Origin: Caprimulgus europaeus
Taxonomy: Eukaryota; Chordata; Aves; Caprimulgiformes; Caprimulgidae
Reading direction: 5' to 3'
Assembly: GCA_907165065.1 (NCBI GenBank)
Contig: OU015525.1
Span: 53,267,537-53,331,536 of the forward strand
DNA: 64,000 nucleotides
Shown here: one piece after another, positions 1-64,000 of the stretch
Layout of the letters: each line of letters starts with the position of its first letter
Position numbering within the stretch: position 1 is the first letter of the stretch
Notes under the pieces: model-generated
What the model saw: the letters and a program-made list of their open reading frames with translations, nothing else
Told to the model about the DNA's origin: nothing
The model's database searches: none
Translations under genes and position numbers: made by a program

Positions 1-3000
1 ATTGCCATTTTTAATCAATAAAAACGAAGAAACAAAACTTCTCAGATGTATGCTGGTATTAGTTTCCTCTAATTGTCTCTGAAAAAAATGAGTGAAAGCA
101 TTTTTGTTCAGTAGAAACCTTAATAATTTTAGGTAAAGGCAGCGTGTAGCTGAAAACATGTGTTTGCCTTATCCACCAGTGTTTCTGAGACATAAACTCT
201 CAGTTCAGGGATTATAATTATCTATTTGTAAGTCAGCCAGCATAGTAGCACTGAACGTGGTTGCACTTCATTGCTGACTATAATAATGACACTGATCAAT
301 CTTTTTACTATTAACTAGAAAAATTTTATTAATTACAAGAAAATTTGTTATTGTCAGTCCAGGTTAGGTAAAAAAAATACAAAAAAATCTGGTAAGGGAG
401 AGTGTGGAACATGCACTCAAGACAAAGGAAATCTTTGTGGCGTAAAGAATAATCCATTTTCATCCTGCCATCAGAAACCTTTCCTCTTGCTTTGCCTGTC
501 ACATTAAATATTGACACCTTCCGCTGAGCAGCAGAAATATTGGGAGGCCTCTGTCTGGGTCTGCTTGAAGAGAAATTATTGATACAGAATGTGCAGCACA
601 TTTCTTTGTATAATTTATGAGTTTAATTTTCTCATACACAAGTATTTGTACAGAGGGGAAGGAGTCAAACAGCAGTGTCAGCTGTCTCAAGTTGTAGCTT
701 TAGGTCTAAAGAGGCCTAAAACAGTTCTAAAAAGGTCATTCTGACCAAAGAATCAATTCAAGTTACAGCAATTACAGAAAATTTCAAGATACAAGACTTA
801 GACAGAAAATATATGCAAGACTGAAATTCTATGGTTCAGTAATTATTTTGCCCTTGTGATAATTTTTATCCACTTCCTTTTAGAGAAATCTGGAAAAAAG
901 GTCTTAGAAATATCTCTTCTTGACAGTTCCAGAAAAAGATGTAGTTTTTTTTTTTCAATGTAAAGCTAAGACAAAAAACATAGTCAGATATTCCTTTTGT
1001 AGAATATTTTGAGATGTTCTGGTTTGTGTTGTGCATTATCAACACTTTCCAGAACAAATCCAAAACATTGCTATGAAGAAAATTAACTTACCCCAGACAA
1101 AACCAGCACATGTATTTAACTTTAGGCTATGTCTTAAACATGAACATGCCACATAAAATTAGATACAATTTCAGGAGTAAAAAACTATGATCCGTCTTCA
1201 GTACCTTTCTTTTTTAAAAATAAGTCGATGTAGTGAACAAATGGTAACAGAGTTTGTTGATTTCCCATGGCACTCCTCCAAAATGAGAAATACATATTTA
1301 GGATACAGACATAACATTTAGATGAAGGATTATCATTCATCTAAACTTTGGCTGATGTAGGACCAAAGATTTTGTACCCTATTAAACACAAGTATGACAT
1401 TTTGAATAGGAGATAAGATACCAAAAATATTCCCCACTGATGTCTATGGGATTCAGATAAGAGGACTTGATTCAATCCCACAGGCACTGCCTTAAAATAT
1501 TTATTCAGCATTTTCACAAGCGCCATTTTGTATGAAGTCAATAAAATTTCTAAGTTCTTTAAGAAAGTCAACTGTTATGTGTTTAAAACTCATACTTGAA
1601 AATATATTGATATCCAAACCAAAAGTAATTTATTCAAAGTTTAAAAAACCCTAAAAATAGAATATTTTTGAAGTTCAAGGTTTCTACAAATATTTGCAAG
1701 ATAAATTAACCTATACAAAAATGGTACAAGTTGCTTAGTTGATGGAATTATGGTACAAATGCAAATCAGAATTTTAGCAGTGTATTAAGACAAATATACA
1801 AATGTAAGGACTTCCTGAAGCCCATTATTTACTTAACAGGATCTCTCATGTAGATGTGTAATTAGGGACTTCTTAGAAAGTTGTGGTTTTTAATGGTACC
1901 TAATACAGTGTAATTGTCTATTGAGTTAATGCGTATGTAGGGATTCCTAAATCTGCAGATTGTATGGTTGCCACATGTAAATATTAAAGCCATATGCTCA
2001 AAATCATCAGGATGATACTGAAAACCTCATCTAGACAGAATGCTACCTTCTCTCAGTTAAACAGCAGCTGTGTTTATTAGGAATTCTTTTTGCCATTAAT
2101 TGGAACAGCCAAACCGAACGTCCTTGTCCTTTAAAGAGTAAGAGTAAGGACATTTTTGTAAAAAACATAGCTCTTTTCGAACTAAATGGGGTACTCCGAA
2201 TAATGAGTGCATAAAATCACGAGTAACTTTTGAAACTTGGGTAATAATTTTTCATAGATATCAGCGAGACTCTGTTCTATAGTGAGGACACCTAAACTGT
2301 GCCTGAGGAGTTAAATAGTCGTGCTTTGCTTATTTAAAAGACCTACAAGGGAAGAAGTAAAGTGTCAGAACTATGAAACCAATCAATTGTTAAATAGTTT
2401 TTCTCCCTCTCAGTGTGTTCAGTGATGGGTGATTAGTTTATATGAAATTTCTTTGATTCTAGAACTGATAATAGCAGACGTTGTGCTTGGCCAGTCTGAT
2501 TGCTGATATAGAAGGATTTACTCTTATCTTCCCAACCTAGCCGTGGTTCTGTCTTGAAATACCATTTCTGCCTTGAGAAAAGGCAGTCGTGAGGAAAGCA
2601 GTGTCTCTTCCCCAAAAACTGGGCACCAGCTCTCCTTTCTTCTTGCGGCTTTGCTGCGTTGTGTTTGCACCTGAAACTATTAAAATGCCTTAATCTGATG
2701 TGAGAGATTGCACTAGGGATTGCACTGGAAAACATCCCATGGCCTCTGAATGAGTATTAAATGTTCTGATCTTTCTTCTCACTGATACGTACTGCCTGGA
2801 CTGTTTTCCACTGATTTTACAATTTATGTAAGAATAGGAGATACTTCATTTACTCAGATCTGGTTGGATTTTTACTCTGTGTTAAAAATGGCATTTCCAG
2901 AACACAACAATTTTAATTTACTAAGAAAGGTTTATTTTATTTTGTCTTGCAATGCCAGTGCTGGTAGCCATGTTCAAGAAGCAGTCAGATTTTCCATTGT

Positions 3001-6000
3001 TATTATCTTCATGTGTGCCAAACAATACATTAGTAAAGAGCACCTTTGGGCCGTGTTGTGCCATCAGCCTTTTGAAGTGCTTTGAAAGTGCCTTGAAATC
3101 AACAGGGAGTCCTATTTAATAGGCAATTGTACTGCCTCAGGATATTTGCTAAGAGCCACACTGTTTTCTTGCATGAGATAAGCAAGAAAAGAGAAATTGG
3201 CACAGTTCTTTCCATACAGTTTGTTCAAACTAAAGTAGTCCTGTCACTCCAGATGGAGCTTTTTTGGGTAGACACAGAGGAATAATCAAGGAAAGAGGGG
3301 GACCTTAGATGGCATTGCTTGTAGCATGTGCACAGCTTCCAGAAATGTTTTTTTGTTTTTAATCAGGAAGTGAAGGGCTGGCAGCTGGTTGCTCTGGGCT
3401 GTAATTCAGCAGAGCACTTTCACATGTAAGCAAATGAGACTTAAGTGGATCCTCAAGGTGCTGATTCAGCAAAACCTGCCCCTTCCCCTCAACAAAGCTC
3501 TGCCTCAGCTGCAGACAGATGGTCTTTGTTGCTCTGTTACAGTGCCTTCACCCTCTGTGCTCTCCAGCCCATTGTCCTTCAGGACACTACTGAAAGGTAG
3601 GTACTCCCTTTACATCCTGGTAATGGAAGCGGACAGAAAGGTGGGGCAGAGAGCGATTTAAGCCTCTTGCCAAGTTCTCACAAAGGCACACTGAATAGCA
3701 AGCTCGAGGAAATGCCAGGCTGCAGCACAAACACTACACCACTTTCTCTCCCTTGCTTTGTTTACCCTGAACAGGGGCTTGTTTATTCATGTCATTGAGT
3801 CTCCAGCCAAGCAAGGTGGACAGAAGCACTGGCCAAAGAGCTTAGTGTTCACCAGAACATTCTCCGTGTTACTGAGGAGTGAAGCACAGTGAGATTATAT
3901 TTTGTTATGTGCCACTGAAGATAAGAGAAAGCTTCTCAGAACCTTCTGCAACATGAGCAGAGACTCGGCATTTTGTACACAAATGAACATGTCAGGAGGA
4001 CTTTTCAGCACTGCAACATGAATGCAAAGAGAAAAAGTTTTATTAAGTGCTCTGAAAGGATCAAAGTATTCTTTAACAACAAATACGTAATTTGAACATC
4101 TGTCTAGGGAATCTTGTGCGGTATGAAAAGGCCCCCCCCGAAAAACTTTATATAAAAATACTATATAGGATTTATAAAACACACAGAAAGTAAGTGTCTA
4201 ACACATGTAGTAATGCTGTGTGTCAGTTCAAAAGTGCTTCAGAGTCTAGGTTTAGTATTTCAGAAAGTAAAACCACCAAGTATAGGGACTTTTCCTAAAA
4301 AGAGACTTGCCCCTGGTATTGTGCATCTGGGTGCCAGATGTCAGTATAGTTCATATGCTGAGTTAGGGACTTTTTTCCCTACACACTAAATTCAAATGGC
4401 ACATGAGATTGGGCTGCAGAGCACCCCTTTGGAGACAGCTAAGATGGACAAGGGAGAGAAAGACAGTGTTAGGCCTGAAACTGCTGGTGGGTGAGCAGAA
4501 GCTTTGGCGTTCAATGCAAGCTTACAACAATTTAGTGGGGAAACTTCATCAGCTTTGGAGAATAAAACCTGCAGTTCAATCTGCATCCTTTCAGTTGAAC
4601 ACAGACAGCCTTGCAGAGCTAAGGGCCAGGAGAGCATGCAAGGTAACTTCTTTCCCCTTCTCTTCATAGCTGCAGGATGGATGCAATCCAGCTAATCAGC
4701 TCTCTACCCACTGAAACAGTCATTTTACTTAATATCTACCTACTGTGTAGCAGTTTTGTCCAGCTCTGCCCATGAATCAGGACCATTACCCAGTAGTACA
4801 ATGAGCCTTATGGTTACTGATATTTGAAAGTTTTTAGAAGGACTAACAAATGACTTTGAAAACAGCATATTAAATTTTGAGAGGCTGTTCACACTGTACA
4901 AATACAATTCGGAGGAATTTGCTTACTGGAGCTAGAATCTAACAGGACGTGATGCTCTATGAATGCATTTTAGCATATCAATATTTGCAGACCAGGTTAA
5001 CAAATCCCTTTTATGAGATTGTTGCTTTTATTATCAAAAACATCTTCCAGATCCTGTATATTCAAGATTTCCGAAAACTCATTTTATCTTTCACTATGAT
5101 TGTTCATATTACTGTGCCAACAGATTATTAAAATGCCAAATGGAAATTAAATATGACCTCTTATAGATGTGTTTTTAATATAACCAGTAATGTACATGAA
5201 AAGCTTGAGGAATGAATAAGCACAGAGATTGTGAAACATATTTTATACTAGTTTCCACATAGTATGACTTTCTTTTAATTCTGATGTGTTCTTTGGTAAT
5301 ATTGTAATGGATAGCAAACCAGATTTGTCATGATGTTCAGATTAAAACTAAGACTCAATTACTTACTCATTGGAAACAAAAGAAGCACAGTAAAAAACAA
5401 GATGAAATACTACTTCTCAGGAGTCTTGGCTGTCAAAAGTAATTAATTTTTAATATTCAAAAATAACAATTGTTAAACATTCAATAAAAGATGTTGAGCA
5501 TTTAAAATAACAATGATCTCATGCATGATAAATTAACTTGTAAGAAATGAAAGTCCATTTATACTTATTAAAAAATTTGCAAATCTTGGAGTAAGAGACA
5601 AAATTTTAATCTCCATCCCCCAGTTAAGCTTATTTATACGGATAATTAACGCCAGATCTAACAGGTACTTACCTACATGTCATTCTCTCTATGTGTCTTT
5701 CTTTAGAAAATGAGAATTTATTTGGTCCTATAGTATGGTTTCTATGTATAATATTTCAAAGCCCTAAAATGTTGTTAATATTGAATCTTTGTGTATTAGT
5801 CCTATTGTTAAGAAAAACAGTAGTGCCAAATAACTGAAAAAAACCCCCTTTAACTAGACTCTGAAAGTAGTTTTCTTCCTGTTATAAACCAAATAAATCA
5901 TCATCTATAGCACTATGTTCCTATCCTGCCAGCAGAAGGAGTATGACCAAAGAGGTTACATTATCCCCTCTGAGTCTCAGCTATTGGTAACTACAACAGG

Positions 6001-9000
6001 CATTTTATTTAAGTCAGTAATTGAAGAGTTTCTGGTTCAGATTCTGAAACAGAAGTCAATAATTGCAAGCATCTGGATGCCACCTCCACCTGCTTTAGCC
6101 TTATGTTTTACTTAGACAAAAGAGCTTGTAAACTAAAACAGTGTCTCCAGCAAGCTAGAGATGTGATCTCAAAAAGAACCAAGCATTCATCAAAAAAAGT
6201 CAAAAGAGATTAACATTAAAGAATGAGCCAAATATTAAGATGTTGTGTTCTTAATTTTCACTCCTGGGAGAACTTTTGCTTCTGGAAACTGTTATAAATA
6301 TTCTTTTATTGTAATTCATGGTTACTATTGTACCCTAACATATAGAAATATAATCACTCTTTTCAGTTTTTGTTCTTTTACTAATTCTTTGATTCCACCC
6401 TGCCAAAAGGTATGCTATCAAGGAATCTTATAATTAGATAACAATCTTGTTGGAAATTTAATTAGAGAACTCTAATTCTTACGCAGTTCAGAATGATTGT
6501 TTCTGTTCTGTTTTATCCTGTTCCTCTCCACTGAAGTGCTTCACAGTCAACTGTTAGCATATAAAATTCTTCTGTGGGCACGTCATTACTCGTATTTGGG
6601 GGATTGGAGAACAAAAGAGAAAAAGCACTAGGAATAGGAGTAATTTTTCCTTGTTTTCCTAGGTAAATAAATCATGTGTATAGTTTAAGCTGGTCGTCTA
6701 AAGTTCTTCTCATGAGTAGTCATTTTAGATGCTTACAGAGTGGGGTAAATTTTCCTCTGGAGAGGCTTGATTCTCTCCATTGATTCTGGATAGAGTTTCT
6801 AGGAGGGCATCCCATTTTAAGTAGCTTGTCTAAAATACAGATTAGGGGGTGAACTCAGGTGCACTGGGTACAAAATGAGTGTGTAGTCCAGGAAAACATC
6901 TCTCAGGCACTGGCTCAGTTTTCAGTGTTTTTGTGAGTGTTACCATACAGGCTGCATATCCAGGGTCTACCTTAGCGACAGATCAGGAAGAAAGATGCCC
7001 AAAGCAACAGGCAGCTGGGAGGAAGCAATGAAATTACTATAGCTCTCAAAGTTCAGAAACTTTGGGGCAGTTCTGTAGTCAGTGAAAAGTTTATGTCTCT
7101 GTAGTCAGTGAGAAAAGGAGGGTGTTTTATTCATTGCACAAACACAGAAATAATCTTCTCTGAGGAGCAAAGAAAACTCCCAGTTAGGGATAGTTTTGCT
7201 ATCTTCACTAAAATGAAGCCTGAATGTCTTCTATGAGGACACATTTGAAAGAAATAATTGTTTTTGAAGAAATACAAATCTCCCTTAAAAAGTCTCTTTC
7301 AGGAGCAAGTTGTTCATGACCCAAATATCTTCAGTTATAAAGGTGCGAACATGGTTAAACCAAGGTCTGTAATTTTCATCATGCAAAATTTTTTTGTGCT
7401 TCTTTCCATATTGATCACATGCTAGAATAACAAAAATGCAAGTATATTCAACCACTTATAGTCTTCAAAAAATGAAAAATACCATTTCTATTCTGCAGTC
7501 CTTTGAGTTGCTTTCTTGAGATGTTGTCACTGTGTAAATATTCCAGGCAGTCTAAAGCACCCCTTGTTAAGCATTATTTTATTCCTATTTTTAACATGAC
7601 GTGATGGGGAAAAAACCAAAACAATAAAGTCTGAAGTTATGCAGATCTGTAAAACTTGCAAAAACAACATTGTTGATTACTTTACTAGAAGAACAGAGCA
7701 GAAGACTAGTGGTGAGTGGAATTCTGTATCAGTGTATTTCTTTGAGAGTTACTACCTCAGAAAGAAAGAATTGTGAATATATTTGAATGGCAGTATTAGA
7801 TAATTTATTCTGAATCAATTTTTTCTTTCCTGAGAAGCGTTGTAAGCAAAATTATAAAGGGACATTTTAAATAGGTACAAACTATGAAAGGGAAGATGTA
7901 GAGGGGAACATTTTGGTAGAACGGCAGGAAGCTCTAATTTCCCAAGGAAAGAAGAGAAGTTTGAAGATGATCCAATGATAACAATCACAAATGATAATGT
8001 TAAAAATAAGAAAATGTTTATTAAAAACTCAAAAGTGGAAATAGATGGGAACTGATATTATTTAGAAATTATTAAATGTAATACAGAAAGAAGCATAGCT
8101 AAATATAGAAAAAAATCCATGTCAGAAGAAGTAAGGACAATAGTTTTTTAAGGTATACTAGGAATGAAAAATAGTAAAATGATTCATAAATTATGAAAAA
8201 AAGCATATATATTCAATAAATGTTTTTGCTCTTTATTTGAAAAATAAGAGTTGTGTGATTTGTTTTCAGAGGAAGACTATACACTTTCCAATTTTCTAGT
8301 ACCCAGGAGAGATGCGAGTCACATTTAGCCAGAGATAGATATCTTAAATATCAGCCAGTTTTGATAAATTCAATCCAATCTGTTTGAGATAATCTTTGGT
8401 CTTTTAATATATCGTGGAAACTCAAACAGAAGCAGAATAATTTACTTAAATTTGAAGAGTAAGGACCCAGAGTACGGTTGTCTGACCCAAATTAAATTAA
8501 AGGGAGAAGGCTGGAGGTTGTAGAAGCATTGGCTGACAACAAAATCAAATTGTAAGAGTACAGCAGACGTAAGTCCTTCAACAAAATTTTGTGAAGAGTA
8601 AGTCCTATTTCCATTCTTTGAAGTTAGAAAATTGGTTAATAACAGCAACACAATAAACTTTTATAAGTTTGGTATTACAGATAAAACACTAGCACTCTAG
8701 AGCACTAATAAAATTCATGCTAATTGGATAATGAAGGGGCCAGTTGACAGCTATTGCCACTGGGCAATGTCTTGAAATAGAGGTCCTGGAAGATGCTCAG
8801 CATTTCATCAGTGAAGGTGTCAGTGATAAGCATTGCCCAAAATGTGACTGTAAATGGTTACAATGACTTATAAAAGAGCAGTGTGAGACCCACCACATTG
8901 AAGGATCTGTATTACATGGTAAACCAGATTTCATTCAAACAAAAACGGAGGTTTCAACATGGAAAAATGTGAAATTCTCCACCTAAGAGTAACAGGTACC

Positions 9001-9089
9001 TGTAGAAGTAGGGTTGGAACAATTATAAGGAATGAATTGAAAATTAGCTAAGATTCTAAGGGGGAAACTGGTCCAGTTCCTGATAGGGG
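1..9089. other. Unique AT-rich non-coding DNA
   Basis: No gene, RNA gene or confident mobile element is visible here. Open frames are all under about 100 codons, are scattered over both strands, and resemble no family I know. The DNA is AT-rich with many A/T homopolymers. Short local duplications occur, for example TCTGTAGTCAGTGA at about 7072 and again at about 7098. A stretch near 8950-9060 may hold a very old plus-strand CR1 fragment, because its wording resembles the CR1 region just after the reverse transcriptase, but it is too diverged to call. It reads as intergenic or deep-intronic sequence. Confidence 0.6.
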
Positions 9090-9250
9090 ATCACAGAATC
9101 ACAGAATGTTAGGGATTGGAAGGGACCTCGAAAGATCATCCAGTCCAATCCCCCTACCGGAGCAGGAACACCTAGATGAGTTCACACAGGAAGGCGTCCA
9201 GGCAGGTCTTGAATGTCTTCAGAGAAGGAGACTCCACAACCTCCCTGGGA
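9090..9250 (-). repeat. CR1 LINE, 5'-truncated 3' end
   Basis: Read on the minus strand this is the 3' UTR end of a CR1 non-LTR retrotransposon. It runs from a region matching the usual 'short, wide' conserved 3' block and finishes with two copies of the octamer ATTCTGTG, the hallmark CR1 tail that replaces poly(A). The plus strand shows the tail as TCACAGAATCACAGAATG followed by the conserved GGAAGGGACCT block. Only about 160 bp remain, so the copy was truncated at its 5' end, as is usual for CR1, and carries no coding sequence. A 64-codon open frame across it (9106-9300, plus) is an antisense artefact. No target duplication is apparent, which is also normal for CR1. It is well preserved, so it is younger than the other CR1 pieces in this window. 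Confidence 0.92.
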
Positions 9251-12200
9251 TGTGCCAGAACGGTTCAATGCAACTTCTGGATGAAGACACAAGGGAATAA
9301 TGAGTAGGAGGAGGGAGATAATGCTTTTTTTTTGGAAACTGCCACTGTCAGAGCATTAGTAGGATTACCTCATCCAATTCTGATGTGCACATTTAACAAA
9401 TGCTTTGGGGCAAAAAGTTTGGGAACAAATTTTCTGATTTGAATGAGGTAAAGAAAAAAGCTTGACAGAAAATTAACCATGGCAGACATAAGCTGAGAAA
9501 TAACATAAACAATTGCTGAAGCAGAACACCAAATTGTTGCTTGTAATGTTTGATTTATAGAAACTGACAAAAATTCCCTGTGAAATGGAGTGAGGTGGTT
9601 CTTAGCTTTGCAAACACATTTTCTACAACATAAAATAGTCAGTGTATATTCCCCAGACTAAGAATGGAGAAAGGCTAACATTTTCTGTTATTTATTTTTA
9701 ACTGCAACATTATTAAACAGAACTGAAACATCTACAGTATTGATGTTAAGAATACAGAATTCAGCACTTGCTGAAATTAACACAAATATTCCTACTTCTC
9801 ACCTGTCTCTAATTATTAGTGTGGGGCAGAATTAACATATGTAACAATGGGTGAGGTTCAGGTCCATAAGTAAAGCTTCTAGATGCTATTGTAATGCACA
9901 TAACAGCTAGTAATAATAATGAAGTATGATCCCTGGAGTATTTATTTGGAAAATTAACTGTGATTTGCCTGCCTCCAATATATTAAATTCCTATTTAAAT
10001 TCATCTAGGGGGAATGGGATGGTTACGAAACCAAGTTTGCTCTTATTCTCATATCTAGTGAACAGTTTCCACAACAAATAAACACATAGCATCACATAAT
10101 TCAGTGTAATTGGGCACTTTTTGTTTTAATAGGCTTTGTAGGACAAAAAAAAAAGGAGGCCTGGGGAGAACTACTTCTCCATTTTACTTTTTTAATTTTT
10201 TTGTTTTTTTTTACCTAACATGTAGAATATCTCCTGAGGGGTGCACCTTGTTGTTTTCTGTAGTGCCTTTTTTATAACATTTCTTTAAGATTTATACATG
10301 ACTATGTTTCTAACTGAAGAAGAAGAAAAAAATAGGAATAAAGAGTTTTATACTTCATTACTGAAGAGACTATTTTTGGAATTTACACTTTCTTAAATTC
10401 TATAGCACGTCTCTAGTTTAGATGTACTCCTTTTTAGCTGTGTGTTTATCTAGATGCATTTAACTAGATGGCCCGAACAGTGATTGTGTAATGAGCTATG
10501 TAATTGATTTAGGACATGGACTTAATAACAGGCAGGTGGTTGAGGTAACCTATTATTACTGCAGAATTAGATTTCAGTAATGTGTTTTCTGTCCTGTTTT
10601 TTTTCAAGAGAACAATGGCTTGAGTAGCTGGTTGAGTAACTGTTATCACAGATGTTTTACATGTATCTAGTGGGACTGGGCTCAGATAATACCTAGGGTA
10701 TGTCCAATGACAAATGGTGTAAATAATTAACTGAAGCATTATGCCTTAGCATTTTGCAAAGTAATTATCCAAACTGAATAATTCAAAATAGATCATTGCT
10801 AAATTTAATATGTGGATGATAAAGAGCCTGTGTAAAATTGCTTGGATTCACTATTGAATTACCAGATTGTGGTTGATGCTTTGAGAAATATGGCTGCAAT
10901 TGCCAAAGCGTTCCTTAGTCTAGAGTGAGCTTGATTCTCTAATTTTGTGCATAAGGCAACTTGCAGCAGGGAGAGTTCTCAAATTGAAGTCCTTAAGTGC
11001 CTATCACCTGCAACAGTAGAAATTATGGTGTTGTTTTTTTTTTTTTTCCTGCTTTCACTCTTCTCTCTACTTCAGCTCTGTCTATTGCTTTCAAAACCTT
11101 GGCCCTCTTTGTTGTCTGACATCCCATCTTCATACCTCTGTGTCCACCCACACAGGATTTTGTGGAGGCTGCTGAATATCAGATTATCTGTAAAATTCAG
11201 AGTAGAGGATTCATTCCATGCTCTTCTGCTTCAAAAGAAAAAAAAAAATATTCTGGTCCTACAGCAAAAAAATAAGATGCAAAATATTTTCATATGTATC
11301 ATAACACTTTCCAATAGCATATACTAATGAAGTAACAACATAAGTCTTTCTCTTTGTTTATTCCAGTACAGATGAGCTGATTTGATTATGCAGACTCATG
11401 TGCTTATCTCCTCCAATTTTCTGGGAAACTGTATTAAAAGTGCTGGAAGCTAGAAGTGCTCCAGCTAGAAGCTAAAGCATTGAAAATATGTGATCTGTAA
11501 AGGAACTTACACCTTAAGAAAGATTTAATGTTTTCTTTTCAGAACATGTGCAACATGTTCCTATCACAGTGATTTGTACTAGAAGTTAATAATTCATGGA
11601 GTAATATAAAATTTGAAATAGTAGATAGGAGGCTATAATAATACTACAGATGGCATTAGTGTCTGGTATTAGCTCACAAAGGGTGAGAAATACCCAGTTT
11701 TGAATACAGATCGTTCTCCAAGTAAAAGACCACAGTTTAGAGGATCCTGTTGCCAAATTTTTCACAAGTCAGCTAGAAGAGCTCTTCTAAGTAGGTACCG
11801 GATATACAGCATTATTGTCCCACATCCAGCCTGCTGCTTATGGTGTTATATCACCTGCCCCAGCAGACATCACATTTGTGGTCTGGTATGACCATCACCA
11901 TGGTAACAGGGAAAAACCCCATTTCTCCAGTAGTGCTGCCCAGCAGCGTTATGTAGCACACATCTTCTCTGGTTGAGTGCGAGTGCTGCAGCAGCCAACA
12001 TGAAAGCTTCATCACCCCTCATGGATCCTGCTTCTCCCTTTGCAGCTCTGGGAGCAGCAGCAGGTATTCCTTGTGACCAAAGGAAAAGCTGCTGATGACA
12101 ACGCCTTTAAGGAGCACAGACATCATCACTCAGATTTTGTGGGCATGTCTATACAATAACCACAACTTCAACCCCTGTTTGCGGCGTTGCTCTGCGGGCC

Positions 12201-15200
12201 TGGTGCAGAGCTTGCAGCTCTCCAGCTCCAGCCCGCTGAGATGTGCTTAGGGGTAAGCTGTGCATGGCAGGGGGCCCCTCTCTGACATGCTGTCCCTTGG
12301 CAGTGCCATGCTGGACCAGAGAGCGTCCTCTTGACCTAAACCATCTTCAGTCCTTGGGCAGAGTTTCTTCTTCACCTGTTGTTAATCGTGACTGAGGATT
12401 GTGGCCAAAATCTATTATTTTTGCCGAGAAAGATTTAAGCTCCTCCACAGCTTTCCAGATTGAGTGCAACTGTTTTTCTCTCTACACCCAATTATCTGGG
12501 TTGCTTTGCAGAAAAATTATCTTCATATTTTGGATCCATTAGCCTATTATTTCCAAACTTTACAAGAATTTACTTCAGCAACTCCACTGCATAGGGCTGA
12601 TGTGTGGCTAATGCTGGAATATTGTTTGTTTGTTGTAACTTACCAAAAGCATAAGTAGTTTTTAAAATTGCAGTTTTTAAACTGCATACATTCAATAAAA
12701 ATGTTGCAAGCAATGGAGAACTTTTACTAAAAATAACTCTTCCCTTGTTTACAACTGAAATCAAGCCATTGTTTACCAATACTCTACTGTCTTAACTATG
12801 TATTGTCTTTAATAGGCTAACTGCAAGTCTGAAAGTAAATAATTAGATCTGTAAATCTTCACCTTTTCCTCCAAAAAAATTATGAAAAAAAAGTATGGAA
12901 TTCCAACTTCTGAAGAGATTTCTACGTGAAAAAATCTGTTGATATGGATGTCCTTTGTATTGAGACTTTAATTGAAATTCAGCAACATTGATAAGTTATT
13001 TTTGTATTAAAACTGGTTACAGCAATTTTGCCTTTAAATATCTGGTGTTATTTCCATCCTCTCCTCTGCAGGTGTGCACACACACGTGCATATATATATA
13101 AACTAGTAATGGCCATAAATACAGAGTGTTATTACCCTACACATCAAGCTATAATATCTGGATATGATGTGTTGTTTCTATACAGACACATTTAGTTCAG
13201 ATGGAAAACAGTTTGCGCATGTCTTTGTTGGTTTACCTATTTTTTATCACCAGCCAGGGGACAGTAGGAGATCCTCTGTTACCCTATTTATGATATTGCA
13301 GCTCCCATAAATGTGATATGTCTTGGGCTTCTTTGAAACTTGGGAGTTAAAAGCCCCAATGACTTGTTCAAATTCAGACTTTGGTTGTAAATCTAAAAGC
13401 CAGAATATCAAAATCCTTAAATATCTATTATCCGAGAAACAGAGATGCAAAATACTTTTACTTATTTTTTTCCTATTATCTAAACTGAATTTTCCTTTCT
13501 GCAGTTTGTCCCCATTCTTCTCCTGTACTGTAAAGTTATCGCTTCACAGATTTCTGTGCCTATGAATGTTATCCTTCTTTGTTATTTGGGTTGGGTTTTT
13601 TTGGTTTTGTTTTTCTGCATATGAACAACTGCAAGTTATTCAGCTTTTACTCATAAGTCAGGCTTTCTAATTTCTAGGGCATTCTCTCTCTCTTCTGCTG
13701 GGCACTGCCCCATAGCTCTGCAGCATTTCTAAGCAGAGGTACCTGTAGCAGTGCCAGTCAGATAAAATGGTACTGAATGAGGTTCCTATCTTGTGAGTTT
13801 TTTCTTTTAATTCCTTACAGTCTTTCCTCATTTTGTGACATTTTTAGATTAATTAGCATTTTGTATTTTCCATTTGACATTATTAATAAAGTGTAGTACT
13901 AAACCAAGGATGGATAGTATCTTTACTTAGTATATGCTCTATTCCTTGTGATAGTGATCATCACTGCTCCAAATACAGACTTCCACCTGGATTCATCTTC
14001 CATAAAACAACTGGAAAGTTTCTTCTGTTGGCATAAGAGAATACCATGAGATGCTGTCAGAAACTTCTTCTTTTTTCATTATAATGAATAGTTGTTAGCT
14101 ACAATAAAATAAGATACAATTCCCTGGTTTTAATGTTTTTAACAGGATTAATATTTGTGCCATCTGTGATGTCAATTTTCTGATATTGTTGGCTCATTAA
14201 AAAAAATAAAAATCATAAAAATCTGTAATCATTATACTTCAATGTGTTCCCAGAAAGCCTACCTATTTTGGAAGTCCATGACAGAATGGATACAATCAAA
14301 TAATGTATCTTGTAATAAACTGAATTTAAAGTGTCATTGCAGCACACACCGAAGGAAGTCACTGCATTCATTTGTGCCTCCAGTTGTGTCAACATAACTC
14401 TTTCCTCTGCTTTTCTTCAGATATGGGGTCTAAAATAAAGCTGCAAAAGGTGACCTGAAAATAGATTAATTTTAATCCAAAATATGGGTAAGTATAAATT
14501 AGATGTTCCAGTCATCCAGACTTAAAAGGATTTTAATCTCATTTGCTTAAGCCTTCCTGTTGTCCACCTAACCATGATGTTTTTGTCCTACATCCCTCCA
14601 ACCCTGCCCTAAGCTGCCAGATGCCTGCAATGCTCTTAACAAGTCATCCAAACTCTTTAAAAATCCACGAGACTCAGCTGAGTGGAAACTCTATCACTAT
14701 GCTGAGCAACGGATTTCTGGCGATGCCCATGGGATGGCAGAACATGCTGAAGAGTTGGCAGGCTATTGATGGTGTCCTGAGCCACAGCTCCCACTGTGCC
14801 TGCTCCTACACTCTCCTCACAATTATTAATCTGCCAGGAAGTCCCCAAGACTTGCTCTGGCCCTCTGGGTGGGGAGGGAAGGAGGGAGAGGTGCTGGGAG
14901 ATGCAGTTTCAGCTTGTGCCACTTTCAGAAATTTCATGTGTAATTAGTGTCACCAGCTGGTGCTAATTGGGAGCAGGGGAGCAATGATAGTTAGGATCTC
15001 CATGCTTATTGCATTCACTTTCAGTTGAGGCTCTGCTGGAATCTTAATTACAGGGAATCCTAAAGCATTTTTAGGGGTTTAATAGTGCAAGTTTTAGCTA
15101 ATTTAGCTTTAATTTTTCTTAGAACTTTATATGCTGGGGAAATCCATGGAAGTATCCCACAGTATTTTATATGGACTGTTTTGGACGATTTTCCCATTAA

Positions 15201-15727
15201 TGTCAAAGCATGTTTCAGAACTAATTACTTGCAAAGTTCTGGCCCTACTGAATGGAATAGCAAAACTATCATTCATCCCTGGCAGGATTTTACCCTTAAG
15301 TGAAGGGAACAGAGCTCTGCACTTCTTGGGTTTAGGTACCAAAAGATCTTTTTTTTGCTCAATCTTCAGTTAATATTTGTCATGTCAAAGAACCTGAATG
15401 TGACACACTTGGAAACTGATATAAATTAGAAAATATTATCAATATTAAAAAACCCAACAACAATTGTTGTTTTTTGTTAATTACCTTGACATTTGTTGTA
15501 TGTTAGGAAGTAGTAAAACAGAAGAATCATCAGTTTCCTATGAAGTGGGTTATTAGTGTAATGGCTGTATAATATGCAACAAGACAGTGTTATAACAGTG
15601 CTATGACAAACTGTGCTAGTGAATAACATACCCTGGAGTCATGCATAGTGAAGTTATATGCTTTTTAAATTATAGGTCATAATTTTAAGACAGATATTTT
15701 TTTTCCTTTTGTTTACAAATTATACCA
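9251..15727. other. Unique DNA with a GC-richer patch
   Basis: No recognisable gene is present. Most of the stretch is AT-rich. A patch at about 11790-12360 is clearly GC-richer, with CTG/CAG-rich wording and splice-like signals (a polypyrimidine-AG at about 12056, GGTAAG at about 12252), but no open frame I can identify. Between 14421 and 14487 on the plus strand there is a strong acceptor-like tract (CTCTGCTTTTCTTCAG) and a GTAAGT donor, with stops in all frames, so it could only be a non-coding exon. A 134-codon frame at 14543-14947 (plus) is the longest outside the LTRs; it has no recognisable domain and may be chance. Confidence 0.5.
13075..13100. repeat. Compound (CA)n/(TA)n microsatellite
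   Basis: A short run of CA dinucleotides passes through CGTG into a short run of TA dinucleotides. It is a simple-sequence repeat with no other associated feature and is probably length-polymorphic. Confidence 0.85.
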
Positions 15728-16240
15728 GTCACAGGATAGTTAGGTTTGAAAGGCATCTCTGGTCATCATTTAGTACAACTGCCCTGCAGAGAGCATGGTC
15801 AGCTACAGCAGATGGCTCAAGGCCATATCTAATGGGGTTTTGAATATCTCCAAGGATGAAGACTGCACAGCCTGTCTGGCCAATCCTCACAGTAAAAATA
15901 TAAATAAATAAATAAACAAATGTTTTTTTAATGTTTAAACATTTTCTGTGCCCATTGTCTCTTTTTCTGACACTCAGTGAACACCACTAAGAGTGAAAAG
16001 AGCTGTCTTCATTACTCCCCTTATCAGGTATTGATATACATGGACAAGATTCCCCTGAGCCTTCTCCTCAGCCTCCAGGTTGAACAATCCCAGTTCCTTC
16101 AGCATCTCTGCGTATGAGGGATGCTTCCATCCTTTAATTACTTTTCTGCCCCTTGCCCTGACTCTTTCCAGTAGCTTCATGTCTGTATTATACTGAGGGG
16201 CCTGGAGCTGGAAATGGAACTCGAAATGGAGCACTAAAAT
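15728..16240 (-). repeat. Older CR1 LINE, interrupted by (TAAA)n
   Basis: On the minus strand this follows the 3' part of a CR1 LINE. It starts (16240 side) with the block that normally reads as an 'ACTGGAGAGAGTCCAG'-like run, continues through the conserved 'AGGCTGAACAATCCCAG'-type block seen on the plus strand at about 16076-16092, and ends near 15728 in the TCACAGGAT remnant of the octamer tail. It is considerably diverged, with several small indels. A TAAA microsatellite with flanking A/T-rich DNA (about 15892-15930) sits within the element and was gained after insertion. The 86-codon minus-strand frame at 15974-16234 lies in CR1 3' sequence and is not a gene. Identification rests on remembered CR1 consensus blocks. 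Confidence 0.85.
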
Positions 16241-19200
16241 GGGATTAGCATGTTGTACCTAGTAGACTTCTACTTAATTTTCAGATGTAACAACATGTAT
16301 ACTGTAGTGCTGGTGGTCTCACTGCACATGATCCCACCCAGGGTCAAGAGAGGCTTACCAAAAACCTGCAAACATCCAAAACACCAGGGTTTTTTTGTAA
16401 TTAAAAAAAAAAAAATCCCAGATGACTAGATGACAGCTAAAACAGGTGCTATTCATATAAATCAAACAGTGCTGTCTTTATGATAGGAAATAATCTGATT
16501 GTAGTCTATGAGATAAAATGTGACTTGCACTCCAGGAAGCTAAAATGAGAAACTGTATGAGAGTGACATTGCAGACTGAGTTGGCAGGGACTTCTTGTCA
16601 TTTGTATCCCTTTGCATCTGCCTGAATTGAGTTAGTTACTCTTAGTCACCTTGCATAGATTAATATCTCCCAGGATGGCAATTCAACAACTTCCCTTTCC
16701 AGCTTTCTATAGTTCCTTTTTGTTTGTTTTTTGTTGTTGTTGTTTCAGTGTAAATTCCTTACTGATTGTTTTATTTGAATTATTCCTCCTCATCTTCTCT
16801 GCATCATCTTTGTACTTTATTAGTATGCAATAGCAAATGTCACCTTCATTCCTGACTTGATATCCTCCTTCTTCCCCTGTTTCAAGCTCTTAGATGGCAA
16901 CATTGCTTTCCTTTTTATTTTTTCCCCCCAACCTCTGCCTTCATTATTTGCATCTTTAAACAAATTCCCCAAAGCCCTATAGATTCTTGTGGGAGACTTC
17001 CTCTACTGAGCTGCTGGATTTGCATCTCTTATCTGGGACACTGTAATATTGCTTCTTGATGGCAACACAAAGAAAAAAGTTCTTTTATTAATAAGTTGAT
17101 GCCAGGCTCCACTGCGCCAAGTGGAAAAAAACCCACCATCAGTCTGGTTAAGTGGGATGTGGTGGTTAAAATAACCAACCCTCATCTACACAGTTTGCAC
17201 TATTAACTGGGAGTTAACCTGCACAGTCACTCACACTTGGATGATAGTGACTTAGAGAATCTCTTGGAAGCAGATTTCCTTTTCCTCTCCACTCTCTGAT
17301 GGACAAGAGGTTACATGAGGGAAATCTTGATTTGCCTGGAAATTATTACTGCTGTTGGAGTAGTATCAAAATAGAATATTTCTTTTGTATACTCATATGG
17401 TGCCTTCAACTGCCAATGGGGTGGGTTTCAACCAGATTATCAGACTGCACCTGAGGTACAGACAGTTCTCCCCTTCTAGAAAACTGCAATTTCCCTTTTC
17501 TCCAAAGAACTGCATTCCCCGGCATAGGGCCAGTCTGGTTGGGCCTGCACTTAAAAGCAGTAACATCTTAATCCAGCATGGCTAAATTCTTGGTGGTTCT
17601 TTTCTCATAGCCCTGAGGAAAAGCAAATAGAAGACTTTTCACAGTGGATATTTTCATTTATATCAGAATATGAATAAAAAGATGATATTGACTTCTCACT
17701 TTCTATGTAATAGGCTTTGCTGCATTTACTAACGTTATCTCCTGCTGTTAAACTATATTCTTCCTAAAGCTTAGGGGAGAACACGGGGATTTTGAAATTA
17801 GTCCTTGTTCACAAATAGTTGTGTTTAAATCTATATGATGCTCCTTAGGGAAGATAACAGCGTGGCTCTTGCCTCTCCAGTCTCCAACGGCTGAAATAAA
17901 AGAATAGTTGCACTTTCTGTCAGGAAAAAATATATTTTGTGTGTCAGAGTACTGGTTAGAACTTGAGAACTTATACACTGGGGGTGCAGGGAGAAGGCAG
18001 AAGAGATGGGGGGAGGACACTTCCCATATGGAAACTTTGAACATTGGTTTAACACATTCTCCAGAAAGCAGGTGCCACCTTACAGGATAAGTAAATTAAG
18101 TATTTAGTTAAGCAACCATCTCAGCAACTGTTTCCTTCAGATCATTGCTGGTAAACTATAGAGATATTTGCACAAATTTAGACTGACCTTAGCCATGCAG
18201 TAGGACTAAAAATTGTTTCCAGTTTTCCTTTGTTGTTGCTGTGGCCTACCAACATTCTCAATAAGAGGAAACCAAAACCAACATTTCATGGGGTCTAACG
18301 TCTGAAGATCAGGAGGGAAAAGCTGTTTTCTACATTTTCACTTGTTTGAAAGAATTTTAAACTTCAAGGGCTGGGGGAAGAATGAAGTGGGAAAATCCTT
18401 TTTTCCTCCAAATATTTTTCCTATTAAAAAGAACTGTTGAGGACACATAAAGATTACCTCAAATTCTGCTATAGAGTGAAAAACATGGAATCCTGTATTC
18501 ATTTTCTTATCAAGCCATCAGTTTAAATAATTTGCTTTCTTTAGAACAGAAGTTAAAACAGTATTCATAGTCCTATCTATGAACATACACTGATTAGGAA
18601 TCCATTGATTGTCCTCAAAGGCATGCATTCTGCATAATTGCTTAGTTCAGACTGCAGCTGGTCAGAGGTAGTAAAGATCTTAAGGGTTTGAAAACTTTAT
18701 TGAAATTTGAAGCAAAAATTCAAATAAAGCTATGTGAACTTGAGTGATGTCTGCAATCTATTTTTATAGCATACATTAAGAGTGTTTAATTGAAATATTA
18801 TTGCAAGAGAGCTACATAACCAGTAAAAAGCACCTCTTGCAAAGAGATATTAACACTTGAATACAATGACTTATTACCTAATCATGACAAAACTATCAAA
18901 TCAATTAAGTTATTCTGTACCTCTAGATCTTTACTGAATGATCACTGGATTTTAGTCATGCAGCTGAGAAATAAATTATTCATTTTAAGCCTCTTACAAA
19001 TTTCAGCTGTGGAGCCTAGTGGAGGTTTGATACGCCATGTGCCATTTTATATATACACACAGAAAACAGAAATGTCTGGATCAGCTGAGAGGACCCCAGA
19101 GTCCTGCACTTTAGAACACTTGACTTCCAGCTGTCTTGATGTTTGGCAAATTATGCAATGTCTAAATCGGCACTTGTGCTTCTGTGCATGGGAAGATCAG

Positions 19201-22200
19201 CCTTAAAGGAATGTGCCAGTACACCGACTAGAGAGCTTTGCAAGGTTAATGATATCAAATACTGTGTATGTCTGAAATCTCAGTCACTGTTAGCATCCAC
19301 ACACCCTTTTCTGGCCCACTGGGAAGCATCTTTTCTTTAGAGCCATAACCGTTGAATTTCCTGTGGTCTTGGGCTCTTCCACATTGTATTAAAGAAATAT
19401 TTCAGGACTGAGGATAGAAAGCTGAGCTGCCGCTTTACCACCCTTTCTATATGATTCATTCGTGAGGAGGCAAGGAGCTTGTTCATCCACAGCTAAATCC
19501 TGCTGCCTCATATTAATAGAAGCTGAAATTATATCAGGGCCTGATATCACAGTGAGACCTATTGAATCTGTAAGGTATCAGACTTAAAATGTACTCCATG
19601 CTATTAATTTGCCTTGTGCAGCCTAGATCAGGTCATTTGAGCAGATCATACTCCTGTTGGTGATAACCACAGCATAATCATACTTTTCACACGAATTGGT
19701 AATGCAGCAAAATAAATGGGTAAGGTGCTGCTAATAATAGATGCTAATTTGTGTGTTACAAATGTCTTGTATACATTAGCAACATTAAGCTTTACAACAA
19801 AAAGTGTAAATTTAATAGTGGAAAGTCATCCAGAAAACCTGCATTATAAACATGTCCTGGATTTTACAGCATGTATTTCCCCATAGGATGCAAAAAAAGT
19901 GATCCATAATTTTCACTTAAATGAAAAAACATTTCATTTTTGTTTTGGTGCCTTGATCTTGTTTTAGTACCTGCTAATTAATACATTTTGTAGCTTTTGA
20001 AAATAAAATAGCTCATAATTATTAATGCAAGCTGCTAGTTGTCTTGCTGCCCCAGAAAGGCTGATAACAAACGGCAGTACTTTTCAGCCCCTGAAAACAT
20101 GTACGTTTGCTCTGGGTTAAACACAGTTATTGGTGTATCTGATCCAAGTCTGTTAAGTGGAGCACAGCCTCTGTCTGTTCTCATGGCCAACCTGTCCCCA
20201 TGACATGCTTTGAAAACCTGAACGCTGATCTTTACAAGCACCTCATACTGCAACGGCTATGTACAGTTTGGCTTCAGCCTCGCAGGTACCCCAGCTTGTC
20301 CCCAGTCAGGCACTGAACCATCCATTTGCATCGCACACATGGAGAGGGGCAAGGGAGGCTTTGCCAAGCATCCTTCAGGAGCAAGGGGAGGCACAGACAG
20401 GCTGGGAAGGAGTGAGGGAGGAATGTGCAACAGTCCCCTCAATGTATCTCCACATGAATGCTAAATGGCCAAATCATCTGCCCTCTGCTAGGTAACCCAG
20501 CCATGTCAAGCCTCCTTGACCGTTTGCCTTTAGGTACCAATTCAAGAAAACTGTGCTCTTCCAGTGCAATAGTTTATATATGTTTATCATTAGGAGCCAG
20601 ATTGCCCATAACCTTAATCCAGTTTATAAAGAGGTGCTTAAAATAACCCTTTTGCAACCCACTTGCACAGTCTGGCAGAAGGGCTCACCAGAGCAGCCCA
20701 GAGATGTGCTGGGAGGTGTACCCTTGGACCCTCCTTGAGGCCAGGACCTGGTGGAGACAGGCCGCAGGTGGGCAGGGTTATTTTTCTGCTGCCTATACTA
20801 GGGAGAAGAGCCCACCACAAGTTTTTAAGGTCTTCTTCAAAGGGTTTGTGCTGCATAACAAGGGAGTACTGCAGAAGTGATTTTTCAGATGTGAATGCAG
20901 AACTTAAATCTTTACATGAGGATGGGATGAATAGGGTTTCATTTACGGTTCTACCTAAAGGCACAGTCTATCCTTGATTAGTTGTATATATAACCTGAAA
21001 TACTTGTTTTTCCTTTCATCCAAACCCTGAGTGGTTTTCCTCTTAAACCTCATTCTCTGTTCTTTTCAGAAATGCAATAAATACTCCAACTTAATGCATT
21101 AAATATGAAAAGACTTACTGAAGGGGCTCAACTTATAAATGATTCAAAAGACTATATGTTGGAAAGCATCTATTTGAAAACATTTATTATTAATGTCAGA
21201 GTAGAGTAAGTTCCTATAAGGCAATCGTTTATTAAATATTAATTTATCTTAAGTCCACCAAATATGTTTATCTGTACAACATCACATATGACCAAATAGC
21301 AGCAAAATGCCAAAATGTTCCAATCACTGATTTAGATAATAGAAAGTGCTTATTTTGCTAAGGAACTGAACATAACTAAACCATTTAGTTGAGACAGCAA
21401 ACATTATGTCACTAAAGCAAAGAGTGATTCCAGAGTAAGAACAAGTAGCATTAAATTGAATGCAGGAAAAAATTCTTGGTCAAAATGTTATAAATATTAA
21501 TTGAACTAAAATTGGTATGTTAATTAAAGACATGTCACCTTCAAAAGAAGAAAATTACTTTGCAGACAAAGATTTCATAATTTGAACCAAAGCTGCTATT
21601 GATTTATGGAAGTAATATCCTTCTGTAAGGTATACTTTAAAGTGCTGTGCCAAATCCTCATGAATTAGCTCCTTCCTACCAGCCAGTTCTTTCTAGACTG
21701 AACAGATGGTAATTTACTCACACAGTTCACACAAGTATCATTTCATGATAGAGCCCAAACAAATAATGGTGAAGAATTAACATGATGATTACTTTTTTTC
21801 ACTCCTTTGGATCATTTCATGTTAGCCAGTAGGGTGCTGAATTACAAGAACTAGTGGGGAATCTTCTTCCAAAAATGAATGAGTGAGGTCAGACCTTATG
21901 GAGGTGCATGTAAACTGACAGTGGATCTTCAACAACATACTAAATTACTCCTGATTTCCCAAATTCAAAAAAGAGAATGAATTGTCATTGTAGTGTTATT
22001 GCAACAAAGCATTATAATTAATGTTAACTACATTAGCGCCAAAATGAAAGAAAAATACATGGCTGTATAAACTTGTGAATTATTTAGATATTCCTGCTGA
22101 CAGATCTATCTGAGGTGATCTGAATCATTATTATAACTTCCCCACCTCCACGGTCATACTGGTCATTTACTGTGATCACTGTGTCTATGAGTTAGAAAGG

Positions 22201-25200
22201 TAAGGAGAGATCCATAAATTAGGCCAGTGTCAAGAAAGCCTTTTCCTTCAATCAGCTCCACATCTCCCAGGATGGACATTTTGGAACTCTGGATTTTTTT
22301 GCAGTTCCTACAGTCCAACTGTTCAATAGCCAAGCAGTCTTGCCACAGGATTAAAATATATCCAAAGCTGTTCACAGCTCGTTAAACCTGAAACATATGC
22401 ACTATTAGAAGTTCTAAGCAAGGCTAAGTAAGCCTGTCCTTACAACCAGAAATTATCCACACAGAGCAATTTTCCTAAAGCAACAACAGCACATTCAAAG
22501 TAAATGTTCTCTAGTGCTGACTGTAAATAGTGACTCAGCATCAGTGATGCTGGACATCTCTGGGAAATGTTGAAGTAGCAAAGCCAGATCAAAACTTCAC
22601 TGTGATTCCTGGACAAGAGGAAGCTGATCTGAATCTTGGTGAGAGCAGAGTCATCCTTTCACTTACTTGCAATCCTTCAGCAGTAAACTGAGCCAGGTGG
22701 AGGTCTGCTTGCAAGGGATCAAGATATCTGGTTACAAGGGAAATTCTTCGCAGTGGTGGTATCACACAAGGGAGGGACCTGACTGCGAGACACAGAACAA
22801 CCCATTCAAAATATTAGTGTAAGTCTGATTCAACACCGTAGAAATATTACTTGTGAAATCAGTCAGAACTATATTAAGCCTTTATACTCCATGGTCATCC
22901 TGCAGTTCTGAGCATTACTGTGCCTCTTGATATTGCTTTAAATTTTAATTTAACCCCTCCTTTAGAGTCTGTACTGACTATGTCTTTCATTCTTAAAGTT
23001 CTTTCTCCTTTCATTGTTCTAGGAGAATGCAAGTGTGATGAGATATGGTGTCGTGAACACTGCAGTGGACTAATCAGATAGTCAAGCCTAAAATGAAACA
23101 TATTTTCTATACAGTAAAAAAATATACTTAATAATTTCCTTTTAGCTTTTCTACTTAGTCACCAGTAAAGCTTAGTCATGAGAGGGAAAAGTAAACGCTA
23201 AATTTTCATACTGAAATAATAGACTTCACTCTGATGTCATTTGCATTTACAGGAATTAAAGAGGCTTTATCCTGCTATCCCACATTGCAAGTCCAGATAA
23301 CTCTGGAGAAACCTTTATAGATTTACAGTAACCTAAATAAAATCAGGACCTTAACAGATTACATTTCCACTCAGGACTCATTGCCTACATGCATACTTCA
23401 TGACCATCACTACTCTCTCATCGGCTACTTTGACATTGGCAATGAGCTACTGCACTGTATATTTCCAACCTAAAAAACTTTTCAGTCTTCTACTGAAGAC
23501 TGATTAAAGACAAGGGTGGTGGCACTATGAACAAGTGCTGAGTGACAAAAGAAGAGCTGTGTGTTCAGCTTGAGAATATTCCTCTGATGCAAGGAAATAT
23601 TTTTAATGTGTGACTGCCATGTGAACAACAGCAGCACATCTTTAGATGGTTGTCTAAGTCAGTAAAATCACATCTTCAGTTTTCAATACCTCACCTCCTT
23701 CCATCTTCTGAGAGAGAGTAATATTTGCAATGTAATGAGGGCCTAATCCAACAAAATGGGAGGCATCAAGAGGTGTTGCTTTGTCTTAAGCATCAAGTGT
23801 ATTGCTAATGATCAAACAGCTTCCAGTATTATAGTGTGGGATTGAACCTCCCCATCAAAATGAAAAGATCTAGCACTTACCTCAGATTTGGCTTTTCAGC
23901 ACTGAACATGCGCTGTTACAAGCGACAGAGCACTGAAGGGACTGTAAAATTTATCCAGCTGAGACAATAATACATCTTTTCCCTATTTACAGCTCCTTTT
24001 TAAAATTCAGCTAAAACTGCCTTTTGATGTTGGTGTGTAATGCAGGATGAAGTGATGGTCTGGAGACTTGGAAGCTGTAAAATACAGGAAGCTACAGAAA
24101 AGATAGAAACTTGGTTTAAGAAACTTAAATCCCATGGATAGAGGCTATTATTCATGGTTAGGATTTGCTAATTGAGATGTCAGCAGATCTGCTAAAGAAA
24201 CTGTCCAGCTGTGAAATCCATCATTAGCAGAGTGCTGAAATAAAGACATCTTCAGGAGCCTCTAGCTGAGGGGACATTCACCTGGCTCTGGCACCCAGAG
24301 AAAATTCTGGCAATGGGAGCAATTCCTTTCTTGAAAACACTTCCAGTGTTGACTTTTCTCATTTTCATGCTTTGGTGATCAAATTAAGTCCTTGGTATTA
24401 TTGCAACTTTTTGAATGACAGTGCATTTTCAGTGACTTAGTTTTTGCAAAATATTTACTAGGTTTTGCAGACAATTATGTTTTTAAATGGCCCTATGTAT
24501 TTTTTTGTGAGCAAGATCTCAGACAAATATGGAAAGAAGTATATCCTTTTGCATCTATTATCTCTGCAGGAAAGATTTCTGAGAGAACATCACATAAGCA
24601 AGTTGGAGAGGATGATCCATGGATGTGTTTCAAAATTTACCCCATTTGGAACAAGGAATGAGAGATGAGATAGTGGTTCCACAGATCTGCAAAAGCTGTG
24701 CTTGTCAAACTGTCTGAGGTAGGCTAACAAAAATAAACCACAAAGTGGGATGCAAGGGGAAGAACAGGTGCAGGGATAGATGCTTACCAAGAAGAAAATG
24801 CTCTAGCCCTCAATCCGCCCCAACATGTTGAGGAAGCAGGATGCTGACATTATTAGAAGTGACCCCCATGATCACTTCTAGTAAGGTCATGAGGTTGTGG
24901 GGCAGGGTAACATCATGTCCTTTGCTGTGATAACTTACTGATCTTTACAATAATTGTAGTTGACTTTGTGCTGTGAGATGGTGGAACTGTGCTCATACAT
25001 AAATGCATGGCTGTCTTCTGAAAGTGTTTATGTGTTTTTTGAGGAGAGTCTTTCTGCAGGATTCCTCAAGGCTCTGCTTTTCTCTTCGTAAACTGATACT
25101 GGAAAACTCATCCCACTGCCTTGGTAGAAGAGAAATCAAAGGAATCATTACAGTTTTGACAAGAAGATGAAGGACTTTGCTAAAGTAAGGCAAGTCTGTG

Positions 25201-25986
25201 GAAGAAGAAGGGAGCTACCTCAGACCATACAAAAATGAACACACTGCAGCTCTGAAGGGCTCTGTAGCCACTCAGATCCAGTTGAAAGGAAAAGTGTCAT
25301 TTGGGATGAGAACTTGCCTCTGCTCCAATTTAGCCTTCTGCCCACATGGAAGAATTGTCCAGCGGTCTTATGGGAGCCTCATGGGGACTAAAGGAGTCCA
25401 GGATACTTGGCCAAGCCAGATGTTTGAAGTGTGTGGGGTTAACTTAAAGGTAATGCATACATATCAGTGTTTTCCATTTGAAAGTTTGTAAGAGTCTTTA
25501 AAGTTTAGACGAGTTTGGGGAAAATCTGGATGCAAAACTTGATTTCGTCACAGACTTTTTTGTAACTTGGGTGTGACTTCTGTAATATGTCATTTCAGTT
25601 TCTCAAAGGTTGCTTCACAGGAGTATTAAAGAATGTTAAACCTTTTAAAAAGTATCAAACATACTTGGTCCTATAAGATTATTAAAGGAATACATATATT
25701 GGCATTTGTGAAACATTTATACATGGGGAATAAGTTGGTTTTAATATTTGCCCCATATTAACATTTAATCAGTCCAGACAGTTAGTTTACATTGTTCTCC
25801 CCTGGTTTAGGATGTTTGGGACTTCCTTTTAAGTCAATATTCCCATGTTGCAAGTGGAGTACTCCACTGGAGTGTGGAATGAGGACAATCAGGGAACAGT
25901 TGTTTCCCAATGTCTACATTTTAAAATGGAAGCTCAGTTGATGTTATTAAACCCATCCTAAAAGAACAAAGTATGTCATTAAGTGT
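16241..25986. other. Unique DNA; candidate exons at 3' part
   Basis: No known gene is recognisable. A GC-richer zone at 20260-20830 has overlapping open frames of up to 108 codons on both strands but no domain. Candidate minus-strand exons at 22667-25017 are listed separately. At 24854-24862 and 24872-24880 a perfect 9-bp inverted repeat (TAGAAGTGA/TCACTTCTA) flanks a 9-base spacer. A 97-codon plus frame at 25198-25491 is unrecognised. Otherwise the stretch is AT-rich unique sequence with scattered short homopolymers. Confidence 0.5.
22667..25017 (-). CDS. Putative exon cluster, three phase-linked exons, product unknown
   Basis: Three minus-strand segments are open and bounded by consensus splice sites. 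They are 25017-24939 (79 bp, acceptor AACACTTTCAG, donor GTAAGT), 23784-23695 (90 bp, acceptor ending TTAAG, donor GTGAGG) and 22782-22667 (116 bp, acceptor TTCTGTGTCTCGCAG, donor GTAAGT). Joined in order they stay in frame: the first ends with one base of a codon, the second accepts one and leaves one, the third accepts one and ends on a codon boundary. Translated pieces include HFVGLGPHYIANITLSQ and IPPLRRISLVTRYLDPLQ, which have ordinary globular-protein composition. I do not recognise the family. A further acceptor-like site at 22387 (ATATGTTTCAG) would add one codon and then stop, giving a possible terminal exon. The acceptor of the middle exon was chosen partly for phase. Segments of this size are often open by chance, so the call is tentative; a non-coding transcript or plain intron is the main alternative. 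Confidence 0.25.
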
Positions 25987-26506
25987 ACATCTGCTGTGGT
26001 TTCAGCTACAATAGAGTTAATTTTCCTCCTAGAAGCTGGTACACTAAGTCAAGGACTTTTGAGCTGCTTATACTGCCCTGTCAGAGAGTGGGCTGGAAGT
26101 ACAGAAGAACTTAGGAGGGGACAGAGGTAGGACAGCTGACTCCAACTGACCAAAGGAATATTCCATATCATATAATGTCATGCTCAACATATAAAGCTGA
26201 GGAAAGAAGGAAGGAGGAACGTTTGGAGTGATGGTGTTCTGTCTTCCCAAGTAGCCATTAAGCCTGATGGAGCCCAGCTTTCCTGGAAATGGCTGAACAC
26301 TTGCCTGCTGATGTAGTGAATTAATTCCTTGTTTTGCTTTGCTTGTGCACATGGCTTTTGCTTTACCTATTAAGCTGTCTTTATCTCAACCCACGAGTTT
26401 TCTTACTTTTGCTCTTCCAATTCTCTTTCCCATCCCACTGTGAGGGAAGTGAGCAAGCGGATGTATGATGCTTAGCTGACTTCTAGATTAAGACCACAAT
26501 AACATC
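25987..26506 (+). mobile_element. ERVL-type solo LTR with 5-bp target duplication
   Basis: A single LTR of 510 bp occupies 25992-26501, flanked on both sides by the direct repeat ACATC (25987-25991 and 26502-26506). The ends are near-perfect inverted repeats, TGCTGTGG at the left and CCACAATA at the right, i.e. a TG...CA pair with the last C changed to T. The body matches a widespread avian LTR family known to me by its wording: a block rich in CCAACTGACCAAAGG, the TATA region CATATAAAGCTGAGG, and the 3' block TATTAAGCTGTCTTTATCTC. A 5-bp target duplication is typical of class III (ERVL) elements. No internal sequence or second LTR is present, so it arose by recombination between the two LTRs of a provirus. 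Compared with the family as I remember it, a piece near the left third appears to be missing. The 94-codon antisense frame at 26068-26352 is not a gene. Confidence 0.9.
26190..26195 (+). promoter_or_regulatory. LTR TATA box
   Basis: TATAAA lies within ACATATAAAGCTGAGG in the solo LTR, at the position expected for the U3 core promoter. If still active it would drive plus-strand transcription toward 26500. Confidence 0.6.
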
Positions 26507-27221
26507 TCACTCACCAATAACTCTCATCTACCACTTCTTTCCTACGTGGAAGGAAAGTTATTGCAGAAAAATAAAATATCATTTTTTAATTAAGATTATA
26601 TGCGATTAGGCTTGAAGTCCTGCCTTTTCTTTTTTTTTTATGCTATATGCACACAACTGTGAAATAAAATGAAATATGATGTGCCTATGCTTCTACAAAA
26701 GGATTCCCTTCAAAACTGTCTAAAGCAAATTAGCTATGTCTCTGCCTGCAGCAACAATATCAATACATACTGCTAATCTTCCTGGTTTTCTGATTTTCCT
26801 TTGGCTGTTTAAATTGCTTTGAGGCAGGGAGTACCAAACAGAAAATCTGTTATTGCATTCTGTATGCTTCTGTAATTATGGTGCTTTTCTAAATGAAAAA
26901 GATTATACTCTTCCACTTTCTTCCTTTGTCCTTTTCTCAACAATTGCTTATTCTGTGAGAGACAACTTTATGCCAGTTGAAGCAGTAGCCTATTCTTCCA
27001 CCTGAAAACACTTCTGTTAGTAAAAGCTGATGCAGCAGCCCTGCCTGCCCAGCCTGCAGCTCCTCCAGTAGATGCCAAGGTGGGATTGCTAGGTCCAACC
27101 GCTGTGCTGCTCCCTTCCACCAGCTGGGCCTTCCTCACTCCCTCCCTTGTTTTTAGAATAGAGTTAATCACACCCAAAGTGCTTACTTCTCCCCACAGGC
27201 AATGAAGCGGAAACTATTCAG

Positions 27222-27546
27222 CTGTACCTGAAGGGGCCTACAGGAAGGTTGGGGAGGGACTTTTTACAAGGGCAGGTAGTGATAGGATGAGGGGTAATGG
27301 CTTTAAACTGGAGAGGGCAGATTTAGATTAGATATTAGGGAGAAATTATTTATTGTGAGGGTGATCAGGCACTGGAACAGGTTGCCCAGAGAACCTGTGA
27401 ATGCTCCTCCCTGGAAGTGTTCAAGGCCAGGCTGGATGAGGCTTTGAGCAACCTGATCTAGTGGAGGGTGTTCTTGCTAATGGCAAGGGAGTTGGAACTA
27501 GATGATCTTTAAGACCCCTTCCAACCCAAATCACTCTATGATTGAT
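27222..27546 (+). repeat. CR1 LINE 3' UTR, 5'-truncated
   Basis: This plus-strand CR1 fragment is about 325 bp long. It contains the conserved blocks GGGACTTTTTACAAGG, GGCTTTAAACTGGAGAGGGC, CACTGGAACAGGTTGCCCAG and GTTCAAGGCCAGGCTGGATG in the order expected for the CR1 3' UTR, and it ends with CCCTTCCAACCCAAATCACTCTATGATTGATT, a decayed form of the octamer tail. It is 5'-truncated and has no coding sequence. Similarity to the consensus is good, so it is a moderately young insertion. Its left end lies directly beside a possible minus-strand splice acceptor at 27221. Confidence 0.93.
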
Positions 27547-30500
27547 TATCTCAAGCCATCAGATTTTGAGTGTCTGCTAAAGATGCATGTAGCGTGGGGG
27601 ATTGTGAATGTATAAATATAGTGGGATGGCTGCAGAGACAGATCCCAGGACCCTTCTAGATTAGAGGCCAATCTGGACTTGCCTCTCCAGACTAAGTATC
27701 TTGTTGAAGAAATAGACTTATCAATTTCAGCTTGTACAATTATGGTATAAGGTGAGCTGCCAACATGCTTCAGCAATGAATCAAGCTATGTCAGGACAAT
27801 AGTGTCTGATGAAACAAATGAAAGATTATGGGTTTAGATGGAATATGAAATCAAAAGTTCAGTGGTTGATTGTTAATGACACATTTATAGACCATTGTAA
27901 CTCTACTAAATTACAAAGTATGAACATCTTAGAGTTAAGTAAAGGAAAAAAAATAAAAGGAAAATTATTCTTATGTCATTGTTCAGGATTTTTAAGTACA
28001 GAAAACAATAATGAAAAATTAGCAAACAATTGTAGACAATATATAGCACAACAAAATAAAATGAATAATCTGAAGCCTTTCCAGAGCGACCTATGAATCA
28101 AAGGATAATTTAATATTCTGCAGTATCTTTCCTGCTGTCAATTACCTAATCCAAGTACCTTCTTCAAATGAGAAAATTTATTTTAACTGAAAATAGCTCA
28201 TGTTTATTAACACAAAAATCAGACTACAAAAGAAACTTTTAGACAGGAATCTGCATAACTGAAACTATGATTGTTTCATAATTTTCTTTGCTAGATCAAT
28301 TTTTTTTTTTACTTCTACCTTCTTTTCTTTTTCATTGCAATCACCCGAATTTAACACAGCTCACTGGGGACAGATGCCTGGTCTCAGCCCATGCTACTCT
28401 ACTTTGAAGGATTTAATTTACCTCAGAAGAACAATTAGCTATTTGTACTACCTTTTTATCTATACATTTTTCTGAAAATTATGTAATTGATGCAATATAT
28501 AAAATACATAATTTCATGTGAAGTATCTGTAAGATGAGATACTGACAAACCTCTTGTGTTTAAGAAAAAAAATATTTCTGATGAATCTAAGTGAGGAATA
28601 TATACATATTTGTGAACCAAGAAATGTCTGATTTTATGCATTATTACATTCAAATAAGTAAATATAACAATTAGAACAACAAGTAATTTAAAAAAATATA
28701 TCTATTGAAAGTTTTACCATGAAAAATAAATGTTTCATTATTTTTAAATATTATTAGCCCTTGTGATAGAGATAGCATCTTGTGAAATATATGTCATCAT
28801 AAAACGTGTTTCTCAAAGCTGTCTCCTACAGAGAGCATAATTCATTGTAGTCCCAGTGTTTCACACAAAATTGACATGACTTCACTTTTATTTTTGAAAG
28901 CCCTGGAAATATAGACACAAAGATGACAATGTGAAAAAAAGCTATGTATACCATAGCTCTTACATAATTTTCAGGTTGGAGTATGAATAATTGCTCTTAT
29001 ATTTTAGATTAAAAAAAAAAATTGGTTGAAGTTTCAGTTTACATAAAACGAATCACCTCAATAGTTAAATCTTCAAATAATCCAATTCACAATCAACTGT
29101 TCTGGACCATGTCTGAGCCTTGTGACCTCAGTATCAGAAGTTATATTTATATGAATCATACCATTGAAGTTCATGTTTCTCTCTCTGCCACATTTCTATT
29201 TCTTTTCCTCTCTTTAAATGGCAAATATTTTATACCTTTTCAGTTTCTCAGTGAATAGTTTGCCATGGAAGACTGACAGTGCAGCTGGATATGCATTTAT
29301 CTGCTTTTCATTACTTTCACTTCTATTACTTTTCTGTTATAAAGTGTGTTTTGTTGTCAGTCACAAGATTAGTTTGATTCATTTGAAACAAAAACTTGGG
29401 TTTTGTACTTACAAATACCTACTGCATGAACAAATAGTTAATGTTGCACAAATCATATTATTGGCATGGTAAACTAAAGGTTAAAGATGCTAAACTTTAA
29501 TTTTCAATGTAAGACTCTAAAATCTTTATTTTTTTCTAAAATATTTACTTTTTTTCTAAAATCAATAGCAATTTGAATACCTAATGTGAGTCTTTGTTAA
29601 AATTTTTGCATTTAAGACGGGAATAATTTCATAACACAGCATTTGCAAGGGCACAAACGGTGGTGTGATATACTGTCTCTTCAGGGTAGCAAGAGTTTTT
29701 CCAGCCTCTCCATACACCAACCTGCAGGATGAGCAGCAAATAATGGGTGGCTGTTGATGTCGCACTTTTAAAGAACACAGTGCATTTAAAATAGTGGAAG
29801 TGAAACCTTTCTGTACCAAAATCAATAGCAGCTTGAAGGGAATCAGAATATCTGCTGGAACAAAGAGAAACAATCCATAGGAACAACAGAATAGTCCTCA
29901 GTAAAGCTAACCGTTGAAAGCACATTGAGTGATTTAATATTTAAACCAAATCTACTTAGATTCTAAAAAAATAAATTATTATACTATTTCTGTATAACTG
30001 TTGTGTAATTAGCAAAAGTTTAAAATCTGCTCTAGGAATTAATACAAATGCAGACAGGCAGTGTATGTCTGCAGATTTCAGGCTTCTGCTTTAGCCTACT
30101 TGTTCTGCCCTCAGCCAAAGGAAGGGAATGCTGCCTGTGGAGTGTTGTGTTTCTGGTTTTCTGCATGCAAAAGGGTGAGTGAGAGTGGGAGGTGGCTGCA
30201 GCAAAATCAGAAACATTTACATTTTTTTCTGGGAATTGAGAGTGAGTTTGTAAAGACTGAAATTTAAATTGGATTTCACCCCTTGTAGTCCTCAGAATTC
30301 CCTCAATTTAAAATGAAAGTGGCACATTGAGCCCATAACAAAATGCCATTGCACTGTGTGTGGAAAAAGGTTGTTTGGAAAGCATTGATTAATATCCTGT
30401 TTCAAATCACCAATAATCTAGTTCAAACTGACTGCAGACTTATTTATTAACTACACTTTAAAGAAATCATAGCTAATTTATTGTTTCAAAGTTTTCTTCA

Positions 30501-30659
30501 CTTATATTAGTGACAAAGCTGTGCTCTTATCTCTAGAGTTTGAATAGGTGGCAGGCTTTATGTACCTCAATGCGTCTCCAATTCTGTTTCCTTTTAACAC
30601 AGTCCTACTTTCACAAAAGTTCAGAAAAAATTTGAAATGCTTAAGTCTCTACATTATAC
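27547..30659. other. Unique AT-rich non-coding DNA
   Basis: No gene or clear repeat is seen. Open frames are at most about 100 codons; the pair at 29562-29925 (minus) overlaps in two frames and neither shows a domain. A plus-strand segment at 30115-30174 has a good acceptor (TTCTGCCCTCAG) and donor (GTGAGT) but is open in all three frames and has no phase partner, so it cannot be called an exon. Confidence 0.5.
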
Positions 30660-31440
30660 AATACTGATTGCCCCGTGCTGTCAGTTCCAAAACCTTTCTA
30701 TAATAAGGTGACCAGAAACGCTCACAGCATATTAAATATGACCTCATTAAGGGGCATAAATGTTCAGCTACTATTGCTTTGCTTGTATCTCACACTATAG
30801 GTCAAATCAGCTTTTGACTGTGTGCATGGACGACACTGACCTGGTACATGTGAGAGTATAATTTGGCTGACTATCTCCAGTGAGCACTTAGACTTAGTAT
30901 TTTTCTGTTTGCTATGTGGAAATTAGAGTGGGAAAGGGCCTAGACCAATATGTATTCTGCTGTTGAAACATTTTGGTCCTTACTATGATACAAATGCAAG
31001 ACATTACTGCAATGTTTATTAGTGCAATTCTAAGGATGGGCTGGAGCTGAGTGGAAGAGCTGCTATAGGCTCCCTGAGAAATAATGTCAAGGATTTATTT
31101 CTTAACGTTCAGCATGAAACTCCCAATTTAAAAGCAATACAACACGCTGCTCCTAGTGGTGATCCACCCTTTCCCTTTTGTAACCTCATTCAAACCCAGG
31201 TAGCCTCTTATAATTTCTTTCTCTCAACAACACTTATTTTTATCCATCTGTCCAGCTTCATAACAACTCCGTTTGCTCTTTTCTATACTCCCGATCTGTC
31301 AGTATCTTTCTGGCATATGGGTGCCTTGAACTGTGCAAAATTTTTGCAGGTGAGGTCATAGCAAGGCTTCAGAAAGAAAAATTGTTATTGTCACTTTCCC
31401 GCTCCATGATGAGATCCTTCACAAGCTGCAATTGTAATCC
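30660..31440 (-). repeat. Ancient CR1/L3-like LINE fragments
   Basis: Two diverged minus-strand pieces, about 30660-30910 and 31120-31440, resemble old sauropsid CR1-family sequence. The plus strand reads ATAATAAGGTGACCAGAAACGC, then a decayed form of the 'CAGTATTCCAGGTG' region, and later GCATATGGGTGCCTTGAACTG followed by TTTTTGCAGGTGAGGTCATA, which parallels the block where CR1 elements describe a second copy of that motif. Divergence is high and boundaries are uncertain. The young LTR element at 31572 landed just beyond the second piece. Another old non-LTR family is possible. Confidence 0.5.
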
Positions 31441-31763
31441 TTAGTGGCTATTTCAGTGGTTATATCAGCTTTCATATCAGAGTTTATGTGCAGTCTTCAT
31501 AATAGCAGAATGACCCCTCTGTCGTGGAAGTAGAACGGTTGTGCACGGCAGGAAATTGTGTGTTAGACTGCTGTGGTGGGTTGACCCTGGCTAGATACTG
31601 GGTGCCCACCAAAGCCCACTCTATCACTCCCCCTCCTCAAATGGGCAGGGGAGAAAATAATAACGAAAAGCTCGTGGGTGGAGATAAGGACGGAGAGAGA
31701 TCACTCACCAATTACTGGCACGGGCAAAACAGACTCAACTTGGGGGAAAAAAAACAAATTTAC

Positions 31764-31769
31764 TTTATT
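31764..31769 (-). terminator. LTR poly(A) signal, 3' LTR copy
   Basis: AATAAA on the minus strand within the 3' LTR, in the same context as 33241-33246. Transcripts starting in the 5' LTR would be cleaved a short distance downstream, toward 31740. Confidence 0.6.
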
Positions 31770-32020
31770 ACAAATCAAAATCAGAGGAGAATGAGAAGTA
31801 AAACCAAATCTTAAAACACCTCCCCCATCCCTCCCTTCTTCCCGGGCTTAATCTCTTTCCCGATTTTCCACCTCCTCCCCCCAGCAGCACAGGGGGACAG
31901 GGAATGGGGTTAGGGTCAGTTCATTACACGGTGTTTCTGCCGCTGCTTCCTCCTCAGGGGGAGGTCTCCTTCCCCCGCACCAGCGTGGGGTCCCTCTCAC
32001 GGGAGACAGTTCTCCACCAA

Positions 32021-32290
32021 CTGCTCCAACCTGAGTCCTTCCCATGACTGACAGCTGCTCCAGTCTGGGTCCATTCCATGGGGTGCAGTCCTTCAGGAAG
32101 GGACTGCTCCAGCGCGGGTCCCCCACGGGGTCACAAGTCCTGCCAGCAAACCTGCTCCGGCGTGGGCTCCTCTCTCCACGGGCTACAGGTCCTGACAGGA
32201 ACCTGCTCCAGGGCGGGCTTCCCGCGGGGTCACAGCCTCCTTCGGCATCCACCTGCTCCGGCGTGGGGTCCTCCACGGGCTACAGGTGGT
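32021..32290 (-). repeat. Tandem ~50-bp repeats inside the 3' LTR
   Basis: The plus strand shows CTGCTCC at 32021, 32055, 32104, 32152, 32203 and 32253, each followed by a related GGGTCC/GGGCT core and a CACGGG or GCGGGG motif. The spacings are 34, 49, 48, 51 and 50 bp. These are diverged tandem units and make up about a quarter of the LTR. The same array lies at 33498-33767 in the other LTR. Confidence 0.8.
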
Positions 32291-32708
32291 CATCTGCACC
32301 ACCATGGACCTCCAGGGGCTGCAGGGGGACAGCCCGCTTCACCCTGGTCTTTCACCACAGGTTGCGGGGAATCTCTGCTCCGGCGCCAGAGCCCATCCTC
32401 CCCCTCCTTCTTCACTGACCTTGGTGTCTGCGAAGTTGTTTTCTCTTACATCTTCTCACTCCACTCTCCAGCTGCAAAGTGTGCAGCTTTTTTTTCTCCC
32501 TTCCTTTTTTTTTTTCTTAATTATGTTATCACAGAGGCGTTACTGATTGGCTCGGCCTTGGCCAGCGGCGGGTCCCTTCTTGTAGCCGGCTGGCATTGGC
32601 TGTGTCGGGTCGGACATGGGGGAAGCTTCTGGCAGCTTCTCTCACAAAAGCCACCCCATGTCCCCTCCCCCACTGCTACCAAAAACCTTGCCATGCAAAC
32701 CCAATACA

Positions 32709-32724
32709 TTCCACCCCTCGCCTC
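32709..32724 (-). promoter_or_regulatory. Polypurine tract
   Basis: The minus strand reads GAGGCGAGGGGTGGAA directly before the 3' LTR start TGTATTGGG. This is the expected plus-strand DNA primer site of a retrovirus-like element. Confidence 0.85.
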
Positions 32725-33021
32725 TGTGAATCACATATTTAAGAATCATCACTAAAATCCACATTCATCACACAATCTTCACAAACTTCTACTCACATCA
32801 ACAGAAAAAAGAATTCCCCACACCAAAATCAAAATAACTTCATCACAACACCAGACAAAAGTGGACAATTTACACACATAATCCACCCCTTGTCTCTTCA
32901 CCACAATTAAATCGATAAAATCCCCCATAATTGTCCTACTCATCACTCTTTAGCCATGTTCGGTCTGTTTTGCCCGTTAGCTCTCCTCTCTCCGTTAATA
33001 ACCTTATCTCCAATCTCTCAT

Positions 33022-33039
33022 GCCCCACGTTGGGCGCCA
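33022..33039 (-). promoter_or_regulatory. Primer binding site, tRNA-Lys
   Basis: The minus strand reads TGGCGCCCAACGTGGGGC, an exact 18-base match to the primer binding site complementary to the 3' end of the lysine tRNA-1,2 isoacceptor. It lies 8 bases downstream of the 5' LTR end (33048). This fixes the transcriptional direction and marks the element as a Lys-primed retrovirus derivative. Confidence 0.92.
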
Positions 33040-33240
33040 AAAAAGACTGTGGTGGGTTGACCCTGGCTAGATACTGGGTGCCCACCAAAGCCCACTCTAT
33101 CACTCCCCCTCCTCAAATGGGCAGGGGAGAAAATAATAACGAAAAGCTCGTGGGTGGAGATAAGGACGGAGAGAGATCACTCACCAATTACTGGCACGGG
33201 CAAAACAGACTCAACTTGGGGGAAAAAAAAACAAATTTAC

Positions 33241-33246
33241 TTTATT
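33241..33246 (-). terminator. LTR poly(A) signal, 5' LTR copy
   Basis: AATAAA on the minus strand (TTTATT on plus), about 200 bases before the LTR's 3' end. The functional copy for a genomic transcript would be its twin at 31764-31769 in the 3' LTR. Confidence 0.55.
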
Positions 33247-33497
33247 ACAAATCAAAATCAGAGGAGAATGAGAAGTAAAACCAAATCTTAAAACACCTCC
33301 CCCATCCCTCCCTTCTTCCCGGGCTTAATCTCTTTCCCGATTTTCCACCTCCTCCCCCCAGCAGCACAGGGGGACAGGGAATGGGGTTAGGGTCAGTTCA
33401 TTACACGGTGTTTCTGCCGCTGCTTCCTCCTCAGGGGGAGGTCTCCTTCCCCCGCACCAGCGTGGGGTCCCTCTCACGGGAGACAGTTCTCCACCAA

Positions 33498-33767
33498 CTG
33501 CTCCAACCTGAGTCCTTCCCATGACTGACAGCTGCTCCAGTCTGGGTCCATTCCATGGGGTGCAGTCCTTCAGGAAGGGACTGCTCCAGCGCGGGTCCCC
33601 CACGGGGTCACAAGTCCTGCCAGCAAACCTGCTCCGGCGTGGGCTCCTCTCTCCACGGGCTACAGGTCCTGACAGGAACCTGCTCCAGCGCGGGCTTCCC
33701 GCGGGGTCACAGCCTCCTTCGGCATCCACCTGCTCCGGCGTGGGGTCCTCCACGGGCTACAGGTGGT
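33498..33767 (-). repeat. Tandem ~50-bp repeats inside the 5' LTR
   Basis: This is the counterpart of the 32021-32290 array, with units starting at 33498, 33532, 33581, 33629, 33680 and 33730. One of the two substitutions that separate the LTRs (33689) falls here. Confidence 0.8.
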
Positions 33768-34022
33768 CATCTGCACCACCATGGACCTCCAGGGGCTGCA
33801 GGGGGACAGCCCGCTTCACCCTGGTCTTTCACCACAGGTTGCGGGGAATCTCTGCTCCAGCGCCAGAGCCCATCCTCCCCCTCCTTCTTCACTGACCTTG
33901 GTGTCTGCGAAGTTGTTTTCTCTTACATCTTCTCACTCCACTCTCCAGCTGCAAAGTGTGCAGCTTTTTTTTCTCCCTTCCTTTTTTTTTTTCTTAATTA
34001 TGTTATCACAGAGGCGTTACTG

Positions 34023-34076
34023 ATTGGCTCGGCCTTGGCCAGCGGCGGGTCCCTTCTTGTAGCCGGCTGGCATTGG
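34023..34076 (-). promoter_or_regulatory. U3 CCAAT boxes of the 5' LTR
   Basis: Two CCAAT boxes on the minus strand (ATTGG on plus at 34072-34076 and 34023-34027) are followed about 20 bp downstream by the AT-rich GATAACATAATTAAG (about 33993-34007), a plausible weak TATA element. The same arrangement occurs in the 3' LTR at 32595-32599, 32546-32550 and 32516-32530. It looks like an intact RNA polymerase II promoter. Confidence 0.5.
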
Positions 34077-34190
34077 CTGTGTCGGGTCGGACATGGGGGA
34101 AGCTTCTGGCAGCTTCTCTCACAAAAGCCACCCCATGTCCCCTCCCCCACTGCTACCAAAAACCTTGCCATGCAAACCCAATACAACTGC

Positions 34191-37100
34191 AGAGCTGAAG
34201 TGAAGTTTAATTGGATGCCTATGGATACACCTAACGTATATACTAGCAAATAACTCCCCAATTTATTCCTGGGTACTTAGCTGTCCACACTGTGTAGATG
34301 CAAGTAAGCAGTACAGCTTTTTTTCTAAGTGAATGAACTACCTCTCTTTGAAGCAAAACCTTGTGTGGTTTTGGGGACCATGAGCTGCCAGGTCCCATCT
34401 GAAAGGCAGGATAAAGACAACCAGATTTGGCTCCCACTGCCCTCTTTTGCTGCAGGCTTTGCTCTCCTAGTTACCTTGTCCTGCCACACAGTGCTCCAGG
34501 GTATGTCAGACATATACTTAGGTTTCTGTCTTCCAGTTAAGATCTTCTCCTATGCCACTCACCCGAGCAGCCCTAATTTATGAGCTTACCTGATTTCTTC
34601 TTCTGTGTATATTTGCATTTTCCATCCTGCACATAGTTCTGGTGTATACCCAAATAGGAGACATTATACAGCTGTAGTCCATGCTGTAGGCATCATATTT
34701 TCATTACCTCTTCAATTCGTTTTTCCAAGGAAATTAAATAATATTTTGCATTCTGAAAGAGAATAAAAGGATGCTGGGGAGATTGAATGCAAAGCCAATG
34801 CAAATCTTGTAGAAAAATTGCTATCTACAGAGGGATCAAAAGCATGCCTGGATTTTCCACCAATCACAAGTATTACTCTGCTACCCAGCAGGCTGGGTTT
34901 AAAAGGATTTCTGTGCTCACCACTGTTTTCTCCGCTTTGAAACGGTACTCTGTCATATCTAAGTAAACATGATTTGAAGAACGGAGAGAGCAGCAAATCA
35001 AAACAGCGACAAAAAACCCATGGCATAGAAATGGGTTGCTAAAGAAACCACAGTGAATAAATTTCAGCAGAAACAATGTCAGGTATCAAATCAGAGAGAA
35101 AAACATCTTTCTTCAGGCAGTACAACATATATTGTTTTCATCCATAAACAGCAATGGCAGTTCTGTAGCTAAAGAGTTTTCTAAAATCATTCATAGAAAT
35201 GATGCAGACTCAAAATGAGTATCAAGAACATGATTCAGATGCAAGCCATAGCAAATCGTAGACTAGACTGTATCCAATATTCATTGATTCACACTGAGGA
35301 CGAACCCTGCCTTTTAAAAAGGATGTAAAATCTCTGTTCTCAGTGCCTGTTTTCCCCAGGCACTGCAGAGCAGGGCTGGTAGCAAACCCCACTTGCTCTC
35401 CAGGCCTGGGGCTCACCTGCTGCTGGCCTTTACGGGGACAGAAGCAAGAAAGCGAGTGAGCTCAGGAAGTCAGCTCATTTTAAAAGCATCTAAATCCTGC
35501 AAAGCAGATCCAGGAAAGGCTGGAAGCTGTCCCTCCTCCTATTCCTTTTTGTATTCAGGCATGTACCAGACATAATCTGGTCTAGCAGGTAATGAATTAT
35601 ATCTCAAACTGGGTGTTTGGAACAACCCATTGAAGTCTTTTCCTTATCATTACTGAGCTTTGGGTCTGGACACAAGTGAATTTCAGACACAGGACAAGGA
35701 GCTTCTTGCTTTTAAAGAAAGATATTCTGGAAAAGCAAAATTTTACTGTTAATGTGTAACTTGGACATAGCTAGCACAAAATAATAAGAAAAAATTGAAT
35801 TTGTAATAAAATGCACACTCATTTAAGTTGATCTAGTTCCTGACTGGATATGAATTAATTTCATTTCTAAGTTAAAAGAAGATACGAAGAACTAGAAAAA
35901 ATATGAAAATAATATATTTAGTGAGCCTACTTTTCAAATGTAATTAGTGAATTAGAAGTTTTGTACTTGTTTTAAATTTGATTAATTTTTTACTTTTTTA
36001 AAATAAAAAATTCCCACCTTGTGGGTTATTTAGTCACCTCCAGTTCCTTATTATGGCTGTGGATTTTATACCGAAGTATAGTAACTAACATTGATTCTTT
36101 CTTGGATCTGACTTTTATAAACTGTAATCTTCTTTCACTTCAATGAACTTTTTTTAGTTACCAAAAAATGCCTTTTTATGATTAAATACGTCTTGGGTGT
36201 TAGCCAACACAGATTTTTATTTGCTTAAGTACTTCCAAAAAGACATTAGAAAGGGATGCAAACATGGTCAACGAAAACTTTTCAATAGAAATTGTTCAAG
36301 TATTTATTGATTTTTTATTCCTTTTCATTCATTTTAAATATATGACTACTCAGCAATTGTACTTCTGTTTGTCAGTCTGGAATAGCTGTATAATACAAAT
36401 TATTTCCTCTTTTCTACTACTGAAAATTTAATTAATTATTGCAATGATACTTTAACCTTTGTAACTTCACATTTTTCCCTTGTTTCTATGCATCCCTAAT
36501 CCTCATCAAAGAAATTCAGGCAGTGATGTAAAAAAGAAAACACCTGACTAGTTTTGAGCAATTCTTTATTTAGAATTTCTCCAAAAAACAGTTATTCAGA
36601 CTGGAAGTTGCGCAGGCTAGGTGGGTAGTACAGAATGCCTTAAAAAATTGACCCAGAGAAAACACCAACATCCTAAAATACCCATGTAGTGATCACAGAC
36701 CAGATTTTCATATTTCATATTTGTCTGTTCTCTTCTGCCCCAGCATCTCGTAAACTTGAAAATGAAGAACTAAGCAGATCTATATGTTCTAGCAAAAGGC
36801 AATAAGTGATAGCCCATGGCCACTGGAGACTGTGGTAGAAAGCATTGTGTTCTTTAGAACATAAGAGCCTAGAAGAGCATTATGCTGTTCAATAAAATGA
36901 AAATCATGTCTATATATAGACCGACTGGTACCGGAAAGACTCAGCAGTTTCTGGAAACTGATGACAGTAACTAACCGCAACCTAGTGGTACAGACATGTT
37001 TTATTTTAAAATCTTTCTTGTTATGTTTTTCTTTGTCGGTTCTTCTTTTCTGTTATTTAATGCATCCATTTGTGATAACCTGTACATTTTTATGCCAACT

Positions 37101-37803
37101 GGAAGATTATTTCACTGTGGTTACTAATAATTTGGTATAGCATGAAAGATAGCTGATCCCTAACGAGATTCTCTTAAAAGGTTCTGTTCACAGGTAATTC
37201 TGCTTAATATAATTTTTATGGGGTAGCAACATTGGTTTCCTCATCTCCTTTTATTGCTATGAGCATTTATAGAAGGTACAATGATATTAATGATATTATT
37301 TTATGTTTGTGTTATATTTTCCATCTAAGTTTTTTTAAAGCATTTATGAAGAATATTTAGCATGGGGTAGAACTGTGAGGAGAATCCTGATTTCCAGTCC
37401 TATCTCTGCACAGTTGGACCCATCTTTCTCACCTATCGTGTGAGCTGTTGGAGTTCATTATCACCAGTTAAAAATAGCTCATCATACAGCTCAGATCATA
37501 TAAACAGACAAAATTATGCCAAACTCATACAATTTAGGTCAATTTATGCCAACAGTTTGGTTATTATAATAGTTTTCAAGGCTGCAGTTTTTACAATCCA
37601 TATTTGCTGCTTTTGGATGTCTCCAAAAGGGAGCTGATTCCCTTCTTCCATCATCCTCCTGTCCCCTCTTTCAGTATTTACTCCATTGTTAGAAACTTCC
37701 CTGATCTGTGAGATGGAGCAGTGAACAAGGTCCTGTGCCCAGGTAAAGCTTTAACTTTAGGAGCAGTGAGGTGTAGTCTACACTTTTCTATTTGAATTTA
37801 CAA
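34191..37803. other. Unique AT-rich non-coding DNA
   Basis: No gene or confident repeat is visible. Two short minus-strand segments have good splice-like borders: 34958-34921 (acceptor ending TTTACTTAG after a long pyrimidine run, donor GTGAGC) and 34626-34590 (donor GTAAGC). They are only 38 and 37 bp and cannot be told from chance. 35700-37380 is particularly AT-rich with no structure I can name. Confidence 0.5.
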
Positions 37804-38520
37804 ACACAGAATAATTTAGGTTGAAAGAGTCCTTAGATCCAAGGTCCTACTCAACGCAGATCTTGCTCCAAAGTTACTCTGTGTTCCCTGTGGCCTTGGC
37901 CAGCTGAGTTGTGAGTATCAACAAGGACCTATGTTACACACTTTCTATGGGAATCCTGCTCCTGGGATGAACCATTCTCACTGTGAGGACATTTTTCCTT
38001 ATATCTAATTTGAACTGACTATATATATAATAATAAAATCATAGAATCTTTAAGGTAGTACCATCTTGATGAGGGCTTGGTTTCATTGCTACCAGGATGT
38101 GCTGCTGACTCCTGCATATCATGTATCTGCCAAGCCCCCATGTTCTCTCCTGTCAAGCTGCTTCCTAGCTGTACGACCCAGCCCACAAAGGGGCTGCATG
38201 GGTTATTCTCCTGCAGATGAAGAGCTCTGCATTTGCCCTTGTTGGGCTGTATGACATTTCCATCAGGCCATCTCTACAGCTTGTTGGGTGACCCCTGGAC
38301 AGTGGCCATGCACCCCAGTGTAGCCATTGCTTCCCCAACTTGGTGGGGCCCACTAACTTGCCAAGAGTGCATACTGTCTCCTTTCCACGGCTCTAATGAA
38401 GACGATGAATGAGATTGGCCCCAAGGGTCACCTCTGAAGATGCTGCTTGTAAGCAGCTGTGGGTTGCACTGGGGACCACTGATGATGTTCAACAGTTCAG
38501 CTGGCTTTTCACCCACTTTA
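37804..38520 (-). repeat. Old CR1 LINE, 3' end plus decayed RT segment
   Basis: Two minus-strand CR1 pieces are separated by a short TA-rich tract. Positions 37804-38018 resemble the CR1 3' end (CACAGAATAATTTAGGTTG on plus is the decayed tail and conserved block). Positions 38060-38520 correspond to the end of the reverse-transcriptase frame: the plus strand shows CTCTGCATTTGCCCTTGTTG, a block that in intact CR1 encodes the stretch just after the catalytic domain, and GATGAATGAGATTGGCCCCAAG, from the region near the conserved FADD-containing part. Frames are broken by many substitutions and indels, so nothing functional remains. A trace of another octamer tail (ATCATAGAATC, 38038) hints that these may be two nested or adjacent insertions. 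Confidence 0.8.
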
Positions 38521-38565
38521 TAGTTCACTTCTCTCCAAGAAAAACATTTGCAAAAAACTCTCATT

Positions 38566-38616
38566 CCTTATAGGCTAAAATTTATAGGCTAAAACTTATA
38601 GGCTGAACCTTACAGG
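38566..38616. repeat. Short tandem repeat, ~15-bp unit
   Basis: CTTATAGGCTAAAA-like units occur three to four times in tandem (CTTATAGGCTAAAA, TTTATAGGCTAAAA, CTTATAGGCTGAAC, CTTACAGG). It is a small local duplication just beyond the CR1 piece. Confidence 0.75.
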
Positions 38617-38813
38617 TTTAGAACTGGATTCTAATTATTCTTTGTTCTTATACCAGCCCTACCTTTGCTAAACCTGACAGATTCAAGAGAGCAGGTAAAG
38701 CTTAATTCTAGAAAACTAGAATTAACAGCAAGAACTGCTGTCATTTTCTCCTCCCTTCTGCATTTTGAATGAGTATTCTATCTATAGGAAACTATGGACA
38801 AAACACAGCTCAC

Positions 38814-39020
38814 CATCACCGCCTTTGAGGAAGTTGCTGCTGCTTTGCCATCAGAGCTGAAGAGCTCCCTCAAATCCATCTGTGGCAGAAACATTCTTTG
38901 GGAAGGCAACAGAAGAGCAGACAAGCTGTCTACGGGAATTGCCACCCAGAGCTCAGGGTTTACCTTCTGCCTGCTTGTTTCTTACCCCTCTACAGTCACA
39001 ACACACATCTGCTCAGCATT
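38814..39020 (-). CDS. Putative exon pair around a 90-bp intron, product unknown
   Basis: Two minus-strand open segments are separated by a 90-bp intron-like gap. The first, 39020-38986 (35 bp), follows the acceptor CACCTGTCCCCACAG and ends at a GTAAGA donor with two bases of a codon left over. The second, 38895-38814 (82 bp), follows the strong acceptor CTTCTGTTGCCTTCCCAAAG, needs exactly two bases, and ends on a codon boundary before GTGAGC. Each has only one frame without stops and the phases agree. The second encodes FLPQMDLRELFSSDGKAAAT among its residues. The DNA is GC-richer than its surroundings. On the opposite strand an 80-codon frame (38794-39036) spans the same bases; it begins with ATG and is the main alternative. 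The family is not recognised. Confidence 0.25.
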
Positions 39021-42000
39021 CTGTGGGGACAGGTGATCAGATGAAGTAATCCTGAAGTGCTGCAGATATTTCACTTGAAAGAGAAAGATGACAATTCAAA
39101 CCCACTCTGTCTCTCAGATATTATATCCCTTGTTCTTCACAGAGAGCACTTCCAATCCTGATTATAGGGTTTTTACAATAAGTATAAATGGCTCTGCTCC
39201 TTCTACTGGAACAAAGTGTTTTCTCCATTTTTATTCTCCCCTAAAGAAAAAGCCTGTTTCAGTTACATTGGGTATCAAAATTATCATCAAAATATAATCT
39301 GAAATGGTATGTAATTATTTTTTCATTTTCAGATCAGTCTTTGACAGACATGCCTGAAGGCAAAATAGATTCATATCTTTAACAACCTTCTAGTAGCTGA
39401 AATCTATAAACAGCTTATACAATGTACAAATTGCTATTACAACAAATCACTGAGACTTAAAAGAAATCTTTGAAAAGTGAAGTAACTAAATTAACCTCTG
39501 AACAGTGAACACATTCAGTAGCAGAGAAAACTGGACAGTTGTTTAATAAATCTCTTTTTAATTGCATTCATTTTGTTAAAGGAAATAATTCCAAATGAAC
39601 AAAATGTGGGTTGGTTCTTCTAAATGCTACATTGAAGTTAGAACAACTATGCTGACTTACTTCTAGAAACCATGAAGGCTCAGCCATGCCATGAGGTTAA
39701 GAATGGGAACTTAGATACTACCCTGCAATACATACACTTAGTTCACTTTCAAATTACAAAGGAGCTTAAGGAGAAATTGTGTTGTAAATACCCACAGCAT
39801 CATTGCCTAAAATTGAGCTATGTCTTCTGTGGGCATATTTTTGGGGCTTTATTCGTGCAAGCTTTGCTAAAGCAGAAACATTTCAGATTTCACAGTGAAA
39901 CTATACCTCTAGGAGAGGTATTGAAAGAGTGCAAAGTTGAGGGGTTTTTCCACAATCAGGAAACTGAATGTTCTGAAGAATTTGCTTAAACCTAGCATGT
40001 GAATCATTAAGTCAACAAATGCAGAGAGAATATGTTTCGATCTATCCTCAGGGACACATCGGTGGGTGGCCTTACTTGTCTATAAAGAAATGTTAAATAA
40101 TCTGTTCTTAGAATTTAGTGCAAGGACCCAGCCATGCAGTCTTTTTATCTCCCCCTTTATTTTATTTGTCCAACTTCACCAGTCTGAGGAACAGAAATTG
40201 GTGTTCAAAAAGGAAGAACAAACTTTTGAGTTCAAAGGGAGACAGACCCTCTCTTTCTTCATCAGCTGAACTTGAACCATGCAGCACTACGCTGCATTTC
40301 CCAGGGAGGAGATGGTGCATTTGGGGGATGAGAGTCCCCACCACTGCCCAGTGCACAGGACAGACCTCTCACCAGCCTGTGCCCCGCTGCTGGGCTGCAT
40401 CATGAAGCTGACTTGATGTATACCCAGAAGACAGTAAAGCCTCTTCTCTCTATGGACAGATAAGAACCCTATTCTTTGGCTGAAAGGAAAAGAAGATTCT
40501 TGTGTCCTTCCTGTGGTTAAAAGATGCAATTGTGTATGTGAGATTTGTAGCATATTTAAAGATATGAAATATTAAAGATATGATGTGACTTTAAAATCAT
40601 CACATGTACTTACCAAAGGGAAAATAAAACCCTGAGTAGGAGACTGATCTCATTACATTCAGAAACATTTTTTGTACAATGAAAAGTAATATTTGCTGAA
40701 ATAACGCAATACTAACCACTGTTATCAGTTTATTATTAAACTGTTTAAATCTCTACATCTTCTGTTCATCTATGGATGAGACACCAGGTATTAATACTTA
40801 TTTTGTGACTATCTAATTTCCAGAAGCTGGATGCTACAGAAAAGTGATATATAAACATAGCAATAGCTAAGTGGAGAGTTTTCTATTATAAGCAGTACCT
40901 GTGTTTTAACTACAACTGTATAACAGTAAATTAAAATATAAAGATCAACTAAAATATCAAAGTTAAATCTCGGGATGCATCTGTACAAAATGAAGCAAAA
41001 GTAGATGCTCTCTCATAGGTTATGAAAATATATACATTTGTGTTCTCCATTAAGTAGAAATACACTCTGCAGTTGGGCCAGTAAAGCTTAAAGCATTTAA
41101 AGCAGACCTTTTCTTCTAGATTTAGCATGCATGACTCCCAGTTAATACTCTCTAGGTATTTTAAAAACTGAATTATCTGTTTATGTTTAAATTCTGAAAC
41201 GTGTTTCATTTAGGTTGCTAGTACAAAGTCTTACTGAAGCTTTTTAATCCATTTCAGCTTTAGCAAATATTCTCCACAGTATTTTAGCCAAAGGCCTTCC
41301 TGGTTGTCTTAATTCACTGTGAATAAATTTGCTTCTACAGTTAACAGACAGGCCCCTAAAGCCAGAAATATCCTAAATTATTGCTATGGTGTATTTTGGG
41401 ACATAACTTAATTACTAAATCTAAGTACTAGAACTATGAACAAGAAGCTTATTTTATGTGTTAGGTAACTCGCAAGACAGAGTTGAAAATTCCCAGTGGA
41501 AATATGATGATCTTTACATGTTTGACTAATGAAACCTACTTCAAGCAATGTGAGGTATTATGGAATGTTAAAAAAAAATACAGGAGATAAATAAACCATC
41601 TTACTTTTTAGAAAAAGAACTTTTATATAAGGCTGTTGAGGTGTATTGGTCAATTAAGAGTACTAGACCTGTTATTTTAAACATACAAGCACAGAACCTT
41701 TTGTCACTCCTATTGTGACTATTTGTTGGAGCAAGCAAAAAATACTGTGTGGGATTTGAATTTTCCTCAACCTGCGGATGTGCAGCTCAACAGAGCCAAC
41801 TCCTCTTTGCATAGTAGTTTCATGTAAAACACACGAAGAGCACTGGGTCCAGAGAAAGCACATGTTTGGCTGATGCTAGCTAGAAGAAATCTGTCCACTG
41901 TGTTGAAAAACAGAGGTCTTCCACTGACCAGTGGAGAAAGCTCTGGGAAGCTAGATGTACAACATCAAGTCAGACTGCAGGCTTGGAGATGTGTGTCACA

Positions 42001-43098
42001 ACATGCTTCGTCACATGTAGGAACCATAGGTATTGCAAAACTCTATATCAGATTGATGGAAAAGGTAGGCATGACAATATTATTTTGATGTTTCCTAAGA
42101 AAATATGACTGTCACTAAAGCGCATGAAAAATAACAAATTCATAGGGGGTGGTGGAAGTTGTAAATTTGTCCAAGGTAAGCATACCACAATGGATTTGTC
42201 TGCATTAACTGTGATGAAAATTTCCTCAACACACTTAGGCAGAAATATGCAGTGCAGAAACTGAATAATTCAGTTTTCATTCCTTTTAAGTGTCATGGGG
42301 CAGTGGCAACAACAAATGAAAGGTATTTATTAAAGCATCTTGCTGTCTAGGTTTTTTTGGTAAATGCAACATCCATAGTGATAAAGGAACTCCTTCTCTG
42401 AGAGCAAACTGGGCCATGCCCGCTCCTGGCTTCTGCAGAGTAGTAATGCAGTTTCTAAAAGCCTCATTGTAGACTTCTCTGGCTTTTATGGTTTTGTCAC
42501 TATGCCAGCACAGGAAACTTAATTTTTTTCATGATGACATAATCTAAAACGACAGTTTCATTTCTTAAGTTATAATGAAACTTCCATACATGGTTCCACC
42601 TCTAGGCATGGCACCATCTATAACACTGATTGTTAAGAAAACATTGCCACATTAGTCCCTAGACAGGTATGAAATTAATGTGATCAAAATGTAAAAAACA
42701 AAATTAAACAGCAGATTGATGGGGAAATAGCACTCTCAAGTTCATATAACTTAGACATTTAAAACAATTATTCTTACCGTTCTATTAATCTGTCTTAATT
42801 TAAGTTTTTCATAATACAGTAAACAAATGATCCCTTTGCTAATATCTCAATTTCTTACAATGGTCTGGAACAGATACTCTAAGGAATATGCCAAGAAAAT
42901 AATAATATAGTAATACACATTAAAATCATACAGTCATGCTAGTTAATTCTCCAAAAAGTGAGATTTATCTCATTCCTAAAGTAATAGTAATCTGAATGTT
43001 GTCATTACCCACAGATGTTTATTTCCTCACTTCATATTGTGTTGTTACTTAGATATCAACATTATATTGCCACAGCATCTATGACTAGTACTACTTAC
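39021..43098. other. Unique AT-rich DNA
   Basis: No gene is recognisable. A 105-codon plus-strand frame at 39672-39989 starts with ATG in a fair context (GAAACCATGAAGG) and is cysteine- and histidine-rich, but it shows no motif or homology I know and no splice or promoter evidence. A GC-richer stretch at 40260-40420 has overlapping frames on both strands. The remainder is AT-rich. Confidence 0.45.
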
Positions 43099-44412
43099 GG
43101 GCAGATAGTAAGGCTGATGCTCACCACCAACTGATCTGCCACCAAAGTCCTTTGGCAAGACGGATGGATTCTGACCTGCGTAACAGGCTTTTCTTCTGGA
43201 AAGCAGGGAGACAGAAGGGAAATCTATAGTCTTCTTGCACTCTGTAGGTGGGACCTGTGTGAGCTACATACTGCTTTCCTGAGAGCTGGGAAAAGTTGCT
43301 GTGTCCCATCTTTTGGACATAGCTAGGGAATATCTTGAATTTGTCTTGGGTAGGTAAGGCTTTGCTTTGAATCATTCTTTCACTGGAACTTTTTTTCCTT
43401 TTTCACATAAGGGTGAACAGAGTTGCCTTATTTACCCTCTCAGCAGAACTCATTGCCTTGATTATTTCTTTAATGGATTATTTTGTGCATCTCCTCTTCA
43501 GTGAAAATTCTCTTTTCGGCATCTTTTAATAGATGTTCTTATTACTCACCTTCTTATCTTTTTTCTGTTCCATACATTTTTTCCATTCCATTTCATCCTT
43601 TAGGTATTCTAGCAATTTCTTCACTTTCTTAGTGGATGGAGTATGTTAAAGAGCATTTTTTATTGAGCTCTCCACAATGACATATAGTCTTTCTTCTCTG
43701 TGGTTGCAATTAATTTTGAATGAGGTGATGCCTATGAGCAATTCAACAGCACATTACCAACACATATTGTCAACTCTGACATGTTGTGCACTGTTCAATC
43801 ACTTAATTTTGTTTGCTACCTCTGAAATTTTAGAGATATTTCCTGTACATTTGTACCATGTGTGTATTTGTTAGCTGTAAATCTGTCACATAACAAATCA
43901 CTTCCCTTCCAAAGCCTGCAAAATTACACAAAGCAGGATGATATTTATTAAATATAACACTTGTTTTCAAAAGGAGGCTTGTGGCAGTCCAATATTACTT
44001 CAAGTGGCTGGAACATATACGTGGTTAGATAGTAAGGTATGTACAGTTTCATGTGCAATTTTATGTTTTGCTTGAAGAGACATGCCAATGAAAATTCAAA
44101 AAGTTCCAGACTGGAAAGAAAAATCTCAAATAAGAGAGAATTTTGCTTAAATCTGAAAATATAGTAAATATTAGTTCCACTTGCAACCCCAGGTCCATTT
44201 CAAAGCCATTATGATGTGCATATGGAATGTCTTTTAAATACTCTAGAGTTTTGGTCAAAATATATTTCAACAATTAAATTACTTATTAATTTCTGGGAAG
44301 AAGAATGAACATATCTTCCTTTTATGTTTGTCTTTTCAGTCTTTTCAGACAGATAAAGTTAACCTTACCACTAGCAACAGTTTAGCTGGAGGAACAGGTC
44401 CAAGTTGTGGCA
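43099..44412 (-). CDS. Putative exon cluster, three phase-linked exons, product unknown
   Basis: Three minus-strand open segments lie in order. They are 44412-44369 (44 bp, acceptor CATCTTTCCTGACATATAG, donor GTAAGG), 43627-43550 (78 bp, acceptor ending CATCCACTAAG, donor GTGAGT) and 43254-43099 (156 bp, acceptor CTCACACAG, donor GTAAGT). The first ends on a codon boundary, and the second and third start and end on boundaries, so the three join in frame. They also join in frame to the pair at 39020-38814. The middle piece is lysine/glutamate-rich (LLEYLKDEMEWKKCMEQKK), possibly helical; the last includes CYAGQNPSVLPKDFGGR. A stronger acceptor inside the last segment, at 43195, would break the phase. 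No family is recognised. The purine-rich middle piece gives such residues easily by chance. Confidence 0.22.
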
Positions 44413-44439
44413 CTATATGTCAGGAAAGATGTTGATCAG

Positions 44440-44800
44440 TCAGAGCATACTGGGAAAGATCAGAGTACACAAAGCCTAGAAATAATGACCTTTGAAAAAT
44501 GATAGGATAAATAGAGACTACTTAGCCTGATGAAGAAAAGACCACAGAGAACATACTAACAGTTTTGATACCCACAAAAATCTGCTTCCTGTATGGAGGG
44601 TACATGATGTGCACAGAGAAGAAGCAATGAGCTTAAATAGCAGATAAAAAGATTCAGTTCAGATATTAGCAAAACTGATGAAAATAGTGGGGTTCTGGAG
44701 TTGGCTGTCTGGAGACATGCAGTCTCTGCTAACAGATGTCTTTAAGAAGCTGTAAGACAAATATCTGTTAGGAGGGTCATAGAACTTGTTTTGAGGCATG
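44440..44800 (+). repeat. Ancient CR1/L3-like LINE 3' end
   Basis: A heavily diverged plus-strand fragment follows the CR1-family 3' block order: a CTTAGCCTGATGAAGAAAAG region, then TTCAGATATTAGCAAAACTG, then TCTTTAAGAAGCTGTAAGAC, and finally GGGTCATAGAACTTG, near the expected tail. Similarity is only by pattern, so it could be an L3 or another old CR1 relative. No coding capacity remains. Confidence 0.5.
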
Positions 44801-47340
44801 AATTTGGGAACAGATTTTTTAATAATTTGCCAGTTCTGTGATTTCTTGCTTCTAAGTTGCGATTGTTCTTAATGGTGATGTTTTTCCTGTCTCATTCCAT
44901 GACCATTCTTTTTTTAGTCAGCTCTTGCAAGGGATGTTATCTTCCTCTGATTCTTTCTTTTAACCATCTAACACTTCTTCCGATTCCTAATGTACTGTCA
45001 TTTGTTTTTCTGTCTTTGCCTACAGTGCTATTAAAAAGTCATACTTAGAGTTCCTAATTTGCCATTCATTTTATTTTACTGTGAATACAATACTGAAATA
45101 ATCACACCACAAGAATGTACTGTAATGTCCCATAATGTATAATGATTCTTCTAATGATTCAGGTTTGAAATGGAATAATTTTCCTAGACTAATCACCTCA
45201 TCAGAATACCATAATGGAAACCTCAAGTGGTCTCTCTAGCCTTGAATTCAAAGCATTACACCAATCTAAATCTCACAATTGACCTTCTAATGCCTCTGTA
45301 GCAGGAGCCTCAACAACCTTCAATTGAAATAATGTTGTCAATGCATATTCATATATCTCACATTATAACACTAATACAGCAAGGTCTTCGCAAAGTTTCA
45401 CTGATGCTCTCTGGAGATTACTGCTGCCACATGAACACCGATCTTGTGTGAGCAAGGAGTGCATGAAAGTGACAAAAATAACTAGTCTCCAAGGCTGCAC
45501 ATCAAAATGGATGTCTTCAAAATGTTTCTTTTTTAATATGAACACTTACATTCTATGCACATTCAGCAAATACTAAACTCACCTTAACCTTCAGTTCTTA
45601 TGTTGTAATTGGACAAATGCTCTGTTGGCTAATATGGTTCCTATCTGTTTTGCTAATGTTTATGTCTGTTTTATTACTTAACTTGGATTTTATGTCAGTT
45701 AGAATTAGATATGTCTCTGCTTTGAAGGCTACAGGACTAACTGGGTTTTGGTTTTCAGTCTTAAATGGAACTTTCTGGTTTGCTTTGTCATAAATAAAAG
45801 AAACTGTAAGATTTTCCTTATGATAGAAGATGCAATATTTCAGTAAAACTCAAACAGTGTGAACAGACACATTGAGCTGAAAAGTGCTACGTCATTGCAG
45901 AAATTATATTATGAGTGTGCTACTTGAACAAACATAAAGCTTGTTGAGGGCACTTAATTCCTTACAATGTAGAATGACAGAAAATTGTTGACTCCTTTGA
46001 GAAAAAAAGTTTGAAATATCTCTCAGGAAATATAACTCTTACAAAGTGCAATTCTCCTCAAACTATAAAAAGATAGTGACCAAAAGTGGTGCTATTAATC
46101 CACATTAACAATTTCTTTGCAAAAACCAAGCTCTCCAAATCATTCAGAACTGTAAGGTTAAGTTTGTAACAGCAAAATACTCCACTTCAACTCTGAAAAC
46201 TGAGAAACCTTACAAGAAACTGTGAAGAAATAAAGAATAATTTTGTTACTGCTCTGTATTTATGACAAAATATTTTTCTCAGCTTTGTTACCCAAAGCAT
46301 AGTCAGAGAAAGTCAGGTTTTAAAACTGTGAAATATTTCCTTTTTGTCAATTCTGTCAGTGAAGCATTGGCCATGTATTCACAATATTAAAATGCAGGAG
46401 AAGATGCACTGCTCTCCATCATGCCCTTGTGCCTTAATGAGCCTGTCAAAGAAGTACACTGAAATATTGCATTAATATAAGGGGAAAAGCAGAAGTAATA
46501 ACTATTTCTGATAATTCCTATATAATTCAGCAAACAAAGTACAGCAATAAGATAGTAGTTCCAAGGTGGTAAAGTTACCTAGACAACATTTTTATTGATG
46601 GATCAAATAGATTACCTTATAAACACTGACATAAAAAAATAGAAATAAAGCCACACTTTATATGTGATTTTTATTTATTTTTCTTTCAAAACCACATAAG
46701 GTGAATATATCAGGAAAAAGATGAAGTAAATCTCCTTTTATTCAAATACTAATGCTTAAAAGCCAGTTTTTCTTGCAAGAATGTGCATATTAATACATGA
46801 AGAATAGACTTTTTAAAGACGGAAAAGACAAAGACATGCTCTAAGAAAATGCCTATTAAATTTCATGGTTTACTAAATGGTCTTAACTCTCTTTTCTTTA
46901 TGTGTATTTGTTGCCTAATAAAATGTCAATCCCTGACTCAGAATACTAGCACAGTTTCTTTTTCAATAAAAGATCTGTTTAATATTTTAATTTAAGGATT
47001 TCTGGGCACAGGTCTGATTACAAGGTCTGGGTAGAGGTTTTATATTCCCAGGTAAAGCAATATCTTTTTGGTAGTCTCAGAAGACCAAACATACCATACA
47101 TGCTATACAAATGAGGAATAATGAAAATTTATGTTTTAAAAAGTAGTATGTTATATTAATACAATATCATCATTTTAATATGCAATTTAACTAGTCCATT
47201 TCCAGTTAATACTGATGATTTTGCAGCCCTAGCCTTAGAGTGCAATGTTTTTCTTCCCCTTAATCCCAGATTATTTTCTTGTCTCTCCTCTCCTCTACCC
47301 ACTGCCCAGATGACAATTAAATATTATTTTCTAAACTTAC

Positions 47341-47565
47341 AAATCCCCACAGCTCCTTGGTGTTTAGTATTAAAGTCCAGGTCTGGCTCAGGCAGGATAT
47401 TTGCAGTTTTTCTTTCAAGGTTTCAGTTGTGTGGTCTGAGATATACAAATTTATTTTTAATTTCTCTGTGGAGAACATGCTTCCTTTGATCATATCTCTG
47501 ATGAGAGTTCACAAGATTCTGGGTAACATCTCCTACTCACAGAAATTTCTCCCAATCCACGTTCT
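47341..47565 (-). CDS. Weak putative exon pair, product unknown
   Basis: On the minus strand 47565-47541 (25 bp, acceptor CTGCACTATTTGAG, donor GTGAGT) and 47435-47341 (95 bp, acceptor TATATCTCAG, donor GTAAGT) are open and phase-compatible across a 105-bp gap. The longer one has a single open frame of 31 codons, including ISCLSQTWTLILNTKELW. It does not connect in phase to the exon-like segment at 44412 unless another exon lies between. The pair may be chance. Confidence 0.15.
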
Positions 47566-48595
47566 CTCAAATAGTGCAGAAACAACACATGTCATAAAAT
47601 AGATACTTCACTTAACTCTTCTTTAATGCCCAGCCCCTTGATCAGGCCTAGACCCCTGGCACATTTAGCTTCAATTCTGCTTTTCAGCTCCTAGCACCTC
47701 ATTGCTATATTATCTGAGTACTTATTCCTTTGTCCCCTGTTGCATGTGGACTACAGTGAGTGAATATGAACAACTCTCTGGACAGTGATTGTATGTTTTC
47801 TTGTATTTGTCAATACAAAGCACAGCAAACCCTTGCTTCCCAGACACTGCTGCAGTATAAATAATCCAGTATCTTCAGGAAGTTGTGTGTTTGCTTATTA
47901 TCAGGGGAAAGGAGAAGAGGAGCCACGAAGAGAAGACAAAAAAGGAATTTTGTTGAATAATTCATTGACATTTCAGTAAAGCCATTTACCATATTGACAC
48001 TATGTCCAGTTGCTTATTCAAGGAAGACTCTTTGACCTACTCTATTTCTAGACATTCATACAGTTCTAGTAATTAGTACAGCCACCTCTCTGCAACTGTT
48101 AAGGTTGTGAAGAGACTAGATTCTTTACAATACAATAGTATTCTTGATAATACCATACTCAAATACTTTCTCTCCTCCTCCCTAAACCATATTTTAATGA
48201 CAATCCTCTCCTGAGAGGTCTCTGAAGTTCTGCTGACATGGTTTTCTTTGATTAAATTGAGACAGCATGGATAGCTTTTGATCCAAATATTTTTGGGATG
48301 TAAAAAAAAAATACACTCTTGTCAAAGAGCATCTGTCATGAAAGAATTGTTTTAACAAAAGCAAATCTTTTAACATTTCAGCTTTGTGTGCCTCATTTTC
48401 TAAGTGGATGTGTTTGTAATCTGTTAGGGTATCACTGTCTCTCTGGGATCATTTGGCTAACATAATTTAAACAGTGCTCTGGTTTGAAAATCTGCAGAAA
48501 CATTCAAACAGGCAGGAAAATTTCTTCTTTGGAAACTATTAACATGAAACTTTAGGATCAGGAACATCAGGAAAAGTTCCTATTCTCTCTCTTTC

Positions 48596-48611
48596 AAAAA
48601 AAAAAAAAAAA
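48596..48611. repeat. Poly(A) run of 16
   Basis: A homopolymer of 16 A bases. No retroposed gene or CR1-type element ends here, so it is a simple repeat rather than a retroposon tail. Confidence 0.8.
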
Positions 48612-51600
48612 GGATACCAACCAAACATATAAAATAAAAATAAAGCACTAACTGAACAATAAATCTCCACAGATATTCTTAATTTTTTTTAAAAAAAGAC
48701 CTTCTCTTGTGGCATTTCCCATTGAAGAAAAAAAAAAAGCTAGAATATATTTTTGTATTGCTGAACCTCAAATATGAAAATTTAAGGTGATATTACATTG
48801 TATTTATATTCAAGCTATTCTGGCTCTCTAGCTACAATGCTATTTGTTCAGTAAGAGATAAAACTCATCAAGGAAAATGCAACATTTGGAAAACATAACA
48901 GGCCCTGCTGTTATCACAGAGGGAAAAATGAAAGTAAAACTGCTGCTAATATAGACTTCTGGGAAATAAAGCAGTGTAATGGTAAATCTAATAGAGCTGC
49001 TGAATTTATTAGAGCAAGGTGATAAGGTGGTTTGATGATGCTGCATATAAACTAAGGCACAACTGGTAGCTGTTAATGAGGTTGAAGTGTATACCTGAGA
49101 GATATATGCTTTCCAACTTCCCTTTGAAAGCACTAGATTCCTGAGTCAATGCATCCAACCATTACTTTGGCAGTTTGCTTAAAACTGGACCACTCTATGT
49201 CACAAGTTTTGAGAAAAAAAAGGAGTCTCTCAAGCTCCATGAAAGAACATATTTTTCAATTCTCATGGTTTTCCCATTAAAACGCTTCAGCCTGCTGAAT
49301 ACAAAATTTAATTGTTCTACAGTACAAATGGGCCAAATGAAGCCTGTCGTCCTTCTGACAACTCAACCTCTTACCAAGTGGAAATCCTGAAACAAAAAGT
49401 TATATGAAATATATTTTAATATTTCAAATTAAATTTATAGCTCTTCAAAGGATGCTTAAGCATGCCACATGGGGACATATTAATGAAAGAAAACAGATCA
49501 TATTTGTAAGTAGAGTTGGGACAAATTGGGACTGAGTCAAGTGAGAGTGTTAGAAGTCACTGCTTAGACCTTTACAGTTTGTCATCTGCATAAGTGATTT
49601 ATCTAAGGAGACCAACCACAAATTAATTATCTTTAATATGGTATGTATTGCAATTATGAGGGTAATGTTCAACAAATCGACAGTTTAATTCAAAGGTCAA
49701 ACAGTCTATTTTTTTTTCCTAACTAAGCCTACTTTTACAAATGACGTAAGCTGGCACATCCAAAATACTGTTGAAAGGAAATGTAAAATCCTGCTCCATA
49801 CAAGTTTTTGTAGTGTGAGTAATTGCTGTATAACCAAGAGCCTGAAGATTTCTTTTCATCAATGACTGATTGTAAAAAAACCCACATCCTTTCAGTAAGA
49901 ATGTGAATAAAGATGGCAGAGATATTAGAGCGAGTGTCTGACCCTTTGGGAGGCAGGTGCCACTTCTGACATTCAGAGTGAGGGCTCTGGGTCATGGTCC
50001 CAAGCAGTTTTATTGTGTGCCTGTAGAGACACTGCCTTCAGCAAAGCTCAAGCAAGTCCTTGAGCTGCCCCTGATCTGCAGCAGCTCCGGGGTAGGCAAC
50101 CGAGCCCCTGCACCAGCAAGGGGACAACCAGGGTCCCAATTCTTTATTTGTGCAGCTGACCCAGCCCAACCTCATTACTCAGGGACTGCAACACACATAA
50201 ATAAAGAAAACAGATTGTAACTTGCAGGTGTCAAAGGTCCTGATCATCTGGGAGCTGAGACTTGCAGAACCAGACCCTTAGCAGTGGACCTGGTCGACCC
50301 ATCACAGTTCTAAAAATTAACAAGGGAAAGATACAAACAAGCTTTTGGAATAAACAAGCATAATTAGGGAGACAAACTAAAAATCTAGAATTCATAACTG
50401 TGCAAAGAGGCAGATGTCAATGAAGTAAGCAAAATCTTACACAACGTAAATGTTAATCAAAGTTACTGTTACGGCCTCACGGGATGCAGGATGATTCAAA
50501 CACACTACATGTAAAGTTCATAAGGAGACACTTGCAAAAAGTCTAGTCTGGAGAACAAACTATTGGAATAAGTTGCTGAGGGAAAAAAAGTGATTTTTGT
50601 TTTGTAAAGGAAATAGTAGTAAATTAAGCTTGGATTTTTTTAAAAAGCAGTTGTTGTGGATTCTCTTAAAGTACAGCAGATATTATTACTTTCCTCTTGT
50701 TAGTAATCTTTGACATGGTAAAATTCTGCTGTGCTTATTGGTTCCTCTGGTTCCAAAAAAAAGCAGCAGTGCCAAGGCAATTGCTGAAGAATCAGGACTG
50801 AGATATTCAGAACGACTAATGATTTACTTCATAGTTCGAAAGGAAGGGACTCACTTAATTAAGGTGACTGCTGAGTACTTTCTGGTGATTTTGCCCTTTA
50901 ACATATAGAAACCTGGACATTCAAAGCAGACCCCTGTAAATCTCTGTCTCTTCCTCAGAATTATTGTTATTGTGTGCATTTCTGAGGATGCCATTAGATA
51001 GAAGTAGGACACCATTTCCCCCAGGGATAAAAGAAATACTCCTCCTTTCCTCTTTTACAGAATAAAGCTGTTTACGCAGAGGAAACAGATATATAATATT
51101 TTTAAACTGCTCTGCTCACTCCTCGATTTTGTTTTAAGGAGATTGTACACTGCTTCTACACAGCAAAGATACCTTGTTCCTTCTTGTAAGAGGATAAAGC
51201 TTGTGTGGCTCAGCTGAGGCTGTTAGACATCAATTCTGTTGCTTCCCCCAACCTGCTGTTACACTTGTCATCTTCTGCCCCTGGTGCAGCCACCGATCAT
51301 GGAGCAGAAGGCTCTTTCTCATGTGTGTCTGTCTGAAGCGTACATCATTTGCAAATAAAGACAGTCTACACTCCAATTCCCTGTGGGTTGCAGGTTTTAT
51401 TGACTGGATGGCAGCTCCCTGTCCATCTTTTTGTTAGTTTGTGAGTCACTCTTCAGAGGAATTAGGAAGTGACTATGTCTTTTTCACTTACTAGGGGCAG
51501 AAGCTTATGTGACATTTGCATCATCCGAATTTGGAATCAAGCCCTTGAAATAGTCGCAGAAGATCATTTGGGTTCATTTCACCCCAATCCAAGAATGTAA

Positions 51601-53327
51601 TTCAGCTGACCTATTTTATACTTAGAGTGAGATGAATCACTTCTCAGAAATGCCTATTTTTCTCTGCTGAGTACAAAAGATATCTACAAAATAAATTCAG
51701 ATCTGAACAGCTGTACTATAGGTGGCTACATTTGTTAAATCTGATGCAGAGTCAGAAAGACACACACAGTCCTGGGTGGAACATACGCTTGATGGCTTGC
51801 CTTCTTTTCCTTGTTTGAGGAAAAATATTTTGAAAGAGGGGGTCTTTCTAGATGGTCTTCTTAATTAACAAAGTAACAACAAGGATCAGCTTTAGGAAAC
51901 AAACTTTAGAGTTGTGCTTAAATAATACCTAAGATTAAGATGCCCAATGCAAGCAATGGAACAAGTGACACTAATTAAGGCAACTAAACTCTGCTCTTAG
52001 GTGTATAGGACAGGTGTACTGGGATGCACAACAGCCAGCAGGCTCCAAGCCAGGGCCCCTAATGACCAGAAATGCCAGAGTGACCTGAGTCTGTTGTGTT
52101 CTGCTGAAGGTTATTGGCCTATTTTGTTGTTGCAACTTAGACCTTGCCATAAGGCAAATTTACACAATTTGTGAAGAAGGCACAAGAGTTAATCACATTA
52201 GACAGTATTTCACCTGACCCTGCCAATACAAAAGGGACTGAAAACATCACTTTCATACATAATCACTGCCATTATTTGAAAGAGGCAAAGAGACAGAGGT
52301 TACCTCACCAGCCTTTGGACAGCCTAAAAGCTGTGGCTAACTGCTAGAGGCAACAGAAAAACATAATTCATGGGCTCTGAGAAGTGAGGTCTGTAAGTTG
52401 TGCTTCTTAACAGTACAAAGGACTGTACAGCCTGAAGGTGCTTGGTGCGCAGGACCAAAGCGTTCCCTCTGTCTCAGGAGACAGCTTATTTGAGGTTTCC
52501 TTTACTAGATTTTTGATGTAGGCTAAAGCTAATGTCAACATGAAACATGAAGGGAGTTTTCTGTGCATGTATATAAAGACTATGTATTATGCAAGGACAG
52601 AGTTGTTGCATTAGGTTTCAGCTGAGGTCTCTGCAAGACTTGTGTGTAAATGATGGGACTGGGGATACAGAGATCCATGAAGGAAGTATGATGCCCAAGC
52701 ATGATCTAGTGTCACTTATTTACTGCTCTTATACACCAAATATAGGTTATAGAGAGGGCCTGCAACATGGGTGGACTGGCAAAGCTCTGACAAAGTGTGT
52801 CATGCTGTGTTAGTGCCCTTCAAGAGGAAAAGAAATGAGATAACTGCTGCCTCATCATTTCTTGAAGAAATGCTGTTTACCAGCACCACCTGTGCTGCCA
52901 GCTGAGACTCAGCCTGATGCTAAGCCCAGACAACTCCCATATCAGATATGTTATCCTCAACCAAGATCCGTCCCAGTCCTCAGAAGCAATAGTTAAGAGA
53001 AATTGATGTGAAATTGTAGCCAAAACAGAAAACTAAATTTGTTGGTGCTAGGCTTTATTGTAACGAACAACAATATCTTGTCTGAAAAAAAATCACACTT
53101 CCTAAACTTTCATCTATGTGGCAGGAAGAGTGAGAAAATAGCTCATGTTTCACACAATGTGATAAAAAATAATTCTAAAATAAAAAATCAAAGAGCCAGA
53201 GGCATGTTACAGTGAAGTCTAACAACTGTGAAGAAAGCAGGCTTCTTTAAACAAACCAGTCTCTGGTGTATCTACTGCCAAAATTACAAATAAAGCAAGC
53301 TGTAGAGATAACTAAAATAACAGATAA

Positions 53328-53351
53328 TTTTTTTTTTTTTTTTAAAAAAAA
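53328..53351. repeat. T16A8 homopolymer junction
   Basis: Sixteen T bases run directly into eight A bases, a self-complementary A/T block. No neighbouring element explains it. Confidence 0.8.
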
Positions 53352-56300
53352 GGAGTTATGATGGGTAGTGACAGCACTCCTTGGAAAGAAAAAGGAAAAG
53401 ATTAAGTGACTGAGTAGGAGAATTAAAGTACATATTCCAACCATTAGCAAACCACCACTACTCCCAGCTATGTCAGTCTTTGATTTTGGCAAGTTTCAAT
53501 TCACAGAAGCCAACTCAGTGACTTAAAGGTGTTGTTAATTTTCCTAATACCTTTTCACCCTGAAAAGCTACCACTTTTCTGGGTGAAAAGCAATAAATTA
53601 GAAACAAAAAATCATACCAATAAATGTGTCAGATAACTAGAGAAAGCAATTCCTTCAGGTTCCCTGGGGTCAGAAGATCCCTGCCAAGTTGTGAAACCTA
53701 CTTCTGCAGGGACCTTGAATGCAAACACTGGCATCAACTCTTGAATTTACATTAGAAGGTATAATTACTGCAATCCTTTTGGTAGTCAGAAGCCTTATTT
53801 TGAAAAGAGCTGATGGTTCTTCATTTTCCTAAAAAAAAAACTTATGACAACACAGCATGTTGTCATCTTAGGGAGCAAGATTGTGAGATTAAAAATGTGA
53901 TTTTTCCAGGGTGCTATTTGCCATTTTACACTAAGCAGTAGCCAGTGGCATGTATTGTCTGTATGTTGTTGCTTTTGGAAACAGACACCAGGGCGCTGCT
54001 GGGGATGGTGGGCGGGGTAGGAACAATTAACTTGTTACCATCATTACAGGGTAGGCTACTGAATGTGTGTGAGAAGCCTCAAAACTTTGTCTCTCAGGAA
54101 CTCAAGCCTTCAAAACTGTGTTTCATTGATGGCCTTGGTGCTTATCTGGTCAACCATGTTCAAACAGCAGGCCAAGAGCCTGCCTGAAATATTAATTTCA
54201 GTAACTGTTAGAGATGATGATAAAGCTATTAATGATGAAATGGTGAGGAGGTGGGTATTGGGTACTGAGAGGAGCAGAATGGTGATAGAAGTGTTCAGAT
54301 TCCATCATAAAAGTTTTTTGCCTACCCAAAGAAATCTCCCTGAGAGTAATTGTGCTACTGAGTACCAACGAGGCTTTCCAAAGGCATCTAGCAGAGGGAG
54401 TAAAACTTGTTCTCGCTCCACTGCAGATGATTTGAGTATTTCATTAATCCACAGTTGAGTTCTGAAATATAAATTAACCTGCAACTAAATGTACAGAAAG
54501 CTTTTACTGAGCTATAAGGTGCTTAGAACTGAAATAAAGAAACATTGTCATATCTGTGGTGTAAGCTACCATAAAAACAACATAAGATTTATTGTCTTAG
54601 AAAAAAAATATATTGCTCTAGCACAGTTCTTACCAACAAGCAACAGGGGTTACTTAGACCCAGTGTTTTGTCTCACTAGGCATCAAAATGCCTGATCTTG
54701 AGGAAAGTGCTGTGCATAAAATAATTCACTTTTCAGCTAACTTTTAAACTCATCCTGAGTTAAGAAATTTCCACCTTGAATTTACTACAATTAGCACTGT
54801 GTTCTTCAGTGGGACAACAATATTCTGCTTGTCATCTATGTGGCTGCTGTTGCCACCTATAATAGGCATCAGGAATGCTGTGATGGTCTCCTGACTTTAA
54901 GATGTCAGATTTCCAACTTGCTTCTGGAGCCAGCTGTCGTCCATCTCTCTGAGGACATGTTTCTAGAAGAGGATCACTAGTTGCAAAATGGAATAGTAGT
55001 GATGGGTACCTCAATGAGAATGGCCAAGTATTGATAAACATGTAAACATATCTATCTTGTTATATGACTCTTCCATCTCTACTGCAAAGGTAAGAGCTCT
55101 CTTGCCCTGCTAAAATTGGGAAACCAAGACTTTTGCTTAGACTTCATTGTGCTTATTTTTTCTTTATATTTTTAGTTCACAAAATGCAACTTCCGAGTTT
55201 CTGCTCTAAGCGATGTACAGAAATGTATTGTGGATTTACAGCTTCCAAACAAAAGCTTTGAGCTTTTTTTTTTGCTGTCTAGTTCATACATACCCGTCTT
55301 GTGATGAATTTGAACTCTGAGTCTTTAAAGGTACAATCTACAGCCCATCTCCCCAATGCCTTATGGGATGATGGACAAAGAGAGACTCTTCTCACTTAAT
55401 TTCAACCCTTTAAAGGTTAGTTAAACTTGCTGTCCAATCTAGTTTTAATAGCAGTGGAAACCTCCAGAGGACCATTCTTTAATCTCAGGACAGGTACTTG
55501 AAGCAGTGAGGATAAGAAAGCTGAGATGTTTGATGGTTGTTGAAACAGTCTGAATGTCTAATATTGTCTTGAAATGAACAGTCTGGATGTCTAACTATTA
55601 GATTGCTGAAGTTTGATTCAGTCTTTTATTCTATTAAAGACACTAAAGTTGAAATAAACTCTAGTTTACATTCCCACAGTTGTATTGATTGACAAATGCA
55701 CATAAAACCCAAGAAAGGAGTACAATGCTTATTTCTGTTACAAAAATGAATACATACGTTGTCTCTCAGTTGAATAAACTAACTCTAATTTTACACAACA
55801 GTTTTTTCAGAATACTTTCACACTGCTTTTACGGCAGAAGAACTGCTCTGAATTAAGTGACATTTGCTGCTATTTGTATTGGTCTAAGTAAGTTACATAA
55901 TGTGCATACTAATGATAACTCTGGAACGTGTTCTTTGGATAACCAAAGAAGAAAAAAACAGAGTAATATTAAACATTATAGCTAGTACTGACTGGAGACA
56001 TCATCTGGACAATAGGGACTTAATAAATAAAGCTTGATGGCATGGCAATAGATAATTTTAAACAAATACATATTACTGAGTTTATTTATAATTTTTTTGA
56101 CTCAGACGATATAAAACTACTTTATATTCCTATACAGTTCACTGCTCAGTACAATTAAAATAATGGTATTTTTGAACCAGTAAGCTCTAGATTAAAATTT
56201 GGCAGATCATTTTTTAATTCTGTTCCTAGCTCTCTGTAATTTGTATTTCTCTCTCTTCATCTTCATGGCTTTGCTCCTTTTCTGGATAACTGTCTGTCCT

Positions 56301-59300
56301 TAAAAATGTCTTGCTTTCCATTCCATGCAGATCAACCATTTGAGCTGTCCTATTGTAAATACATTTCTTCTTATATACCCTCTCCCTTCTGTTGTCCCTT
56401 TGTTCAGCACATACACTGAGCTTAGCATTGATGTTTTTATGGTTACAAAAATCAAGGTGAGTAGAATTATTTCTGACTTATTTTTGTGAGTGCATGAAAC
56501 TTGTTGAATCAAACACAGTAAATAAGATGCTGCAAGTATAAAACAGATAGCTATCAGGGGTGGGATTAATTTCTGACCTCTATAAAAAACTAGAATGCAC
56601 AAATTTAAATTAAGATGAGATGATAGCTGCTGTAGAAGTGCTTATTTCTCATCTGTACCATAATAGGTGTTTAGCTAACTAGCTCATATGTAGATGCTTA
56701 CATTAAACACTTTAAGTAAGGTGTTGGGGCACCCACTACTTGTTCCTTTCTTTCCCTTCATCTTAGTCGTTGCTTTGCTGAATAATTTTTATTAAGAATG
56801 ACATAGATCATGTGCCTCACAATCACATTATATTTTGCTGGTTTTTTAGCTCAGACTTACATCCCTGCATTTCACTTGGTAGCAAAAACCACTAAGACAT
56901 TTCCTAGAGAAACATTTAGACTAATGCCTCCAACAGATAATATATGATAATGCATAATACTGGTTGAGTAATTTTCAATCAGGTGTCACACCAGCCTACA
57001 TTCATAGACCACACTCCCTTTTATCAGGTATTCTTGCAGTAGTTTTGGATAGTTATTTTTTTCAAATATTTTTATCTGGTCATTAGATGCCAAGTATTTG
57101 AACTTAGTAAACCTTTGAAGAGCATAGTAACTACAGCATACTTATGTGTTCTAATTTTGCCAGTCTTTTCTTAGTCTACCATGATGTGAATTTTATGGGT
57201 TAATAATAAGGAAATCTCACTCTTCTCGAATATCCATTGCTTTTTTTCTTGCCTCCTGACCAATACTCTTGTTTGCTTTGAGTTTCTTTGGGGTAGTTGT
57301 TTTGTTTTATTTTTTTAAAATCTGGCACTACTGTGGAACTAATGAGTGAATAACCATTTTGTTGGGCAAACAGCTTAATTGGCTGTTTTGGGAACAGGTA
57401 CAATTAGGCTATTAAAACACTTCAGCATCCTGCTCACTCCTTAGTCCTCTTTTGAAAAGTCTTACAGCTGGCACTGCATAGCTTGACAGGGTGTGCTCCT
57501 ACAACCATGTTCTTCTCAGAGCAGCTCTCTAAGTTTCTCTTCCCTCTCCAGCAGTTTTAACTTCTCCCATTTTTTTTCCTTAACTCTCAAGGCATCAATT
57601 ATTTTTTGCTGTATCACTGACTTTGAAAGGGTCAAACAGGAAGCTAGATATCGAATAGATAAACACCACATTGTGCACCAAATGAAAACAGATGACTAGG
57701 ACATTATACAAACCCAATACCAAAAAGAGGTGTTTCATGATGCCATCTGCTAGTTTCTCACATAAAGGCCTTACCATGGTGATTGCTGATACAGAAGTGC
57801 TGAAATAGTCATTAAGCCTGGAATCCCTTTTCCAGTGATAATGTTATCCAACAAGCATTACTAATTGCTTACCATTGGTATTATCCACAGTAATAAGGTT
57901 ACAACAGTTATTTGCTGCATTGTTAATTGTGGATGTGAAGAAGAAATATATAAATTTATATAAGCAAGGTTGTTGTTCTAATATCTGCAAAGTTGGAACG
58001 ATATCTCAAAGGTGGTAATTTCCATAGGGATGGTCTTTCCCATTTATGAACTTTTTGTTTCATGGGTCGTTATACATTTCAGTGAATATGTTAGCCAGTA
58101 ACAGACTTTTAAACATTATTTTGATTGTAGAAAAAGGTTTTTTTTAAAAAAAAACAACTCCTAGTTTAGACTTTGTACTTCTTTCTCCAAGAGGCCACAA
58201 AGCAATCAAGTCCTTTATAAGAGGATGGAAAAGTTTTAAGAAAAAAAAATGGGTAAAGCACACATGTTAGCAACCAGGAGAAATAAGATGAATCACTTAA
58301 CAAGTTGCTTAGACAAAGATCAACCTAAAAATTCACCTGAGTGAATACAAACAAATGTCTGATGGCATACAGGGTCTGTACCGTCATTTTGGACAAGTAG
58401 ATACATTATTTTCTTAGTGCATTGCAGAGAATGAATTACTCAGTTGTAGCCCTCTAAAGACTGAATTGGGATCTGAGGCATTAATTACAGTCATCATAAA
58501 CAAATTACAGTATATTTCTCCTGTGGTGAGATGTCAAAGTCTAAACAAAAGGTTTGTCTAACATACCTATTGAAAAGTCAGAATTTATTGAACTTTCTAA
58601 GCCTGAGGCTTTCTGGACACATATAAATTACCCAGATCTGACACACTGATTTCACATTTGAGAATTCACTAAGTTATTATCTTTGTTCTGAGTGACAAAC
58701 AAAACTTAGGTGGCAAGTGTCACTGAGAGTTTGTGAAGAGAGAGGGGTTAAGGTAGCCAGGGCTTTTTGGCAGATTATCAACCTGAGAGCTAAAATGCAA
58801 ATAAGCACAGCGATTAAACCTGTCTTTTTGTAAAGATAAGAAAATACTGCAATTAACTGGGAGGGTTCTTCCTATAGTTCACCTGGGAAGACTCTAACTG
58901 AGTTAAAACTGTTATCCTCATTCAGGTAAAACCTTAAAGAAGACCTGGTTGTGCGTTTTGGGCAAGAAAGACAAATACCCAGGTGAAGGTAACCATTTTA
59001 GTTGGCAATTCAAAATACAACTGTGTAACACTTCTGTAGATAGATTTAAGACTATAACTAGAGAAAGTAATGTTCTGTGCAGAAAAATGTGGGTTTGAGC
59101 TGAAAGAGAGCAGAATTATTTGCAAAAAAAAAGAACATATGTACTAAAAGACTGTATGTAGCAAACAGTCTCTAAACATCTTGCATAAAATATCTGATTC
59201 ATTTTGAAGAACAAGGCATACTTCTGGAGGGAAACAGAAATAAAATTCTGCTGTGATAACCAAAAGCATAGGAATATTCATGAGAAACTTTTTTATTTTG

Positions 59301-62300
59301 GTCCAGGCCTCCTCCCAGTCTACTAGAATCCTTCTTTGTATAACCTTTCTGCCAGCTCCCCTCTTCTGAACTGCAGTCTGCTTCTTATGGCCTTGCTATA
59401 ACAAAAAGCCATGTGGCACTTCCTGACTCCCTGACTCATCTCCAAGCTCCGTAAGTCACTGAACAATAAATCCTGGTCAGCAAAAATTTCAACTGCTGGA
59501 ATACCCTCAGTCTGTTGGCAAGAACAGACTTCACTGGTAACATCTCACCGTCCCAAAGTGAGTATGTTTAATATAATACATAAGCAACCCTAGGCATTAT
59601 CTAAGCATAACATTTCCTGAAGTTTGGATGGAGAAACTATCCTCAATTCTGGCCATGGAATATTTCACACCTCAAGACTGTTCACTACTATCATTTTTTT
59701 AGCTTATTTCTAAGGGGATCTATCTGACCATTTCCCATCTGCCTGTCACTGAAGCAATGCCCAGCATAATTCTTTGGGATGCCTTGAGTGCTGAAATGCC
59801 ATCTAATGTTACCTTATATGCAGTTTGTGTTGAACTCCCATCTGAAGTGCTTGAATCCATATCAAGGTAATTGTATAATGTGTCATTATGGTAAAACATT
59901 GCATAACTGTGTGATATGCATGCTTAAAAGAGTTATTTTGTAAATGTATGAAAGATATTTCTACATTTCATATTCTAAAAAAAACACTCCATTTAGTGTG
60001 CGTACCTGAAGACATGTGAGAATTCTATCTAGAGTATCAGCACAGAGATGACTTAGCTAGGGCCTCATCCAAGCCCTTCTGAAGTGAACACAAGTCTTTC
60101 CCTTATTCTTTTCTCTAAAACATATTTTTAATCAGACCTTTTTTTCATCCACAACAGTAGCCTTAGTCTAGCTCCCTTGGTATTCACTGGACATCATCAT
60201 TAATTCAGCTAGGGACATAAACTAGTTCTGTTTTACGAACTATTCTTAAACAGATTCATCTTTTTTATGCTGTGTCCTACTTTATGTAATTATTTATTCA
60301 ACAAAGCAGCTCATCTTCTTCATATGCTCCCTTACATCTTTCTTTACCTTCCCTAGACCTTGCACTGCCTCCTGGAGGAAGACCCCTGCCTGAAATTATG
60401 GAAAGAAACAAAATGAGTGTAAAATTTGTTCCTCACACTCATATAGGCATTTAAGGCATGTCCTACAGAAGGGAATAAAATTTTGTGAACATTGTTAATA
60501 GAACATGCTATATTATTTCTGATTTAAAGAGGAGACTAACTGACACATAGGGTTTTTTTATTTTTTAATTTTTAAAAATTGCAGTCACTGTTCCTTGGAC
60601 AAAAAGCTCTGAAAAACCTACATTCCTAAAGCTTTCACAGAGAAAAATGTCCAGTTTGGAGCTTATCTTTTAAAAGATTTTTTTTTTTCTTATTGCTGTT
60701 GGCTAGTCCAAGTAAAAGTACCATCTCTCCTACACAACTACTTCAGGTTTTCAGCTGGAGTAGCTGGGTTTTGACTCAATCCATCAGGCACTGACTATTT
60801 TTGCTTTCTTCTCTCCTGCTGCCTAATGGATATTACTGCTCAGCTCTGCAATTACTATTTATTCAGCAAGAGAAATATCTTTCGTTTGAACAGCCTTGCA
60901 GGATAAGAAAAAGCATTTTCTGTCCTGTAATCCAGTGCAAAGTTTCTGTGAGAGCTGCATCTACCTCTGCACTGCTTTGTGATGGGCCAGGAATGATTCT
61001 CTCTCACTGTTCACTGAAAAGGCCCTTGTTCTGCAAGCCCTGAAAAGTATTGCTTTCAGGTTCTAATGTGGCTTCCCTTCTTGGCTCATAGCCACAGGAA
61101 GGTTTGCAGCAGGAATGCAGCAACAAGCGAAACATATTCTAAATGAGAAAATATGTACACAGATGCTGACAGCAATATCAGATTCTATAACAAGACAAAT
61201 TATGGATTGAAAACCTACTGCAGTTGTTTTAATTCAGCCAAGCCAGATGTACTCATCATCTTTCTCTCTCTTTTTTTTGGTCATTTTAGAGGAAGATATG
61301 TCATAATACGGTAACAGAAAGCAACATTACTAAGTATGAGGAGCACAATATCTGCAATAACAACAAAATTTTATTTATCTATTTATTTTAGTTTGGGGAT
61401 AGCACAATAAGAAAAAGAACTGATAAACTGCAGAATTACATTTTTCAGTTAAGAGAGGAACTATCTTATTATTAGGGTTAAATGTAATAAATATGTTCTT
61501 GAAATTCCGCTGTTAACATGATTAAACATTTTTCAATAGAACTTAATCTTAAATTATATAACTACAACGTTTAAATGCATTTGCCTTTGCTTTTTTAAAA
61601 ATTAAATTTTCCCTGGCAGGTCTTTGTAGAAGAAAAATGTGGAAGGCTTTAACTTTTTGCTTGTAATAAAAAGTGTGTGTTTTTCCTTCATTTAACAGGA
61701 GTGAGAGATCACACAACTCCTGTGCTGTGTATCTACTTCAGGGGCAGGAGCGGCACAAAACCTGTGTCACATGAATCAGATTTCTGAGGTTCAGCTAGAC
61801 TCCTTCTGCAGATTTGTTACTTCTCCTGTGGTTGTGGTAAAATATTTAGAGCTGTAAAAAGAAACTTCTAAAGCCATTCCTCCATCTTTTAGCACAAAGT
61901 TTACTCTAGAATAATAATGCATAACAGACTTGTGGGACCCAAGAAGTTAAATAAAGATCCCTGGTATTAAAGAAAAACAAACAAACAAAAAGAGCCACAT
62001 TCTATAATGTAAATGGTGAAATTCTGTCTTCATTAAAAACAATGGAAAGATGGATATTTATTTCAAATTAGTTACAATTTTTGTACAGGTAAAAAGCAAA
62101 TATCCTGTTGCTACATCTTAAAAACATTATATGATATTCATTCGGTCATGGGAAATGCAAAGTGTATTTAGGTTTTTTTTGTCAGAATACTAGTCACCAA
62201 ATGGGTGGGAGTAATGCTAAAAATAAGTTGTTAAGAGACATGAAAACACTATAATAGAATAACAAGATAAACTGATGCTTGTTTGTGACATATAGCTGTT

Positions 62301-63546
62301 CCCTCTCATCATCGAATGTTTTCAAGAATGTATGAAAGTAACAAAGAGGTTTTGACATGGAAAATTGAGGATAATAGATAAAATATATTGATGACATCAC
62401 AAACTGCTATGCACAGTTTCTTTTAATTTTCTAAAGATTTCTATAATAAGGAAAATAAACTTGAGGAAATGTTTGAAATCAGAATATTTCCTAAGCCTTA
62501 CAACATATGGTTCTGTCTAACAATAAAACTAACATTCTTTAGACAATTTTATGTGGAGACATGTAACAAAGCAAAATCTGCTTTTCTAGACTAGCTTCTC
62601 TCCGTCAATATTTGTAGAGATATAAAAACACATTAAAAGTATGTCTTTAAAACCATCCAGAAATGACCACATAATTTTTCAAGTTCCTTCTTACCTCCAT
62701 AATTCTTCTTTTCTTCTATTTATGCTATAAAACACAGCAACACAGTTTCTGTTTTGTTTCTGAACAGCTGTGTAAAAAATTAAGTGCAAAACTGATGATA
62801 CATCTGTATCCAAGGTCTAAGAACAAAGTTGTGCTCCGAAGTAGTTTTTAAATATTGTAGACTCTGAAAAAAATCAACTTTCTTTTTGGTTGGTTAAATT
62901 CAGTATAGGATGCCATCCCACCTTTTCCCTCAGAGCTATAGTATACCAACTAATGTTATATAGACATTACACCCAAGTTTTTTAGAAGACTCAATACCAC
63001 GCCACCAATTTAGATAGCTCTCATAAATAATGCATGTAAAGGGGATGCCAGAAGTAATTTTAGCTCAGTATTCTTGGTTAATTCACTAAGCAGCATATTG
63101 CAATACATAGCTGCTCTTGCTTTATAAAATGTCCTGAAATTATTTCTAGTCAAAATTTTGGGTTTTTTTGGGGACAGACAGACAAAAAAAATCTGGTGAA
63201 ATGTCATTACTTAATCACTGCCTCTTGCATATTATAATCAACAGAGGTTGCTGACATGCCTGTGTGCTTCTTCACATGCTAGTCTAGAGATAAAACATAA
63301 AAAAGCACTATTTCTAGGGCAGAAGCCTTGCCCTTTGCATTTGTCCAGAATCAAAGGCAAGCACAGGGGAGAGGAGATTTTCCTGGATCCCTAAGAGAGA
63401 AGCTCAGAAACAATGGGCTGATCTGCCAGGGAAATACTCTTCTTCACAGCATGCATTGCTTTACTGAGCCCCATGCTTATGGGGCACAGCGTATTCCAAG
63501 GTGCCAGCTTCTCTGCACCTTGGTGGGCAAGAAGCTTCCAGGAAAG

Positions 63547-63622
63547 CTATTGCATATGCAAAGAAGTAGCCCAGCATAAGTTATTTCATTCACACTATTG
63601 CATATATGCAGAAATAGCCCAG
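63547..63622. repeat. Imperfect direct repeat, 28 bp, spaced 48 bp
   Basis: CTATTGCATATGCAAAGAAGTAGCCCAG at 63547-63574 recurs as a close variant at 63595-63622. The first copy contains the palindrome TTGCATATGCAA, which resembles a paired POU-factor (octamer-type) site; the second has an extra TA in the palindrome. Confidence 0.75.
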
Positions 63623-64000
63623 GTCAGTGGAGCTGTGTGTGGTAGGTGGGACACATGCCGAGGAAGGGTTATGTGGGATTTACTTGCTTTAGAGCCAGCT
63701 TCACTGCTTGAGATGATTCAACCCAGCACAGAGCTCTGTCTGCCTTTGTATGAAAGGAAAATATATTTAAAGGAGATCTCAGTAAGTCATTCAGTCCCCC
63801 ATCCAAACCCAGATCAACCCTACCTACGTACATGGTTTTGCTCTAGAGGTGTTGTGCAGAGAGGCTGCTTCAGTATCGTTTTTTTTTTCCTCCCTTTGCT
63901 TTTGGTAGACACATGCATGAGTTCTCTTTGTGATTCCTGGCTTGTGCTGCAGAGAAAAGGCTGCCCAGCAGCAACCCGTACAGTCTGTTTTAATGTGTGC

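What the first reader, a model, noticed from the sequence alone, without database searches (positions are those of the whole stretch)
31567..34190. Complete, very young LTR element with a gene-less 339-bp interior
The sequence shows LTRs of 1138 and 1137 bp with only two substitutions and one A-run difference, a perfect 5-bp target duplication, an exact 18-base lysine PBS, a PPT beside the 3' LTR, CCAAT boxes and AATAAA. All cis signals are intact while every retroviral gene is absent. Such an arrangement is what a non-autonomous family mobilised in trans would look like, comparable in plan to plant TRIM elements but with very large LTRs. With avian neutral rates of a few substitutions per billion years per site, two differences suggest well under a million years. 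This is my best candidate for an undescribed system in the window.
Basis: partly seen in the sequence, partly recalled or inferred. Interest (0 to 1): 0.8.

Follow-up and report, generated by a model that had tools for sequence, protein, structure and literature searches.

The report
Young gene-less bird retrovirus-like element
A recently inserted, 2.6-kb retrovirus-like element in what appears to be a bird genome keeps the DNA and RNA signals needed to be copied but no genes, so it was probably copied by proteins borrowed from a relative; such gene-less hitchhikers are already known in animals.

Summary
Observation confirmed. The window holds a complete LTR element on the minus strand: LTRs of 1137 and 1138 bp (2 substitutions, 1 A-run indel), TSD ACTGC, and a 339-bp interior with an exact tRNA-Lys1,2 PBS, a PPT and no gene.

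Added here:
(1) The LTR group occurs in birds: 9 of 120 listed hits carry names, all goshawk, crested eagle or wood stork.
(2) Part of the interior recurs elsewhere: six predicted short proteins on 8 unnamed contigs match sense positions 171-306, one from 138 or earlier, at 63-88% identity.
(3) The first ~85 nt of the interior are predicted to pair with U5 (helices of 15, 11, 11 bp; z -6.8), resembling the HIV-1 U5-AUG interaction; pairing over the AUG itself was not kept in a longer fold.

Most likely a non-autonomous deletion derivative copied in trans. A one-off deletion here is not excluded: the host-genome search did not complete (13 attempts), so copy number is unknown. Gene-less mobile ERVs are published in cattle, and a young 2.25-kb ERVK insertion in crows. 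New member of a known kind.

The parts
31567..31571 (.). target site duplication ACTGC, left copy
31572..32708 (-). 3' LTR (1137 bp), TG...CA in sense
32709..32725 (-). polypurine tract AGAGGCGAGGGGTGGAA abutting the 3' LTR
32709..33047 (-). 339-bp interior without a gene
32742..32910 (-). interior part matched by short proteins (interior sense 138-306): P0121-P0126 match 171-306; 138-170 is matched by P0122 alone, perhaps from 118. In this copy the matching reading frame is interrupted in its last third
32910..32962 (-). stretch (interior sense 86-138) where a 5'/3' deletion junction is predicted to lie if the interior is a fusion of parental ends (inference)
32963..33012 (-). leader with three arms (interior sense 36-46, 53-63, 71-85) complementary to U5; an ATG follows at 32955-32957
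33022..33039 (-). primer binding site, 18 of 18 match to the tRNA-Lys1,2 PBS
33048..34185 (-). 5' LTR (1138 bp)
33155..33210 (-). U5 arms complementary to the leader (sense LTR 976-990, 1010-1020, 1021-1031), with a splice-donor-like GGTGAGTG between them at 33178-33185
33241..33246 (-). AATAAA of the 5' LTR (sense LTR 940-945); with the TATA-like site this implies an R of roughly 0.75 kb (inference)
33581..33764 (.). imperfect tandem repeat of period 99 inside the LTR (the other LTR has it at 32104-32287)
33991..34002 (-). TATA-like AT-rich site (sense LTR 184-195), candidate core promoter
   Evidence: function inferred
34023..34027 (-). CCAAT box
34072..34076 (-). CCAAT box
34186..34190 (.). 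target site duplication ACTGC, right copy

Best explanation
This is a non-autonomous endogenous-retrovirus derivative that was inserted as it stands. Its LTR gives promoter, R, U5 and polyadenylation signal. The transcript is packaged by way of the leader and its duplex with U5, primed by tRNA-Lys1,2 at the PBS, second-strand primed at the PPT, and integrated with a 5-bp duplication. Gag, protease, reverse transcriptase and integrase come in trans from a full-length relative. The interior is most simply a fusion of a relative's 5' leader with its 3' end. Shown: the anatomy, the near-identity of the LTRs, and the existence of relatives of LTR and interior. Inferred: transcription, packaging, helper, and insertion in the already shortened form.
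For: Intact TSD, LTRs, PBS and PPT with no gene found. The LTRs are nearly identical. Interior 171-306 matches 6 of 6 candidate short proteins, on 8 contigs, diverged from one another, so this sequence is not unique to the locus. The matching frame is interrupted here although the LTRs suggest almost no change since insertion, so the source copy probably lacked it too (inference). U5-leader pairing: a 15-nt exact run, reached by 1 of 400 shuffles of the interior; fold of 316 nt z -6.8 against 100 shuffles. Mobilisation of gene-less ERVs is shown in cattle (passages).
Against: No second copy of the whole 339-bp interior was seen: none in the window, none in interior-directed scans of viral contigs and genome contigs, none by blastn of the element in phages and plasmids. 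These collections are not bird genomes, so this is weak. The six short proteins may come from 3' ends of full-length proviruses; the search admits only proteins 0.55-1.75 times the query length, so longer proteins with this end could not appear, and the sources of the six are unnamed. The weak pairing over the AUG in the 316-nt fold is replaced by another pairing in the 1263-nt fold. No helper was identified.
Confidence: 0.6

Rival explanations
1. A full-length provirus lost gag-pol-env by one internal deletion, after it inserted here or during the reverse transcription that made this insertion. The short interior is then a one-off.
For: Internally deleted proviruses are common (general knowledge). 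The interior can be read as a 5' leader joined to a 3' end, with the junction confined to about 50 nt. No second whole copy was found.
Against: The deletion would have had to spare leader, 3' end, PBS and PPT within the short time that the LTRs allow. The frame in the 3' part is already interrupted. The collections searched are not bird genomes.
Confidence: 0.3
2. The interior carries a small gene: the 44-66 aa frame seen in six relatives encodes a short hydrophobic peptide that the family keeps, and the element is a one-gene transposon rather than a gene-less one.
For: The six predicted proteins and the window frame share 16 invariant positions, including LILVWGI.
Against: Only open frames can enter a protein collection, so openness in the six is selection bias. 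Lengths vary by indels, the window copy is interrupted, and no Pfam family was found for it.
Confidence: 0.07
3. Assembly artefact: a duplicated LTR or collapsed repeat with no biological element.
For: Long near-identical repeats can mislead assemblers (general knowledge).
Against: A perfect TSD at the outer ends, PBS and PPT at the right interior ends, and three differences between the LTRs.
Confidence: 0.03

Closest known systems
Cattle ERVK[2-1-LTR] D-type elements (PMC10924933; passages seen, with parts of the abstract)
   Same: ERVs without functional genes, recently mobile; the authors propose that competent relatives supply the machinery in trans.
   Different: About 6.8 kb beside a ~10-kb competent form, so a far longer interior. 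De novo insertions were observed there; here mobility is inferred.
Crow corCorLTRK1b insertion upstream of NDP (PMC7341801; passages and one section seen)
   Same: Young bird LTR element far shorter than a usual provirus (2.25 kb) with two similar LTRs, dated by LTR differences.
   Different: LTR 296 bp, hence an interior of about 1.66 kb (subtraction). The word non-autonomous does not occur in the main text. No sequence comparison made here.
TRIM and LARD elements of plants (mentions seen in PMC5718144, and TRIM in PMC8616336; sizes recalled)
   Same: LTR pair, PBS and PPT without genes; non-autonomous.
   Different: TRIMs have LTRs of a few hundred bp at most and a small total size; LARDs have multi-kb interiors (recalled). 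Here 1.14-kb LTRs flank a very small interior, in an ERV-like element.
Chicken EAV-HP and ART-CH (passages seen in PMC4607243; further anatomy recalled)
   Same: Avian retroelements; [quoted passage not shown]
   Different: No sequence comparison was made here.
HIV-1 U5-AUG interaction (PMC5035962; passages seen)
   Same: U5 pairs with the leader near an AUG, and the structure takes in the splice-donor region; linked to dimerisation and packaging.
   Different: Here it is a prediction from one sequence; the strong helices end 5 nt before the AUG, pairing over the AUG is weak and depends on the stretch folded, and no gag gene follows.

Membership tests
LTR retroelement (endogenous-retrovirus type) | two LTRs with TG...CA ends, TSD, PBS, PPT | tested here: met
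LTR retroelement (endogenous-retrovirus type) | retroviral genes in relatives with the same LTR | not testable with these tools
   no DNA of relatives could be fetched; host genome search unanswered (13 calls)
Avian LTR group with this LTR | LTR sequence similarity | tested here: met
   208 proteins of 904 candidates with E<=1e-3 to an antisense LTR frame; 9 of the 120 listed bear names, all of 3 bird species; lineage looked up for two of the three
ERVK (class II) | lysine tRNA primer (association recalled) | tested here: met
   exact tRNA-Lys1,2 PBS; suggestive only, primer use varies
ERVK (class II) | 6-bp target duplication (songbird LTRs are put in superfamilies by TSD length, PMC6523648; the value 6 is recalled) | tested here: not met
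   TSD is 5 bp; one family with both 5 and 6 bp is reported. Superfamily left open
ERVK (class II) | pol phylogeny | not testable with these tools
   no pol in the element
Non-autonomous ERV family mobilised in trans | no coding capacity with intact cis signals | tested here: met
Non-autonomous ERV family mobilised in trans | several dispersed copies of the same short interior | tested here: inconclusive
   six relatives of part of the interior, DNA context and organism unknown
Non-autonomous ERV family mobilised in trans | a full-length partner sharing LTR ends, PBS and PPT | not testable with these tools
   no bird genome was reachable
TRIM | short LTRs (about 100-250 bp) and very small total size (recalled) | tested here: not met
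   LTRs 1137 and 1138 bp, total 2614 bp
TRIM | PBS and PPT present, no genes | tested here: met

The most novel reading that the evidence does not exclude
A still-active, dispersed avian family of minimal retroviral parasites: 1.14-kb LTRs around a 339-bp interior reduced to a U5-paired packaging leader plus the 3' end, spreading in trans at the expense of full-length relatives across several bird lineages.
Probability: 0.35. Interest if true: 0.55.

Novelty: new member of a known kind. Interest (0 to 1): 0.38.

Why it matters
If the family reading is right, the element is close to a natural minimal substrate for retroviral copying: about 100 nt of leader, the 3' end and two LTRs. Its copies would show which sequences a retroelement must keep to be mobilised in trans, and would allow a test in birds of the idea, put forward for cattle, that gene-less copies outcompete and exhaust the competent ones. 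If it is a one-off deletion it is ordinary.

Tried and rejected
Host genome: the genome search 'own' with the interior was sent 13 times and never answered, so copy number in the host is unknown.

DNA relatives of the LTR: viral contigs by an exact 23-base pattern, an LTR frame (6 stretches matched a pattern, none confirmed) and a 4-row alignment (17, none confirmed); genome contigs (38, none confirmed). Of the interior: viral contigs by an exact 25-base PBS-leader pattern and two alignments (26, none confirmed; 46; 25, none confirmed); genome contigs (57, none confirmed). blastn of 31500-34250 in phages and plasmids: no match.

LTR-encoded gene: each LTR holds a 143-aa sense frame, and an antisense frame of 235 aa (left LTR, running into the interior) or 242 aa (right LTR, running into the flank). 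The sense frame and the 235-aa one, tested from the left copy, have no Pfam family above cut-off; they lie partly in GC-rich tandem-repeat DNA and are read as non-coding. Rfam at gathering threshold: 0 matches in the window.

Literature: no paper of the library holds the 19 LTR bases searched. Searches on bird or non-autonomous LTR elements listed no title on an element with this plan, but beyond listings only the passages and sections named in this report were seen. Papers opened and not used as evidence: PMC11009239, PMC4992247, PMC8310711, PMC3185528, PMC5383398, passages only. Repbase and Dfam were not available, so 'undescribed' is not claimed.

TRIM membership rejected on LTR length. ERVK or ERVL left open, since primer and TSD length disagree.

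Pairing over the AUG is no longer claimed as stable.

Full report
Anatomy. The sequence at 31567-34190 is a complete LTR element read on the minus strand. From its 5' end: TSD ACTGC (34186-34190), 5' LTR (33048-34185, 1138 bp), an 8-nt spacer, PBS (33022-33039), rest of the interior, PPT (32709-32725), 3' LTR (31572-32708, 1137 bp), TSD ACTGC (31567-31571). The LTRs differ by two substitutions and one unit of an A run. The PBS is identical to the 18-mer given for tRNA-Lys1,2 in PMC8775094 (passage). CCAAT boxes, a TATA-like site and one AATAAA lie in the order expected of a promoter and a polyadenylation signal. The distance between TATA-like site and AATAAA implies an R of about 0.75 kb and a U5 of about 0.18 kb (inference). 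No sense frame inside the interior exceeds 56 aa, and 5 frames of the element gave no Pfam family above its cut-off.

Age. Two substitutions over 1137 bp give 1.17 My with the rate printed in the chicken ERV paper PMC2329609 (part 1 of 2 seen), 0.056 My with the rate printed in the crow paper PMC7341801 (section seen; that paper counts 1-bp indels too, which gives 0.083 My for 3 differences), and 0.46 My with a recalled avian rate of 1.9e-3 per site per My. Poisson 95% ranges for two substitutions are 0.14-4.2, 0.007-0.20 and 0.06-1.7 My. Young, but the figure depends on the rate. By eye, one substitution fell in each LTR, each judged from a single relative (P0001 and P0072).

Relatives of the LTR. 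An antisense frame of the LTR finds 208 predicted proteins (E<=1e-3, 904 candidates; 120 listed). Of the 120, 9 carry organism names: Accipiter gentilis, Morphnus guianensis, Mycteria americana, all birds (lineage looked up for the last two). The frames are not taken as genes; they show that this LTR group is spread among birds and is not new as a group. The host of the window is not stated; a bird is inferred from this.

Relatives of the interior. The 56-aa sense frame found one short protein. The two together found 6 proteins, all 6 candidates including the first, on 8 contigs in all, labelled lgn or jgi and without organism names; the longest contig of each runs from 1464 to 10355 bases. 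Identity to the window frame is 63 to 88% over 43 to 70% of it. By tblastn the six cover interior sense 171-306; P0122 reaches back to 138 in frame and perhaps to 118 in a shifted frame. In the window copy the matching frame is interrupted in its last third; the relatives differ from one another by indels. So this part of the interior is a recurring, diverged sequence. Whether the relatives are short elements or 3' ends of proviruses cannot be told: their DNA could not be fetched, and the search admits only proteins near the query's length.

Leader. A 15-nt exact complementarity between U5 (sense LTR 976-990) and the leader (interior 71-85) was matched by 1 of 400 dinucleotide-preserving shuffles of the interior. 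A fold of 316 nt from AATAAA to interior 118 has z -6.8 against 100 shuffles and 63 pairs between LTR and interior, among them helices of 15, 11 and 11 bp. These three persist in a fold of 1263 nt from a presumed start site to the end of the interior. Two further 3-bp helices over the ATG at interior 91 in the shorter fold do not: there that piece of U5 pairs with interior 115-127 instead. The arrangement resembles the U5-AUG interaction of HIV-1, which is linked to dimerisation and packaging (PMC5035962, passages). It is one sequence, the region was chosen after seeing the repeat, and covariation could not be tested. It still suggests that the first ~85 nt are a working 5' leader.

What it is. 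Leader and matched part nearly tile the interior; a fusion point, if there is one, should lie in about 50 nt (interior 86-138, window 32910-32962). The simplest account is a deletion derivative that kept what copying in trans needs. It may have moved in this form (my preference, 0.6) or been shortened at or after this one insertion (0.3). The decisive test, copies in the host genome, was sent 13 times and never answered. Ten searches in collections that are not bird genomes do not replace it.

Compared with what is known. ERVs without functional genes that dominate new insertions, while the number of competent copies sets the rate, are shown in cattle (PMC10924933, passages). A young 2.25-kb ERVK insertion with 296-bp LTRs is described in crows (PMC7341801). 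Chicken EAV-HP is believed to spread with a helper (PMC4607243, passage). The plan resembles plant TRIMs, but the LTRs are several times too long for membership (TRIM sizes recalled). The 5-bp TSD and the lysine primer point to different ERV superfamilies under the usual conventions (recalled; classification by TSD length in PMC6523648, section 3 part 1 of 2 and section 3.4 seen), and that paper reports one family with both 5- and 6-bp duplications. The finding is therefore a new member of a known kind; its small interior and long LTRs make it a neat but not surprising example.

Noticed in passing
32954-32977 with 33196-33219 (and 31720-31743): Inverted complementarity between leader and U5 (24 nt, 88%), which extends into three predicted helices between U5 and the first 85 nt of the interior.
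   Followed up: partly
33178-33185: Splice-donor-like GGTGAGTG inside U5, between the arms that pair with the leader; a simple acceptor pattern found no site in LTR or interior.
   Followed up: no
32104-32287 and 33581-33764: Imperfect tandem repeat of period 99 (1.9 copies) inside each LTR, within the inferred long R region.
   Followed up: no
31851-32279 and 33328-33756, minus strand: A 143-aa open frame in sense inside each LTR; no Pfam family for the left copy; probably chance in GC-rich DNA.
   Followed up: partly
15977-16258, minus strand: 94-aa open frame that resembles, from recall, a CR1-type LINE or other retroelement fragment; Pfam gave only a sub-threshold match.
   Followed up: no
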